A stretch of DNA of 64,000 bases from Phytoseiulus persimilis (taxonomy: Eukaryota > Arthropoda > Arachnida > Mesostigmata > Phytoseiidae). Position 1 is the first letter of the stretch. Every line of letters starts with the position of its first letter. Both the position numbers and the translations under genes were made by a program. Positions 1 to 64,000 of this stretch are shown piece by piece. The notes beneath the pieces are model-generated. The model searched no databases and was not told the origin of the DNA. It was given only the letters and a program-made list of their open reading frames with translations. The stretch lies in NCBI GenBank assembly GCA_037576195.1, contig CM075102.1, forward strand, positions 6,758,001 through 6,822,000. The letters run 5' to 3'.

Positions 1-1110
1 GAAATTAAAATCTCCGATCACAAGAACTGGGAAATCAACAGTGCAGATTTCATTGATGGCCTCGACACAACGAGAGGTGCGAGACAAGCGGGCGGTGGCA
101 TCACCAGAGTTCGTGAGGTAGAAACAGGCTAATCGTATTTGGAGGTACGAGCCAGAGAGATCAATAGCAACGTGTTCTCCGACGTTTTTCGTTGAGATCT
201 CGCGGACATCAAGGGTGGTACTGCAAAGTATGCACACGCCACCACCACGGGAGGGGCGATCGAGGCGAAACACACTGAATTTTCCACCCAATGAGAGTTC
301 GGCGTCTCGCACGGATTCAGAAAATCAAGTTTCCGTCAGGAAGACGAGTTGAATGTTGTACTGTTCGACGTACATCCGCAGAGAGTCAATGGCGCCAGTT
401 TTGGCGGCGGACCGAGAATTCATGTATATACAATTGAGGTACCTCGGAGATGAGGGTGAACGATCGAAGGTAGGCGGCGATTTTTGAGACGGGAGGCGAC
501 GACGGTGACGTCATTGGCCACCGGGAGCAGAATCGAGAATTTGATCTTCTCGAGGCGCTTTCCTCATCTCCCCGACGATCGACCCGGGGTGCCAGAGGTT
601 CTCGTCATTGGTTATCGCATCAAACTCGAGGTCACTGCAGTAGATTGCAAAGCACCGATAGCTGTCGGTTTTGGATCATGCTCTGATTCTGAGTACCTTG
701 GAGATGTCGTACTTGAAATACCTCAGATGTTGCAGAACATCCCGCGCGGAAGCCGCTGAGTTGTACAGGGTCACGAAGACTGTTTTCGTACAGTGTTTCA
801 CTGTCGTCACCGGAAGCGCACGCATGAGCTTCGCCTCGGACTCGGTAGAGGCGTAAGCAGCGTCACTCACAACGCGAGCGTTTGACGTTCGAATCTGTGT
901 CGTCGAGTTTGTTTCGAAGCTCTTGTTTTGATTTGGAGTTTGATTGACGGGTAGCGGCCGCCGACTGCCCTTTCTCAGAATGGACGTCGGGCGACTAGAA
1001 GATCGCTCTCTGTTGAGTGTTCTCTCAACGCGTCGACTTCTGGAAGATGGGGGGCACAGTCTTGACAGATGAATTTCTTGACGACCTCCTCCGTCTTAAC
1101 CTGCTCAAGG
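1..1110 (-). mobile_element. CR1-like LINE fragment (ORF1 end and endonuclease start), decayed
   Basis: Reading the minus strand from 1110 downward, a short zinc-binding-looking stretch (FICQDC) is followed by the C-terminal part of an ORF1-like protein (about 870-676, with TKTVFVTLYNSAASARDVLQ). Next comes the start of an APE-type endonuclease at about 430-1, with NCIYMNSRSAAKTGAIDSLR, then VFLTET and RPSRGGGVCIL. The endonuclease frame has an in-frame TGA near 325, just after TET, where this family normally has Trp. The reverse transcriptase would lie to the left, outside the window. ORF1 resembles that of the better preserved CR1-like element at 11606-15403, so the two are probably related families. 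Dead copy. The clade call is by motif resemblance only. Confidence 0.65.
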
Positions 1111-1123
1111 CTCATAGAGGAAC

Positions 1124-2048
1124 ATGCTAGCTTTGCATGAGTCCAGAGGGAGCACTGAGCACAGAGGGAGAGGGCGGTGCTTGCCGCTCGATCTTAGAGA
1201 GAAGTGCATCGAGAAGTTCGACAAACAGGCTAGTGTCAACCCCGGGATGACCGAGCTCGAATTCGTGATAAATCATCTAGAGGAGACACTAAGAGTGAGG
1301 AGACTGGCGGAGTCGGAGAACCCTCCGAAATTTCAACCCCGGCCACGCGAAACAGAGTGCCCCAAGGAATACACCACACAGTTTCCTGACCAGCACTACG
1401 CAGCCAGCGCAGAAAACACAGCCTGACCCATCACGCCAGGTGAACAAGTCATGCATTTTCTGTGAACAGCAGCACGACAGCTTCCGCTGCAAACGGATCC
1501 TAACACACGAAGAATGGTGCGAGAGGATCGAAAAGGAGATTGCGTGCAAAGCCTGTCTGGAGCGGAACCATTCGAGCAAGAATTGTCGGGAAGGTCCAAA
1601 GAAAAACTGCTCAAACTGCAATGGGAGACATTATCTCATCATGTGCAAGAAGACCCAGCTGGACATAGCGACATTCGATGTAGAAGAACAGGCAGAACAA
1701 CCCAACAACAAGTCCGATCGTCGGGCGGTACGGTATCGCCGAACAGCCACAGTCTGGATCGGTGCGGAGAAGGAACGGAGATTGGCTAGAATACTGCTCG
1801 ATCCCGGCTCGGATAACTCATATATCATATCAGAAGCAGTCCATAATGTCAGTTCACGGCCGGTATCGGAACTCCGCACCACTATCAAGACTATTGGGAA
1901 TATCGTTAACACGATTGACACCTGCCGGCACAACATAATCTTGGAAAGTGTCCACAGCTCAAAATCGGTACGTGTGAGCTGCTTCGAGCTCTCTGACCTA
2001 ACCCATGAGATCCTCCTTAGGTGAAGAACAGCTACGGTCTCGCGCCGA
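1124..2048 (+). pseudogene. BEL/Pao Gag-protease fragment
   Basis: Two reading frames form one broken protein. The first (1124-1426) has a Gag-type helical segment (LREKCIEKFDKQASVNPG, then VRRLAESENPPK) typical of BEL/Pao. The second (1440-2024) has cysteine knuckles (CIFCEQQHDSFRC, KACLERNHSSKNC, CSNCNGRHYLIMC) and the start of a retroviral-type aspartic protease (ILLDPGSDNSYI). A frameshift near 1430 separates them. The same domain order occurs in the larger BEL copy at 18658-21022, which supports the call. The element is cut at 2048, where a Copia LTR begins; no BEL sequence is seen on the far side. Non-functional. Confidence 0.75.
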
Positions 2049-2520
2049 TGATGCATTATTTAGCAATATTGCGGGTATCTGAAACCCGTCAGTGTGATTA
2101 CGGTCAGAGGTGGAGATGAACACGAAGTTCACCTCTGACACTTCGCAGTATTGCATCCGCATGTCTTGTCACAGATCCCAAGGCGACCCAGCTTCGGATC
2201 TGCTTACCACCTGTTACAGTACTTTCCCCTGGGTATATATACCAGAGCTAATGAAGCCCAGCTCTGAGGAACTAGACGTTTCTAACCAAAACTCTGTCTG
2301 TTCATTTTGTGCCGTGATCTTCAACCCATTTTCAGATTGAGACTGTTCGCCGACTAGCTAGTGAGCCCAAATATCCAACATTCGTAATCAAGCACGATTG
2401 AATCTGCGAACATTCTTGATCAGATAGTGCGGTGTATAAGTGTGTGACTTTGTGTAGACTTGATTGTGACTATTGAAGTGATCAAAAAGTATACATTCCG
2501 GTGCATACACAACAAGTTCA
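2049..2520 (+). repeat. Copia copy 1: 5' LTR and leader
   Basis: The left edge is set by alignment with copy B, whose minus-strand LTR begins with the same TGATGCATTATTTAGC at 51571. Both copies then share about 90 bp, including a short hairpin (GTGAAC/GTTCAC). A TATA motif (TATATATA) lies at 2234-2241. The first gag ATG is at 2521. The exact 3' end of the LTR cannot be set because no second LTR of this copy is in the window and copy B is deleted here. Confidence 0.6.
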
Positions 2521-3908
2521 ATGGATCCCGACGAGAATCCGGCCACACTTGAAGATTCCGCAAGCCCCCACGGCTACAGTGATTTGGGCGACCGAAGACC
2601 AGGCTCATAGGTTATTAGAATCGGCGAAACAAGCGATATGAATCTCATGCAAAGCGACGACGGCATTCGAGATGATCTGAACATGGGGCCACGTCATATT
2701 CATCGCAACGGCGTGGTGCTCCGGTTAGATGGCATAACTATAAGGAGTGGCAGGTGCTCATATCTGCAGCTCTTGATGCGGACCCTTACGCACTCGACGT
2801 CACCTTGGGCAATCTGGCACCACCACTTCTAACATCGGAACAAACCAGCGGGAAAGAAGCAGATGGAGAGATACATTGCTGGTGATCGAGCGGCACGATG
2901 CACACTCTTTGCATCCCTGCAGTAATCACTCGCGGTGTCCCTCTTCGCTCACAACTCAATGACGATTGACGCTCCACAAATGTGGAGACTAATAACTGGA
3001 AAGTTCACATTATCCAATGGTGGGCTTAAACAGTTGGCTCTGTCAAAACTCATGGGAGACAAGTACCAGCAGAACAAAACAGCATTAGAGAACCTCTTCC
3101 GCTTCAATCAGATAACCAGACATATTGAGGCAGTTGATGTTCAAACTCCCGATGACCTTAAGATCACTATTCTTCTCGAATCACTTCCGTCGAACTGGGG
3201 AACATTCGAGAAGGCATTCACTGCCAGAGAGGACTCAGGAAGATCATTTGCCCACCTCAAACTGGCAATTGAAAGCGAAGCACTCAGGAGAGACAAGTTC
3301 GACACCAACGAAGTAATAGCTCTGTATTCCCGAATGCGTGTGTCAAACAAAGGACATAGACGCAAGAGTACAATCCAGAGAAGGACAAACGTCAGTCGCA
3401 CAGTTACTACAACAACATGTTATAACTGTGGTCGTCAGGGACACATCAAATCTCAGTGTGCTGCTCCCAAGAAGAACTACAACAACAGACCTCATCAAGG
3501 CAAGAACCAATATCACTCCAGCACTCACTCACAACCTGGTTCGAGTAGTTCTCATCAGTCGTCGTCAGCAAAGAGGACAGGAAAGCGTCCACCAAACTGC
3601 AGGCAGCAAACCCAGGCCAGTGCAAACTATGACCGTGCTCACAAAACAGAAGCTTTGACTGCGAAGCCGGCACCGTGGAGACTCACATGATGACATCAGA
3701 AAATGAGTACATCATTGATAGCGGAGCAAACTTCCATATGAGTAACACAAAAGATCACATGATAGACTACACTCAATATCATCAAGCTCGTCAAATCAGA
3801 TTGGGAGGATCCCGAGCCCTGAGCGCTCCTAGGTTCGGAAAAGTCTGTGTTACATTTGTGCACAATAACCAACCTCACACCATCCAACTGAAGGAAGTCT
3901 TATATGTT
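2521..3908 (+). pseudogene. Copia copy 1: Gag and protease, frameshifted
   Basis: Gag of a Copia-type retrotransposon starts at an ATG at 2521 (MDPDENPATLEDS). It is disrupted early by a TAG at about 2608, a one-base loss near 2735 (after VVLRLDG) and a stop near 2830. From 2935 the frame is open: Gag core (LFAHNSMTIDAPQMWRLITG), CCHC knuckle (CYNCGRQGHIKSQC, near 3420) and a basic Ser/Gln-rich tail. A shift then leads to the protease (IIDSGANFHMS, near 3713). It is about 90% like copy B (49974-51470). The frame stops after LKEVLYV, where a LINE is inserted. Dead copy. Confidence 0.85.
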
Positions 3909-4013
3909 GATTGATTGTTTATTGACCATCTTCATGCTGTATTTTCATCCCAAATATAGCTGAAGACCCTTAACACGGGGCGATGACTCAGCTGGTCGAC
4001 GGTGTGGTTATTA

Positions 4014-7000
4014 TTATTTCTCGGACATACGGTCTGGGTCGTTTTTCCGTTCCCACTTCTCAAGTATTCTCTTGGTGTCGAATATCATTCTTGGTGTGCT
4101 CTCTTCGTGTAGTCCTAATCTTTTCTGTAATATACACTCAGCATCTGGGATTTCTTCGCATTCAAGAAGCACATGCTCCATAGTTTCGTCCTCCTTTCCG
4201 CACCGTTGGCAGATCGCTTCGATGTCTATGTATCTTGACCTGTATTTCCTAGTCTGTAGACATCCCGCTCTGGCGTTCACGAGCAGTCGACTGCCTCTAC
4301 TGTTATCATATATGTGTTCGATATTTCCTCGAGCTTTTTTGAAATTGCGATATCGGTCAAGCGTTTTCTTTTCCGACATACCCTTTCGCCATTCCTTATC
4401 CATCTTGTTGTTCAGCGTCTCTTCCACATATTTCTTGTAGCTTTTGAGACCCATCCTTGACTCGCTGGTTGATAGTTCTTTCAATTCCTGGCATTTGAAT
4501 CGTTTCTTAACTTGGTTGATTCTTTTCTTCAATGAGCTTTCCGTATTTGTGATCTCCAGCATGTGTAGTAGGCTCGAGTTGGAGTGACTCGAGGTGATCG
4601 CGGTTTAGCCGAGATCCAGAGGAGAGTGGAGAGAGAATGAATGTTAGCGCCGTCAGCAGAGTGTGCGTCGGTGTGTAGAATGTGTGTGTGAAGAGAGATG
4701 CATGAGAGACGGCCACGAGCGGAGCGAGTGGTAGCGTCGATGAAAAGTATCGAATAAACGGAGTGACGCCGAATCACCGTGAGATCCCTTCCCTTCGAGA
4801 GTCCAGGCCTTAGAGCACGTAGAAGACGATTACACATGGTATGGATCGCTTTTGGCCACCTGGCTTCATTCATTTCGCTTATTCTGGCAGAGTACATGAG
4901 TTTCGCTTTCGTTTCGCGTGCCTCGAAGGGTGACCATCCTAGTTCTCCGTCTCGGAATTCGACGGCGGTGTTCGCGTTCGGTTGTCCCAAGGCCCACCGT
5001 CCTGCTTCGCGTTGCAGGTTTTCGAGCCGTTTCCGCACTTTGGCGGGCATGGTTGTAACCGAGTTTCCATACGTTAGTGCTGGGACTGCTGTGCTTTTCC
5101 ATTGTATCTTTGTGACTTCGAATCTGTTGAATCTCCACAGTGACTTGGCGTGCATTTGTCTGATCACTTTCTCTGCTTTTTCCTCCCAGATCTTTTCCTG
5201 TTCTTGGAGGTAATTTTTCTCGTTGCAGAGCGTGATTCCTAGGTATTTGTACCGGTCGAGAACCGGTATCAGTTGGTTCTGTATTCGAAGTGTTTCCTCC
5301 GATTCTGAGTCATTTACTTTTGCAAATTCTACAATCGCGCTTTTATCGGGGTTGAATTGGAGTCCCATTTCTTCTCCGAATTCCGATACAACTTCCAATA
5401 ACCGCTCCATGTTTCTCATGGATTGTGCCATCAGCACCAGGTCATCGGCAAATAACAGGCCACACATGTTGATGTGTTTCGGTTGTTGTAGGTCGAAGAT
5501 ATTTCCCTTCGTCCTGACCTTGAATCCCGCTTTGGTTTGCTCCAACCTTTTTTCCAGGTCGGAAATGTATAGGATAAATAGTACTGGACTCATTGGACAT
5601 CCTTGTCGGAGTCCTTCATCACTTTGGATCGTTTCGGACCTGTGTGTGCCATATTGTAGGGTCACCTCATTGTCTCTATACAGACCCTGAATTATTTCTA
5701 GTATGGTTTTGGGCATACCTTTACTCTTCAGCACTTCCCACAAACGAGTTCTGTCTATTCTGTCATAGGCCCGCGTGCAGTCCAAGAAGCAGGTGACTAG
5801 TCCGGCCTTTTCCCGCCTGGCCGCCTCTATCAACGATGTGGGAATGTATATGCAGTCGTCTCCTCTCCTTCCTTTTCGGAAGCCGTGTTGCATTTCTCCG
5901 AGGATCCCATCCTCTTCCATCACATTCTGGATTTCTTTACATAGGATCCTTGCGAATAGTCTATACATAATACTGGATATCGTAAGCGGGCGATAGGTTT
6001 TAAGGTCCTTCTTCTTTGAGTTAGTTTTTGGTAGTAGTGTGACTTTCCCTTGGCGCCATTCTGCCGGGATTGGTTGTGATCCTTCCGTTATGCCCGTAAA
6101 CATTCGAGCTATGTATTCGTGTCCTGCCATTCCGATGGGTTTTATCACATATCCGGGTATGTCATCCAGTCCTTTCGCGGACTCTGCGGATACTTTCCCT
6201 ATGGCTTCTTCGACCATCTGTGCATCGATGGGTAGCTTTGACCCCTGAGGCATCGTGGTGGTGTCGCGTGGTTCCAGTCCGTCTCTTGTAGCCGATTTTT
6301 CGCATTCAAGAATCGTTTTGAGGACATCCGTCAGATATGATTCCATTTGATCATCCGCGATGTCTTGGCCGAGTTCGTTAGTCGGGCATACCAATTTTTG
6401 GGTTTTTCCCTCTTCCTTCCGCGTGTATTTCCAGAAATGTTTCGCTCTTTGCTCTCTAGGTGCCCTGATTATGTGGTCGTATATTTCCCTATCCCGTCTA
6501 GATATTTCTATCTCGACCTGTTCGTATATTCGATTTTGAATTTTGTCAACTTCCACCGCTATCTTCCGCAGTTCGTCTTCATCTCCCCTCTCTTTCGCTC
6601 TCTTCCGCTCTTTGTTCAGTCGCTTCTTCTCTCTGGTCATCTTGGAGATTTCTCTCGTTTGGACAGGCCATGTATCGTCGAGTTTGAGTTTTTTCGTACT
6701 TTTCAGAATGTTTTCTCGAATGGTCTTACTAAAAAATTCATATGATTCTGGTAGATTTCCTACCATCTGTGCCGTGATCGATTCTATTGTCGCCATGGTA
6801 ACTCTATTCTTGTCAACCATTGTGACGATTTTCGTTTTTTTCCCACGTTTTGCATTACCTTCCCGCTCTTTTTCCATTCTGAATATAGCGGAGAGTAGGT
6901 TGTGGTCTGATATCCGTGTGCGTACTCTGTCCTCGTCTACTCGCATTTGTTCGAGCTTCTCGAACGCGTTGGCGTTACAGAGGATGTAGTTAATCACAGC

Positions 7001-7550
7001 GGTTTTCCGTGTTCGTCTGCCTTGGCATCTGTCCGACAGGTTGGCTATAATAAGCCCATTTTGACTTACGAAATTCTTCAGTAGCCAACCTCTTGCGTCC
7101 TCACGTCCCGCGAATTGGGATATATGAGCATTCATGTCCCCGGCCACGATGACATGAGTTTTCCCTGTTCCGTCTTGGTTGAGCGTCTCTGGTAATTCTT
7201 CGAACAGTCTCGCGTTTTGCCCCCCTTTTTCGTGGGCTACGTATACTGATATGAACAGCCATTCGGTCGATCCTATCTCGATTCTAGTAGCTGCGAAATC
7301 TCTCCCTGTTCTGGAAGCCAGTTGTTTGCCGATTTCGTTCAGTATGAGAATGCCCACTCTTGCCTTCGCATTTCTCTCGGTCAGGCCTGTCCGATTACTC
7401 CCTACCCAGTTATATCTGGGTATGTTGGGTGGCATTTCATCGTTAATCAGCCACGTTTCATTCACTAGGATGATTCCCCTAGCCACTCTTTCTTTTTCGC
7501 TTTCATTTTCTGAGAAGACTTCCCTAATCAGATTATTCCATTTACTCTCT
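4014..7550 (-). pseudogene. LINE copy 1 ORF2: endonuclease and reverse transcriptase
   Basis: This reads from the left-hand part of an APE-type endonuclease (VNETWLINDEMPPNIPRYNW; VIVAGDMNAHISQFAG; SDHNLLSAIF) through a reverse transcriptase (KTYRPLTISSIMYRLFARIL; FLDCTRAYDRIDRTRLWEVL; GLRQGCPMSPVLFILYISDL; catalytic FADD at 5441-5452). It ends in a cysteine-rich zinc-finger-like tail (CQRCGKEDETMEHVLLEC). The endonuclease N-terminus (FEIAVLNLRG in copy 2) is deleted. The frame is intact from 7486 to about 4835, where the solo LTR interrupts it; the C-terminal part resumes at 4562-4014. The protein would cut target DNA and prime cDNA synthesis, but this copy cannot. Confidence 0.9.
4564..4834 (+). 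mobile_element. Solo LTR inserted in LINE copy 1
   Basis: This 271-bp insert is absent from the second LINE copy, which reads straight through CAGCATGGTATGG. It starts TGTAGTAGGC and ends GATTACA, so it has the TG..CA termini of an LTR. A 4-bp duplication CATG flanks it (4560-4563 and 4835-4838). It contains AATAAA near 4753 on the plus strand, giving the orientation. A 4-bp duplication is common for Gypsy-type elements, but the parent element is not in the window. Confidence 0.85.
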
Positions 7551-8664
7551 TCACGTCCCGTATTGCCTGAAATTCATATATGTCGAGGTCCGCTATTCCG
7601 CGGCCTCGACCATTTCCCCGGGTGGAGCCTCTCCCTCTACCGGGATGGTCTGTGCCTCTGGCTATTCTGCCAAGGGCTTCTCTTTTTTTCTCTTCCTCTT
7701 TTTCGAGGACCTTTGCTTTCGCTCTTCGCATATTTGCTCGGAGCTCCTCTTGCTCTTTTTTTCCGAGCTTCAACGCATCCATATACCACGAGACCATTCG
7801 TTTCCCAGTCTCGATTACACCGTTTCTGGTGAGGCGTTCATTGTGGAATGGAGTGTTATTGAAATAAAGGCCTCTCATATTGAAGAGGCTGCATTTATTT
7901 GGCTCTCTTCCGAGCCACTCTTCCACTAGTTGGTTGACCACTCTGGCGGGTTCTAGTGTTTCACCTTTTTCCGGTAAACTCATCCATGTGAGGGAAATCA
8001 CTTTAGGGTTAGCTAGGATGTTTTCTATCCCCCTGATTATGTCTCCCGCCAGGTCTTTACCTTTCCAAGGCCTAAATTCTGCATCTTTGATATTACACAT
8101 CCCGATTTCCAGGAATATGTGGTAGTAATCTGCGTCACCTTCGTTCAGTAGCTTTTCTGCTACTTCGAAGTGCGCGGCGACCAATCTAGGCCTAGCTCTC
8201 AGGACACACTTCTTTCCCAGCATGCCTGTCAATATTCTCTCCTGATTGATTGCTTCGAGATATTCTTCTATAATCAGGTAGGCGCATGAGGTTGGATCCG
8301 TATTGATCTCGCCTTGCTCCATTTCCTCGCTATTCTGCGAGTCTCTCGGTGCTGTCTGTTCCGCGCCCGAGCGCCGTGTCAATTCTACGGCTAGCTGGTT
8401 GAGGGCTTGACCGCGGGCTTCTACTGCCTCGGCGGTGAGCCTGACCTGTTTTCTCAGGTCTTCCTCAAGTTTCCTAATCTGTTCCGCCATAGCGGCTACC
8501 TGAAGGTTTGCATCTCGAAGCAAATTCTGCTTCCAGACACAGTAGGCACAATTCTGGCCTGCCGCCTTCTCGGCTTCCCGCACGCTGTTTCCGCATGGGG
8601 CACATGTGAACTGAGGCATTTTGGTATTATTTCTTACCTCCTCGTTCCTGGTACGATTCTGCAC
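7528..8664 (-). CDS. LINE copy 1 ORF1 protein
   Basis: This open frame of up to 378 codons lies upstream of ORF2 on the minus strand. The likely start is the ATG at about 8619 (MPQFTCAPC), because copy 2 is truncated before it and the upstream codons are Asn/Glu-rich and unremarkable. The N-terminus has two CxxC pairs (CAPC, CAYC) that look like a zinc ribbon. A coiled-coil-like Glu/Arg/Leu stretch follows (VAAMAEQIRKLEEDLRKQV). The C-terminus has a long charged helix and an RG-rich tail (GRGRGSTRGNGRGRG) suited to RNA binding. I do not recognise a named ORF1 family. In this element class ORF1 proteins package the element RNA; that role is inference. The C-terminal codons past 7550 are altered by the deletion. 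Confidence 0.7.
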   Translation of the reverse strand: MQNRTRNEEVRNNTKMPQFTCAPCGNSVREAEKAAGQNCAYCVWKQNLLRDANLQVAAMAEQIRKLEEDLRKQVRLTAEAVEARGQALNQLAVELTRRSGAEQTAPRDSQNSEEMEQGEINTDPTSCAYLIIEEYLEAINQERILTGMLGKKCVLRARPRLVAAHFEVAEKLLNEGDADYYHIFLEIGMCNIKDAEFRPWKGKDLAGDIIRGIENILANPKVISLTWMSLPEKGETLEPARVVNQLVEEWLGREPNKCSLFNMRGLYFNNTPFHNERLTRNGVIETGKRMVSWYMDALKLGKKEQEELRANMRRAKAKVLEKEEEKKREALGRIARGTDHPGRGRGSTRGNGRGRGIADLDIYEFQAIRDVKRVNGII

Positions 8665-8779
8665 CTTTACGCACTCTCACAGCCTTTCCCAGGCTTATTT
8701 TCTCCTCTTTTTTCGGGTTTTTTTGACCCGAGTGCTCAGCCACTTGTTGTGTTCACCGTAGCAGACGACGTTCCCAAAC

Positions 8780-9092
8780 TAAGGAGAAATCCCGCACGGC
8801 CCGCACGGCGGGAGCTGTGGCGAATTCGGCGGAGTCTGCGAAGTTGGCGAAGTATCGTGAGCTCGAGCCCCGCTTCATCGTCCAACCCGTCGGCATCGAG
8901 ACCTTGGGAGTGCTGGGCCATCTTTCGGAGACATTCCTCCAGGATTTGGGAAGACGAATCGAGGTCATTTCTGAGGACAAGAGGGCGGGGGAGTACTTGT
9001 TGCAGAGGATCTCAATCGAGGCGCAGAGAGGCAACGGGGCGGCAGCCAGGGGATCGCTACCTGCCGGGGACCTCCTTGCCGGAATAGGCTGA
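8780..9092 (+). pseudogene. Non-LTR ORF2 C-terminal fragment of another family
   Basis: The plus-strand frame holds a conserved-looking tail: FIVQPVGIETLGVLGHLSET, then FLQDLGRRI and YLLQRISIEAQRGNGAAARG, before a stop at 9092. I recognise this pattern (VETLG..., L.QRISIA.QRGN) as the extreme C-terminus encoded by several animal LINE ORF2s, just before the 3' UTR. No reverse transcriptase is attached, so this is a heavily 5'-truncated copy. It sits between the 5' end of the LINE on the other strand and the point where Copia copy 1 resumes (about 9139). Confidence 0.5.
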
Positions 9093-9138
9093 GACGGTGG
9101 CCTTCGTCAACGCGCTCGTTCTCATCGTTCCATTGAAT

Positions 9139-10414
9139 AGCTCGCAGATGACAACTCCAAGATTCAGGTCTGCCGCAAATCCATCATATTGACTCAAGGA
9201 AAAGTCAATTTTCACGCAACTCTTAAAAACGGATTATACGTGTTGTATGCCGAGGATATCCCTGAAGGACATCAGGTCGAGAGCCCGAAGAAGGTCAGCC
9301 TTATGGAAATGCACCGAAGTTTCGCTCATATTAACGTTGGTTGGCTCAAAGAATTGCTACAAAGAGAAGGCTATGAGGTTATTCCCGATTTTGTCAGTTG
9401 TGACAGTTGCATCAAAGGAAAGATGCATAGAGCAAGTTTCCGATCGAAACCCACAAGCTCGATTTCCCCTCGTATCTGGTGGATACACAGCGACACATGC
9501 TTTGTAAGCGTTCCCTCTTACGGTAGACATACTGCTTTTGTCACATTGACTGATGAGAAGAGTCGTTTTATAAAAACGTACTTCATCCGTGATAAAACAG
9601 ACCTCTGCTCTATGATCGAATCGTGGATTTCACAAAGTGGTTTAAATGAAGAACCGGACAGCAGGTGTACCACCTGCATTCAGATGGAGGATCAGAATTC
9701 CAGAATAAGAAGTGGCAAACCTACCTTCGTTCAACGAGTTGTGACTACTCTCATTCGGCACCACGGACTCCGATGCATAATGCAGTTTCTGAGAGACTCA
9801 ATCGATCTCTTCTCGATCTTGCGAGAACTATGATCATCGATAGTGACCTAAGCAAGGCAGCTTGGGTTGAGGCCGTTGCATTCGGCACGTTTTGTCTCAA
9901 CACCACCAAAATCATATGGCCTCAAGAGAAGACACCTTTGGAAATCATCACTGGTCATAAACCATACCTGGGACGAGTACGTCGTTTCGGTACTCGTTGC
10001 GGGTTCGATCCCCGGCCGACAACAAAAATTTCTTATGTGGTAAAAAGAGGATATAATTTGTATCAGAATTAAATCTGAACCATCTTAAGAGCCAAGCCCT
10101 TCGCCCGCAATTTGATTTGCGAGGCGATAGGGAGTGTTACTGGAGCAATACCGAAAGGTGATCCCGGGACACTTCTGAGGGCTGGCTGAGAGGTTCAGCC
10201 GGAAAACAAAAAGGTACTCGTTGTTGGTTCGACAACATCAATCCAACAAAGGGCAAACTGGATAAGAGAGCCATTCCTGGTATAATCGTAGGGATAGATG
10301 ATGGTGGACTCAGCCATCGCGTCCTAGAAGAGGGAACCACCAAAGTGCATCGTATCCCAGACATCGAAGTGAAGGAACCAGCACTACTGCATGATGATAA
10401 GAACAAAGGGTCTG
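9139..10414 (+). pseudogene. Copia copy 1: end of protease spacer and integrase, interrupted
   Basis: Copia copy 1 resumes with codons equivalent to copy B KLADDNFKIQ and runs through the integrase zinc-binding region (MHRSFAHINVGWLK, then CDSCIKGKMHRAS) and the integrase core (WIHSDTC near 9480; HLHSDGGSEFQN near 9675). The Glu motif SERLNRSLLDLAR is near 9790. A frameshift near 9650 separates the two halves of the core. A SINE splits the frame at 10000-10212, after which integrase C-terminal sequence continues (KGKLDKRAIPGIIVGIDDGG). The copy is cut at about 10414 by the tandem-repeat element. The reverse transcriptase half and any 3' genes are not present. Confidence 0.85.
10000..10212 (+). 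mobile_element. 5'-truncated tRNA-derived SINE
   Basis: A 213-bp insert sits within the Copia copy 1 integrase. Flanking GGTACTCGTTG is duplicated exactly (9989-9999 and 10213-10223). Copy B has the uninterrupted sequence at about 49380, which confirms the insertion. The insert begins with GGGTTCGATCCCCGGC, a pol III B box in a tRNA T-arm context, and ends in an A-rich tail (AAAACAAAAA). The A box and the 5' half of the tRNA region are missing, so it is a 5'-truncated SINE. Confidence 0.85.
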
Positions 10415-11243
10415 GGGGTTTCGTGTCCAAAGTCACGGATTCTGATGATATTTACAGAGGATGATCCTTAGGTCGAGCTCAGCTCTCCGCGCTATATTCA
10501 GCCCTCGCGGACTTCTCGTTGTCTTAAAACGAGGGAGAGAAAGTGCCAAAAAAAAATAAAAAAGTTAATTCCTCGAGAACTATTGATGCTACTGCGACGA
10601 GCTTTTCTTTCTGGAAAGCTCTCGACGAGGGCCCTCCTCTGACGCAGTCAGATCGAAATTCAGACGGCTTCTCCCATGACTTTGTGCTCGGAAGTAGCCT
10701 TTCCCCTGTAATATGTCTCAAAATGTAGCTCTTTGGCCCCCCTGCACACTGCGAAAGTATCATCGAGATCGGAGTGGTACTTCATACTTGAATCGGTAAA
10801 AGTGACATGTCGACCAGACTCGTAGGCTCTCGTGGAATTCTCCGGAGACTCTCGTGGACACTCCTGAATGGTCGCCTGGACACTCGTGGATACTCTTTGA
10901 CCCCGGAATCACCTACCAAGACCCTAAAAAGTATGTTCAGATCGATCCCAGAATCACTTCAATAGACCACCAAAAGTATGGTCAGATCGATCCCGGAATC
11001 ACCTCCATGGACCCCGAAAGCATGGTCAGATCGACCTAGGGATCACCTCCATAGACCCTCAAAATATGGTCAAAATATGGCCCGGAATCACTCCTCCATA
11101 CCCAGGGAAGTATGGTCAGATTGATCCCGGAATCACTCCTCCATACTCAGGGAAGTATGGTCAGGAGGGTCCCGGAATCACTCCTCCATACTCAGGGAAG
11201 TATGGTCAGATTGATCCCGGAATCACTCCTCCAGACTCGGGGA
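10415..11243 (+). repeat. Tandem-repeat-bearing element, forward copy, left part
   Basis: From GGGTCTGGGGG at 10415 this sequence is shared with the reverse-oriented copy at about 32000-33097, inserted in an unrelated Gypsy element. The first 480 bp are unique sequence without a convincing ORF. From about 10900 the DNA is an array of roughly 46-52-bp units (GATCGATCCCGGAATCAC, then CCATA..., then AGTATGGTCA). The array is cut at 11243 by the R1-like insertion and resumes at 15808. Repeat-carrying ends occur in Helitrons and other non-autonomous elements. I see no Helitron hairpin or Rep/helicase, so the class is open. Confidence 0.7.
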
Positions 11244-11605
11244 GAAACTCCTTCCTAGCGCAGGAGAGAGTGGAGACCTACAGGCGCGACAAGATCCGAG
11301 ATGGGGACGACGAGTCCGGAAGTGACGAGGAGGCCCACAAAAAGGATGAAGAGATACGCGGAGAGACGCTCAACAAGTGGCAACAATCTTGGAGCAGCTC
11401 GCTGACCGGCAGGACGACCTACGATAGCATATCGGATCTGCGAAGCTGGTACAAGCGGGAATTCGGCGAACTAACGTACCACACAACCCAAGTCCTCACA
11501 GGACACGGAGATTTCCAGAAGTACCTTCATCGCTTCAAGAAAGCTCCTAGCCCACTGTGCATCCTTTGCGATTCAGGTGCAGAAGACGATGTGGATCATA
11601 CGGTC
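11244..11605 (+). pseudogene. R1-like LINE remnant: C-terminal zinc-finger region
   Basis: The protein fragment has the signature found downstream of reverse transcriptase in R1-type LINEs: ETLNKWQQSW, GRTTYDSI, LTYHTTQVLTGHGDFQKYLH, then a CCHC-type motif (CILCDSGAEDDVDHT). Upstream there is no reverse transcriptase, so the element is strongly 5'-truncated. Its left boundary is at the target duplication GACTCGGGGA (11234-11243). The protein is interrupted after HTV by the CR1-like element and its last codons resume at about 15404. Confidence 0.8.
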
Positions 11606-11765
11606 GGTTCATCGTCTGCTACTGGCGGCGTGAGTTGCAATTCACACCGCTCCTCGACTTTTTTTCCATTTTCTCGCTGGAAAACTTCCTATTTCTGCGG
11701 CTGACTACTCGGTGGCAAGCTGTGGACTCAATCCTCGGTTTCAACAGGTTGTTGCTGTGCTCGGT

Positions 11766-12662
11766 ATGACTTCCCACCCTACATGCGCCCTCTGTGGCTC
11801 TCACCAGCTGAGAGGTGATCGTGGACCTATGCTTGCTTGCCTGGGCCTATGCCTCAATTTCATCCATGAAGGCTGCCACGTGGAAAAGCGGAGTGCGGGG
11901 CTGTGTGGCAGTTGTGTGTCTGCTGATAAGAAGGACAAACCTACAGCGAAGAATGTATTTGGCCGTGTCATCCAGCTCAGTAATATGATGTTGGAGCTAC
12001 ATGCAAAAATTGATGCTCAAGCTCATGAGATCAACACGCTTCGTGATGTGCTGTCATCCCACAATCCTGAAGGCTCCTCGTTGTTGCTCAGGCCGCGTGA
12101 CGACCCAGGAGTGAAGAAAAGTGCGAGAGTCGGCGCCGGAGGGCTGAAATCGCCACTCCCTTCGCTGTCAGCCGCATCGGTCGGCTCGCCATCACCTGTT
12201 GCGCTTGGCGCGGCCGCGACCCAGGCTAATTCCAGCAATGGTGGCGATGGCCGTGGGCCCCCTCGAGTGGTGGCTTCTGACATGATGGCACAGTTGCCAA
12301 GGGGTAAGCCTCGTAGAGGGAGACCCACTGTTGGTACTGGGAATTCTCAGTGCTCCCTGAGTGCCGCGCCGCGTCCCCCGAGAGTTATGAACGTCTTCGT
12401 TTCTCGACTTGCACAGGACACATCGGCTCGCTCTGTTTTCGACTACGCACTGACTTTGTGCACTGGTGTCTCGTTGGTGTCTAAGTTCAAGAATGATGCG
12501 GGAAGATTCGCCTCATTCGTCATTACAACTTGTGGTGGTGATCCTCGTGAACTACTCGGAGCTGATCGCTGGCCTGAGGGAGTCATAGTTGATAGATTCC
12601 GTGGACGTTCTATAATAGAGGATAGAGTCGAGGAGACCGCTGGACCAGTCGGCCCTGCCTGA
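11766..12662 (+). CDS. CR1-like element ORF1 protein (PHD-like zinc finger)
   Basis: I chose the ATG at 11766 because it is the first ATG in the open frame and directly precedes the zinc finger. The N-terminus (CALCGSHQLRGD, CLGLCLNFIHEGCH, CGSC) has the Cys/His spacing of a PHD/RING-like finger, a known feature of CR1-type ORF1 proteins. A short coiled-coil-like segment follows (MMLELHAKIDAQAHEINTLR). The middle is low-complexity Ser/Ala/Pro/Gly. The C-terminal domain (NVFVSRLAQDTSARSVFDYA; RFASFVITT) resembles the ORF1 end of the CR1-like fragment at 1-1110. ORF1 proteins of this type bind element RNA. The frame ends with TGA at 12660-12662 and ORF2 follows in the same frame. Confidence 0.8.
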   Translation: MTSHPTCALCGSHQLRGDRGPMLACLGLCLNFIHEGCHVEKRSAGLCGSCVSADKKDKPTAKNVFGRVIQLSNMMLELHAKIDAQAHEINTLRDVLSSHNPEGSSLLLRPRDDPGVKKSARVGAGGLKSPLPSLSAASVGSPSPVALGAAATQANSSNGGDGRGPPRVVASDMMAQLPRGKPRRGRPTVGTGNSQCSLSAAPRPPRVMNVFVSRLAQDTSARSVFDYALTLCTGVSLVSKFKNDAGRFASFVITTCGGDPRELLGADRWPEGVIVDRFRGRSIIEDRVEETAGPVGPA

Positions 12663-15368
12663 CTTGGCGCCATATCTATCAATGCAGCTAGCATTGCTTC
12701 GCCTGGTAAAATTGATGTGCTACTCAACTATTGCCTTAAGAAAACTGTCTACATTGTATTCATATGTGAAACATGGTGCAAACCGGAGTCGGTTAGTGAC
12801 GCCGAGCTGTCGTTCCATAATACTTTCACTGTCATCAGGAGGGATCGTGCCGGCCCCAAGCCAGGAGGTGGTGTCTGCATCCTTGTGCATAATTCTCTGA
12901 ACTGTTGCCCGGTTGAGACTCTGGGCGGCAGCGAGGTGTGTGCCTGCGATCTCTTCGTATCTGGTTGCCGGATACGTCTCATATCGTTTTACTATCCCCC
13001 GTGGAGCGAAAATACTGCTGAAGGAATTCTACGCATATCGTCTCTCATCGATGACCTGGAGTCGCTACTATCCACTGAAGCTCCTGTCATCTGTTGTGGT
13101 GACCTCAACCTGCCTGCCATTGATTGGTCTGCACTAACTTGTCCATCTTCTGCTGTTCGTGACTCCTGCTCGAGGGAGGAGCTGTTCAGGGATTTCGCAT
13201 CCTCCTTTGGACTCTCTCAAATGGTGTCCTCACCGACTCATCGGAACGGTAACATCATTGACTTGGTCTTCTCGAGTGATGATGATATACTCGACTGTGT
13301 CAGGGTGACGCCAGCTCCCATCAAATCTGACCACTTTCTCGTATCATTCAGCCTCATTCTCACCGCAACCCCAGTTGGTTCCGGTAAGCAATCGTTTGCC
13401 TTCAAGGAGGGTGATTATGATGCAATCTCTGATCGGCTCCTATCCGTTCCTTGGACGGAGGTGGCATGCTCTGTTCGGGATGATGTCAATGCTCTGTACT
13501 GCTTCCTCGAGGAACTCCTCTTCGATCTTCGTGATGCCTTCATTCCGAAACGGGCAGCGACTCGGCGTGATCATAGGATCTCTGATCACATTGCCCGTCT
13601 CTATGATGTGATCGAAGATCCACTTGCTGATCTCAATGTTGAGGCCCAGGACAGGATCATCTCTAGTATCGATCGCCTCGTCACTCGTGAGCGGACCTTG
13701 GTTGAAACCCGTGTGGCTGCCTCCAAGGATCCTCGAGATTTCTTCCGTTACGCTCAGAGTCGAATGGGTGGTGGCACCGGTGTGTCGCTACTCAAAACGC
13801 CGGACGGCTCGATTCACTCAACATCCCAACAGAAAGCTGATTTGTTGGCTGAACATTCCGCATCTCTCTTGACCACGGATGATGGATCATCCACACCGAT
13901 ATATCCGTCGTGTGATTCGGCCCCGCAACTTGAAGATCTCGTCTTTGATGAACTCACTGTCTACAATACTTCGCGGGCTCTCGGGACCAAACTCACCGTC
14001 ACTCCTGATGGACTACCGCCACTATTCTTCTCCAGAGCCGCACTTGGACTCGCAAAACCTCTTGAGATAATCTTCAATCTCTCTCTTCGTACATCGATTG
14101 TACCTGACGCGTGGAAGCTATCGTTCGTCACCCCTGTATACAAATCCAAGGGATCGCGCACTGATGCTAGTGACTATAGACCTATCTCTATCAGTGTTGT
14201 TGCAAGCAAGGTTTTTGAGCGCATTCTCACAAATCACATTGTTGCGCACTGCGAATCGCATAATCTCTTCGATCCCAATCAATTCGGCTTCCGACCGAAC
14301 AGGTCAACTGTCCTTCAGCTCGTTGATACGCACAATCAATGGATATCGGCCTTCAATGATAATGCGGCCACTTCCGATGTCATCTATATTGACTTCCGCG
14401 CGGCATTCGATGTCGTCAACCATAGGTTACTCATCTCCAAGCTGCCTTCCTTTGGCTTCTCTGATCGCCTCTGTCAGTGGTTCGCGAATTTTCTCGCTGA
14501 TCGCTTCTCGCGGGTCAGAATTGATTCATGTTTCTCGAGGCGTTACGCTTGCTCATCTGGTGTTCCGCAGAGCAGTGTAGTTGGACCCATGTTATTTCTG
14601 TTGTTCTCAAATGATGTTCAGTATGAGATTTCTGATTCAGTACAGCATCGCACCTATGCTGATGATATCAAGATATTCGCTGATGTTTCTAGGCCCGGAG
14701 CGAGGGAGGCACTCCAACTTTCGTTGAATAATATCGGCAACTGGGCTCAGCGCTGGGAGCTTCTGATATCTTCCTCTAAATCTGCAGCTCTTCACATTCT
14801 TCATGACGACCGCCATTCTTACACGCTCCTTGGTGAAGCCATCCCGGAGGTTCTTCAAGTGAAGGATCTTGGTGTCAACTTCACTTCTGACCTTAAGCCT
14901 GAGACTCACACCTATAATGCGATTGCGAGGGCAGGGAGAACTGCTAACTTTGTCCTCCGAGCGTTTGATTGTAGAATCCCTGACGTCTATTTTCGGGCCT
15001 ATAAGTCCCTTGTCCTCCCCTCTCTCCTGTATGGTTCGGAAGTCTGGCGGCCTTGGCTCAGGGGATCCACTGATGCCTTGGAGCGCTTCCAACGCAAATT
15101 CGTTAGGAGGGCTGCTCGCAAATGCCGTATCTCCCCTGACTTACTCTCTCTCCCTCCTATACATGATGTTCTCGATGATAAGGATCTCAAGCTAGCGCAC
15201 TGCATCCAGCGCCTGAATTTCACTAGGAATTTTTTTGTTACCCGTGTTACTAAAACCCGTTCTGGGCGACTTTTCGTTGTACCGCGGGCCCGTAACAACA
15301 CTGTATCGAATAGTTTTCGCTGGAGACTATCTAGTCGATTTGATCGTATTTCCCCCGGTACCCAGTAA
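12663..15368 (+). CDS. CR1-like element ORF2: endonuclease-reverse transcriptase
   Basis: Open from the codon after the ORF1 TGA to TAA at 15366-15368 with no internal stop. The endonuclease shows VFICETWCKPESV, GGGVCILVHN, VICCGDLNLPAIDW and SDHFLVSFS (the last has the catalytic SDH). The reverse transcriptase shows WKLSFVTPVYKSKGS, YRPISISVVASKVFERIL, FGFRPNRSTVLQL, VIYIDFRAAFDVVNHRLLIS and YADD at 14655-14666. The C-terminus (YGSEVWRPWL) is CR1/Jockey-like. No ATG precedes the endonuclease: the frame opens with LGAISINAASIA, the family's usual first strand. Translation therefore depends on readthrough or reinitiation at the ORF1 stop. GVPQSSVVGP replaces the usual GVPQGSVLGP, a possible inactivating change. 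Confidence 0.9.
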   Translation, partial: LGAISINAASIASPGKIDVLLNYCLKKTVYIVFICETWCKPESVSDAELSFHNTFTVIRRDRAGPKPGGGVCILVHNSLNCCPVETLGGSEVCACDLFVSGCRIRLISFYYPPWSENTAEGILRISSLIDDLESLLSTEAPVICCGDLNLPAIDWSALTCPSSAVRDSCSREELFRDFASSFGLSQMVSSPTHRNGNIIDLVFSSDDDILDCVRVTPAPIKSDHFLVSFSLILTATPVGSGKQSFAFKEGDYDAISDRLLSVPWTEVACSVRDDVNALYCFLEELLFDLRDAFIPKRAATRRDHRISDHIARLYDVIEDPLADLNVEAQDRIISSIDRLVTRERTLVETRVAASKDPRDFFRYAQSRMGGGTGVSLLKTPDGSIHSTSQQKADLLAEHSASLLTTDDGSSTPIYPSCDSAPQLEDLVFDELTVYNTSRALGTKLTVTPDGLPPLFFSRAALGLAKPLEIIFNLSLRTSIVPDAWKLSFVTPVYKSKGSRTDASDYRPISISVVASKVFERILTNHIVAHCESHNLFDPNQFGFRPNRSTVLQLVDTHNQWISAFNDNAATSDVIYIDFRAAFDVVNHRLLISKLPSFGFSDRLCQWFANFLADRFSRVRIDSCFSRRYACSSGVPQSSVVGPMLFLLFSNDVQYEISDSVQHRTYADDIKIFADVSRPGAREALQLSLNNIGNWAQRWELLISSSKSAALHILHDDRHSYTLLGEAIPEVLQVKDLGVNFTSDLKPETHTYNAIARAGRTANFVLRAFDCRIPDVYFRAYKSLVLPSLLYGSEVWRPWLRGSTDALERFQRKFVRRAARKCRISPDLLSLPPIHDVLDDKDLKLAHCIQRLNFTRNFFVTRVTKTRSGRLFVVPRARNNTVSNSFRWRLSSRFDRISPGTQ

Positions 15369-15403
15369 TAAACCGTGCATTACCAAAAAAAAAAAAAAAG
15401 GAG

Positions 15404-15807
15404 GCACGGTCCCAGAACTGGTCCAGAAGATGCTGCAAAATGAAGGTAAGTGGAATTTAATCTCACGCAAAATAGGATGTATACTCAAAAAAAAGGAGAA
15501 CATGCTCATGCGAAGAAACGCAGAACTAAACGGGCAAATTATGCCTGCGCCTGAGGTCCCGTAGGGAACCCTAGCCGCGAGACAGAACGGAGAATAGATA
15601 ACAAAAGGGAGACGAGAGCTGACTGACGAAGCGGACGGCCCTTGGTGACCCGGAAGTAATACAATACAGGGCTTGCCTTGAGTGCCCAGTCACCAAAAGG
15701 GCGGAGGGAGGGGTTTTAGAGGACACACCTCATAACTAGGGTAACGGACGTAAGTCCCATCTCTTGTATCCGAAGGAATTTCCCCTCCCGCCAGAAAAAA
15801 AAAAAAA
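15404..15807 (+). mobile_element. R1-like LINE remnant: last codons, 3' UTR and A tail
   Basis: The first 160 bp continue the R1-type C-terminus (PELVQKMLQNEGKWNLISRK, GCILKKKE), followed by a stop near 15562 and about 230 bp of 3' UTR. A 13-base A tail ends at 15807. It is followed by GACTCGGGGA (15808-15817), which matches 11234-11243 and so is the target-site duplication of the truncated R1-like element. About 30-40 codons expected between HTV at 11605 and this part are missing. Confidence 0.75.
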
Positions 15808-15845
15808 GACTCGGGGAAGTATGGTCAGGAGGGTGCCGGAATCGG
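15808..15845 (+). repeat. Tandem-repeat element, remainder after the R1-like insertion
   Basis: The sequence GACTCGGGGAAGTATGGTCA continues the repeat unit interrupted at 11243. It ends in a GGGGGGG run, after which a hAT-type terminus begins. Confidence 0.7.
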
Positions 15846-16151
15846 GGGGGTGATTTATCGGACTGGGTAGTCCGATGAATCATCGGTATGGGGCCGATGA
15901 TTTCCCGGACTCCGCAGTCTGACCCTATCCGATCGGCAGTGCGGTGCTAAATGTCTCAGTGGAGGATATCCCGATCAGCGGAACCAGGGCTAAATCGGTG
16001 TGAAATCCCTGAGCAGGTTCTCTCCTAATGGAAAATCACTCTCCGGACCATCGGACCAGGAAAAATGATTTATCGGACTGGCCGGTCCGAAAATTCCAAT
16101 TCCGGACCGCTCGGTCCGCGGCGGATTCCGGACTCCGGAAAATGATGTCTA
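15846..16151 (+). repeat. hAT-type terminal repeat fragment
   Basis: These 306 bp match the right terminal inverted repeat of the hAT element at 43901-47666, including TTATCGGACTGGCCGGTCCG blocks and the end CCGGAAAATGATGTCTA. Only this one end is found here; the left end and transposase are absent. The following 8 bp (GTCGCCAT) cannot be paired with a left copy. Confidence 0.75.
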
Positions 16152-16159
16152 GTCGCCAT

Positions 16160-16530
16160 CGCCTTAGCGATGCTCGGTCTATCTAGTCCAGCCGGCACGC
16201 CATCCTTGACGTCCTTTGCGCCGGACATTATGAAGACGTGGACGTTCCCGTCCTTTTCTTCGTCGAGGTACCGTTTTACCCGGTCGCAGCAATCGTTCAT
16301 GGTGTCTTGGAATGCCGACCACAATCCGAGGGCACCGATGCCTCCCCGCTCTTCCCACAGGTGGACGTCGTCCCTCACAAGGGAAGGTTCTGAATTGTAC
16401 GGCCACGATTCCGACCAGATAGATTGCGATCAGTAGGGCGATCAGAGACATGAAAAACGGCTGATGAAACTTTTCCCAATGGGCCGTCGTTTCCAAGCTA
16501 CAGCACCCTCCAAACTTGAAATTTAACATG
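16160..16530 (-). pseudogene. Unrecognised fragment with one membrane helix
   Basis: On the minus strand a frame encodes a hydrophobic helix (FFMSLIALLIAIYLVGIVAV, about 16465-16405). One frameshift later it gives a soluble-looking stretch (GGIGALGLWSAFQDTMNDCC; YLDEEKDGNVHVFIMSGAKD). I do not recognise the protein. The join of helix and cysteine-containing ectodomain recalls the small type II membrane proteins of the Copia cassettes, but I see no alignable motif. No start codon, promoter or intron can be supported. Confidence 0.3.
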
Positions 16531-16694
16531 GGCTCCTACGGGAGCCTGTCGGATTCGTGGGAGCCAAGGCCAAGCAAGCTCTGAAAATCGTTGTGAACGG
16601 TTCCTGCTGCGGGGCCATGTCTTGGAAATCGCACCCTGTGTCGGTGGTGCCACCAGAGACGGACGAAAGAGAAAACGAACTGTCAGGTTTCAAA

Positions 16695-17613
16695 TCAATG
16701 AAAATGGCATTCCATGTAGAAACAGTCGCAACACAAAATCCTCTGGCAATGCGCGCATCGAATGAATGGTACAATAATGCAGTTCGGCGTTACGCAATCA
16801 CCTTCGAATTCGAAAATAAGCTCGGACATGGGCAAAAATGGCACTGCGGGTACGTCGAAGCTGCCTAACCGCCAAGCACAAAGCCAATGAGGACGGAACA
16901 ACGGACTCTGGAATCGATTGTGTATCAACGAATGCATCCTTAGGACGCCATTCCTTCGGTCCACGCGGGAGTTGTACAAAAAACCATGTTCAGTTAGTCT
17001 CTTGGCGAAACCTTTCCAGAGTCGGGAACAATAAAGATCGAGAGGTTGCACAAAGCTCGATGAACCGGCAGGGAAAACTTTCACTGCGACGACTTTCCCC
17101 GGGATGTTGTAGGATTCTTGGTTGTTGTGTCCTCCCCACGAGTCGACGAACAAGACACATCTGTTGTCATGCAAGCAGTCCACGATGTCCTTGAAGACGG
17201 TCTGACACCACATGCGGACAAGCTCTTCCGTCAACTTTCCCGATTTTGTGCAGGTCACATACAGATTTCGATAATTCGGCATGGAAGCCGCCACGATCGG
17301 ACCGAATTGATTTGAACTTCCAGTTTGGGTTGGCATCAATGCAGTCCAGGATCCGACAGATTTGCCCGAACGTGAACAGTCCTTGCGGTCCTCCCATCTA
17401 CGGGTTTTCGATCAGAGGCTCGTAATCGTCGCCATGGCCGTACGACTCGTACAGTTCCTCGACCTCCTCAACGTCTACGGAATCTTTGTGCGCGAACTTC
17501 TTCATCGTTGACACGATATCAGCCGCTAGTTTCTTCTCGATCTCCCGGGCGTCTTCTCGAGCACTCGGGGCGATATGCAAGGACTCCAGCTGTTGCTGAA
17601 TCAGCGACACCAA
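16695..17613 (-). pseudogene. pogo/Tigger-like DDE transposase, partial
   Basis: The minus strand carries the DDE_1 catalytic region: CVLFVDSWGGHNNQ (near 17160), then FPAGSSSFVQPLDLYCSRLW (near 17065) and FAKRLTEH. This D...QPLD layout is diagnostic for pogo/Tigger transposases. Upstream, 17613-17398 encodes an acidic helical segment (SLIQQQLESLHIAPSARED) ending in a stop, and 17397-17167 a second frame with the N-terminal part of the core. No helix-turn-helix DNA-binding domain and no terminal inverted repeats are visible. Dead copy. Confidence 0.75.
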
Positions 17614-17639
17614 TGCATTTGTGGCGTACGGATGGGCCC

Positions 17640-18185
17640 TAGCGCTAAGACTCTAGCACATCACATCCATGTCACTAAGGATTAACACATTACACATGGG
17701 AGATTGAGCAGTCTAGGAGTTTCAGAATAGAATGTGCATTTTATCAAAGCAAACATACTGTAGGTTGAACTGGCTGCAGCACGATAAGATTCGAACCAAG
17801 TGAATAATCAAAAATATGCTGAAAGTTGCATCGGCTCAAGCAAGATTGAATGGGACACTTGTAATTGTTTCCAAACACACTGGCAGTTGAATTGTCTACA
17901 GAATAAGCGAATTCGGATTTTGTGAATCTCTTGTCGAATGAGCTCAAGCAGAGCTGCAAGTGTCAAATATTCAAGGAGGTCCTTCGGCACTGGGTTCGTC
18001 CGGTGACGCACGGTCACCATCAGCTGGCGGGGAGTTCGGATGCAGAGCAACTCTGTCTCCACGTTTTCCTCCAGAGTGACGTCTCGCATCAGCTGACGAT
18101 AGTCTGTTGGTCAATGAGATCCGCCATCTTGGCAGAACACGTTTTGCAACAATTCGTCACCCGACGAGTCTTTTCGGTTCTCCAA
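17640..18185. other. No recognised feature
   Basis: Mixed AT-rich sequence between the pogo-like remnant and the BEL leader. Short frames only, with no domain motifs and no clear repeat structure. Confidence 0.5.
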
Positions 18186-18657
18186 TAAGATCCTATTTTA
18201 TAACCGTGCCCGAACCGGGTTTCCGACCCGAGGGATACGAAGTCAGGAATCATCATCTGGAAAAACCCTTTTCCACGAACTCAACCCGTCAGCCGTCAGC
18301 CGGCACCCGCCAGCCAGCGACCGAACGGGCTCAGTGCGCCAGATCACCTCCCAGAAACGAAAAACAGACGTGTCTTCTTTTCCTAAGTCAGAGGTGTGAG
18401 CCACAAAATTGGTGTCACAAGTTTAAAACCGAACGTAGCCCGCTCATTCGTCGGAGCTCGGCAATATTCCTAGAGAAATTACTGGCAGGGCCACAGCGGA
18501 AGTACTACCCGTGTGCAGCTTCAACGGCAGACCACCCGGCAGCCTTCAGAGGCATCAGAGGCGAAGCTCCTCAGCACAGATATACACCCCAGGGCCGCGT
18601 GGATTGAACCGGTCAGTTCACCCCAAGTCGTAATTCATTAATACATTTGATGTCAGA
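18186..18657 (+). promoter_or_regulatory. Probable BEL/Pao 5' LTR end and leader
   Basis: A TATA-like TTTTATAA lies at about 18190-18197, upstream of the BEL gag ATG (18658). About 220 bp further on, GAGCCACA is followed by TTGGTGTCACAAG (about 18410-18424), which could be the LTR end and primer-binding site. Without a 3' LTR in the window the limits are inferred. Confidence 0.35.
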
Positions 18658-21022
18658 ATGTCTCAAAACGCAGGCGCATCGTCAAATCCAACCACGGGAG
18701 TTGCGGCCGACGGCCAAGAGCCAGAGGGTCGGCTAACCGCTTATGGCTACCCGGTGCTTCCACATCCACCTACGACGAGCGATGCGGATCGGCAACTACC
18801 GACCGGCAGTGCTTTCAGCGAGTACAGAGTACAGAATGAACACAGCTCGGACGGTGAGATGGAGTCAGAATTCTATACGCAGATATCTCTGTCAGACACT
18901 TTGGACAACCGGACCGGTGAGCAAGTCGCAAGACGATCCGCGCAGGTTGTAGAAGGTAGGCAGGAGGTTGGTGAAGCCGTGGCAGTTACTCCTCGCGGCA
19001 ACAGCATCACCGCAGAGAGGTCTCGATCTCAGTCGGCCCGAGATCCGGACGATACGTCTTGGGCCAGTCCTCTGATCCACGTACCGTGGAGGTCATCCAC
19101 CAAAAATTGGGAGGGTCTCCGGCCGGAGGTGGTTCTTGGGGCGCCGGCATTAGCTGAGGTCTCGAAAATTTCTCCCAAGAATTCTCTTCAGGAACAAGCT
19201 CCAATTCCGGAAATGGCCCCGCACAGTGTAGCTGGTGTAGGGGATTTGTCAAGTGGCATTCCAAGTATGCAACAGCTCGAACCGAATCGGCACCCGCCTT
19301 TGGCAGCGCCGCGAGCACAATACGTGAACCCACAGGCAACACAAGAAGACCCAGCAAATTATCTTCCTAAGCTGAACAAAAACTTCAAAATGCCGAGGTT
19401 CAACGGCGACGTCAAGGAATTCCGAAAATTCATGAGCACGTTCAACGTCTTCGTTCATGATAGACAAATTCCGGACCTACAAAGAATGCTGCTCCTACAC
19501 GAATCGCTGTCAGGCAAAGCATATCACAGTGTGAAACACCTGGACCTCAGTGCGGAAAACTATATCCCAATGCGACGAATACTGGAGAAGCAGTTCGGAG
19601 ACGAAGGTTTGGCGGAGGACAGCCACCTCCGAGCGTTGGACCAAATCCTGTCATCAGGAGGTGGAATCCGTTACGATAACTTGCCCAATTTTGTTAACTC
19701 AATCTCCCAACATATATTGGCACTCATTTCTCTAGGAGAATCCTATACAACACTTTCACCTTCCTACGCAAACAGGGTCCTAGATAAACTTTCCAGGGAG
19801 ACACAACACAAATTCATGACAGCTTTCAGGGACACACACAAGCAAACACACGCGTGCAAACTCGGAGCGTTAGTGGCTTTTCTAGAGTCGGAGTCCCGAA
19901 TAATCGAAGCTCTCACGTCGAATCGAAGCCTGAATGTTAGACAGCAGCCGTCCAACTTCAACCCAAACAGAAGAGCAGCGACGGACTACAACCAGCGGAG
20001 CCCGCAGCTGACTCGAGGTCATACGAATCAGAGACGGGAATTCAACAATTCCAACGGCAAGCAAAACCCTACGTCTTACAAGAGTGCAACGAACAACTTC
20101 CACGTGGCGTCGCGGTCGGCAGTAGCACCAAGTCGGCAAGTTCCTACACCACCCCGGAGAAAACAGAAAATAAGCTGTATATTCTGCGAAGGCGATCACC
20201 CACCGTACCGGTGTCCGGCAACCCTGTCACACTAAGAACGGGAAGAGAGAGCTGAGGCGGCGAAGGCTTGCCTGAAGTGTCTCAATCTCAACCATGAAGC
20301 GAATAGTTGCAAGGAGGCCTTCAGGAAGGTCTGTCGCTACTGCAAAGGGAAACATTACTCGATCATTTGCAGCAAGGCCCCCGCGGACATACAGGAAAGG
20401 AAGTCGACAGTTTCCAGCGTCAACCTGAAGACGGAGATCCATGACAGACCGGTATATCTATGGACGGCTCACGCTCGGGCAGAAGTCGGCGACAAGCGGG
20501 TGTTATGCAGAATACTCATAGATCCTGGCTCGCAGTCTTCCCACATTACGCACGCCATGGTCGGGAAGCTTCAATCAGTTCCTGAGAGACACATCGACAT
20601 GGCGATGTCTACGGCAGGAGGAAGAGTCACCAACATTCGCAACTGTGGAGTCCACCACATAATCCTGCGGAGCAGGTACGACGAACGAAAATCCCTCTCC
20701 CTGGAGGCGGTGGAACTGAAGTGCCTGTCTAGGGCAAAATTTCCCATCTTGAGGGAAGACTTCGGTCTGAAACGCCTGGCCGACCGCGTCCCAGAGGGCG
20801 AATCAGAATGGATCGACATTTTGCTCGGAACAGAGAAAATGGCACGCATAGGGTTCTCAGACCCGCGTTCGTTCGGAGATATTTTCGCTTTCGACAGCAT
20901 GTTCGGATTCATTCTAGGGGGAACGACAACGGGCTCAGTGCCCGGCGAGAGTGCAATGACTCGATTCTGCGGTGTCGAAATTGTCCAGGAGGCGGAATGC
21001 TCTTCCCCAATATACCAGGCAG
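18658..21022 (+). pseudogene. BEL/Pao Gag-protease part of Pol, interrupted
   Basis: Starts at ATG 18658. The first ~235 residues are low-complexity and polar. A DUF1759-type BEL Gag domain follows (about residues 240-420: NFKMPRFNGDVKEFRKFMST; LSGKAYHSVKHL). Then come cysteine knuckles (CIFCEGDHPPYRC, CLKCLNLNHEANSC, CRYCKGKHYSIIC) and the aspartic protease (ILIDPGSQSSHI, near 20515; later DILLGTEKMARIG). A single TAA at 20233-20235 breaks the frame between the first two knuckles; the copy at 1440-2024 is open at the same point, so the stop is probably a mutation. A Copia element is inserted after codons IYQA, and the same frame resumes at 28951. Confidence 0.9.
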
Positions 21023-21400
21023 TGATGAGCCTTTAGGGGCCTGGCTCTAGCTTCTTTGCGGCTGGATGAGAAGATCGGTGGCGCGTACAAGACTTGCCTA
21101 GAGACGACGGCTACTGAATGAAAACGACAATTCTGGTGGACAGAATGTTTGGCTCCCCCAACACACTGAAGTTTTATTCCGGCTTTTATGGTCACTGACA
21201 GGGGAGAGCTACACGGCGAACACTGACGTTTGAAGTCAGTCTACAGGCGTCCGATCTCTATCTCAGTGATCTACAGTATCGCCTGTGCGCAGATGATCAT
21301 GCTCAAAGTTCACTGACGCTTCGCTTACACGACTTGCGTCTTCCCTGATTACCAAAACTGTGCCGACGACTGCTCTGGGTAAAGCATCAAATACTCAACA
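21023..21400 (-). repeat. 3' LTR of Copia copy A
   Basis: Direct repeat of 28573-28950, 378 bp. On the element strand it begins TGTTGAGTATTTGATGC and ends in CA. About ten substitutions and no length change separate it from the 5' LTR. Confidence 0.95.
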
Positions 21401-21401
21401 G

Positions 21402-21410
21402 CTCCCTCCT
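21402..21410 (-). promoter_or_regulatory. Polypurine tract of Copia copy A
   Basis: On the element strand AGGAGGGAG lies directly before the 3' LTR (AGGAGGGAGC, then TGTTGAG). This is the expected place and composition for the plus-strand primer of an LTR retrotransposon. Confidence 0.75.
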
Positions 21411-21695
21411 ACACAGAACAGTCGCTTGCAGATCATAGCCGGAACCTTCTGATGTGGGGAACATTGCATGTGACATTACTCGGATGCGCGATTCCGCGAT
21501 TACAGATCTCTTCAGCGGAAGCATCTATCGAACATGCAATGTGTAGAGACTTCACTAGATACTTTATCAGTTCAATGGTTCGAATTCTATGGAGAAACTT
21601 CAAGCTGATGTCTGCCTAGACATCTTTGTCGCGAAATTTGCTTTCGATTGAAGTGACATACGACCGTATCTTGAGACAAAATCTCGCCAAAATCG

Positions 21696-21702
21696 TATAA
21701 AA
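21696..21702 (+). promoter_or_regulatory. TATA box for antisense gene 1 (copy A)
   Basis: TATAAAA on the plus strand, antisense to pol, 58 bp upstream of the ATG at 21754. An initiator-like CACTCAATT lies about 23 bp downstream. The promoter sits about 300 bp inside the inner edge of the 3' LTR and drives transcription back into the element. Confidence 0.65.
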
Positions 21703-21753
21703 GGGGTTGCTCTCTAGCACTCAATTACTTAACCTCCCGAACGTCGTTTCGAG

Positions 21754-22280
21754 ATGTCCTCGCCTCAGGAACAGCAGATGGTCCCGACTCCCTCAAACGA
21801 AGATGACATTTTTGTCATTATCCTCCCGAGGAGGATCGTCCAGGCCTTACGAATGCTGCGTAGGCTTAGTGGGGGAAGACCCTGCTTAATGATAGTTGTC
21901 TGTGGCATTTGTGTGCTGCTTTGGATTGTTTTCGGTAAGTAAATTCGTCTGTCACTCTGATTGTTATTTATTTTGCTATTCCTTTTTCTCATTCAATTCC
22001 TTGTTTCACTTATCATTGTGCTCTTCATTCAGACAATCGGGCCCTGCCGAGGCTGGTCCAGCTTGAAGAGGTCCTGCGAGAGAGGATCGACCTGGCCCAG
22101 TTTCTCTGTGAGAGACTTGGGCAGCACTGGGTGTGCTTATCCTCCGCGACCAGACGATGTCTGGTCCTGAGGACAGAAGTGCCTGTGCCCATGGTGGCAG
22201 TCTGCCGGATGCAACGGCAGGCATTGCGAATGTTCGTCAGTGTGTGTCGCGAATTTCAAGTTTATCCATGTTTAGAATAA
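21754..22280 (+). CDS. Antisense gene 1 (copy A): spliced type II membrane protein
   Basis: Two exons. Exon 1 is 21754-21934; intron 21935-22032 (98 bp, TTCG then GTAAGT; TTCATTCAG acceptor after a pyrimidine-rich stretch); exon 2 is 22033-22280. Splicing is phase 1, keeps the frame open and gives 142 codons. The N-terminus is short and charged. One membrane anchor (PCLMIVVCGICVLLWIVF) ends exactly at the intron. Exon 2 encodes a helical, then cysteine-containing ectodomain (RERIDLAQFLCERLGQHWVC; five further Cys). AATAAA (22276-22281) overlaps the TAA. No signal peptide precedes the anchor, so I infer a type II orientation. I do not recognise a family. Copy B has a counterpart with the same architecture at 37542-38601, only weakly alignable (C.R...W.C pattern). 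Confidence 0.65.
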
Positions 22281-22448
22281 AAAAAATTCCTTCCTTTTTT
22301 TTGCACATACTTTCTTGGTGGTTACTCGATGAGTCTTGCTTCCTATGATGATTTCAGCTGGGATTCTCCTCATGACCACGAATCATCTATTCTTCTGAAG
22401 CATGTTTGAAAACATTGGAAAGGGGAGTGGGAGTCTTGACATTACTCG
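22281..22448 (+). other. Spacer between the two antisense genes (copy A)
   Basis: Short AT-rich spacer after the gene 1 polyadenylation signal. Gene 2 may have its own start site here (TTGACATTACTCGATG precedes its ATG), but no TATA box is visible. Confidence 0.4.
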
Positions 22449-23706
22449 ATGAGCGCTGATACATCGAGTGCCACTTCCAACCTTTCTTCCGCCTCTAGAG
22501 CTACTTTCTCTCGATCCGTACTCTCCACGATGGAACTCCAAGGGATCGACCACGAATGTTTCATTTCTCGTCAAAGTAGCGAGATGAATGTTCGATCAAT
22601 TGTTCATTACTTACGCGCGGCCCGTGGTGTGGCGAACTACATGTTGTTTGTGATTGCCGTGTTGTCGGTCGTACTTGGAATTTTGGTCTACTCGGGTATG
22701 TTTCAGACGTCGTGGCATATCTTGAATACGTTTCCGTGAGAGCTGCATTCCAATTTTCCGTTACTCTCCTACAGTTTTCCTCGTAAGCTCCACTTCCACG
22801 AAGAGTGAGCGCATGGTTCGCGAGGCCATGCACCCGCGAAACGCCACGAATCCGCAGTCGGTCGGACTTCTGACAACGGCTGCAACGACAAAACCGACAT
22901 CGACCGTGAGGACCTCAACCATTCCGAAATCTGTGAGATCCACAACGCCGACTCCAACAACACCAACGCATCGTACCTTCACTGAACAAGTGACTCGAGG
23001 GTATTTTCCAACCACGACCGTTCGCGCTGCCGGACATGGGGAACGTCGTCAAACAACCACTCGTCGTTGGGTTCCGAGTTCCACAACTCCAAGGAATACC
23101 CGTCTTTTCGGAACAACGACTCATCACTGGTATGTCGAGCATACGACCGCCGGGCGACGTTCCTATATCAGGCCGACTCAATCCATTTCATCGTCAACTC
23201 CTTCTTCGCGGGTCACATCGTCGTTTCTCACGACGGCATTTCCCACGGTATCAACTACAACCACCACTCGGTCTTCTTTGACCACTGCCGAGGGTGTTGT
23301 TGCCTCGGACCTGCCGCTTACGACAACAGCTCGGACTCTTCCTTCTACTTCCACAACCAGGCGTCTTACTTCTCCAAAGTCAATCACGCATTCAACGACA
23401 ACTGACGCCGCTTCCATATCGACTTTCTTGAGTTCGATTTCGGAAATGAGCACCGATTCGATTTCATCGACTTCGCCACCCAGGCGATTCGAATTGGATA
23501 TCCGTGAATATCATTGTTACCAGTTGTCGTATGTGCGAACCTGCATCTACCGCAGGGATCGACGCTGTGTCGTCATCCCTCTGCACATTCCGACTCCAGA
23601 TCGTTTGTCAGTTCGAAACTATGATCCAAGTAGTTTCGCTGCTTTTGGACAAGATGTATCTGAGATACAAAGGCTCTGTTCCAAATTTTCGATCTTCTCC
23701 GCTTGA
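22449..23706 (+). CDS. Antisense gene 2 (copy A): spliced, Ser/Thr-rich membrane protein
   Basis: Exon 1 is 22449-22695, intron 22696-22774 (79 bp; CTCGG then GTATGT, TCTCCTACAG acceptor), exon 2 is 22775-23706, giving 392 codons. The phase-1 intron falls inside the membrane anchor (MLFVIAVLSVVLGILVYS continues as V-FLVSS after splicing). The cytoplasmic end is Ser-rich. The ectodomain is a roughly 210-residue Thr/Ser/Pro mucin-like stalk, likely O-glycosylated. It ends in a compact C-terminal domain (FELDIREYHCYQLSYVRTC, then DRRCVVIPLHI and IQRLCSKF). That domain aligns with the end of copy B gene 2 (40720-40959), including Y.C...SY.R.C....DR.CV. AATAAA (23713-23718) follows the TGA. Function unknown; a mucin-like attachment or surface protein is inference. 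Confidence 0.7.
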
Positions 23707-23800
23707 TCGACGAATAAAGGTTCAAATCTTCAAATTTGTAAATAGTGAGACGTGCGTTTTATTATTTGGGAAGGCGAGATTCACAAGAAAGAGTTATATC

Positions 23801-24307
23801 TCAAATCTCTTCGGTTGTCGGTCGGTATGGTCCATCCTCCTGTTCAAGAGGCGGATCAGGCAAGTGAGCGTATGACCGCGCTCGAATTCGTCCGATCCAT
23901 CTCGTGAGAACGACCAATCCGGCGAGTACCGAGAGCACGTTTGTGACTACAAAGTATATCGACAGGAATTTGAACCAATATCCAATCGTCCGATCAGGAT
24001 CGGGAACCGGCGGCGATGGCGTCGACGGGTGCGTATGGTTGAAGTATGGAATCCAAACGTCTTCTCCTCCTACGGCAGTCCTATTCTTGATCAGGCATAC
24101 AACTTCTCTTGACGCCAATCTGAGGCAGCTCGCTTCGAGCTCCACGCAGTCGCATGGGAAGTTGTTCACGTTTGTTCGGGAAATCGTGCATGACCAGGTC
24201 ATCTTCTGACAATCAGTGTCGCAGTCGGAGTATGTGAAGTACCCCAACGCGCTACTGGCCATCACGCAAATCATGATGAACGCGATCATCATCTTGACGG
24301 TTTCCAT
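23801..24307 (-). CDS. ORF3 (copy A): small secreted, membrane-anchored Cys-rich protein
   Basis: The ATG at 24307-24305 directly follows CTTGCAG, an ideal splice acceptor, and overlaps the last 56 bp of pol in another frame. The protein has a signal peptide (MIAFIMICVMASSALG, residues ~6-22) and an ectodomain of about 85 residues with eight or so Cys and N-glycosylation sites (NRT, NHT). A Pro-rich linker, one membrane helix (FVVTNVLSVLAGLVVL) and a short basic/acidic tail follow. The ectodomain matches copy B ORF3 (YF.Y..DC, NFP.DC..L, LAS..VVC, GG.D.WI.Y.N.TH). Position after pol, signal peptide and type I anchor are envelope-like. It is much shorter than a fusion envelope and no fusion peptide or furin site is visible. 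It may act with the two antisense proteins. Confidence 0.75.
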   Translation of the reverse strand: METVKMMIAFIMICVMASSALGYFTYSDCDTDCQKMTWSCTISRTNVNNFPCDCVELEASCLRLASREVVCLIKNRTAVGGEDVWIPYFNHTHPSTPSPPVPDPDRTIGYWFKFLSIYFVVTNVLSVLAGLVVLTRWIGRIRARSYAHLPDPPLEQEDGPYRPTTEEI

Positions 24308-26237
24308 CTGCAAGTGATCTAAGTCTTTGGAACGTTTCTCTAGGCAGGCACTTCGTCAGAATATCAGCAACGTTCTGTGCTGTCGGGCAATAGTGGATTG
24401 TGACTTCTCCGCGCTGTAGTTTCTCTCGACAGTAGAAATGTCTCACCTCGATGTGCTTTGAGCGCTTGTGGAAAGAAGGGTTCTCAGCAAGAGCGATCGT
24501 CGACTGGTTGTCAACGAGCAACTTTGGTACGACTGGATGTCCAAGCTCTGCGAGTAAGCGCGCTGTCCAAATCGCGGTCTTGAGTGTCTCAGAGAGGGCC
24601 ACAAGCTCCGCCTCCATTGAAGAGAGCGTCACGGACGCTTGGCGGTTGCTCGCCCAAGAAATGACTCCACCTCCGAACCGAATCAATGATCCGGTGGTGC
24701 TCCGTCTCGTTTGCTCATCGCCAGCGAAATCTGCATCGCTGAAACACTCGAGCAGCTCTGGACCGCTCCCCGTGTACCGGAGACCGAAAGTCTTGGTACC
24801 TTGGAGGTAGCGCAGCACTTTCAATGCGAGATCCCAAAGACGTCTGGTGGGACGATCCAGGAACCTTGACAGGTATCCTACCACGTAACCGAGGTCAAAA
24901 CGCGTCGCAATCGTGAGGTACATCAAACCACCAACGATTGAACGATACGGCAGTTCTGGCTCGACTTCGTCACTGGGATTCGACTTGTAGCTGTTGTCCA
25001 TTGGGACCGCTGTTTCCTTGCATTTTGACATCTGGAATCTGTTTAGCAGTTCTTGGATATACTTTGATTGGTGGACACGAATGACGGAGTTGTCATCTGA
25101 TGATTCGACATGTAGACCGAGAAAGAACTCTAACTTCCTGGGAGTGATTTCGAACTCCTTACCGAGGTTCTCGAGAAACTCCTGCACGACCTTTTGGTCT
25201 GATCCCGCTGTCAATCCATCGTCAACGTACAGGGCAACCAAAATTCGTTTTGGGCCAATTGTGAAGTACACGCAAGGGTCAGCTTGGCTCTGTGTGAGTC
25301 CAAGTCCTGTCAGAACCTGGTCGATCTTCAGGTTCCAAGCCCTTGATGCCTGACGAAGCCCGTAGACCGCCTTCAAGAGTTTGCAGACTCGATTTGTTTC
25401 ATCTTCGAACCCTTTTGGTTGGTTCGTGTAGATTTCTTCCGATAGTTCCGAGTGCAGAAATGCTGTCTTAACGTCGAATTGGTATAGCTTCAATTTCTCC
25501 CGGGCAGCTATTGATAGTATTGTTTTGATGGTATCGAACCTAGCTACAGGCGAGTAGAGCTCTGTGAAATCTATACCTGGACGTTGGCTGAATCCTTGAA
25601 TGACCCATCTTGCACGGAACCTCTCGATGTTACCTAGGGCGTCTTCCTTTGCTTTGAAGATCCATCGATTCCCAACCGTGCGTTTGCCTTTTGGAAGTTC
25701 GGTGAGCTCCCAAACCTTGTGGAAATCGAGCGACGCCATCTCCTCTGCCATTGCACTAAGCCACTGTTGGCTGTAATTGGACTTGTGAACATCTTCTATA
25801 CATGTTGGTTCGTCAACCAAATTATTTACACCGGTGCTTACTGTTTCGCTGACACACATCGCAACGTGTGCGCTGCCGGCCTGGTACCTCTCCGGAGGAC
25901 GCAACTTGGATCGATCTCGTAGCTCGTATCTCCCGCGCCGTTCGTTGCGTTTTTCACTTGGGGCAGCCGCTCCTGCGGCGCCATGTCCTTCATTCGAGGA
26001 TTCTCTTTCCGGCACGGGGCCCGCGGATGCTGCTTCTTCTCTTGCTGATGCGTTCTCTCTGGTATCCGCTGACGGATTGGCTTCTTCGATCTGCTCTTCG
26101 CCGTTGCCTTCAGGCGCTTCTGCTTCGGCGGCATTCTCTGAGGCGACTCCTCCATCCAGTGGACTGGGAGTGCTCACCTTCACGTCTTTCGTCCTGACGA
26201 TCTGTCTGGTCTCGGGATACCACACACGATAGCTGAG
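24252..26237 (-). CDS. Copia copy A reverse transcriptase-RNase H
   Basis: This is the second half of the Copia polyprotein, in frame with the upstream part except for one TGA at 26238-26240. It starts with an acidic spacer, then the Copia RT: WLSAMAEEMASLDFHKVWEL, VGNRWIFKAKEDALGNIERF, FDVKTAFLHSELSEEIYTNQ, LKKAVYGLRQ-type LLKAVYGLRQASRAW, and catalytic YVDD at 25218-25229. RNase H follows: ECFSDADFAGDEQTRRSTTG (near 24735), SSMEAELVALSET, VDNQSTIALAENPSFHKRSK, ending ADILTKCLPRETFQRLRSL. The stop is at 24252. Length and motif order are normal for Copia, so apart from the TGA the enzyme looks intact. Confidence 0.95.
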   Translation of the reverse strand, partial: LSYRVWYPETRQIVRTKDVKVSTPSPLDGGVASENAAEAEAPEGNGEEQIEEANPSADTRENASAREEAASAGPVPERESSNEGHGAAGAAAPSEKRNERRGRYELRDRSKLRPPERYQAGSAHVAMCVSETVSTGVNNLVDEPTCIEDVHKSNYSQQWLSAMAEEMASLDFHKVWELTELPKGKRTVGNRWIFKAKEDALGNIERFRARWVIQGFSQRPGIDFTELYSPVARFDTIKTILSIAAREKLKLYQFDVKTAFLHSELSEEIYTNQPKGFEDETNRVCKLLKAVYGLRQASRAWNLKIDQVLTGLGLTQSQADPCVYFTIGPKRILVALYVDDGLTAGSDQKVVQEFLENLGKEFEITPRKLEFFLGLHVESSDDNSVIRVHQSKYIQELLNRFQMSKCKETAVPMDNSYKSNPSDEVEPELPYRSIVGGLMYLTIATRFDLGYVVGYLSRFLDRPTRRLWDLALKVLRYLQGTKTFGLRYTGSGPELLECFSDADFAGDEQTRRSTTGSLIRFGGGVISWASNRQASVTLSSMEAELVALSETLKTAIWTARLLAELGHPVVPKLLVDNQSTIALAENPSFHKRSKHIEVRHFYCREKLQRGEVTIHYCPTAQNVADILTKCLPRETFQRLRSLADGNRQDDDRVHHDLRDGQ

Positions 26238-28484
26238 TCATTCTTCGTCGATCCCGACAATGTAGCCTGGGAATCCTCTGGTGTCCAACTTGTCCTTCTG
26301 CGGGGTGCGGTTGTAAAACTTGCACTCGGTGCCAAATGCTCTGATGAGACTGATGTATGGTTTTCTCCTCATGACCATCTCGTACGGTGTCTTCCCGGTT
26401 GATTCGACAAACTGTACGCAATTCGTCGTGTGGGCGGAAAAGCTCACGGCTTCCGCCCAAAGGTACTTGGGCAGGCCATTGTCGATGAGCATGGTCCTTG
26501 CCAGGTCAAGCAACGATAGATTTAAACGCTCACTTACACCGTTAAGTTGGGGGGTAAAAGGAGGGGAGTAACTTACATCAGCTCCGATGGCACTCATGAT
26601 CTCCTTCACTCTTTGATTCTTGAACTCAGTCCCTTCATCAGAGTGGAGATGATACACAGTGAAACCGCTTTGATTCTGGAACCATTTGACGAACTCCGCG
26701 ATGTGGTCAGGCACTTGATCCTTTGATTTCAAGAAGTACACTTTTCGAAACCGAGTAATGTCGTCAGTCAGCGTGAGAAACAGATTCGCTCCTCCAAGAG
26801 ATCTCTTACGCATAGCGCAGGTGTCCGCGTGTATGTGCCCTGGTCTTGGAGCTACCACTTTCCCGGGATTCGGCCTGTTGCTCGAACGATGCATCTTGCC
26901 TTGGGTACATACGTCACATTTCACGAAGTCATTGATTATCTCGTATCCTTCGCGGTTCAGCATTTTCCTGAGGGTCTTAACGTTGATGTGAGCGAACATT
27001 TCATGTACCGCTTTCAGACTTACTCTCTTCTTCAGTCCCGCAACGTTTCCCTCCACTGGTTCACTTGCATGGAACACGAACAATCCATTTTGTTGCTCAG
27101 CTCGAATTTCATCGTTGTCTCGGAGTATGGTGATGGCCTCCTCAGTTACCAAAATGCGAAACTTCTCGTTTAGTAGCTTCGAAACTGAGATTAGATTTCT
27201 ACGAAGCCTGGGTACGTACAGAGCGTCCTTCAGACATAGCGTTGCGGTCTTGTTGTCGTTGTTCACTGGCACGATTGCGGTTCCTGACCCCTGTGCACTT
27301 AGGGTGTTGGATCCGCCGAGTGCGACCACTTGGTTGTCTTCGAACGGCTTGTAGTCCGTCATCCATTTCAGGCTGGTTAGCATGTGGTGGGTCGAGCCGC
27401 TATCAACAGCAAATATTTCTTCAGCACTTGCCTGATTGACTTCGGCTTGCTGGCATTCCACGATCAGGGCTCCAGCAATGTTGGCTTGCGGCGGTAGTGT
27501 TCTCGATTGTCCTCTGCCTCTTCCTCTGCCTCGAAATCCGCCTCTGCGTTGATTCCCGCCTTGTCGGGGAAGTCTGCAGGCTGATTGCATGTGTCCTCTC
27601 TGATTGCAGTTGTAACATATCACTTCGGATGACTGCACAGATGTTCTTCGGAAGTTTGATCTTCTGGCGAAGTTTCTTCTCCTGAAGTGTTGATTCCTTG
27701 AGGGCTTGAATCGGGAGAACATCGCTGTGATCTCGTTGACGTCACTTTGGTTCCTTCGAGTGGCTTCTCCTTCGATTAGATCCGTCAGTGTGTCCAGATG
27801 TTTGTCAGAGTCCAGTCGGGTGCTCCATCCCTGTCGGAACGGTTCCCATGAACTTGGAAGCGCCTCTAGAAGTTTGGAGCACTGGACATCGTCTGGTAAG
27901 TTGATTCCAACTGTGTTGAGCTCGAAGATGACTTTCTCGTAAGCGAGGAGGTTATCGCCAACGGATAGTCCTGGCTGGTATTCGAACGTCATGAACTTCG
28001 ACAGTGCCAGGCCCTTCCTTGTGCCTGTTGCGCGCGTGAACTTGTTCTTGATTCGGCGCCATATCTCCTGTGCTGCTATGTTATCTGCGTTGTCGAGGAA
28101 TAATGATGTGGCGAGATTCGGGTGTATCGAGTTGATTAGCACGTACCTCGCAGCTCTGTTTCCGATGGTGTAGTTCTTCATTTGCGTTTTGGTCTCTGGT
28201 GTGTTTGCTTGATCTGGAGCTGGTGGGTTGAGTTTCCCGATGGTTACAGGCCAGGCATACGGTTCTCCATCTAGTACGGATGGCATGACTGTGCGCCATG
28301 GTATGTAGTTCTTGCCGTCTAGTGCTAGGATGATGTTGGTTGCGACTCGTGGTCTTGGTCCACACACGATGGAATCTCCGGATGTGCTGAAGCTGGGTTC
28401 TGGATCAACTTCGAGACCGCCCAGTCCGTAGTGAACGAAGCCGTGGGGGCCTTGGGCATCTCTGGCGGATTGCTGTCTTGACAT
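26238..28484 (-). CDS. Copia copy A Gag-protease-integrase
   Basis: ATG at 28484, 748 codons. Gag occupies residues 1-330, with IPWRTVMPSVL, the UBN2-type Gag core (IWRRIKNKFTRATGTRKGLA; LPSSWEPFRQGWSTRL) and a CCHC knuckle (CYNCNQRGHMQSAC, about residue 290) followed by an RG-rich tail. The protease active site FAVDSGSTHHM is near residue 360. Integrase has its HHCC region (HEMFAHINVKT, CDVCTQGKMH; ~490-535) and the D,D,E core (HADTC ~553, HSDEGTEF ~615, SERLNLSLLDLAR ~652). The frame ends GYIVGIDEE then TGA where copy B reads GIDDGGLSYRV, so TGA probably replaces a Gly codon. A programmed stop is less likely because Copia normally makes one polyprotein. Confidence 0.95.
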   Translation of the reverse strand: MSRQQSARDAQGPHGFVHYGLGGLEVDPEPSFSTSGDSIVCGPRPRVATNIILALDGKNYIPWRTVMPSVLDGEPYAWPVTIGKLNPPAPDQANTPETKTQMKNYTIGNRAARYVLINSIHPNLATSLFLDNADNIAAQEIWRRIKNKFTRATGTRKGLALSKFMTFEYQPGLSVGDNLLAYEKVIFELNTVGINLPDDVQCSKLLEALPSSWEPFRQGWSTRLDSDKHLDTLTDLIEGEATRRNQSDVNEITAMFSRFKPSRNQHFRRRNFARRSNFRRTSVQSSEVICYNCNQRGHMQSACRLPRQGGNQRRGGFRGRGRGRGQSRTLPPQANIAGALIVECQQAEVNQASAEEIFAVDSGSTHHMLTSLKWMTDYKPFEDNQVVALGGSNTLSAQGSGTAIVPVNNDNKTATLCLKDALYVPRLRRNLISVSKLLNEKFRILVTEEAITILRDNDEIRAEQQNGLFVFHASEPVEGNVAGLKKRVSLKAVHEMFAHINVKTLRKMLNREGYEIINDFVKCDVCTQGKMHRSSNRPNPGKVVAPRPGHIHADTCAMRKRSLGGANLFLTLTDDITRFRKVYFLKSKDQVPDHIAEFVKWFQNQSGFTVYHLHSDEGTEFKNQRVKEIMSAIGADVSYSPPFTPQLNGVSERLNLSLLDLARTMLIDNGLPKYLWAEAVSFSAHTTNCVQFVESTGKTPYEMVMRRKPYISLIRAFGTECKFYNRTPQKDKLDTRGFPGYIVGIDEE

Positions 28485-28525
28485 CGTGATGCTGAACTGT
28501 GACTTCCTTGATTCACCGATGTATA

Positions 28526-28530
28526 CTTAC
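28526..28530 (-). promoter_or_regulatory. Candidate leader splice donor of Copia copy A
   Basis: On the element strand the leader between 5' LTR and gag reads GGTGAC then GTAAGTATAC, a near-consensus 5' splice site (exon end at 28531). Joined to the acceptor before ORF3 (AG at 24309-24308) it would make a subgenomic ORF3 mRNA whose first ATG is that of ORF3. Inference from sequence only. Confidence 0.45.
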
Positions 28531-28572
28531 GTCACCGACCCGCTCAACCTGAGTGTGTCGTGCTGATAACGC

Positions 28573-28950
28573 TGATAAGCCTTTTGGGGCCTGGCTCTAG
28601 CTTCTTTGCGGCTGGATGAGAAGATCGGTGGCGCGTACAAGACTTGCCTAGAGACGACGGCTACTGAATGAAAACGACAATTCTGGTGGACAGAATGTTT
28701 GGCTCCCCCAACACACTGAAGTTTTATTCCGGCTTCTATAGTCACTGACAGGGGAGAGTTACACGGCGAACACCGACGTTTGACGTCAGTCTACAGGCGT
28801 CCGATTTCTATCTCAGTGATCTACAGTATCGCCTGTGCGCGGATGATCATGCTCAAAGTTCACTGACGCTTCGCTTACACGACTGGCGTCTTCCCTGATT
28901 ACCAAAACTGTGCCGACGACTGCTCTGGGTAAAGCATCAAATACTCAACA
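28573..28950 (-). repeat. 5' LTR of Copia copy A
   Basis: Direct repeat of 21023-21400. On the element strand it starts at 28950 with TGTTGAG and ends at 28573 in CA. It is followed to the right by GGCAG, the target duplication, and the resumed BEL frame. Confidence 0.95.
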
Positions 28951-30024
28951 GGCAGAATCTATAGGAACAGAGCCACCGGAACAGTCCACGTCGGCCTCTG
29001 ACAGGAAATCACAAACGATGGAAGACATTCGGTTCCGGCGGACTTCGGAGGATGTCGGCTTCGAAAGAGAAGCGAGCGAAGATAAAGATGAGGAGGATGA
29101 GCTGGATGAAGCTCTGATCAAGAACTTCCGCGAGACTACATACCGTGATGAGACGAACCGTTACGTCATTCGGCTTCAGCTGAAGGACAATGTGTTGTCG
29201 CTGGGAGACAATCACATTTTGGCTCTCTCTCGGCTATATTCTCTCTTGAACAAGCTTCCGAAGGACCACATCAAACTCAAAGCTGTAGACCTGGAGATGA
29301 AGAAATACCTGGACGATGGTTTCATCGAAGCGGCACAGCCAAGGAAGGAGAATCAACTAGTTCATTACCTCCCGGTTCAGGCAGTGTTTAAACACTCCCC
29401 GGGCGCCCCGTTTGACCTGAAAACGAAGGTCTTCAAGTATGCATCTTCAAGAAGGTCAAATGAGGCAGGTTTGAATGATGTACTCCATCAGGGGCCGAAC
29501 ATGCTTCCAAACATAATCAAAGTACTCATGAAGTTTAGAGAATACAAATTCATGCTGACAGAAGACATTGAAAAGGCTTTCAACCAGTTCAAAATCGCAG
29601 AAGAAGACCGCACGCTTCTGCATTTCCTATGGCCCATGGGGATTTCCGAAAATGCGGCAGCACAGATTCAGAAGTTCTGGACAACGCGTCTCGACTTTGG
29701 CCTTCTAAGCTCGCCATCCCTACGCTGCCGAGGTATAAAACTGCACCTGGAAAACTCGGAACGTTTGTATCCGGATCAGACAGATTTCATCAGGGAAGTA
29801 TCGCAATCTTTCTACATGGATGATATTTGTTTCGGAGCGGACTCGATGGAAGAGGCAAAAAGAGAATCAAGCTACTTTTCGAAATCTTCGAACATGGCCA
29901 TTTTTCCCTAAAGAAGTGGGCCTCGAACTGCAAACATCTTGGTTCCGTCGTTGCAAAAATTTCACCAGTTCCAGACACTGGTGAAGAATTCAAACTAGAA
30001 CAAGAACGAAAAACCCTTCTCTAA
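28951..30024 (+). pseudogene. BEL/Pao reverse transcriptase part, resumed after Copia
   Basis: The BEL frame continues as GCAGAATCTATAGG, giving AESIGTEPPEQ. A spacer, then RT: RYVIRLQLKDNVLSLGDNHI, HYLPVQAVFKHSPGAPFDLK, FKYASSRRSNEAGLNDVLHQ, EDIEKAFNQFKIAEEDRTLL and catalytic YMDD at 29813-29824 in SQSFYMDDICFG. A frameshift near 29860 moves the next piece (LLFEIFEHGHFSLKKWASNC; HLGSVVAKISPVPDTG) to another frame, which stops at 30024. RNase H, integrase and 3' LTR are missing, replaced by the DDE_Tnp_4 element. Compared with known BEL RTs the copy is recently inactivated. Confidence 0.9.
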
Positions 30025-31752
30025 AAACATCCAAGGACATCAGCGCACCGTGGCCAGTGCTTGGTGTGCAAGACCACCAATAGTCTTCGCGTCATCGAGT
30101 TGCCCGACCGTTACAAGGTGTTCAACTGTGATAAAATCTTCATCCCCAAGGGATGTCGCACTTGCGAGGCGCATCGAATCTGCAATATCGAGCCAAAAAA
30201 CGATCTGGTGACAGTGGATGACCACGCGGAGATTGACATGGATGATTTGAGGGACTTACTTCGTGACGCTTCGAACGCCCCTTTGCTTGAGAGAGTCAGC
30301 AATCTCGAACTTCCCGACGATCGTTTTGTGAGTCTCACTGGGTTTTCGGGTAATAATCTCCGGCAGATCGCCGATTCCTTACCGAGCTTGGGAAATTCCA
30401 GAGCTCTCAATGCCACACAAGCGCTTTTCATTTTCTTGATGAAACTCCGATCTGGGAGTTCTCAGCGCTTCATTGCGAGCCTCCTAGATTTACGGGACCC
30501 CAAGCTTGTGTCGTCGACATTCACCAAAGTGATAGAGGCCTTCGAGAAAGACATCTTGCTAGCTTTCGGACCGCAGTCAATGACACGCGATATCCTGCTG
30601 AGCATGACGACGAGATCAGCGAGACGGCTCCTCGACTTGACTGCGGATCAAGTTGCGCTGGTGCTTGACGGTACCTATATCCGTCATCAGAAGAGCACCA
30701 ATAACGCTTTTCAACGTTTGTCATACTCGGGCCAGAAGGAGTGTCACTTATGCAAGCCCTTCACTATTTGCACAACCAATGGATACATCGTCGATTTCGC
30801 CGGGCCTTACTTCGGAACGGAAAATGATGCTTCCATCGTGAGGAGGGTTCTAGAAGACCGAGCTCTGCTATCCCTCTTGAGACCAAATGATGCTCTAGTC
30901 GTGGATCGCGGATTCAGGGACTCCGTTCAGTACATGAGTGACATGGGTTTCCGAGTGTTCATGCCTGCAATGAAAGGCACCAGGAAGCAGGTCCCCTGCG
31001 AAGAAGCGAACCGCTCCCGCCGAATCACCAAGGTTCGTTGGGTAGTGGAAGCTGTGCACGGCCGCGTCGATCAGCGGTACAAGCTCCTCCACAATGTTTT
31101 GGATAACAAAATGCTCCACAAAGTGCCCACCCTTTGTAAGATCGTCGGATACTTGGAGAACCGCTTTGGTGGTCTATCGTAGGAGAGCGATGCCTTCGAG
31201 TCTGAGATCCTCGAACGCATGGATGCGCGACAGCATGTAGCGAATGATCTTGGAGAGCGCGTCGAACGCGAGAGATGGATGCAGAGACCCACAACACTCT
31301 CGAGGATCTCTGCCGAAGAACTTACCGATTTTCCGAGATTGACGGAGAGTGAACTGGTCCTTCTCGCATCCGGGCCGTATCAGGTCAAGCTCGCTGCTTC
31401 CTATCTTGCGGACACGATGGACGACGAGAATAACATCCAGATGAGTTTCGTCAAGGAACAGCCGAATATCGTCCGTCTCGACATTAGATCCCGTCATGTG
31501 AGTCGGAAGACCTACCGACTATTCATCCAGTACGAACCAGACTCGAATGACGTTCAAGGGATCAGAGGACATTGGTGCGAATGTCCAAATGGGAGCCGCA
31601 CAGTTGGATGCTGCTGTCATGTGACCGCGGCCATTTACTATCTGTCCTCTGCCAGGTATTTAGCAACGATTCCTCGTCCAGCGGCTGGCTTGACGGAAAT
31701 CTTCATGGCTGAGGATGAAGCAGAGTCGGAAGACGATGGTGCTGATGAATGA
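30025..31752 (+). CDS. DDE_Tnp_4 transposase with C-terminal SWIM zinc finger, one in-frame stop
   Basis: The frame is open from 30025. The N-terminus has a Cys-rich module (GQCLVC...CRTCEAH). A helical helix-turn-helix-like region follows (ATQALFIFLMKLRSGSSQRF), then the DDE_4 nuclease core: LDGTYIRHQ (Asp at 30667-30669), DRGFRD (Asp at 30904-30906) and VRWVVEAVHGRVDQRYKLL (Glu at 31048-31050). A TAG at 31180-31182 interrupts, but the same frame continues through LERMDARQ to a SWIM-type finger (HWCECPNGSRTVGCCCHV, near 31573-31624) and an acidic end at 31752. DDE-SWIM proteins of this type are known in invertebrate genomes. It is inserted in the BEL element; I could not define terminal inverted repeats. 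Either a recent nonsense mutation or two proteins. Confidence 0.8.
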
Positions 31753-31995
31753 AAACTTCGCAATAAAGCTTTTGCTGTCTTTAGTCTGAAATATCTTTGA
31801 CTGCTGTCATCAATCGGCGCTCAGTCGTTTCTATCCCCACGATATTTCCTGATCTTTCCCGTTCCTCTTTCTAGCAAATCCAGGAGCTAGCGGAGCTCCT
31901 AGACTCTTCATGGACAGGGATGCAGGTTTTTCGGGAAATCATCATTTCAAATACGAAGGCTGAAGTTGCTGTGGCACGAGAGAGATCCAACGAGT
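31753..31995. other. Downstream flank of the DDE transposase, nothing recognised
   Basis: AATAAA occurs shortly after the stop (CGCAATAAAGC near 31758-31768) and could serve as the polyadenylation signal of the transposase gene. The remaining sequence has no recognisable feature. Confidence 0.45.
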
Positions 31996-33097
31996 GCTGG
32001 CTCTATTCCCCAAGGCGACGATGTCTTTGGAGGCTATCCGATGCCCATGATGTGCTCGAACTCTCGCGTTCTCGCTCAGTTAGGTGGCGGAAGAGTGGTG
32101 ATTCCGAGGCCTTTCTGACCATCCTTCCCTGAGTATGGAGGAGTGATTTCGAGGCCCTTCCGACCAGAGAGTGGCATGATCCGAATCCGATCTGACCACA
32201 TTTCTGGGGGTCTATGGAGGTGATTCCTAGGTCGATCTGACCATACTTTTGAGGGTCTATGGAGGTGATTCCCAGGTCGATCTGACCATACTTTTGAGGG
32301 TCCATGGAGGTGATTCCTAGGTCGATCTGACCATACTTTTGAGGGTCTATGGAGGTGATTCCCAGGTCGATCTGACCATACTTTTGAGGGTCTATGGAGG
32401 TGATTCCCAGGTCGATCTGACCATACTTTTGGGGGTCTATGGAGGTGATTCCTAGGTCGATCTGACCATACTTTTGAGGGTCTATGGAGGTGATTCCTAG
32501 GTCGATCTGACCATACTTTTGAGGGTCTATGGAGGTGATTCCCAGGTCGATCTGACCATACTTTTGAGGGTCTATGGAGGTGATTCCTAAGTCGATCTGA
32601 CCATACTTTTGGTGGTCTATTGAAGTGATTCTGGGATCGATCTGAACATACTTTTTAGGGTCTTGGTAGGTGATTCCGAGGTCGGAGAGTATCCACGAGT
32701 GTCAAGGCGACCATTCAGGGGTGTCCACGAGAGTCTCCGGAGAATTCCACGAGAGCTTACGAGTGTGGTCGACATGTTACTTTTACCGATTTAAGTATGA
32801 AGTACCACTCCGATCTCGGTGATACTTTCGGAGTGTGCAGGGGGGCCAAAGAGCTACATTTTGAGACATATCACAGGGTGGCGCGACCACGGGAAAGGCT
32901 ACTTCCGAGCACAAAGTCATGGAAGAAGCCGTCTGAATTTTGAATTTTTAGGTTTTTTTTTGGCATTTTCTTTATCTTGTTTTAAGACAACGAGAAGTCC
33001 ACGAGGGCTGAATATAGCGCTGAGAGCTCAGCTCGGCCTAAGGATCATCCTCCGTAAATATCATCAAAATCCGTGACTTTGGACACGAAACCCCCAG
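31996..33097 (-). repeat. Tandem-repeat-bearing element, reverse copy
   Basis: Reverse complement of the element at 10415-11243. It comprises a repeat array (about 32100-32690), the shared flank (CCACGAGAGTCTCCGGAGAA region), a unique part with a roughly 200-bp deletion against the forward copy, and the end CCCCCAGACCC at 33097. Array units are about 48 bp (GGTCGATCTGACCATACTTT, then GAGGGTCTATGGAGGTGATT). It is inserted in the Gypsy RT right after VIDYRK, which fixes its left terminus as GGGTCTGGGGG, the same as in the Copia insertion. Confidence 0.75.
32200..32690 (-). repeat. Minisatellite array of ~48-bp units
   Basis: About ten head-to-tail units, nearly identical in the centre (several differ only at TCCTAGG/TCCCAGG) and diverging towards both ends. 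Central homogeneity with degenerate edges is typical of unequal exchange or slippage. Units contain the palindrome-like GATCGATC core in outer copies. Confidence 0.9.
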
Positions 33098-34902
33098 TTA
33101 TCCCCCAGACCCTTTCGGTAGTCAATCACCATCCTGAAACTCCCATCTGGTTTCTCCACCAGCATTTCCGGACTAGCATACGCCGCCTGTGATTCTTTGA
33201 TCATTCCCGCCTCTTTCATCTGTTTGAGAATTTCTTGCAGCGCTCCTCTCTCTTTGATCGACAATCTGAATGGCTTGCACCGCACCGGTGCGCTACCTGG
33301 TACTTCGTTTATCTCGAACTCCGTTCCCTTGGCTCTTCCAAGACATTTCATCGATGTCGCCACCACCGTCCTTTAGTTGTTTCTTAGGCCTACTAAGGCT
33401 TCTTTCCATTCCCCCGGAATGTCTTCGTTGACCACTAAATCTTCGATTTTGATTGCACCCGTTTCGCTCTCTACCGTGAATGCCCGAACTCCCACTTTTC
33501 TCAGCGTGAAATATTCCTCTCCCTCTGGGTCTACCCAACTTGCTCGAGCTACCACCGTTCTATCGTCCACACTCAGCTCCTCTTCTCCACGATTCATGAT
33601 CGGCAACCACACCTCGTCACCGCGAATCTCACATATCGCCTCCATGTTACTGTCGTTCTCGAACCGAATCCAATTTCCATTCCGCCCGACCGGCTCCGTC
33701 CTCACGAAACACACCGATTTCGGTCCCACACTGACTTTCTCTTTAGTCGCCAATGGAACCCGTGTCTTCTTATTTGGCAACAACTTTCGTATCTTCGGAA
33801 ACTCCTCTTTCCTGAAAATCCATGCTTCACCCTCGTGAAAGATTGTTTTTATTCCGCTGTGGATCAGCTCCTTCCCAATCAGTATCTCTTTCTCGTTCAA
33901 CACACCCCTCGGCAACACAGGCAGAATCGTATTTTCGAACGCGAATCCATCTATTCCCAGTTTTACCACCGCTTGTCTGACTGGAACACATGATCCCCCG
34001 ACTCCACGAACGTTTCTAATTAGACTCGGTTGCACTGCGAGTTCTAAGGCATTCGCCGCCTCTTCCGCAATCACACTTAGATCCACCTCGGTATCCAACT
34101 TTGCCGTCCACTCTCTACCATCGATCCTCACTTCCTTTGTCAGTTTGTTCTGTTTCCCCTCATGTTCCCGTCCCTCTCGCGATTCGCTCTCATCGATCCG
34201 TCTAACCTGCGTACAGTCTTTTCTTATGTGTCCCGGTTGCTTGCACCTGAAACACGTTATCGGCTCGGCCACCACATGTACGTCTGACCGCTCTCTCACC
34301 GCCGCTGCTCCGCCGCGATTCGCTCCACCATGACTCGGCGTACTCGTTAAATTACTTGGCGGTCCGGCTCTCATGGAACCAGGCGATCGCCACCCCTGAC
34401 CGCTCTCTGTATCCTGGTTGGCTCTGTTCAACCCATTGACTCCACCCATGTTTGTCGGCACTGACCGGCTCCAACCGCTTGCCATGCCCATCGGCTCTCT
34501 CGCGTTTTGCATTCGCCACATGCCGCTCGCGTTCATCTGCTCCCCGACATTTCGTCCCCTCATTGGACACGCTACTGATTTGTGGCCCTCCTGATTACAC
34601 ATGAAGCACGCAATCACTATTCCTGGTGCCTGCCTTCGATACCCCCGATTCCACTGCATATCCCTCAGCATCCGCGCCGTATCTTTTACATCTTGGATGA
34701 GTTCATCAGTATTTCTATGTTCTCCCCTACTCACGTATGGCCTCACTTGGTAGTATTCGCTTGCTAAGCCTATCAGCACTCTCGCCCTCGTTTCTTCCCT
34801 CGTGCAATCCAATCTTTTCGTGAGTTGCTCTACTCTGGCCACGTACATTTCCAATGATTCCCCTCTCTGCTGATAACAATTCATCAACTCCTCGAACAAC
34901 AC
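33098..34902 (-). pseudogene. Gypsy-type Gag-protease and start of reverse transcriptase
   Basis: Gag C-terminus (MLFEELMNCYQQRGESLEMY; GLASEYYQVRPYVS) is followed by two CCHC knuckles (CFMCNQEGHKSVAC and CFRCKQPGHIRKDC). The protease-like domain (EWTAKLDTEVDLSVIAEEAA) carries Asp-Thr-Glu where Asp-Thr/Ser-Gly is usual, so it is probably inactive. The frame stops at 33373. The next frame opens the RT (FEINEVPGSAPVRCKPFRLS; AGMIKESQAAYASPEMLVEK; FRMVIDYRK), and is cut by the tandem-repeat element. No catalytic YxDD remains. Confidence 0.85.
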
Positions 34903-35395
34903 CGTCCGATTTCTCTCCGGAATGTTTTTCTTCTAAACCGCGTCACCCAATCCCCCCAGCTCGCCCATTCGGCCAATCCATTCTGGTGCCACAATCGAGC
35001 CGCTCCAACCAATTTCTCCAACAAAACTCCCTCAAGGAACCATTCAGGCCACCCGCCGGCCGTTTCCGCGGTCTCCAAATGATTCAGCCACAGTTCCCGC
35101 CTCCAGTTCACTTCCGCCAGGAAATTTGTCCACCGATTTTGAGGTATCCGAGAATCGTTCCACCGACCTGACCATGCTTGGCTTCCTCGCTTCCGTTTCT
35201 TCGACCTCGGTCTTCAGCTCTTCTCTGTTCAATTCCAGCTTGAGATGCTCAACCAGAATCTTCGCCAGTGCCGCCATGGCCTGTTCGCCTCCCATCGTTC
35301 CTTCGCTCTCCCGAGTGCTCGATTCCGAATCCAAATCAAATAATTCACTCAACGTCATTCCTCGTTTCTCGTAACCAACCGGATGGATCCCACCG
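34903..35395 (-). pseudogene. Gypsy Gag N-terminal part
   Basis: The minus strand encodes MTLSELFDLDSESSTRESEG, an acidic Ser/Glu-rich Gag start (ATG near 35358), with the same sequence in the scrap at 51572-52001. A frame change near 35045 leads to a Trp-rich segment (MNWRRELWLNHLETAETAGG), then to the frame at 34902. Confidence 0.7.
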
Positions 35396-35573
35396 CTGCT
35401 TAATGTGGGGACTAATAGGGAACTCCGGTGTAGAAACTCTCGACGCTTTATTCCGACGTTGCTTCTCTGTCAAAGGCACTAGACGCACTGCTCGTGGTTT
35501 CTACGTGCCGCCAACATTCCTTCTCGTGCACGTCCATTACCTTCCAAACATGCCAATACTCCCGTTCCCTACA
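35396..35573 (-). repeat. Gypsy 5' LTR part
   Basis: On the element strand the sequence begins TGTAGGGAACGGGAGTA at 35573 and is shared with 51835-52001, where unrelated DNA also begins right after TGTAGGG. This defines the LTR 5' end. The LTR 3' end near 35395-35410 is approximate. Confidence 0.55.
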
Positions 35574-35879
35574 GGTGAAATTCAGGCAGAGAGCTCTCCC
35601 CATGTATCGTTCCCGAAGTAAGATTATTCTGGAGCGTGGGAGGTTCGAGCATAATCGTCGTTGGGGCGGTATGAATATCGATCGCGAACGAATCGGAGAA
35701 AAGAAGAAAATCAGCCTCTGACGCACTGAAGTCTGCGAAACGAATCTGAAACTCTGAAACTGAAGGTTGTCAAGATCTCCCTATGCATATGACGTATTTT
35801 TCGTCGGATTCCAAGAGCGTCATCTCAGTCCTGGGGAAAAGAGCGAGGATCCCTTCCGAAAATTGGAGTATGAACAGTT
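35574..35879. other. No recognised feature
   Basis: Short unassigned stretch between the Gypsy LTR edge and the hAT-like transposase end. I see no gene, and terminal repeats for the neighbouring hAT could not be fixed here. Confidence 0.4.
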
Positions 35880-36957
35880 ATTACGCACCAACAAAGCTTC
35901 TCACTCCAAGAAGAGATCTTGTGCAAACTTCTGTTCGCCTTGTGGCTCAATGTTGAGATCATTCATGTGACCCATGATGTCAGCCAGGAAGGCAACTTCC
36001 TGCCAATACTTCGGCTCTTCGATCTTTATCGCGAAGTTCCCGTGCTGTTAGGCGAAATGGAGAATCTCCGCCCGGAGCGATCCAACATCATCCCGTGGCC
36101 GAGCCACCGCACCTCCGTGTGGTAGATAACGTCGCCAAACTCGGCGTCAACTTTGTCCAAGGAGGCGCGGAACGATCGGTGAGTCAGGGCTCGCGAACGA
36201 ATATAGTTGACCGTTGAATCAACTCGCGACAATATCTTCTTGCATTTGAAGACTTTTCCATCAAGCCCTTCTTGATGGCTGATGCAGTGATATTTCAGGA
36301 ATGGCACGCTGAGATTGTTCTCTAGAAAAACGAGGGCTCCATTGCGCCTTCCTCGCATGGATGGAGCTCCATCAGTGCAACACCCACTGATTTTCAGCGG
36401 CGGGAGCTCGAAATGCTCGATAACTCTGAGAACCTCATCACAGACATCTTTCCAGGTCGTAGTTCCCATGATTGGACACATCGCCGCCAACTCCTCAAAG
36501 ATCTCCGTATTCGAATCGATCGCACGAACAAAAATGAGAAGCTGAGCAGTATCGCTCAGGTCTGTGCTCCCATCCATCGCGAGCGACCACCATTCAATGT
36601 CATTCGCTCGCTGGCTGAGCTGCTCCGTGATATTCGTCACGATGTCACCGATTCTCTTAGTTGTGGTTCTCCTTGAAAGGCTCGAGTCGGTGAACTCTTC
36701 GGAAGATGCGGGCCACACTTGGTTCGCGGCGATCATGAAACACTTCTTGATGAATTCGCCCTCCGTGAAAGGGCGGCCAGGGTCCTCACCTTGGTGGGTG
36801 GTCCGTGATGCCGCCGCAGATTTTCCTTGAATACAGTCGGGGTTTTCTCACAGATAAAACACGTTGGTTTTCCTCCCAACTCTACGAAGAAGAACTTCTC
36901 TGTACATTCAGGCTGGAACCTCCGGTTTTCGTCACCGATTGTTCGCTTCGATGCCAT
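35880..36957 (-). pseudogene. GTF2IRD2-like hAT transposase, frameshifted
   Basis: ATG at 36957 (MASKRTIGDENRRFQPECTE) leads into a zinc-finger-like CFIC...HH motif (36850-36800). A frame change near 36795, either an indel or the donor-like AAG-GTGAGG, leads to FTEGEFIKKCFMIAANQVWP and the hAT catalytic region (WWSLAMDGSTDLSDTAQLLI; SGCCTDGAPSMRGRRNGALV; KYHCISHQEGL; HTEVRWLGHG). Another shift near 36080 leads to FAIKIEEPKYWQEVAFLADI and MGHMNDLNIEPQGE, then a stop. This order matches the GTF2IRD2/ZBED-like hAT family. The C-terminal dimerisation domain is absent. Confidence 0.8.
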
Positions 36958-37541
36958 GCTCAACACAGCTATTCGACGAGTGAATCGAGTGTTCACTTTC
37001 CGTTCATCACATCGACGTGTTATGGTGTTTCTGGAGCTCATATTTCTTATTCTCGCAAAGGAAAAAATTCCTGAGTTCAAAGCCTCATCTTTGCCGGATG
37101 TCGCTCTTTGGAGACATGTCACTAGGCCCACGAATACTTAGAGCTGCTCTGAAGCGGCTCGTAAGTTTGAACGGCCGTGATGTTCCTCTGCACAGCGGGC
37201 CGCGAAACGGATTGTTTCTATGTATTGGAAGCGTGCGAAAGTTCTGAGCGCTAAACTTCGACGGCTCATGACTCCGCTCCCAGAAGTCGCAGAAGGATTC
37301 AAAAAGACTCAACAAACGCGGATCTCTCAGTCAGCTTTCAGATGCAGTCGATCTGATTCAACAAACGGCCTGCAATCACCGACGGTTTTACTGAAAGGGT
37401 CGAAAGTCGGAAAAGAGCGATATTTCGATTGCGGCGAAACTAAGATAATGACCCCCTGTTTTCTCTTCGGAAGCATAAAGTTCGTCAACAATTGAGTTGT
37501 TTCAAGAAAAAAATTGAGCGATTCGGCCGCCGCCAAGCGGA
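36958..37541. other. No recognised feature
   Basis: Lies between the hAT-like transposase start and the first cassette gene of Copia copy B. The 3' LTR of copy B should lie here but I could not find its GCTAAATAATGCATCA end, so it has probably been lost. No supported ORF. Confidence 0.4.
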
Positions 37542-38601
37542 ATGATTGCCAGTGTCCGTACTGACGTTGCCAAGGTTGTAAGTCAAGTTGGAGTTATGTG
37601 CTCCAAAGATCGCTCTCCCGACTCATCCACTACGGGGAATGTCGATTCCCTGGCGCGAAGCATTGCTGAACTGAAGGACAACATCCATCGTCTTGAGAAC
37701 AAGATCATCACGGTTGATAAGTGAGCCAAGAAGCAATCTGAGATTAACTCAAGAAACATCAATGAGGCGCTTGCTAAGATTACACTCACCGAATGCTCAC
37801 TCAAGTCTCATGATGACGCCAGCAAGATGAACTGGGCAGCGAACTCGGGAAATCTCCAAGAAGTTCGCGATCAACTCGCACGTAATAGTGCCGCCGTTGC
37901 CAACATCCTGGTGTCGCTGAACGAGATCTCAGCACATGTGGACCGAGTTTACACGATGTGTAATAACTTACAAACGAACCAGTCATCATTCGAAGAAGAG
38001 CATGAAGATATACCACCACCGCCGCCTGCTCGAAGGAGATTTTTGATTCGTCTATTTCAAGAACTTCTGAACTACGTTCTCACATGCAGAGGATGCTGAA
38101 TTTTTCTCATTCTCCTACTGATTATGGGTATGTATTTCATCATTCTAGAACTATCAGTCATGAATTTCTGATGGGGTCTTATAAATTAAATCCCCTTTTT
38201 TTCTAGTTGGAAGTATTCCCTTCGGCATCTACCGCATTCATCACGCTGGTGGTGTTGTTGTAGCTTCTTCAGTAACACCTGACTTCTCCGATGATGACTC
38301 AATCGTTCCCGCGAGTGATCCACCCTCAGTGATCCAGCAGCGCCCTGTGAACCGCACAGGGCTTACCAAGAAGTCAGATTCGGAAAATGTTGTGCTTCGT
38401 GGCTATGGATGCAAACGTATCCCTCAGGTCTCTGGATGGATATGTATTCATGAGACTAGAGGTCTCTGCATGCTTGAGTGCAAAGCATGCTTGAGTGTTC
38501 CCGGCAATAAGCCAGTTACCCAAACAGTCCTGTGTACTCACACTATTGACAATGGTGTCTGTGGTGCTTGCAAGCCCACCACCGTTTGTAGTCGTGTTTG
38601 A
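37542..38601 (+). pseudogene. Antisense gene 1 (copy B): spliced type II membrane protein, two stops
   Basis: Antisense to copy B pol. Exon 1 is open in one frame from 37542 to 38127 except for TGA at 37722-37724 and 38097-38099. It encodes coiled-coil-like repeats (SLARSIAELKDNIHRLENKI; VRDQLARNSAAVANILVSLN), a Pro run, basic residues and a membrane anchor (IFLILLLIM) at the exon end. Intron 38128-38206 (79 bp, ATGG then GTATGT; TTTTTTCTAG) is phase 1, as in copy A. Exon 2 (38207-38601) encodes a Cys-rich ectodomain with about ten Cys (GYGCKRIPQVSGWICIHETR; CMLECKAC; CGACKPTTVC). Topology and intron position equal copy A gene 1. Sequence similarity is weak. Confidence 0.6.
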
Positions 38602-38649
38602 TTTTACGCCTGTGGTTAGGCGGTTTTTAATTCGAACCCTCAATCACTT

Positions 38650-38874
38650 TCAGACCGTCCCTTGATCTTTTGGAAGTCGACGTCTGTATCTTTTGATGAG
38701 CTTGGTTGCATTGGCAAATGAATAAATCAAAACATTGGCCTTGAGATATGGAATCTTGTATTTCTGTGTTTTCTTAACACACGACGGCTCCTCCCCCTTT
38801 TCTCTGTAGTCGGTAATACTCTGTTTCGTTCTGGCATTTACTGCCATTCATCGGCCTGCCAATCTGTCGTTAAG
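38650..38874. other. Spacer between antisense genes of copy B
   Basis: Intergenic sequence upstream of gene 2 of copy B. No TATA box at the expected distance, and no ORF with support. Confidence 0.35.
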
Positions 38875-40959
38875 ATGCAGGTCCGCGTATCAAACAGTGC
38901 GAGCATTGCTCTTGTATGTTCAGTTTCTATGTGTCTGTTGATCATTTGGACAATCATTCTGCATATTGGGAAACCTGACTCAGTGTCCAAATCAGGAGCG
39001 AGCTTAGTAACCTCCATACTCCCTTCGAATGAGTCTTCTGAACCTGAGCGTGGCTACGTGAGGGTGACCATTGATTCATCATTCCGTTTTTCTTCTCCAA
39101 GTTCCAGTGTATCATTCACGGAACTCAACGCTGGTGCTCAGGTCAGTGTGGGCACGACCAATGCTCCACCACACTCTGAACATCATGTATCTCCTCCTCC
39201 GCTTGCTCCATCTTCAATGGAGCCCTTCTGCACTGCCTCGAATCTGCATCCAACATTCAGAACTGAACTTTCAACAAGTGCACCTATATCTACGACAGAG
39301 ACCTCCGTCTTTCGTCCCTCCACTGCTCAACTTTTGATGGAGTTGAGGGAGCGCCTGTTCATCGAGTCGGGTCAAAAACCCGATCGCATTCCTGATTGGT
39401 ACCACCGATCTCCAATTCGGTCACAACGACCAATAATTATTACTGTGGATTATAATCCACAGTAGTCCCTTTTCTAAGCCCATGAGTGTGAGTGTCACAA
39501 CCCTATCACCCAGGTCTTTTGAGAATGCTGTATCTTCAAATCAACATCTGCCTCCGCGTGGCCTGAAAGGCCAATCTTATGTTCCTTCGATATCTAGAGT
39601 TTCCTCTAATTTTGACCTCCAAGGAAGTGATTCTAACTTATCATCGGTCAGAATGAACCCGCAGACCGTTTCCAATCCTTCAACACCGTCATCGCTTTGC
39701 TCACAACGACCACTTCCTCAACCGCTCGGAAACCAATGATCAAAGTCATGACCTCGACAACTACCTCAACAACAACAACCTCAAAACCAGCCAGCAAGCC
39801 ATCAACATCTACCATGATTCAAGAGTCTTCATCCGAGAGTTCTTCTCTCAGTACCACGGTCTCACCAATTGCTGATGAGAGCCCTGTACAGAAACTGGTA
39901 GCCTCTTCTACTGACAAGGGAGCTATACGAAGTGTAACACCCAGATTTGAATGAGAAGGTGCTCATTTTGTAGTCCATGGTGGGTCATGTTCAGGCCCAC
40001 AGTTGATCGTCTTGAATGGGCCCGTGTTTTGGGCTGACTGATATGGGGAATACGCATTGAGACGGAGTAGGCTATTACGTCTTCCCCCTGGATCGCTTGT
40101 GACCGAGCGGCAGCACGATATGACACCCCCTTGCGGTCATGATCGTGGATTAGCTCCGAAGTCCTGAGGACGACGGAAGCAATTCCTATCATGAGAAACG
40201 ACGCAAAAAAACAATCAATTACAAGCAAACATATTCTGTAGCATTTCTCTCCCAAGTTTTTCTGATAACGCCAAGAAAAACTTTGCATATGTGAGCGGCA
40301 TGGTATGAAATGGGCTAAACACCTGTTGAAGACTATGCCTCATAGGTCACCCAAGATATTGCTTTCCGCTCTGGGTTAGGTGAAACAAGATTCACTCGAT
40401 CTCTCTGTGTGCTACCTAGTCCAGTCACTGATTCAGAGTCGAAAACTCCAGTCACTAACCAGAAATAGGGAAGTCGATCGGCCCTGGAAGGCCGGAAAAC
40501 GTATTTTTCTCCGGATTTCGGGCTCCTTGAGAGAAAAAACCACGGACCCCTTCAAGACGATCAACTGCGGGCCCGAACATGGCCCAGCATGGACTACCGA
40601 ACGGGCACCCTCTCATTCAAATCTGGGTGTTACACTTCGTTTAGTTCCCTCGTGAGACATCATCAGCAGTGGTCTCTTCACAGTACTCAACGCCTCAACT
40701 GACCACTACCAGCGCTCCTCCACCTGAAGTTCTCCCCATGATCTTCCACATACCATCCAATAGGTATCAATGTGAAATCATTTCATACAATCGATTATGC
40801 AGATCCGTTGTAGATCGGACCTGTGTTCTTGTAAAACGAATGACCAGACTTAATCATCATCTATCTGTTCTCCCATACGAGAAAGATGACCATGTTTTGG
40901 ATGAGGAGCATTCAAAGATTCTACAGGTTTGTGATGGTCATCGTAACTTCATTGCGTGA
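38875..40959 (+). pseudogene. Antisense gene 2 (copy B): Ser/Thr-rich membrane protein, interrupted
   Basis: ATG at 38875 (MQVRVSNSAS) leads to a membrane anchor (IALVCSVSMCLLIIWTIIL) and a Ser/Thr/Pro-rich stalk to a TAG at 39463-39465. Similar low-complexity sequence continues in other frames (39482-39739, 39697-39930; TTSTTTTSKPASKPSTSTMI). A DNA element with inverted ends is inserted at about 39931-40647. After it, 40669-40959 holds more stalk and the conserved C-terminal domain (FHIPSNRYQCEIISYNRLC; VDRTCVLVKRM; LQVCDGHRNFIA). This aligns with the end of copy A gene 2, including five Cys. Unlike copy A, no intron is apparent at the anchor. Decayed. Confidence 0.65.
39931..40647. mobile_element. 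Non-autonomous DNA transposon with ~100-bp inverted termini
   Basis: The ends CGAAGTGTAACACCCAGATT (left) and its complement AATCTGGGTGTTACACTTCG (right) begin inverted repeats of about 100 bp that also share CAGTTGATCGTCTTGAA further in. Length is about 717 bp with no transposase. It interrupts copy B antisense gene 2. A target duplication is not clear (TAT/TTA-type flanks), so the superfamily is open. Confidence 0.7.
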
Positions 40960-41011
40960 AAAGTGAATCTTTCAATTTGAACAACGAGAGAGTTATTTAT
41001 TTTACTATGGG

Positions 41012-41560
41012 TCAAATATTCATAACAGTTGTACTGTAAGGGGATCCAGGGCTTGGTTCTTCTCTGGAATCTGGCGGCTGTTCTGTTTCAAGCTGCTGAT
41101 ACGCACGTCGGCGTAAAGCCTGAATTGTGCAGGCGAACAAGCTGTACATCACATAGAATAGTACAAGTACAGTCAACATGCCTGCATATAGCTGAATGAA
41201 ATCCAGTCCATTCGTTGGAGTCGGGACTGGTTGCGGCGGTTCGTTGTGGGTTAAGTTGTAATAGTCTATCCAGATGTCTGATCCACCCTGAACACTTCCG
41301 TCTGGATGCACACACACAACCTTAGGTGATGCCAGTTCTTTATATGCATCGTTCAAGTCAATGCAATCTACCGGGAAATTTTCTGTATCGCGCTCGTATA
41401 GTTTGCATGGTTGTTTTAGTCGGATGCAGATGGGCGTGCAATCTTTAGTGTATTCGAAGTACGCGGCGACCTTGGTCGCCATCATGATTGTGACCATGAA
41501 TATCTTCTGTTGCATCTTTTCTGTAACCGGCAAGATTTCGTGAGCGGACGAATTGAGTTT
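41012..41560 (-). CDS. ORF3 (copy B): Cys-rich membrane-anchored protein
   Basis: On the pol strand, continuous with the RNase H frame; the likely ATG (near 41512) again follows an AG (GTTACAGAAAAG then ATG). A hydrophobic N-terminus (IFMVTIMMATKVAA) acts as a signal. The ectodomain (YFEYTKDCTPICIRL; NFPVDCIDLN; LASPKVVCVHPDGSV; GGSDIWIDYYNLTHNE) aligns with copy A ORF3 across its length. A Pro-rich linker, membrane helix (IQLYAGMLTVLVLFYVMYSL) and a polar tail ending at 41012 follow. ORF3 is the only cassette gene of copy B without internal stops, although pol around it is wrecked. It converges on antisense gene 2, 53 bp away. Confidence 0.75.
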   Translation of the reverse strand, partial: KLNSSAHEILPVTEKMQQKIFMVTIMMATKVAAYFEYTKDCTPICIRLKQPCKLYERDTENFPVDCIDLNDAYKELASPKVVCVHPDGSVQGGSDIWIDYYNLTHNEPPQPVPTPTNGLDFIQLYAGMLTVLVLFYVMYSLFACTIQALRRRAYQQLETEQPPDSREEPSPGSPYSTTVMNI

Positions 41561-41795
41561 CCGGTAAGGCTTTCGTTCCAAATCAGAGATATTCAACTCT
41601 GAAGGGCAATGGATTATCTTGAAATCTCCATTTTCAATCTTTTCTCTCAGCCAGAACTCACGAGTCTCAATGTGCTTGGAACGCCGTGTTACCTGGTTCT
41701 CGGTGAGAAGCTGGATACAGGCGGTGTTGTCCACTCGTAGTATCGGTGTGATTGGATACCCAATCTCTTGGAGCAGCCTAGCTAGCAGAGATGGG
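41561..41795 (-). pseudogene. Copia copy B: RNase H fragment
   Basis: LLARLLQEIGYPITPILRVD, DNTACIQLLTENQVTRRSKH and IHCPSELNISD match the last third of Copia RNase H. It joins ORF3 in one frame. The part of Pol between LLGLRII (48110) and this point, about 250 codons, is missing; the repeat/hAT composite lies in its place. Confidence 0.8.
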
Positions 41796-41960
41796 CGTAA
41801 TCATAATCATGATTATTAATCACATCTTGATTATGATTATGATTAAAAGTCGTAGTCAAAGTATGATTATGAATATTATCATGATTTTGATGACTATATC
41901 CATGTATATGATGACTATTATTCATATTAAGGTGATTATTATTGCTTCTGGTATACTCAA
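41796..41960. repeat. AT-rich ATGATTA-type arm, left
   Basis: ATAATCATGATTATTAATCA-type simple repeat. Related AT-rich sequence lies in inverted orientation at 48030-48110, so the two form outer arms of the composite inserted in Copia copy B. Confidence 0.6.
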
Positions 41961-42320
41961 GCACCCGGTGGAAGGATGACACGCACACGAGGTCTGTGCG
42001 GGACCGGGGTCCATGGACGAGATTCCGGGATCGATCTTGACCGTACTTTTTGGAGTCTAGGGAAGTGATTCCGAGATCGATCTGGCCATACTTTTCTGAG
42101 TATCGAGGAGTGATTTCGGGATCGATCTGACAATACTTTTCTGAGTATGGAGGAGTGATTCCGAGATCGATCTGACCATACTTTTCTGAGTATGGAGGAG
42201 TGATTTCGGGATCGATCTGACCATACTGTTCTGAGTATGGAGGAGTGATTCCGAGATCGATCTGACCATACTTTTCTGAGCATGGAGGAGTGATTCCGGG
42301 ACCCATCTGACCATGCAAGA
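41961..42320 (-). repeat. Tandem array of ~47-bp units, left arm
   Basis: About six units (GATCGATCTGACCATACTTT, TCTGAGTATGGAGGAGTGAT) related to the arrays at 10900-11243 and 32200-32690. The outer unit and its flank (CTCAAGCACCCGGT... to ...GGGAAGTG) recur inverted at 47905-48025. Confidence 0.85.
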
Positions 42321-42559
42321 GCCATCAGCGGGAGAACGTCGATTGGAAGAAGCGAGCTGCTCGTTGGAGAGCGAAAAGTCGACCATCTGTAAAGTCAACT
42401 ATACTCGAAAAAGCAGACCAATAATCTGCTTGAGGAAACGACCAAATCAACCAGCTCGAAGACCCGAGTAAGAAGCATGTGCCTGATCAAGAAAGATCCA
42501 TCGGCAACTTGAAATGAATACGGGAACGAATGAACACTGGATATAGAGTTTAATTCAAT

Positions 42560-43892
42560 AACAGAATATCAGTATCTCACCAGCGAGCCACTCTGCTCGA
42601 ATTTATCGTCGCTCAAACGACCCGACTTCGGCGTGTTCGTCATGTTTGCATAGGAGAAGAGCCGTTCTACCTCTGCGCCAGATGGCGGTTGCGTGTTGAA
42701 CTCTTTGAAGATGGCTGCGATCGGTGGAGACTTGACCAGCATTGTAGGATTCTTGAGAGGATCATTGAAGTATGACTCCATGACTGCTTCAGCCTGTGCT
42801 CCTGATTCCGGTTGCTGCGGCTCTTCTATGGTGTCCCAATCCCAATAGGGGTCGATCTCCATAGGCTCTGGACCTGGAGTACTCGGAGCTTGCCGCGTTT
42901 GGATGTGCTCCTTGAATTTGTCCAGAATATACGTCTGGTCGGCTGAGGGTATGCACCTGAATCATACCTTCTTGAGGAAGGGCATAGAGATGGCAGCTAT
43001 CGCCGCTTTCTCGCCCACAGAAGTTCGGCAGTCTAGTAACTCCTTGAAGCGTTTCTCAACGCTTTACTTGAGTCCTGTAGCGATCGGCTGGCAGAAGCAC
43101 AGGGCTGATTGACTGATCTTCTCGAGCTGCATCTTCACGATGAGCAGGTGCGGCAGTAAGGTTCCATAATAAGCTGTTTTGTCGCCTTGTAGCTTGTCAA
43201 GGGCGACGGCAAGGGGCCGCGAGCATTCCACGTACTCCTCCATATACGTCCATATACGTGAAGTCGTCCTCGGTGAAAGAATCGTGGAGCTCAAGCTCGT
43301 TCATGAGTGATGGAAGGAGAGCCCTCAGCCCGACCAATGCCGAGATGCTATCATGAAGGGTGTTCCAGCGAGTAGCGACAGGCCGGGGCAAGCATTTACC
43401 CGTGATCTTCTCGATTGTCTCGGCAGATTTTGGACGACGACTCAGCCTCCAGAGGTTGTTGCACTTGGCCAAGACCTTATCGTGGCGCACCCTCAGCGAC
43501 ACTGTGCGATCCAAAAGTTTTCTGATGTCAGTTGTCACGCAGAAAGCCAAACCATGTGCCGCGCATCTCGCATGCGAGGGCAGAAGTATCAAAGACTCCT
43601 CGTCGAGACCATCCCACGACGCGTGTTCTACCAGGTCTTCGAGCTCTTCCTCTCCTTCTGCTTCGCCAACCGCCGTGGAAAGGTCCGTCTGCTGACCGAG
43701 TGAACTCGCAACGCTACTCACGTCGCTCTGGCTCTCTTGAGTTTCTTCGTACTGAAGAGTTACGACCAAACAGGTTATCTTCGCTTTCGCAGGGTCACAT
43801 GAGTTAAATAATAGAACTGAGGGCGCACAGCGAACATGGGGGTTGATGAAGACCATAGCTTACCTCTTCGTTCTCGTCGGTTGATTCGCGAT
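42560..43892 (-). pseudogene. Outer hAT transposase: catalytic middle and C-terminus
   Basis: Minus strand, continuing from 47675-47898. It has acidic spacers, HARCAAHGLAFCV, LPRPVATRWNTLHDSISALV (the hAT W motif), and ELELHDSFTEDDFTYM. A tandem 10-bp duplication (TCCATATACG twice, about 43239-43258) then shifts the frame to EEYVECSRPLAVALDKLQGD. The C-terminal dimerisation motif is at 42862-42569 (PPSGAEVERLFSYANM; DDKFEQ). A GTAAGC donor follows DENEE near 43865, so the gene had an intron. The inner hAT sits just upstream of it. Terminal repeats of the outer element were not identified. Confidence 0.8.
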
Positions 43893-44515
43893 CACCGGAA
43901 TAGACATCATTTTCCGGAGTCCGGAATCCGCCGCGGACCGACCGGTCCGGAATCTGGATTTTCGGACCACCTGATCCGCATCGGACCGGCCAGTCCGATA
44001 AATGATTTTTCGGACTGGCTAGTCCGATAAATGATTTTCCGGACTGACCAGTCCGATAAATGATTTTCCGGACTGGCCAGTCCGGAAAATCATTTTTCCT
44101 GGTCCGATGGTCCGGAGAGTGATTTTCCATTAGGAGAGACCCTGCTGAGGGATTTCACACCGATTTAGCCCTGATTCCGCTGATCGGGAGATTCTCCACT
44201 GAGACATTTAGCACCGCACTGCCGATCGGATAGGACCAGACTGCCGAGTCCGGAAAATCATCGGCCCCAGACCGATGATTTATCGGACTACCAAGTCCGA
44301 TAAATCATTTGCCCTGTTCCGATGATCCGGAGAGTGATTTTCTGTTGGGAGAGAGCCCGCTGAGGGATTTCACTCCGATTCAGCCCTGATTCCGCTGATC
44401 GGGATATCCTCCACTGAGACAATCAACCACTTTCTAGCGACCCCCGTCGTATTCCGGTTATACCCACAACTCTGAGCGGTGTAAGGGAGGAGAATCAATA
44501 ACTTCTGAATATTTT

Positions 44516-46458
44516 TCATCGGTTTGGATTTGCTTCCAAGATCGATGAATGAGGATTTCGATGCGCTGCATCGAGAGGTCTGTTCTCGGGTGGGTTTCCT
44601 TCCAGCTCTCGGAACTTGGCTATCTCAGAGATCAGATCCGAGATATCAGGGAATGTCCTGAGGATAGAATGTCTACCTTCCTCGAGGAGCTTCTGACGGA
44701 CCTCTTCTAGATATCCATCAAGCGGTGTATTCTCTTCGACTCTCAAGACGAACCTCGTGAGCTTCGATGCTACCGTCCGCCTTTGTAGAATACGGATGCA
44801 ACATTTTGTCCGGAGAACCGAAGAGAAGCTCGAGGAGTCTTCCGAGAGTTTTCAAAGCATCACCTGGAACATGGAATGGGTTGATGTCTCACCCGCACGG
44901 CGGCATCTCGTAACACAGATGCTGAAACTATAGCAGAGCTTCTTGGAAGCTCACCTGTAGACTCAGGTCGGCCGACGTCAACGATGCCGCCTCGAACGAG
45001 AAGCGCTGCACCGCTTTTTCCACGTGAGTTAGACCGGCGATCACCTCTTTCATTTCAGCCATCTCGGCCACGTTCAGAGGGAAGCCTGCTCGCGGGTACT
45101 CGGCTTCGAAATATCTGCGCAGAGTGGCCTCGTGTTGCATGAAGGTCCTCAACATTCGCAAGGTACTGTTCCATCGGGTTGGTACGTCGAGCACCAATTT
45201 GGTACTTTTGACGTTGTTCTCGGAGTAGCTTAGCATGATGTCGTGGAGAACTGGACTCCGATGGAAAACGCGGCATACATCACGCACTTTGTTCACCAGC
45301 ACTCCCACTGACCCGTGATATCGCGGGGGCTCCTCATCCGCTGACTCTTCTGCAGACAGATCTGTTACGATAAAATCGAATAACGCTTACAGCTCCATAC
45401 ATTGAGCAAAATCATTCCGTTCTCAATTGTCGGAGGGCCGCGTAACACGAGGGAATAATAGTGTGGAAATCTATGGAACGAGGGCCCACCTTCTTCTTCG
45501 TGATTCTCACTCGTGATGCCAGCCAGGCGCCAGAGCTCTGAACCGAGGTCATCGTCCTCGAGTTCCAGATCCTCAATTATCACATCGCTCTTGGAAGTGT
45601 CCAGAAGTGCCAGATGCAGGGCATTCGCGAAGCACGTTTGGTGGTAAAACGGTTTCGGGGCGGCACCGTCAACGAGCAAGCGACCCAGCTTGCGCATCAC
45701 AGATGCACCGTCTGATGTCAGGCCTCTGATGTCTTCCCGCGCAAAACCGAAGCTGTAGAGAGACTGGAGGAGAACCTCGTGCAGATGCTCCGCGGTCGCA
45801 CGTTCTCTGAACCGCGACAGGAGTTCGATGGATTTTGATCCGATGCTGGGCATGGCGGCGGAACAATGAAGAGTGACGCCTGGGAAAGCCTGCTGTATGA
45901 GCGACAATTTTGTATGTACTCTCGAGTCGATTCCGGCATCGCGCTGGAGACGCTTACCTAGGAAACGTTTCCTTTGCCAGGACCATTCGTCCGCCGTCAG
46001 GGTGAAAATTGCACCCTCCTCGCGGAGTTTCGAAATGTCGGCCATGATCAGACCTTTAGCTCTCCTGCAACGTACAGGATTCAAGCCACAGATCATCCGA
46101 AACCACTCGCGATCCCGTCGCCCTTCTCTGACTTGGGAGCGTCAAGATCTCATTCACGCATCTCGTCGTCTTCTGCGAAAATCAGGGTAAAGCCTACGTA
46201 CAGGAACTCAGAGTCACTGAGGTGGCGCGCAATTTGCTCGTTCATGGGCAACAGTCTCGCACAGGCGAAAAGAGCCTTCATTACGGGTGACCCGAAGGCT
46301 CTGCAGGGAACATTCAGAACCGTCATCAGGGAGGCCACGATCCACGCCCTGGTTTCTTCCTTCTTCTTCAGATCACCCTGCTTCTCGTGCCAGATGACGT
46401 GCGAAGTGAGCCCTTTCTTGCTCCTGTTTGAGGTTTTTATGCGTTTTGCACAAGACAA
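44516..46458 (-). pseudogene. Inner hAT transposase
   Basis: Segments in order on the minus strand: 46458-46150 (MSCAKRIKTSNRSKKGLTSH, and SPVMKALFACARLLPMNEQI, an N-terminal BED-like region with lost Cys), 46096-45365 (FTLTADEWSWQRKRFLG; REDIRGLTSDGASVMRKLGR; FYHQTCFANALHLALLD), 45308-44928 (VPTRWNSTLRMLRTFMQHEA) and 44746-44516 (LDGYLEEVRQKLLEEGRHSI). A short intron is likely at about 45394-45355 (GAGCT then GTAAGC; GTAACAG). The C-terminal dimerisation motif is not seen. Frameshifts separate several segments, so this copy is inactive. Confidence 0.75.
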
Positions 46459-47155
46459 GCACTAGTACAATTCGTTCAGAATTATGGGATTGAACTTATC
46501 GTAGACTGGATCTGCAGAACAATCTCATTTGATTGCGAGAAGGGTACAATCGGCATGCATTCCTCGAGAACTGGGCGAGCTACACTGGCTCACATCAAAT
46601 GATATTTCATACGGCTCAGTCAGGGAAAGCGTCAATACCTTTTCGTTTAGTCGGGCGACCTCTGCTAGCGGTGGACGCCTCAGAAGACACCAGGAACGAC
46701 TGGGTGTCCTCACTCCTAGTACTCATTTCGATCACGAACACGCAATACAAGGGAATGCAAATAACTTGGAGGTCCATTCGCAGCTCGCGATTTTCTCAAA
46801 CTGATTCGTATAGCAGTCTCATCGCGCGACTCATTCTCCACGGCAGGAGCGACGTCTCTCCACAGATCGTACTCTTCGAGATCTTTTCCCACGGCGCCGA
46901 ATTTCTGCGACAACTTCTCCGAGCCAATCGTGCTCGGAGACACCGTTCCGATCGAATCTATAACTCAGACTCGAAAACAGTTTGTGTATTTATTCGCTGC
47001 AGTCAGTGTGTATCACGCCTCCCTCGAAGTAGGAACGGAATCTGGCAAGATACCTGTTTACAATTCTGTCGCCGCGAGAACCTGGAAGACGTCTCTGGGT
47101 CACGTTTTCGCTACACTTGATCCGATCGGTATCAGACTCGGTAGTCTGGAGTGGA
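46459..47155. other. 5' part of inner hAT, nothing recognised
   Basis: Sequence between the transposase start and the right terminal repeat. Short frames only. It may hold the promoter and a 5' exon. Confidence 0.4.
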
Positions 47156-47674
47156 TGTCTCAGTGGGGGATATCCCGATCAGCGGAATCAGGGCTAAATC
47201 GGTGTGAAATCCCTCAGCAGGGTCTCACCCAACAGAAAATCACTCTCCGGACCATCGGACCAGGGCAAATGATTTATCGGACTGGGTAGTCCGATAAATC
47301 ATCGGTCTGGGGCCGATGATTTTCCGGACTCGGCAGTCTGGTCCTATCCGATCGGCAGTGCGGTGCTAAATATCGCAGTGGAGAATCTCCCGATCAGCGG
47401 AATCAGGGCTAAATCGGTGTGAAATCCCTCAGCAGGGTCTCTCCTAACAGAAAATCACTCTCCGGACCATCGGACCAGGGCAAATGATTTATCGGACTGG
47501 CTAGTCCGGAAAATGATTTATCGGACTGGCCAGTCCGGAAAATGATTTATCGGACTGGCCGGTCCGATGCGGACCAGTCACTCCGATGCGGACCAGCCGG
47601 TCCGAAAATTCCGATTCCGGACCGGTCGGTCCGCGGCGGATCCCGGACTCCGGAAAATGATGTCTACACCGGAA

Positions 47675-47898
47675 TCCTCGAAGTCGGGACCATCGCTCCC
47701 TTCACTCTCGCAATCACTTTCTATCTCGGTGGTCGGATCGTTCTCGCAATCTATGATTCTCGCATCAACGCCGAACTCAACGAAGGCTTTCAAAAAGTTG
47801 GACGCATTATCGGTGGTACAAGCCGTTATTTTTTCAGTCTGGAGGCCGAATAAGTCGTGTATTCCACTGACGAACTCTGCAATCTTCTCGAACGAGTG
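47675..47898 (-). pseudogene. Outer hAT transposase: part upstream of the inner hAT
   Basis: Minus strand: HSFEKIAEFVSGIHDLFGLQ, then ITACTTDNASNFLKAFVEFG and an acidic stretch. TTDNASNF is the second catalytic Asp motif of hAT transposases. The frame runs into the CACCGGAA duplication and continues at 43892. It is truncated at 47898 by the inverted repeat arm. Confidence 0.8.
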
Positions 47899-48110
47899 CG
47901 TTCGAGAACCACTTCCCTAGACTCCAAGAAGTACGGTCAAGATCGATCCCGGAATCTCGTCCATGGACCCCGATCCCGCGCAGACCTCGTGTGCGTGTCA
48001 TCCTTCAACCGGGTGCTTGAGTATATCATAATCAAGATGTGATTAATAATCATAGTCAAAGTATGATTATTTTCGTGATCACACTTTGACTATGATTATT
48101 AATCATATGA
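47899..48110 (+). repeat. Right inverted arm: repeat unit plus AT-rich palindrome
   Basis: One unit related to the tandem array, then the flank CACGAGGTCTGCGCGGGAT-type sequence, inverted relative to 41961-42060. The AT-rich end contains a perfect 23-bp inverted repeat (48040-48062 and 48083-48105) with a 20-nt loop. Confidence 0.8.
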
Positions 48111-51100
48111 GGGAACAATGATTCTCAATCCCAAAAGAGACTCCAATTGCTTGGATGTCATCTCAAAGGTTTTCTCAAGTTCTTCTATGATCTCTTTCTT
48201 TAATTGCTCGCTCTTTGAGGCTATAAGGCAATCGTCTACATAGACGAGAACAAAGGCTCTCTTTGGGGGGGGGGGGGGGGGGTTGAGAAGTACAGGCATG
48301 GATCTTGTGAACTTTGAGTGAGTTTGACTGCTGTCATTTTAAGCAAGGTGTCACTCAACTTTTTGTTGAAACATCTTTAGGCCGGTGCAGTTCCATAGCA
48401 TGCCTTCTTTAGTTCACAAGCTCTTTTGGTTCCATCTCCGAACCCGTCCGGTTGTCGCATATAGAGCTTGCGATCTAACGGAGCTGTCAGGAAAGCTGTA
48501 CAGACATCAGCCTGAACCAAGAAAAGCCTCTCAATTGCCGAGATAGACAATATGGTTCTGAGTGTCTCAAAACTCGCTGTGGGGCTAAATAGACTTCCAT
48601 ATTCTATTCCAGGGCGCTGTTGACACCCTCGAACAACAAGACGAGCTTTCCTTTTGATAAGTTTCCCATCTTTATCTTTCTTTAAGGAAAATACCCATCT
48701 GTTTGACAGAACATGCTGTCCCGGAGCATTCGTTCTGAATGATTCAAGTTCTAATGCCATTGCAGCATACCATTCGTTTTTGAATCTAGGGCGATTCACA
48801 TCATCCAGGTTCAGTGGCACGCTGGCCTCTTGCTCCATAGAACTATTCATTGTGGATGGGAAACCACAGGAAGTCGTATTGGCTTCACCTGCTTGATATC
48901 TATCTGGTTTCTTCTAATTCTCTTACTAGTTCTACTTCCCTCGGTCTGTCCTTCCGTCGCTGCCGGTACTCTATTTGTTGAACTGCGCAGTCCGTATCCT
49001 CGGGCAGGCGGGCTCGTGATGACCGATTCTTGTTCGGGAGCTATACCAAGCTCTTCGTCCACGAGGCGTTCGCTATTGTTGTGACTCCAACACCTCCTTC
49101 ATCATCGGTGAGGTCAGTTGGTTGCTGCTCCTCTCCATCTTCTGGTGGTTCTTCTGTGGTTGCTGCTGTGTCTTCTTTTGATGGTATCGGAGGAAATTTG
49201 TTCTTTTCATCTTGTAGTGGTGCTGGTTCCTTCACTACGATGTCAGGGATACGATGCACTTTGGTGGTTCCTTTTCCTAAGACGCGATAGCTGAGTCCGC
49301 CATCATCTATCCCTACGATTATACCAGGGATAGCTCTCTTATCAAGTTTGCCCTTTGTTGGATTGATGTTGTAGAACCAACAACGAGTGCCGAAACGACG
49401 TACCATTCCTAGGTATGGTTTATGACCAGTGATGATTTCGAAGGGTGTCTTCTCTTCTGGTGATATGATTTTTGTGGTGTTGAGACAAAACGTGCCGAAT
49501 GAAACGGCCTCAGCCCAAGCTGCCTTGCTTAGGTCACAATCGATGATCACCGTTCTCGCAAGATCGAGAAGAGATCGATTGAGTCTCTCAGGAACCACAT
49601 TATGCACCGGAGTCCGTGGGGCCGAATAAGAGTAGTCACAACCCGTTGAACGAAGGTAGGTTTGCAGCTTCTTATTCTGGAATTCGGATCCTCCATCTGA
49701 ATGCAGGTGGTATACCTGCTGTCCGGTTCTTAATTTAAACCACTTTGTGAAATCCACGATTCGATCATAGACCTCTGTTTTATCACGGATGAAGTACGTT
49801 TTTCCAAAACGACTCTTGTCATCAGTCAATGTGTCAAAAGCAGTATGTCTACCGTAAGAGGGAACGCTTACAAAACATGTGTCGCTATGTATCCACCCGA
49901 TACCAGGGGAAATCGAGCTTATGGGTTTCGATCGGAAACTTGCTCTATGCATCTTTCCTTTGATGCAACTGTCTTAACTGACAAAATCGGGGATAACTTC
50001 ATAGCCTTCTCTTTGTAGCAATGCTTTGAGCCAACCAACGTTGATATGAGCGAAACTCCGGTGCATTCCCATAAGGCTGACCTTCTTCGGGCTTTCGACC
50101 CGATGTCCTTCAGGGATATCTTCGGCATACAACACGTATGATCCGTTTTTACGAGTTGCGTGTACATTGACTTTCCCTCGAGTCAATATGATGGATTTGC
50201 GGCAGAGCTGAATCTTGAAGTTGTCATCTGCGAGCTTGGAGACGGAGATCAGATTTCTCCTTAGCTTGGGAACATATAAGACTTCCTTCAGTTGGATGGT
50301 GTGACGTTGGTTATTGTGCACAAATGTCACACGGACTGTTCCGAACCCAGGAGCGCTCAGGGTTCGGGATCCTCCCAATCTGATTTGACGAGCTTGATGA
50401 TATGGTGTGTATTCTATCATATGATCTTTTGTGTTACTCATATGGAGCTTTGTTCCACTATCAATGATGTACTCATTTTCTGATGTCATCATGTGAGTCT
50501 CCACGGTACCGGATTCGCAGTTCAAGGCTTCTGTGATGCGAGCACGGCCATAGTTTGCACTGGCCTGGGTTTGCTGCCTGCGGTTTGATGGACGCTTTCC
50601 TGTCCTTTTTGCTGACGACGAGTGATGAGAACTACCCGAACCAGGTTCTGATTGAGTGCTGGGGTAATATTGGTTCTCGCCTTGATGAGGTCCGTTGTTG
50701 CAGTTCTCCTTGGGAGCAGTACACTGAGATTTGATGTGTCCCTGACGACCACAGTTATAACATGTTGTTGTAGTAACTGTGCGACTGACGTTTGTCCTTC
50801 TCTGGATTGTACTCTTGCGTCTATGCCCCTTGTTTGACACACGCATTCGGGAATACAGAGCTGTTACCTCGTTGGTGTCGAACTTGCCTCTCCTGAGTGC
50901 TTCGCTTTCAATTGCCAGTTTGAGGTGGGCAAATGATCTTCCCGAGTCCTCTCTGGCCGTGAATGCCTGTTTGAATGGTTCCCAGTTCGACGGAAGTGAC
51001 TCGAAGAGAATGGTAATCTTGAGGTCATCTGGGGTTTGAACGCCAAGTGCTTCAATATGAGTGGTTATCTGATTGAAGCGGAAGAGGTTCTCTGATGCTG

Positions 51101-51470
51101 GTTTGTTCTGCTGGTACTTGTCTCCCATGAGTTTTGACAGAGCCAACTGTTTAAGTCCACCATTGGATAATGAGAATTTTCCAGTAATCAGTCTCCACAT
51201 TTCTGGAGCGTCAATCGTCATTGAGTTGTGAGCGAAGAGGGACACTGCGAGTGATGACTTCAGGGATGCAAAGAGTGTGCATCGTGCCGCTCGATTCCCA
51301 GCGATGTATCTCTCCATCTGCTCCTTTCCCGCTGGTTTGTTTCGATCAACTGGAAGTGGTGGTGCCAGATTGCCCAAGGTGACGTCGAGTGTGTATGGGT
51401 CCGCATCAAGAGCTGCTGATATGAGCACCTGCCACTCCTTATAGTTACTGCCATCTAACCTGAGCACCAC
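48110..51470 (-). pseudogene. Copia copy B: Gag-protease-integrase-RT, several lesions
   Basis: 51470-49974: Gag (WQVLISAALDADPYTLDVTL), CCHC (CYNCGRQGHIKSQC), protease (IIDSGTKLHMS) and integrase HHCC start. It stops at a TAA near 49976 where copy 1 has the first Cys of CDSC. 49952-49041: integrase core (HSDT, HLHSDGGSEFQN, PERLNRSLLDLAR) and IVGIDDGGLSYRV. After a shift, 49062-48377 gives the Pol spacer and RT (NRWVFSLKKDKDGKLIKRKA; VQADVCTAFLTAPLDRKLYM). Another shift near an 18-base G run (48265-48282) gives YVDD at about 48232-48243 and LLGLRI. It closely matches copy 1 over their shared part and copy A only at family level. Confidence 0.9.
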
Positions 51471-51571
51471 GCCGTTGCGATTACGAGGTGAACTTCGTGT
51501 TCACCTCCACCTCTGACCGTAATCACACTGACGGGTTTCAGATACCCGCAATATTGCTAAATAATGCATCA
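51471..51571 (-). repeat. Copia copy B: 5' LTR remnant
   Basis: The element strand starts TGATGCATTATTTAGC at 51571, as copy 1 does at 2049. After about 90 bp it jumps directly into Gag codons (RNGVVLRLDG), so most of the LTR, the leader and the gag start are deleted. The neighbouring sequence to the right is Gypsy Gag, the insertion target. Confidence 0.8.
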
Positions 51572-52001
51572 GGTATCTGAGAATCGTTCCACCGACCTGA
51601 CCATACTTGGCTTCCTCGCTTCCGTTTCTTCGGCCTCGGTCTTCAGCTCTTCTCTGCTCAGTTCCAGTTTGAGATGCTTAACCAGCATCTTCGCCAGTGC
51701 CACCATGGCCTGTTCGCCCTCCATCGTTCCTTCGCTCTCCCGAGTGCTCGATTCCGAATCCAATTCAAATATCTCACTCAGCGTCATTCCTCGTTTCCCG
51801 TAACCAACCGGATGGATCCCACCGCTGCTCAATGTGGGGAGTAATCGGGGAATCCGGTGTAGAAACCTTCGACGCTTCATCCCGACTTGCTTCTCCGTCA
51901 AGGGCACTAGACGCACTGCTCGTGCTTTCTACGTGCCACTTACATTCCTCCTCGTGCACGTCCATTCCCTTCCAAACATGCCTATACTCCCGTTCCCTAC
52001 A
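51572..52001 (-). pseudogene. Gypsy fragment: LTR part and Gag start, second copy
   Basis: Matches 35140-35573 closely (MTLSEIFELDSESSTRESEG; LVKHLKLELSREEL). It ends at the LTR edge TGTAGGGAACGGGAGTAT at 52001. It is interrupted on the left by Copia copy B; the remainder of this Gypsy copy is not found on the far side. Confidence 0.75.
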
Positions 52002-52009
52002 CATTATTC

Positions 52010-52300
52010 CACATCAAGTCCCAGCGTTTAGAGGAACTTTTGGCTGTCGTTGACCCTCTTGCGCACAGGGCCCCAGAACCCGAGATAGCAAATGAATGAG
52101 TATGACTGAAAGCTTTGTAAGAGCAAACCGGCTTGAGACCTGGTCGACAAACTTTTGCTCCCATAGCTGACGAAATCCTCCAAGACGCCAACGACTTCTG
52201 GAAAGTTCTTCTTCAGCGCATCAACAGCGTCATGCCTTGCACTCCAACGGGTTTCGATCAAACGCTGCACTCCTTGGACGATGATTATTGTGAGTTTATA
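52010..52300 (-). pseudogene. hAT-type (DUF4371-like) transposase scrap
   Basis: The minus strand encodes LIETRWSARHDAVDALKKNF, followed by EVVGVLEDFVSYGSK. The TRWSARHDAV motif is typical of zinc-finger MYM-like/DUF4371 hAT derivatives. No other part is present. Confidence 0.6.
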
Positions 52301-52880
52301 TAAGGAGAAGTATATAAAAACTCAGGTTGTACTCTAGTTGGATACCGAAGCTCTGTTTTGGGCGACTTGAGTCAACGAGCGCGTCGAAACTGGGACGACT
52401 TCAAAACCTGCAGCGGAGTCGGGGAAACGTCGCGGCGGAGAACCGTGCGTGGATTCAAAGCTTCCACGGTAGCGGACTTCACAGAAGGGAGTAGAAATCT
52501 GAGACCAGAGCCCAGCACGGCGCATGGTTGTGAATATGTAGTTGTATAGAGGGTATTACCGTGTACTTCACTCTTTCTAATTTGCCGATCGCTGGTATCA
52601 TCCATTGGTTGCATAGTACAACCACATAGGCCTTCATGTTCTCAAAGCCAAAACTCCTCCGGTTATCCCACAAAAAGGCTTTGACAACGAGAAAGATCGT
52701 TCTACTTCGACAGAGACTACGGGAGCAAATCTGAATCGTGAAAGATCATGGACAGTGTAATTTTCGATCGCTTGGATGATCTCCTCGCTACTAACGCCCT
52801 GAAGTCAGACGGCGATCAGGCGGCGATTATTTCGCCCAAATCTTGCCACGTTTCTAGTACCTCGCATGTTGTCGAGCATT
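52301..52880. other. No recognised feature
   Basis: Mixed sequence with short frames only. I see no domain, repeat or regulatory motif. Confidence 0.4.
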
Positions 52881-52909
52881 CTCACTCAATTGTCCGCATG
52901 ATTTCATGC

Positions 52910-53022
52910 ATACTTTTGCGCTGATGTTGCGGTTCTTCATGCATATTTTCGTGTATATCATGCATATTTTCGTGCATATCATGCATATTTTCATGCATAT
53001 CATGCATATCTTCGTGCATAAA
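52910..53022. repeat. Short satellite, ~21-bp units
   Basis: About five units of CATGCATATTTTCGTGTATAT type. The units contain ATGCAT palindromes. Translation on the minus strand gives a Met/His repeat (HENMHDMHENMHD) of no evident meaning. Confidence 0.85.
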
Positions 53023-53521
53023 ATTTCGGGCCCTACTGATGAAGAACCTGATGCAAACTACGAAGACCGACACGGGGGGCTCTTATTTTCTGAATTCCGA
53101 CGAAGTCATCCCTACAACTCGATCCTGTGAAAACACCATAGACTGCAGCGCGTCGCTATCGCGGGAGTCGATGGCGTTGTTTCAAGTACGGCTGCCGCCG
53201 AGATGAGGGACTGCTCCGTGCAGAAGAGGTTCCGCGCTCGGGTTCAAGGGTTCGGACTCCAATAGTCAAGGGGCTCCCTGACCTGTCTGAGCACGTGCCC
53301 CTGTTCACTTTGAGCCTTCCTTCTTCCCACCTCCTCTCCGCCTGCGCTGGCTCGCTCCCCCCAGCTGGAGGGTCCCTTTTCCTTCATCTTGCCCCACGCT
53401 GCGGTTCGTATTGCGCGGGTCCCGTTCAGTCCCTGACTCCGCCCCTCATAGGCCCTCTTCCTCGACTCCGTCTGCATCCGTATTGTTTACTTTCGGAAAT
53501 AAGACGTGGACACATACTCGG

Positions 53522-53571
53522 TCCGCCCCGGGCATCAAGGTTTGAACCCGGTGTCTGGGGCAGGGTATCGC
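53522..53571 (+). repeat. 50-bp repeat with B-box-like core (left)
   Basis: Nearly identical to 58880-58929 in inverted orientation. It contains GGTTTGAACCCGGTGTCT, close to a pol III B box, so it may be a SINE scrap or a terminal repeat. Confidence 0.5.
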
Positions 53572-53964
53572 GACGTGGTTCTGGAGAGCCCTTTGCGGGG
53601 CTTCTCTGCGTCATCCATTTTTAAAGCTCTCATAATCTGCAGGGTCTCCATCGGGTGCTCCCCAAAGTAACCATCAGTCAGAAGCTCGTTTGCAGGGATT
53701 GAATGGTAGAGATGCACAGATCTCCGGAAAATGGGGTCAGATGGTCTGCTGGTCTGAGTATTCTCGGTTCAAAGCGCGTGGGATCAATTGTACAGGGTGG
53801 GCAAACTAAATTGGTACTCCCGCTTTCCCTGAGTTCCAGGACTCGGAACTTGATTGATTGATTGATTGTTTATTGACCATCTTCATGCTGTATTTTCATT
53901 CCAAATATAGCTGAAGACCCTTAACACGGGGCGATGACTCAGCTGGTCGACGGTGCGGTTATTA

Positions 53965-56900
53965 TTATTTCTCGGACATACGGTCTGGGTCGTTTTTCCG
54001 TTCCCACTTCTCAAGTATTCTCTTGGTGTCGAATATCATTCTTGGTGTGCTCTCTTCGTGTAGTCCTAGTCTTTTCTGTATTATACACTCAGCATCTGGG
54101 ATTTCTTCGCATTCAAGAAGCACATGCTCCATAGTTTCGTCCTCCCTTCCGCACCGTTGGCAGATCGCTTCGATGTCTATGTATCTTGACCTGTATTTCC
54201 TAGTCTGTAGACATCCCGCTCTGGCGTTCGCGAGCAGTCGACTGCCTCTACTGTTATCGTATATGTGTTCGATATTTCCTCGAGCTTTTTTGAAATTGCG
54301 ATATCGGTCAAGCGTTCTCTTTTCCGACATACCCTTTCGCCATTCCTTATCCATCTTGTTGTTCAGCTTCTCTTCCACATATTTCTTGTAGCTTTTGAGA
54401 CCCATCCTTGACTCGCTGGTTGATAGTTCTTTCAATTCCTGGCATTTGAATCGTTTCTTAACTTGGTTGATTCTTTTCTTCAATGAGGTTTCCGTATTTG
54501 TGATCTCCAGCATGGTATGGATCGCTTTTGGCCACCTGGCTTCATTCATTTCGCTTATTCTGGCAGAGTACATGAGTTTCGCTTTCGTTTCGCGTGCCTC
54601 GAAGGGTGACCATCCTAGTTCTCCGTCTATGAATTCGACGGCGGTGTTCGCGTTCGGTTGTCCCAAGGCCCACCGTCCTGCTTCGCGTTGCAGGTTTTCG
54701 AGCCGTTTCCGCACTTTGGCGGGCATGGTTGTAACCGAGTTTCCGTATGTTAGTGCTGGGACTGCTGTGCTTTTCCATTGTATCTTTGTGACTTCGAATC
54801 TGTTGAATCTCCACAGTGACTTGGCGTGCATTTGTCTGATCACTTTCTCTGCTTTTTCCTCCCAGATCTTTTCCTGTTCTTGGAGGTAATTTTTCTCGTT
54901 GCAGAGCGTGATTCCTAGGTTTTTGTTGTTGGTTGTTGGTTCTGTATTCGAAGTGTTTCCTCCGATTCTGAGTCATTTACTTTTGCAAATTCTACAATCG
55001 CGCTTTTATCGGGGTTGAATTGGAGTCCCATTTCTTCTCCGAATCCCGATACAACTTCCAATAACCGCTCCATGTTTCTCATGGATTGTGCCATCAGCAC
55101 CAGGTCATCGGCAAATAACAGGCCACACATGTTGATGTGTTTCGGTTGTTGTAGGTCGAAGATATTTCCCTTCGTCCTGACCTTGAATCCCGCTTTGGTT
55201 TGCTCCAACCTTTTTTCCAGGTCGGAAATGTATAGGATAAATAGTACCGGACTCATTGGACATCCTTGTCGGAGTCCTTTATCACTTGGGATCGTTTCGG
55301 ACCTGTGTGTGCCATATTGTAGGGTCACCTCATTGTCTCTATACAGACCCTGAATTATTTCTAGTATGGTTTTGGGCATACCTTTACTCTTCAGCACTTC
55401 CCACAAACGAGTTCTGTCTATTCTGTCATAGGCCCGCGTGCAGTCCAAGAAGCAGGTGACTAGTCCGGCTTTTTCCCGCCTGGCCGCCTCTATCAACGAT
55501 GTGAGAATGTATATGCAGTCGTCTCCTCTCCTTCCTTTTCGGAAGCCGTGTTGCATTTCTCCGAGGATCCCATCCTCTTCCATCCAATTCTGGATTTCTT
55601 TACATAGGATCCTTGCGAATAGTCTATACATAATACTGGATATCGTAAGCGGGCGATAGGTTTTAAGGTCCTTCTTCTTTGAGTTAGTTTTTGGTAGTAG
55701 TGTGACTTTCCCTTGGCGCCATTCTGCCGGGATTGGTTGTGATCCTTCCGTTATGCCCGTAAACATTCGAGCTATGTATTCGTGTCCTACCATTCCGACG
55801 GATTTTATCACATATGCGGGTATGTCATCCAGTCCTTTCGCGGACTCTGCGGATACTTTCCCTATGGCTTCTTCGACCATCTGTGCATCGATGGGTAGCT
55901 TTGACCCCTGAGGCATCGTGGTGGTGTCGCGTGGTTTCAGTCCGTCTCTTGTAGCCGATTTTTCGCATTCAAGAACCGTTTTGAGGACGTTAATCGTATA
56001 TTCGATTTTGAACTTTGTCAACTTCCACCGCTATCTTCTGCAGTTCGTCTTCATCTCCCCTCTCTTTCGCTCTCTTCCGCTCTTTGTTCAGTCGCTTCTT
56101 CTCTTTGGTCATCTTGGAGATTTCTCTCGTTTGGACAGGCCATGTATCGTCGAGTTTGAGTTTTTTCGTACTTTTCAGAATGTTTTCTCGAATGGTCTTA
56201 CTTAAAAATTCATATGATTCTGGTAGATTTCTTACCATCTGTGCCGTGATCGATTCTATTGTCGCCATGGTAACTCTATTCTTGTCAACCATTGTGACGA
56301 TTTTCGTTTTCTTCCCACGTTTTGCATTACCTTCCCGCTCTTTTTCCATTCTGAATATAGCGGAGAGTAGGTTGTGGTCTGATATCCGTGTGCGTACTCT
56401 GTCCTCGTCTACCTGCATTTGTTCGAGCTTCTCGAACGCGTTGGCGTTACAGAGGATGTAGTCAATCACAGCGGTTTTCCGTGTTCGTCTGCCTTGGCAT
56501 CTGTCCGACAGGTTGGCTATAATAAGCCCATTTTGACTTACGAAATTCTTCAGTAGCCAACCTCTTGCGTCCTCACGTCCCGCGAATTGGGATATATGAG
56601 CATTCATGTCCCCGGCCACGATGACATGAGTTTTCCCTGTTCCGTCTTGGTTGAGCGTTTCTGTTAATTCTTCGAACAGTCTCGCGTTTTGCCTCCCTTT
56701 CTCGTGGGCTACGTATACTGATATGAACAGCCATTCGGTTGATCCTATCTCGATTCTAGTAGCTGCGAAATCTCTCCCTGTTCTGGAAGCCAGTTGTTTG
56801 CCGATTTCGTTCGGTATGAGAATGCCCACTCCTGCCTTCGCATTTCTCTCGGTCAGGCCTGTCCGATTACTCCCTACCCAGTTATATCTGGGTATGTTGG

Positions 56901-57165
56901 GTGGCATTTCATCGTTAATCAGCCACGTTTCATTCACTAGGATGATTCCCCTAGCCACTCTTTCTTTTTCGCTTTCATTTTCTGAGAAGACTTCCCTAAT
57001 CAGATTATTCCATTTACTCTCTTCACGCCCCCCCCTAAGATTGAGAACAGCTATTTCGAATTTGGATGCGACTTTTCGCTCGGAGCCCATTTCGGGGATT
57101 CTATTCACTATTCTGTGCCTTCTCCCTCTCCTTCTTCTTGGATTTATTCTATCCTTCGGGCTCAC
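53965..57165 (-). pseudogene. LINE copy 2 ORF2: endonuclease and reverse transcriptase
   Basis: ATG at 57165 (MSPKDRINPRRRRGRRHRIV) starts 46 bp after the ORF1 stop. The endonuclease opens with KFEIAVLNLRGGREESKWNN, VNETWLINDEMP and GDMNAHIS, to about 55990. The frame is broken at the ~200-bp deletion (55989). RT then runs 56021-54915 (VLKTVLECEKSATRDGLKPR; YRPLTISSIMYRLFARILCK; FLDCTRAYDRIDRTRLW; FADD at 55104-55115). It breaks again at 54922-54940 and resumes at 54843-53965 with the C-terminal finger (CQRCGREDETMEHVLLEC). This is the best source for the family's ORF2 N-terminus. Confidence 0.9.
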
Positions 57166-57208
57166 AGTTCCAGGGGGGGACTGCTTCTGTCACCGCCCCC
57201 TTCTTCCT

Positions 57209-58090
57209 TCATGTCGCGATGGTCCAGGGTTGTAGGGCTGGTTTCTCGCCCTTCCTCTGGTTCCCCTTGCCCATTGTGGCATTTCCCTCTGCTGGGTGGG
57301 GGGGGGGGGGGGGGGGGGGGGGGGCGGGGATTGCCTGAAATTGATATATGTCGAGGTCCGCTATTCCGCGGCCTCGACCATTTCCCCGGGTGGAGCCTCT
57401 CCCTCTACCGGGATGGTCTGTGCCTCTGGCTATTCTGCCGAGGGCTTCTCTTTTTTTCTCTTCCTCTTTTTCGAGGACCTTAGCTTTCGCTCTTCGCATA
57501 TTTGCTCGGAGCTCCTCTTGCTCTTTTTTTCCGAGCTTCAACGCATCCATATACCACGAGACTATCCGTTTTCCAGTCTCGATTACACCGTTTCTGGTGA
57601 GGCGTTCATTGTGGAATAGAGTGTTATTGAAATAAAGGCCTCTCATATTGAAGAGGCTGCATTTATTTGGCTCTCTTTTGAGCCACTCTTCCACTAGTCG
57701 GTTGACCACTCTGGCGGGCTCTAGTGTTTCACCTTTTTCCGGTAAACTCATCCATGTGAGGGAAATCACTTTAGGGTTAGCTAGGATGTTTTCTATCCCC
57801 CTGATTATGTCTTCCGCCAGGTCTTTACCTTTCCAAGGCCTAAATTCTGCATCTTTGATATTACACATCCCAATTTCCAGGAATATGTGGTAGTAATCTG
57901 CGTCACCTTCGTTCAGTAGCTTTTCTGCTACTTCGAAGTGCGCGGCGACCAATCTAGGCCTAGCTCTCAGGACACACTTCTTTCCCAGCATGCCTGTCAA
58001 TATTCTCTCCTGATTGATTGCTTCGAGATATTCTTCTCCAATCAGGTAGGCGCATGAGTTTGGATCCGTATTGATCTCGCCTTGCTCCAT
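57209..58090 (-). pseudogene. LINE copy 2 ORF1, 5'-truncated
   Basis: Matches copy 1 ORF1 from MEQGEINTDPNSCAYLIGEE onward. The C-terminus passes the RG-rich tail and a Pro run encoded by 27 consecutive C/G (57298-57324), ending KPALQPWTIAT and a stop at 57209. The N-terminal zinc-ribbon part is missing because the element is truncated at 58102. Confidence 0.8.
57298..57324. repeat. Poly-G/C run of 27
   Basis: Twenty-seven consecutive G on the plus strand within ORF1 of LINE copy 2. Run length sets the ORF1 reading frame downstream, and is also a place where assembly may be wrong. Confidence 0.95.
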
Positions 58091-58115
58091 TTCCTCGCTA
58101 TTTTTCCTCGCTTGT

Positions 58116-58670
58116 TGAAAACGAAAAAGACGTCACTGATATATCATGGGTGGAATCTCCCAACCAATTTGAACACACTCATTCCACATAGCCTCCATCT
58201 CTAACTACCACAGCTTCGAGACGAGCCCGAAATCGATCACAGGCGGTTCTGAGGGTATCTCTCGGTAGATTTTGAAACGCCCGCTGAACGGCTCGAGAGA
58301 GGGCAGGTGTGTTGGGGTGGCTCTGCTCGTTGGACCTCAACTCAACTTCGCCCGAGCATAATAATCCATCGGATTTGAATCACGGCTATTCGGTGGCCAA
58401 AAATATTTGGGCAAGAACATGCACAAACTCGATTTCAGCCAATCTTGGACCGCGGAGCAGGTATGGGCCGGGGCCCCGTCTTGTTGAAAGACGTATGGAG
58501 TGCCCCGACATACTTTGTCCATCCACGGTTTTACAGCAGTTGGCAGGACTCTCAAATATACGATCCTGTTGACAGTCTCGCCTTCTTGAAAAATTACGGG
58601 GGCATTACGTCTCCGTGACTTGAAACCACCCCTAGCACGCTTGCCGGTTTCGCTTTCAGTACAATGCAAG
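58116..58670 (-). pseudogene. mariner/Tc1-like transposase, partial
   Basis: The minus strand encodes YVFQQDGAPAHTCSAVQDWL, then FWPPNSRDSNPMDYYARAKL, the second catalytic Asp motif and third-residue motif (D at DSNP) of Tc1/mariner transposases. Upstream is ETGKRARGGFKSRRRNAPVI and VIFQEGE. The C-terminal part is in another frame to about 58116. The N-terminal DNA-binding domain and terminal repeats are absent. Confidence 0.8.
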
Positions 58671-58879
58671 CGTCGTCACGGCAGGCAACGTGGCAACGAT
58701 GATTTTGACGATTGAACTTTGCCACTACCTGATGCCCCTAATGGCGAAGAATCCGATACCAAGTCCGCTAGAAGGAGATCCCGTCACCTCATGGGCCTAT
58801 GAAAGTTGCGGGTCCCCAAGTAGGATTTGGCGAAAACCGTGACCGGATCCCAGGACCACGTCGATATGCCCGGACTGGG

Positions 58880-58929
58880 CGATACGCTGCCCCAGACACC
58901 GGGTTCAAACCTTGATGCCCGGGGCGGAC
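58880..58929 (-). repeat. 50-bp repeat with B-box-like core (right)
   Basis: Inverted counterpart of 53522-53571. Together they bracket LINE copy 2 and the mariner scrap. Confidence 0.5.
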
Positions 58930-59744
58930 CGCCTCCTCCGGCCCCCACTTGCTACGCGAGTGCTGTGAACTGCAGCCTACAGTTCGAGTCCCGCTGCGGC
59001 ACTCGGAATAATCGGATTCCGTCCAAAAATCAGGTCCAGCTCAACGGCACGGAGAAGCGGGGCTGTCCATATCGAAATTTAATCACCCGTCATCTCGACG
59101 TCTGGCCCACACTCTCTCCGCCTGTCGCGGGCCCGATGACTTGGCATCCGCTCTCTTGACTCTCGTGCACCCCAGAATAAATTCAGTGCTCAGTCGCTAT
59201 GGCTGCCGCGCAAAGCTGCTCGAGGCTCGAGCCTTCGGCTTCTCTCCGCTAACACGGCGGCCCATTCCTCAAGAACCTACAGGGTTTCGCTGGGCTCCTC
59301 AACCGCCCGCGCTCAGAGAGCGGAGCAGAATGCAGCCATTCCAAACCAAAGGGCCAAAAGACGGGCTGTAGGCCAAAGTGCAGCAAACAATCTTGAGTGT
59401 AGCAGACGGATTCGAGGGAAAGGGTAAGACGACATCCGATGCACTGGTGGAGGAGACGCGCGCCATTCAAATCAAGGAGGGTTCTTTGAGGGCGTTGGCG
59501 CTCGGACAGGCCCTGGAAACCGCAATTCATTGCGGAATGCGAACTCGTCAGACGATGCTGCTGGAGGCAATGCCCGAAGGAATGGGAATGGATGATCCAA
59601 AAATCATCCCATTCTCATCTTCGTGGATTTCTCGAGTCGATGCTATCGCTAATGAGCCGGAAGATGGGGCATGAACGGAGATATTCATATCGAAAGCCTC
59701 TCACCTTGGGGAAACAAAACCGACATAGTTCATCCGTTGAATGA
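58930..59744. other. No recognised feature
   Basis: GC-rich sequence. One plus-strand frame (59378-59674, ADGFEGKGKTTSDALVEETR) is open for 98 codons but has no recognised domain and no support as a gene. Confidence 0.4.
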
Positions 59745-59752
59745 CTGAGCAC

Positions 59753-60951
59753 TAGGCTTTGCAAATAACCGCATTTCTAAATAACCGCGTTCACGGTTAA
59801 CCGATAACCGCAAATCCATAACCGCAATAGCGGTTAACCGCAAAATTAGGACCGAAAACCGCGGTTATAACCGCAAATAACCGCGGTTATATGGAAGAAT
59901 GCTTCTTGGAGAATTTCCAGGAAGCTTCTCCTCTTTTATCAGGAAGAAGGTTCCATAATTAGCGGATACAACGCGATCTCAAAACACATCTCTTAAAGAC
60001 TCGTTTGTTACAGCTCGACCTTGATCAGATGGGGCCGGGAACATTGGTTGAACGTTTCAAGTCACGGAATCTTCAAAAAATTATCCTGATGCAAAAGAGA
60101 TCTTGTTTTGTGGAGCCCCCCGTCCGATGAATGTAGTCAGCAATGTCGGGTTCAACTCCTCACGATCCGCTGAGGAAGTGTTGCAAACTCTGAGATGTGG
60201 AAGTGGCTCCGATTCCTGCACGGTTTCACGAGCAAAGAGCGCCTAAAGGCACGCTACCTCGTTGGGTTGAGATGACTCGCGTGATTCCACGTCCTGATTC
60301 TCGAGTTTTTTTTTATTGGGAATCCTCGAGGTCGTCGTTTGAGGTGCTTTCAATTTCTGTCTGACTCCAAACTACTGCTCCTGGCTTCGATATCACCGAC
60401 CAGTGCATGAGTGATAGCCGTTTTCAGGTAAGACTTCATCACAGTCGTTTTATCGATGACCCCCAATGGGAGTGCAGCCCACACAATAGCTATTTTCACT
60501 GTGCTCTGTTCCCTGAACTTACCAGAAGCGCAAAGCTCTGGAAGATTGAGCCTTCCGCTTCCGATGCTAGCTCATCGATTCCTTGAACGGCTTGCTCATG
60601 GGTACATGAGGAGGCTGTTCCTGATGTGTGTCCAGGTATCATTGCTAGCCAGGTCCGGCTATCGGAAGCGTGTACGAACTTGGTTCAAAGGGAGTCATCA
60701 CACAAGATCTTACAGTTCCAGAAGCAATTCATTTCTCTCCAATTCTCAGTACCTAGTTCCTGATTCCCAGCCAGAGCACACTCATCAGACACGATGACAC
60801 GACGCTTTCTCGAAGAATCATACGTTTCGGGAAATTGCGGCTAAATGCGGTTGTAACCGCAGTTTGCTCGCGGTTATTGCGGTTAAAAACCGCAAAATAT
60901 TTGCGGTTATTGCGGGTATTAACCGCGGTTAAATAACCGTTGCAAAGCCTA
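59753..60951. mobile_element. Non-autonomous hAT element with AACCGC subterminal repeats
   Basis: A 1,199-bp element with 12-bp inverted termini TAGGCTTTGCAA and the 8-bp duplication CTGAGCAC (59745-59752 and 60952-60959). Both ends carry dense AACCGC/GCGGTT motifs (59765-59890 and 60830-60940) in both orientations, as expected for subterminal transposase-binding sites of hAT elements. The internal 900 bp shows no transposase. Confidence 0.9.
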
Positions 60952-60959
60952 CTGAGCAC

Positions 60960-61883
60960 CAAATTCTCGGTTGCACATTCAGTGATCGGTCTCAGAGAAG
61001 AGACTCTGATTCGGGTTAAAATCGGGCATATGAAACCAGCCCCTAGCATATGATAACGTTCTCGATCTTTCGGGCACAGCAGCTCTCTTCTCCTCCGTTC
61101 GCTTCGTTCCACAAGCACTTTACAAATTCTCGTTGATCGCACATCCGTGTCTCCCTCGATGGAGCCATTTCCCAGACCCGTCCGACTAAAATGGGTCTTC
61201 CTGTACTGGCTTGTTCCGTCGAAGGACAGTTCTTGATATTGCCGCTAGTATGGATGAGTGCTCAGTGAATCAAAATTTCGAAACAACAGGTCAGCCAGCT
61301 CAGTATGTGGTCTCGAAGAGTTGGGTACATGAAAAATAACCCCCAAGACCGGACGATTGCAACGAATGAATACTTGTCATGAATACGCGCGAATAGTTCT
61401 TCGACTGATCTTATCAGGGACGAGATCCGACGAGTCGATTGCATCGATCACTCCCGCCGATCTCGACACCAGCACGAGATTGAGACTTGAGCGATATGGA
61501 GCGTGGCTTTCCTGTTATATTCAGACTCGGGGTCGTTGATGGTGAGGCACAAGGACGAAGTCCCCTGTTGGGGAAGCCCAGGAAAAAAACAGAGACGGGA
61601 GATCTTGGCCAGCTAACTGGATCTCCCAGACTCGATCACTCGGATCTCTCATCCGGAATTCGACAACCGTCGATTCCTCGCGCAACGGAACTCCTGAGGA
61701 AATACCTTTTGCTACAGAGAAATATCGATGTAACGAGTGGACCCGTTCTCGGTGGATTCATCTTGTTAACCCCATAGAGTGAAAGGAGCACTATTGACAT
61801 CGCTGCCGGGAGGATCCGAAATTGTAAAGGAAGCGAATGAACTGCAAAGTCTGAACGAAGCATCGAAATCTGATGGAGACTTT
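60960..61883. other. No recognised feature
   Basis: Moderately AT-rich flank between the non-autonomous hAT and the protease gene. Short frames only, with no recognised motif. Confidence 0.4.
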
Positions 61884-62713
61884 TTATTCCACTTCCGACC
61901 CGTACCCGGTCGGAATCAATGCTGATTGCAGTATTTCGAAAATTATACGTTGTCGGAAATATTGCATATCGTTTTGACTGAATTTATCTCCTCGTCTCGA
62001 GCGCCGTAATCTGCGAATTTCAAAGCAAAAATGCCACAGTCGTTCCCATTTCGCTGCTTCGGAATATTTTCGACGTGAGTTAAGAGCCAGTCATTGACGT
62101 TGAGTTGACGTTGCTTTTTGTCCTCGAGCTCCTGGCTCAAGTAACTTAATAGAAGCTCCAAGCACGGCTGATTCCTGCCCCCCATAGAATCGAAGTACTT
62201 GAGTTCATTGCAACGGAGATCTATGATGACCATGGTCCAGTGCGATTTCATATGCACGGGGACAAGCAGCATGTCATTGGAGAAAATATCTTCCTGCCGT
62301 GTCCAACGGCGGACAGTGCTATAGTTCCCTCCTTGGAAGATCTTCAGGAGGAACGTGCTGAAGGCAAAAACGCTCGGCAGGAGGTCACTGTCTTTGCTCC
62401 GTCTTACAATCAAGCTCAGGTGAACGTTGATAATCACATCGTTTATCCAGTTTTCACCGACAAGGGTCTCCACATCATCCCGAGTGTTGGGCGTCTGCGA
62501 CACGTTTTCGAGCATCTCCCCGGAGGGCTTTCTGAGGGCTTTCTTGATCGTCATGGGAATTTCCTTGGAGATCGGTGGGATTTGAGGATTTGAGTAACTG
62601 TTTCGGCTATGATTTTCAGGGACCTGACTCTGATGTGATGGATTCTGCGAGCAGCCGGTTTCTTCTGGAGCTGAGAACCTAGCATAACCATGGTCCCCGA
62701 AGGGATGGCGCAT
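61884..62713 (-). CDS. SENP/Ulp1-type (C48) SUMO protease, 3' frameshift
   Basis: ATG at 62713. The first ~85 residues are variable. The protease core starts TLVGENWINDVIINVHLSLI and contains all catalytic positions: His in KSHWTMVIIDL (near 62240), Asp in LKYFDSMGG, the oxyanion Gln and nucleophile Cys in IPKQRNGNDCGIFALKFADY (near 62030). C48 proteases mature or remove SUMO-type modifiers. The frame as it stands ends at 61943. A one-base loss near 61980 displaces the family's final block: the next frame continues FSQNDMQYFRQRIIFEIL to a TAA at 61884-61886, which overlaps AATAAA. Intronless over its core. It could be a retrocopy, a host gene, or a gene carried by the adjacent MULE. Confidence 0.8.
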
Positions 62714-63375
62714 CGCTTTGAGATCGTATTCATGACAAGGTCAGATTGGTCCCGGAGTCACCCCCATATGTTCCAGAAAAAGTGCGGACGAACAGACGAA
62801 CTGACAAACTTACAAACTGACAAACTTACAGACGAAGCCGATTATATATAGTAAGGATCATTCAGGGCCGACTGTCCTTCCATCCACGCGATTGCTCTCG
62901 TCTGGCGTCGTCCATGTATTGTGAATTCTCCATTCTTGTCCGGGGAGCCACGCTGGACGGCCGCTGGAAGAATCTTCGGATGAGGAAAAGCAATCGATAG
63001 AGATCGTCGACTGACCGCTTCACCTAGTAATTATACGGCCTCCCCGACCTCAAACGAAACTGGTTGGATGAAGACTCACCTCCGCCGACTCTGTGTTTCA
63101 CTCTTTCGATGAATTCCCGCGGCGTGATGATGCCTTGTTCGAGGCGATTCCATGCCTCTTCGATGTTCTTCTTGTTCTCTAAGGTAGCTCAGCTAGACTT
63201 GGAATCAATGTGTTCCACGCCGTCAGCTCGAGTGTTGATCCCAATCGCGACGTCGTGTGAAATTTGACAGATCACTCCTGTAATGCACGATGAAGTTTAT
63301 GGACACTGCCATCAATGGGCGGAGCAAGGGAATTGGTATTCGTAGAAGTGACGGGGAAATACTTAGGAAGATGGA
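62714..63375. other. Spacer between protease and MULE; short duplications
   Basis: A 16-bp tandem duplication (ACTGACAAACTTACAA type) lies near 62800-62832, followed by TATATATAG. MULE-like codons may continue at 63310-63260 after an intron (donor-like GGTGGGTG near 63390), but I cannot fix exons. Confidence 0.4.
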
Positions 63376-64000
63376 TCAAGAGCACCCACCGATCACGTCC
63401 CACAATGCTGGGTTCTCCCGGAGTGTGCGCTTCAATTTGCAGTGGCTCGCCTCGACGAAATTGTTGGTTCGGTTCATCACTCTGAACAGGGAAAGCTCTC
63501 TTGGACCAATCTTCCGCAACCAATGTGTTCTCATGTAAGCTATGAAGGGCTGAAACTGTAATGTCGAACGTGTCTGAGGTGTGATTGAGAATGGCAAGGG
63601 TACGTCGCCGGAGTGAAATTGCCGTCTTCTGGAATGACTGTCATGGAGCCGGACTGTATGAATCAGGCTCACCTGCGTGCTGCTAGCCAAAGCCTCGTTG
63701 GCAAGCTCTTCAAAGACGGAGAGAATTTCATCGGGCGGCAGCAGAGGGAGCGCGATGAACGCCAACAGCTTACTCAAGATCTCTCCAGGTTCTCGGAGTT
63801 GTTTCGCAGAGCCCGCCCGGCTGGAGCTCGCACGGCGCATGAGGGCTTGAGAGTAGTGAAATAAGCAACCCCGCACTCGCACTCGTGGGAATTCCGCTCT
63901 CACTGCCGAACGCATGGCCTTGTCGAAGTCCCCCATGTATGAAGGAACGTCGCCATGAGTCTCGTTCTTGAGGAAGCGGAAAACCTCTCTGTATGCTTCC
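63376..64000 (-). CDS. MULE transposase, partial at the window edge
   Basis: The minus-strand frame enters from the right edge (EAYREVFRFLKNETHGDVPS, then YMGDFDKAMRSAVRAEFPRV). It continues RGCLFHYSQALMRRA, the C/H motif that follows the second catalytic Asp in MULE transposases. It goes on with FIAYMRTHWLRKIG and VMNRTNNFVEASHCKLKRTL, the usual post-core block. The frame ends at a stop at 63376 shortly after NPALWDVIGG, possibly at an intron. The first Asp and DNA-binding domain lie outside the window. No SWIM finger is visible here. Confidence 0.8.
   Translation of the reverse strand, partial: EAYREVFRFLKNETHGDVPSYMGDFDKAMRSAVRAEFPRVRVRGCLFHYSQALMRRASSSRAGSAKQLREPGEILSKLLAFIALPLLPPDEILSVFEELANEALASSTQVSLIHTVRLHDSHSRRRQFHSGDVPLPFSITPQTRSTLQFQPFIAYMRTHWLRKIGPRELSLFRVMNRTNNFVEASHCKLKRTLRENPALWDVIGGCS

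What the first reader, a model, noticed from the sequence alone, without database searches (positions are those of the whole stretch)
21401..24313. Copia element with a three-gene 3' surface-protein cassette, two genes antisense
Seen: between RNase H and the 3' LTR of a bounded Copia element (LTRs, target duplication and polypurine tract all present) lie ORF3 on the pol strand and two genes on the opposite strand, all predicted to be membrane-anchored. The antisense genes have consistent short introns, open spliced frames and polyadenylation signals at their stops. Known: envelope-like ORFs after pol occur in some LTR elements, and antisense spliced genes from the 3' side occur in some retroviruses. 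Inference: this is a convergent, mixed-strand envelope-like module that I do not recognise from any described Copia lineage.
Basis: partly seen in the sequence, partly recalled or inferred. Interest (0 to 1): 0.92.

Follow-up and report, generated by a model that had tools for sequence, protein, structure and literature searches.

The report
Copia retrotransposons with swappable antisense surface genes
A group of jumping genes in this animal genome carries three predicted cell-surface protein genes, two of them written backwards and split by introns, and one of those exists in many very different versions swapped between nearly identical copies, as a virus might vary its coat.

Summary
Observation confirmed. 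A Copia element (LTRs 21023-21400 and 28573-28950, TSD GGCAG, pol on the minus strand) lies inside a BEL/Pao gene. Between pol and the 3' LTR it has ORF3 (sense; signal-like start, Cys-rich ectodomain, one TM) and two antisense spliced type II membrane genes, A and B, each with a phase-1 intron after the TM; B has a Ser/Thr-rich stalk.
It is not a one-off. 35 of 40 related loci fetched keep gene B sequence, 33 with ORF3 beside it. ORF3 homologues follow 86 of 150 scored Copia RTs on the same strand, none on the opposite strand. A and B are paralogues; ORF3 shows no relation to them.
Main new result: the gene A slot is hypervariable on a near-identical backbone. 30 slots form 19 nucleotide clusters; A exon-2 dS is saturated in 170 of 210 pairs, against median pol dS 0.07. 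Blocks and sub-blocks of A-B-ORF3 are shared between different backbones. A second Copia family shows the same pattern. Median dN/dS is below 0.5 for all genes.
Best reading: an envelope-like surface module with a swappable specificity gene. Function is inferred; no transcript, protein or second-species locus was examined.

The parts
21023..21400 (-). 3' LTR of the Copia element (378 nt)
   Evidence: 368/378 identical to the 5' LTR
28573..28950 (-). 5' LTR
21018..21022 (.). target site duplication GGCAG (second copy 28951-28955)
   Evidence: flank join leaves an open BEL/Pao frame
26238..28526 (-). gag and integrase part of gag-pol (Retrotran_gag_2, zf-CCHC, rve), up to an in-frame TGA at 26238-26240
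   Evidence: several other copies have longer frames
24252..26237 (-). RT/RNase H part of pol (RVT_2)
23801..24307 (-). ORF3: 168 aa; hydrophobic N-terminus, ectodomain with 7 Cys, TM about residues 117-135, basic YxxPhi motif, PYxxT tail; minus-strand AATAAA at 23763
   Evidence: median dN/dS 0.24
21401..21725 (+). conserved region between 3' LTR and gene A, with TATAAAAGGGG at 21696 and an Inr-like site about 21726: putative antisense promoter
   Evidence: detected in 28 of 40 loci, 80-98% identical, 26 of the 28 at 88% or more
21754..21934 (+). gene A exon 1: short cytoplasmic part and TM
22033..22280 (+). gene A exon 2: 6-Cys ectodomain; stop overlaps AATAAA
21726..22390 (+). hypervariable gene A slot, about the whole transcription unit; its right end differs between copies
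22449..22695 (+). gene B exon 1: cytoplasmic part and TM
22775..23706 (+). gene B exon 2: Ser/Thr-rich stalk (42% S+T) and C-terminal 4-Cys domain; AATAAA at 23713
41015..41557 (-). second, more distant ORF3 homologue in the window, with a gene B-like domain at 40705-40956 (+); fragmented element

Best explanation
This is a Copia (Pseudoviridae) clade carrying a conserved surface-protein module. ORF3, on the pol strand, is a small type I-like membrane protein. A and B, on the other strand, are paralogous type II membrane proteins with Cys-rich heads, made from promoters of their own with introns. Because A and B are antisense to the genomic RNA, their introns are not spliced out of it and survive reverse transcription. 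I propose that ORF3 works with A and B at the cell or particle surface to pass element particles between cells (for example soma to germline), and that A carries the changeable specificity. Different A types, or whole A-B-ORF3 blocks, move between backbones by template switching and are kept diverse because rare types do better (as in receptor interference or exclusion). Shown: anatomy, conservation, purifying selection, block sharing between backbones, hypervariability. Inferred: expression, surface location, transmission role, template switching, the form of selection.
For: Gene B sequence in 35 of 40 loci, with ORF3 beside it in 33. ORF3 homologue within 2.5 kb downstream on the same strand for 86 of 150 scored RVT_2 loci (this family included), opposite strand for 0. 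Convergent ORF3 within 6.5 kb for 38 of 48 A hits and 46 of 55 B hits. In ORF3 five Cys are invariant and a sixth nearly so, with the YxxPhi and PYxxT tail, in 10 sequences at 25-34% identity to the window's; six Cys invariant in A (11 sequences) and four in B (6 sequences). A and B homologous: hhalign probability 93.7; family-only score 28.4 against a maximum of 19.8 in 200 column shuffles. Median pol dS 0.068; A exon-2 dS saturated in 170 of 210 pairs. A distance unrelated to pol distance, r 0.05, P 0.22, n 12. L025 and L035 share A-B-ORF3 at 97-100% on backbones 92-96% alike in pol. Same pattern in a second family.
Against: No Env, attachment or fusion homologue by sequence or fold. ORF3 is small, with no recognised fusion peptide (by eye). 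The minus-strand AATAAA at 23763 would cut genomic RNA short if used. No splice acceptor for an ORF3 message was found by a simple pattern. No transcript data. Many copies have broken A, B or ORF3. A distances do correlate weakly with B and ORF3 distances (r 0.26-0.29, P 0.0006-0.03), so A is not wholly free of its neighbours. 3 of 55 B hits have a same-strand ORF3 within 6.5 kb.
Confidence: 0.55

Rival explanations
1. A and B are exclusion proteins: integrated copies express them to keep related elements out, and only ORF3 (or none) serves transmission. Different A types are exclusion groups.
For: A (and by position B) appear to have promoters of their own apart from the LTR; discrete A types on one backbone resemble phage immunity groups (comparison from general knowledge); the cytoplasmic exon is at least as variable as the ectodomain exon (median nucleotide identity 0.54 against 0.61).
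Against: Ser/Thr-rich stalk and conserved Cys heads point outward; block sharing also takes ORF3 along.
Confidence: 0.25
2. The antisense transcripts act as RNA (dsRNA or silencing control) and the reading frames are incidental.
For: Antisense transcripts with such a possible role are reviewed for plant and Drosophila elements (PMC7264820, passages).
Against: Frames, splice sites and Cys patterns are kept where nucleotides no longer align; median dN/dS below 0.5.
Confidence: 0.05
3. Apparent hypervariability of A is ordinary age: the copies with different A types belong to different old families.
For: Some loci (L040, L044) do have older backbones.
Against: The window copy and L009 are 97-100% alike in pol bins and 95-98% in LTR and leader, but 45-57% in A. 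L018 has identical LTRs, L041 one mismatch in 381.
Confidence: 0.05
4. A and B are host genes carried along by chance capture.
For: Introns and own promoters are host-like features; 10 of 48 A hits and 9 of 55 B hits had no convergent ORF3 nearby and were not examined.
Against: Conserved orientation next to ORF3 in many families.
Confidence: 0.05

Closest known systems
Plant Retand/Tat Gypsy elements with antisense ORFs between pol and 3' LTR (PMC11963269 abstract and passages; PMC7264820 passages)
   Same: [quoted passage not shown] in Grande an own promoter; lineage-wide.
   Different: Gypsy, plants; antisense proteins are mostly TRP28 or other DNA-related domains, some nuclear; the Retand paper reports no putative transmembrane regions in the sense ORFs of this region. 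No hypervariable slot in the passages seen.
MDG1-group sORF2 / FAST-like proteins (PMC11952523, passages)
   Same: Small single-TM protein of an LTR element that moves particles between cells without a classical Env; polybasic patch after the TM.
   Different: Gypsy-type elements; ectodomain about 30 residues, four of six MDG1 proteins with a myristoylation motif. ORF3 has a hydrophobic N-terminus, a Cys-rich ectodomain of about 80 aa, and two antisense partners.
Envelope-carrying elements: errantiviruses, Anakin (named in PMC12440569 passages), TelKA of bdelloid rotifers (PMC5408684 passages)
   Same: Membrane-protein gene carried by an LTR element.
   Different: Env of traceable viral origin; no such origin found here.
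Retroviral antisense genes (HTLV HBZ, HIV ASP; recalled, and search listings)
   Same: Antisense transcript from the 3' side, spliced and polyadenylated in HTLV.
   Different: Recalled products are not of this type; the putative promoter here lies between LTR and gene.
RSV G and paramyxovirus attachment proteins (recalled)
   Same: Type II, mucin-like stalk, Cys module: same plan as B.
   Different: No Pfam match of B to any family; negative-strand RNA viruses.

Membership tests
Copia / Pseudoviridae LTR retrotransposon | gag - integrase - RVT_2 RT order with copia-type gag | tested here: met
   Retrotran_gag_2, rve, then RVT_2
Copia / Pseudoviridae LTR retrotransposon | LTRs with TG..CA ends and short TSD | tested here: met
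   5-nt TSD
Known envelope-carrying retroelement | sequence homology to a described Env or fusion family | tested here: not met
   Pfam: nothing at E 0.01 for the window's ORF3, A exon-2 and B frames; best weak hits 0.038 (Glycophorin_A, 1 of 10 ORF3 members) and 0.008 (Ig-CFAP74_3rd, 1 of 11 A members); no PDB sequence match at E 1 for ORF3 or A profiles; B was not searched against PDB
Known envelope-carrying retroelement | Env fold | tested here: inconclusive
   [not shown]
sORF2/FAST-like transmission protein | single TM, polybasic patch after TM | tested here: met
sORF2/FAST-like transmission protein | N-terminal MGxxxS/T and short ectodomain of about 30 aa | tested here: not met
   ORF3 starts METVK and has a long Cys-rich ectodomain
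Retand-type antisense ORF element | TRP28 (PF04195) antisense protein | tested here: not met
   no such Pfam match for the window's A exon-2 and B frames or A profile members
Env-like transmission module (as function) | surface exposure and effect on transfer between cells | not testable with these tools
   needs experiment

The most novel reading that the evidence does not exclude
A retrotransposon 'serotype locus': a Copia clade in which an antisense, intron-bearing surface gene is kept as many discrete, ancient types that are exchanged as cassettes between near-identical elements, under frequency-dependent selection for cell entry or exclusion.
Probability: 0.5. Interest if true: 0.93.

Novelty: new variant of a known kind. 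Interest (0 to 1): 0.82.

Why it matters
Animal Copia elements are usually treated as confined to the cell. A widespread surface-protein module, with one gene that behaves like a variable coat or immunity type, suggests that these elements compete and spread between cells. Antisense placement also shows how an RNA-copied element can keep introns. In this genome it could be tested with stranded RNA and antibodies.

Full report
What is there. The window holds a Copia element on the minus strand, with 378-nt LTRs at 21023-21400 and 28573-28950 (368/378 identical) and the target duplication GGCAG. It sits inside a BEL/Pao gene whose frame is continuous across the empty site. Pfam finds Retrotran_gag_2, zf-CCHC, rve and RVT_2 in Copia order. 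An in-frame TGA at 26238-26240 splits gag-pol in this copy; several other copies have gag-pol frames of over 1400 aa.

The 3' module. ORF3 (24307-23801, minus) starts inside the 3' end of pol in another frame. It has a hydrophobic N-terminus, an ectodomain with 7 Cys, one TM and a tail. Gene A (21754-22280, plus) and gene B (22449-23706, plus) each have one intron (98 and 79 nt), phase 1, directly after a TM near the N-terminus, so both read as type II proteins. B's exon 2 is 42% Ser+Thr over residues 15-225 before a C-terminal Cys domain. Of 32 copies with the gene B-ORF3 gap aligned, 28 have a poly(A) hexamer on the plus strand, 30 on the minus strand and 26 on both (no chance control). TATAAAAGGGG is exact in 17 of the 21 rows shown upstream of gene A (22 asked).

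It is a family trait. Searches of the same genome gave 39 ORF3 DNA matches, 47 for gene B, and 152 ORF3 protein matches (150 of 218 candidates scored, so a lower bound). I fetched 40 loci: 35 keep gene B sequence and 33 have both gene B and ORF3, many of them decayed. Without gene B are L029, L024 (the other half of L023's element), L042, L046 and L048. L029 keeps gene A exon 1, the donor and intron sequence, so it is an internal deletion. L042 and L048 were fetched for RT pieces that stop inside pol. Of 150 scored RVT_2 places (443 candidates; this family included), 86 have an ORF3 homologue within 2.5 kb downstream on the same strand and none has one on the opposite strand. Of the A and B protein hits, 38 of 48 and 46 of 55 have a convergent ORF3 within 6.5 kb; a same-strand ORF3 is near 0 and 3 of them. 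Eight distant loci were read: L050, L051, L053 and L054 have pol, ORF3 and both antisense Cys-domain genes; there, frames upstream of the antisense genes include a long stretch that looks coiled-coil by eye. L052 has one such antisense gene plus an extra sense ORF that looks coiled-coil.

Relations among the three proteins. In ORF3, five Cys, a Trp and the PY of the tail are invariant and a sixth Cys and the following Thr nearly so, over 10 sequences at 25-34% identity to the window's. A keeps six Cys (11 sequences) and B four (6 sequences) across families. A and B are homologous: probability 93.7, and score 28.4 against at most 19.8 in 200 column shuffles when only this family's positional alignments are used (probability there 58.6). 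The higher value used sequences picked by a Cys pattern and is partly circular. ORF3 is not detectably related to either.

Hypervariable slot. A search with gene A DNA found only two other close copies (93-94%), whereas gene B and ORF3 DNA found dozens. The 30 extracted A slots form 19 nucleotide clusters, a few of them decayed members of others; 153 of 416 between-cluster pairs have no alignment at E 1e-3. The variable stretch begins at the predicted transcription start. Its right end differs: in some copies it reaches to about 60 nt before the gene B start codon, in others similarity resumes just after gene A's poly(A) signal. Nei-Gojobori estimates on unbroken copies: pol n 18, median dS 0.068, dN/dS 0.21; ORF3 n 16, dS 0.108, dN/dS 0.24; B exon 1 n 20, dN/dS 0.45; B exon 2 n 18, dS 0.103, dN/dS 0.44; A exon 1 n 10, dN/dS 0.23 from 26 of 45 pairs; A exon 2 n 21, dS saturated in 170 of 210 pairs, dN 0.31, dN/dS 0.17 from 35 pairs. 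Pairs are not independent, and choosing unbroken copies favours low ratios. So gene A types look far older than the backbone that carries them, yet are under purifying selection. A distance does not track pol distance (Mantel r 0.05, P 0.22, n 12); it correlates weakly with B and ORF3 (r 0.26-0.29); ORF3 tracks pol (r 0.95, n 8).

Exchange. In 150-nt bins, L025 and the window copy agree at 95-99% in pol, 44-63% in gene A, 65-89% in gene B and 81-91% in ORF3, with a sharp change at the pol end. L025 and L035 agree at 97-100% through A, B and ORF3 but 92-96% in pol and 87-94% in LTR and leader. Within the module, L028 matches L025 at 98-100% only over about 23423-23873 and is otherwise nearer the window copy outside gene A. 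This is what template switching between co-packaged RNAs would give (inference). Of five dated copies, LTR identity runs from 97.4% to 100%, so the family has moved recently.

Replication in a second family. I took 29 of the 43 matches, with ORF3/RNase H at 94-100% nucleotide identity to L052's. An antisense protein hit lies within 9 kb on the opposite strand in 21 of 29: 4 at 97-100%, 2 at 78-81%, 15 at 39-45% with no nucleotide match; 8 have none. The 9-kb limit may include a neighbour's gene in a few cases (one hit is 7 kb away).

Mechanism. A and B are antisense to the genomic RNA, so their introns are not removed from it and return in each new copy (established logic of intron-marked elements, recalled). 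Promoters of their own could express them when the LTR is silent (inference). I think ORF3 with A and B forms a surface set for transfer between cells, with A as the changing specificity part. The chief rival is exclusion of related elements. Both predict many types at once. Neither expression nor location was tested.

What is known. [quoted passage not shown] PMC11963269 abstract and passages), small TM transmission proteins for Drosophila Gypsy-type elements (PMC11952523; passages incl. abstract), and diverse ORF3s in rotifers (PMC5408684; passages). PMC12440569 (abstract, passages) and PMC8220671 (passages) described nothing like it in what I saw. In eight full-text searches no listed title or abstract start described a Copia element with such a module; I opened six of the papers, in part, and the library lacks most subscription papers, so this is not proof of novelty.

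Limits. One genome only. Structure of ORF3 rests on four sequences (mean pLDDT 72.6) and no fold match was found. A and B were not modelled.

Noticed in passing
window 37725-42400: A second, fragmented Copia 3' module: ORF3-like 41015-41557 (-), in one frame with a bit of RNase H, gene B-like domain 40705-40956 (+), coiled-coil-like and TM-like pieces at 37725-39465 (+).
   Followed up: partly
window 42021-42314 and L019:1-1260: Tandem arrays with a 45-nt period beside module copies (6.5 and 28 units); in L019 the array stands where the promoter side of gene A would be. A similar repeat is seen in the translation of L055.
   Followed up: partly
window 26238-26240: In-frame TGA splitting gag-pol of this copy; longer frames exist elsewhere.
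   Followed up: partly
window 28486-28572: GACGTAAGTATAC between the 5' LTR and gag on the pol strand looks like a splice donor that could serve an ORF3 message; no acceptor was found by a simple pattern.
   Followed up: partly
L052:2017-3003 (-): Extra sense-strand ORF (328 aa, coiled-coil-like by eye) between ORF3 and the antisense gene in a second Copia family.
   Followed up: no
L056: Another Copia lineage with two or three antisense frames, two with Cys-rich C-termini by eye; its ORF3 is nearly identical to database protein P0003.
   Followed up: no
window 16695-17411 (-): Frame that looks like a decayed DDE transposase (by eye, untested).
   Followed up: no
C1:54608415, C2:13130663, C2:12858097, C1:42835242, C1:15058663, C1:8598148, C3:12906320: Copia RTs with no detected ORF3 but an antisense-domain hit about 1.35 kb downstream.
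   Followed up: no
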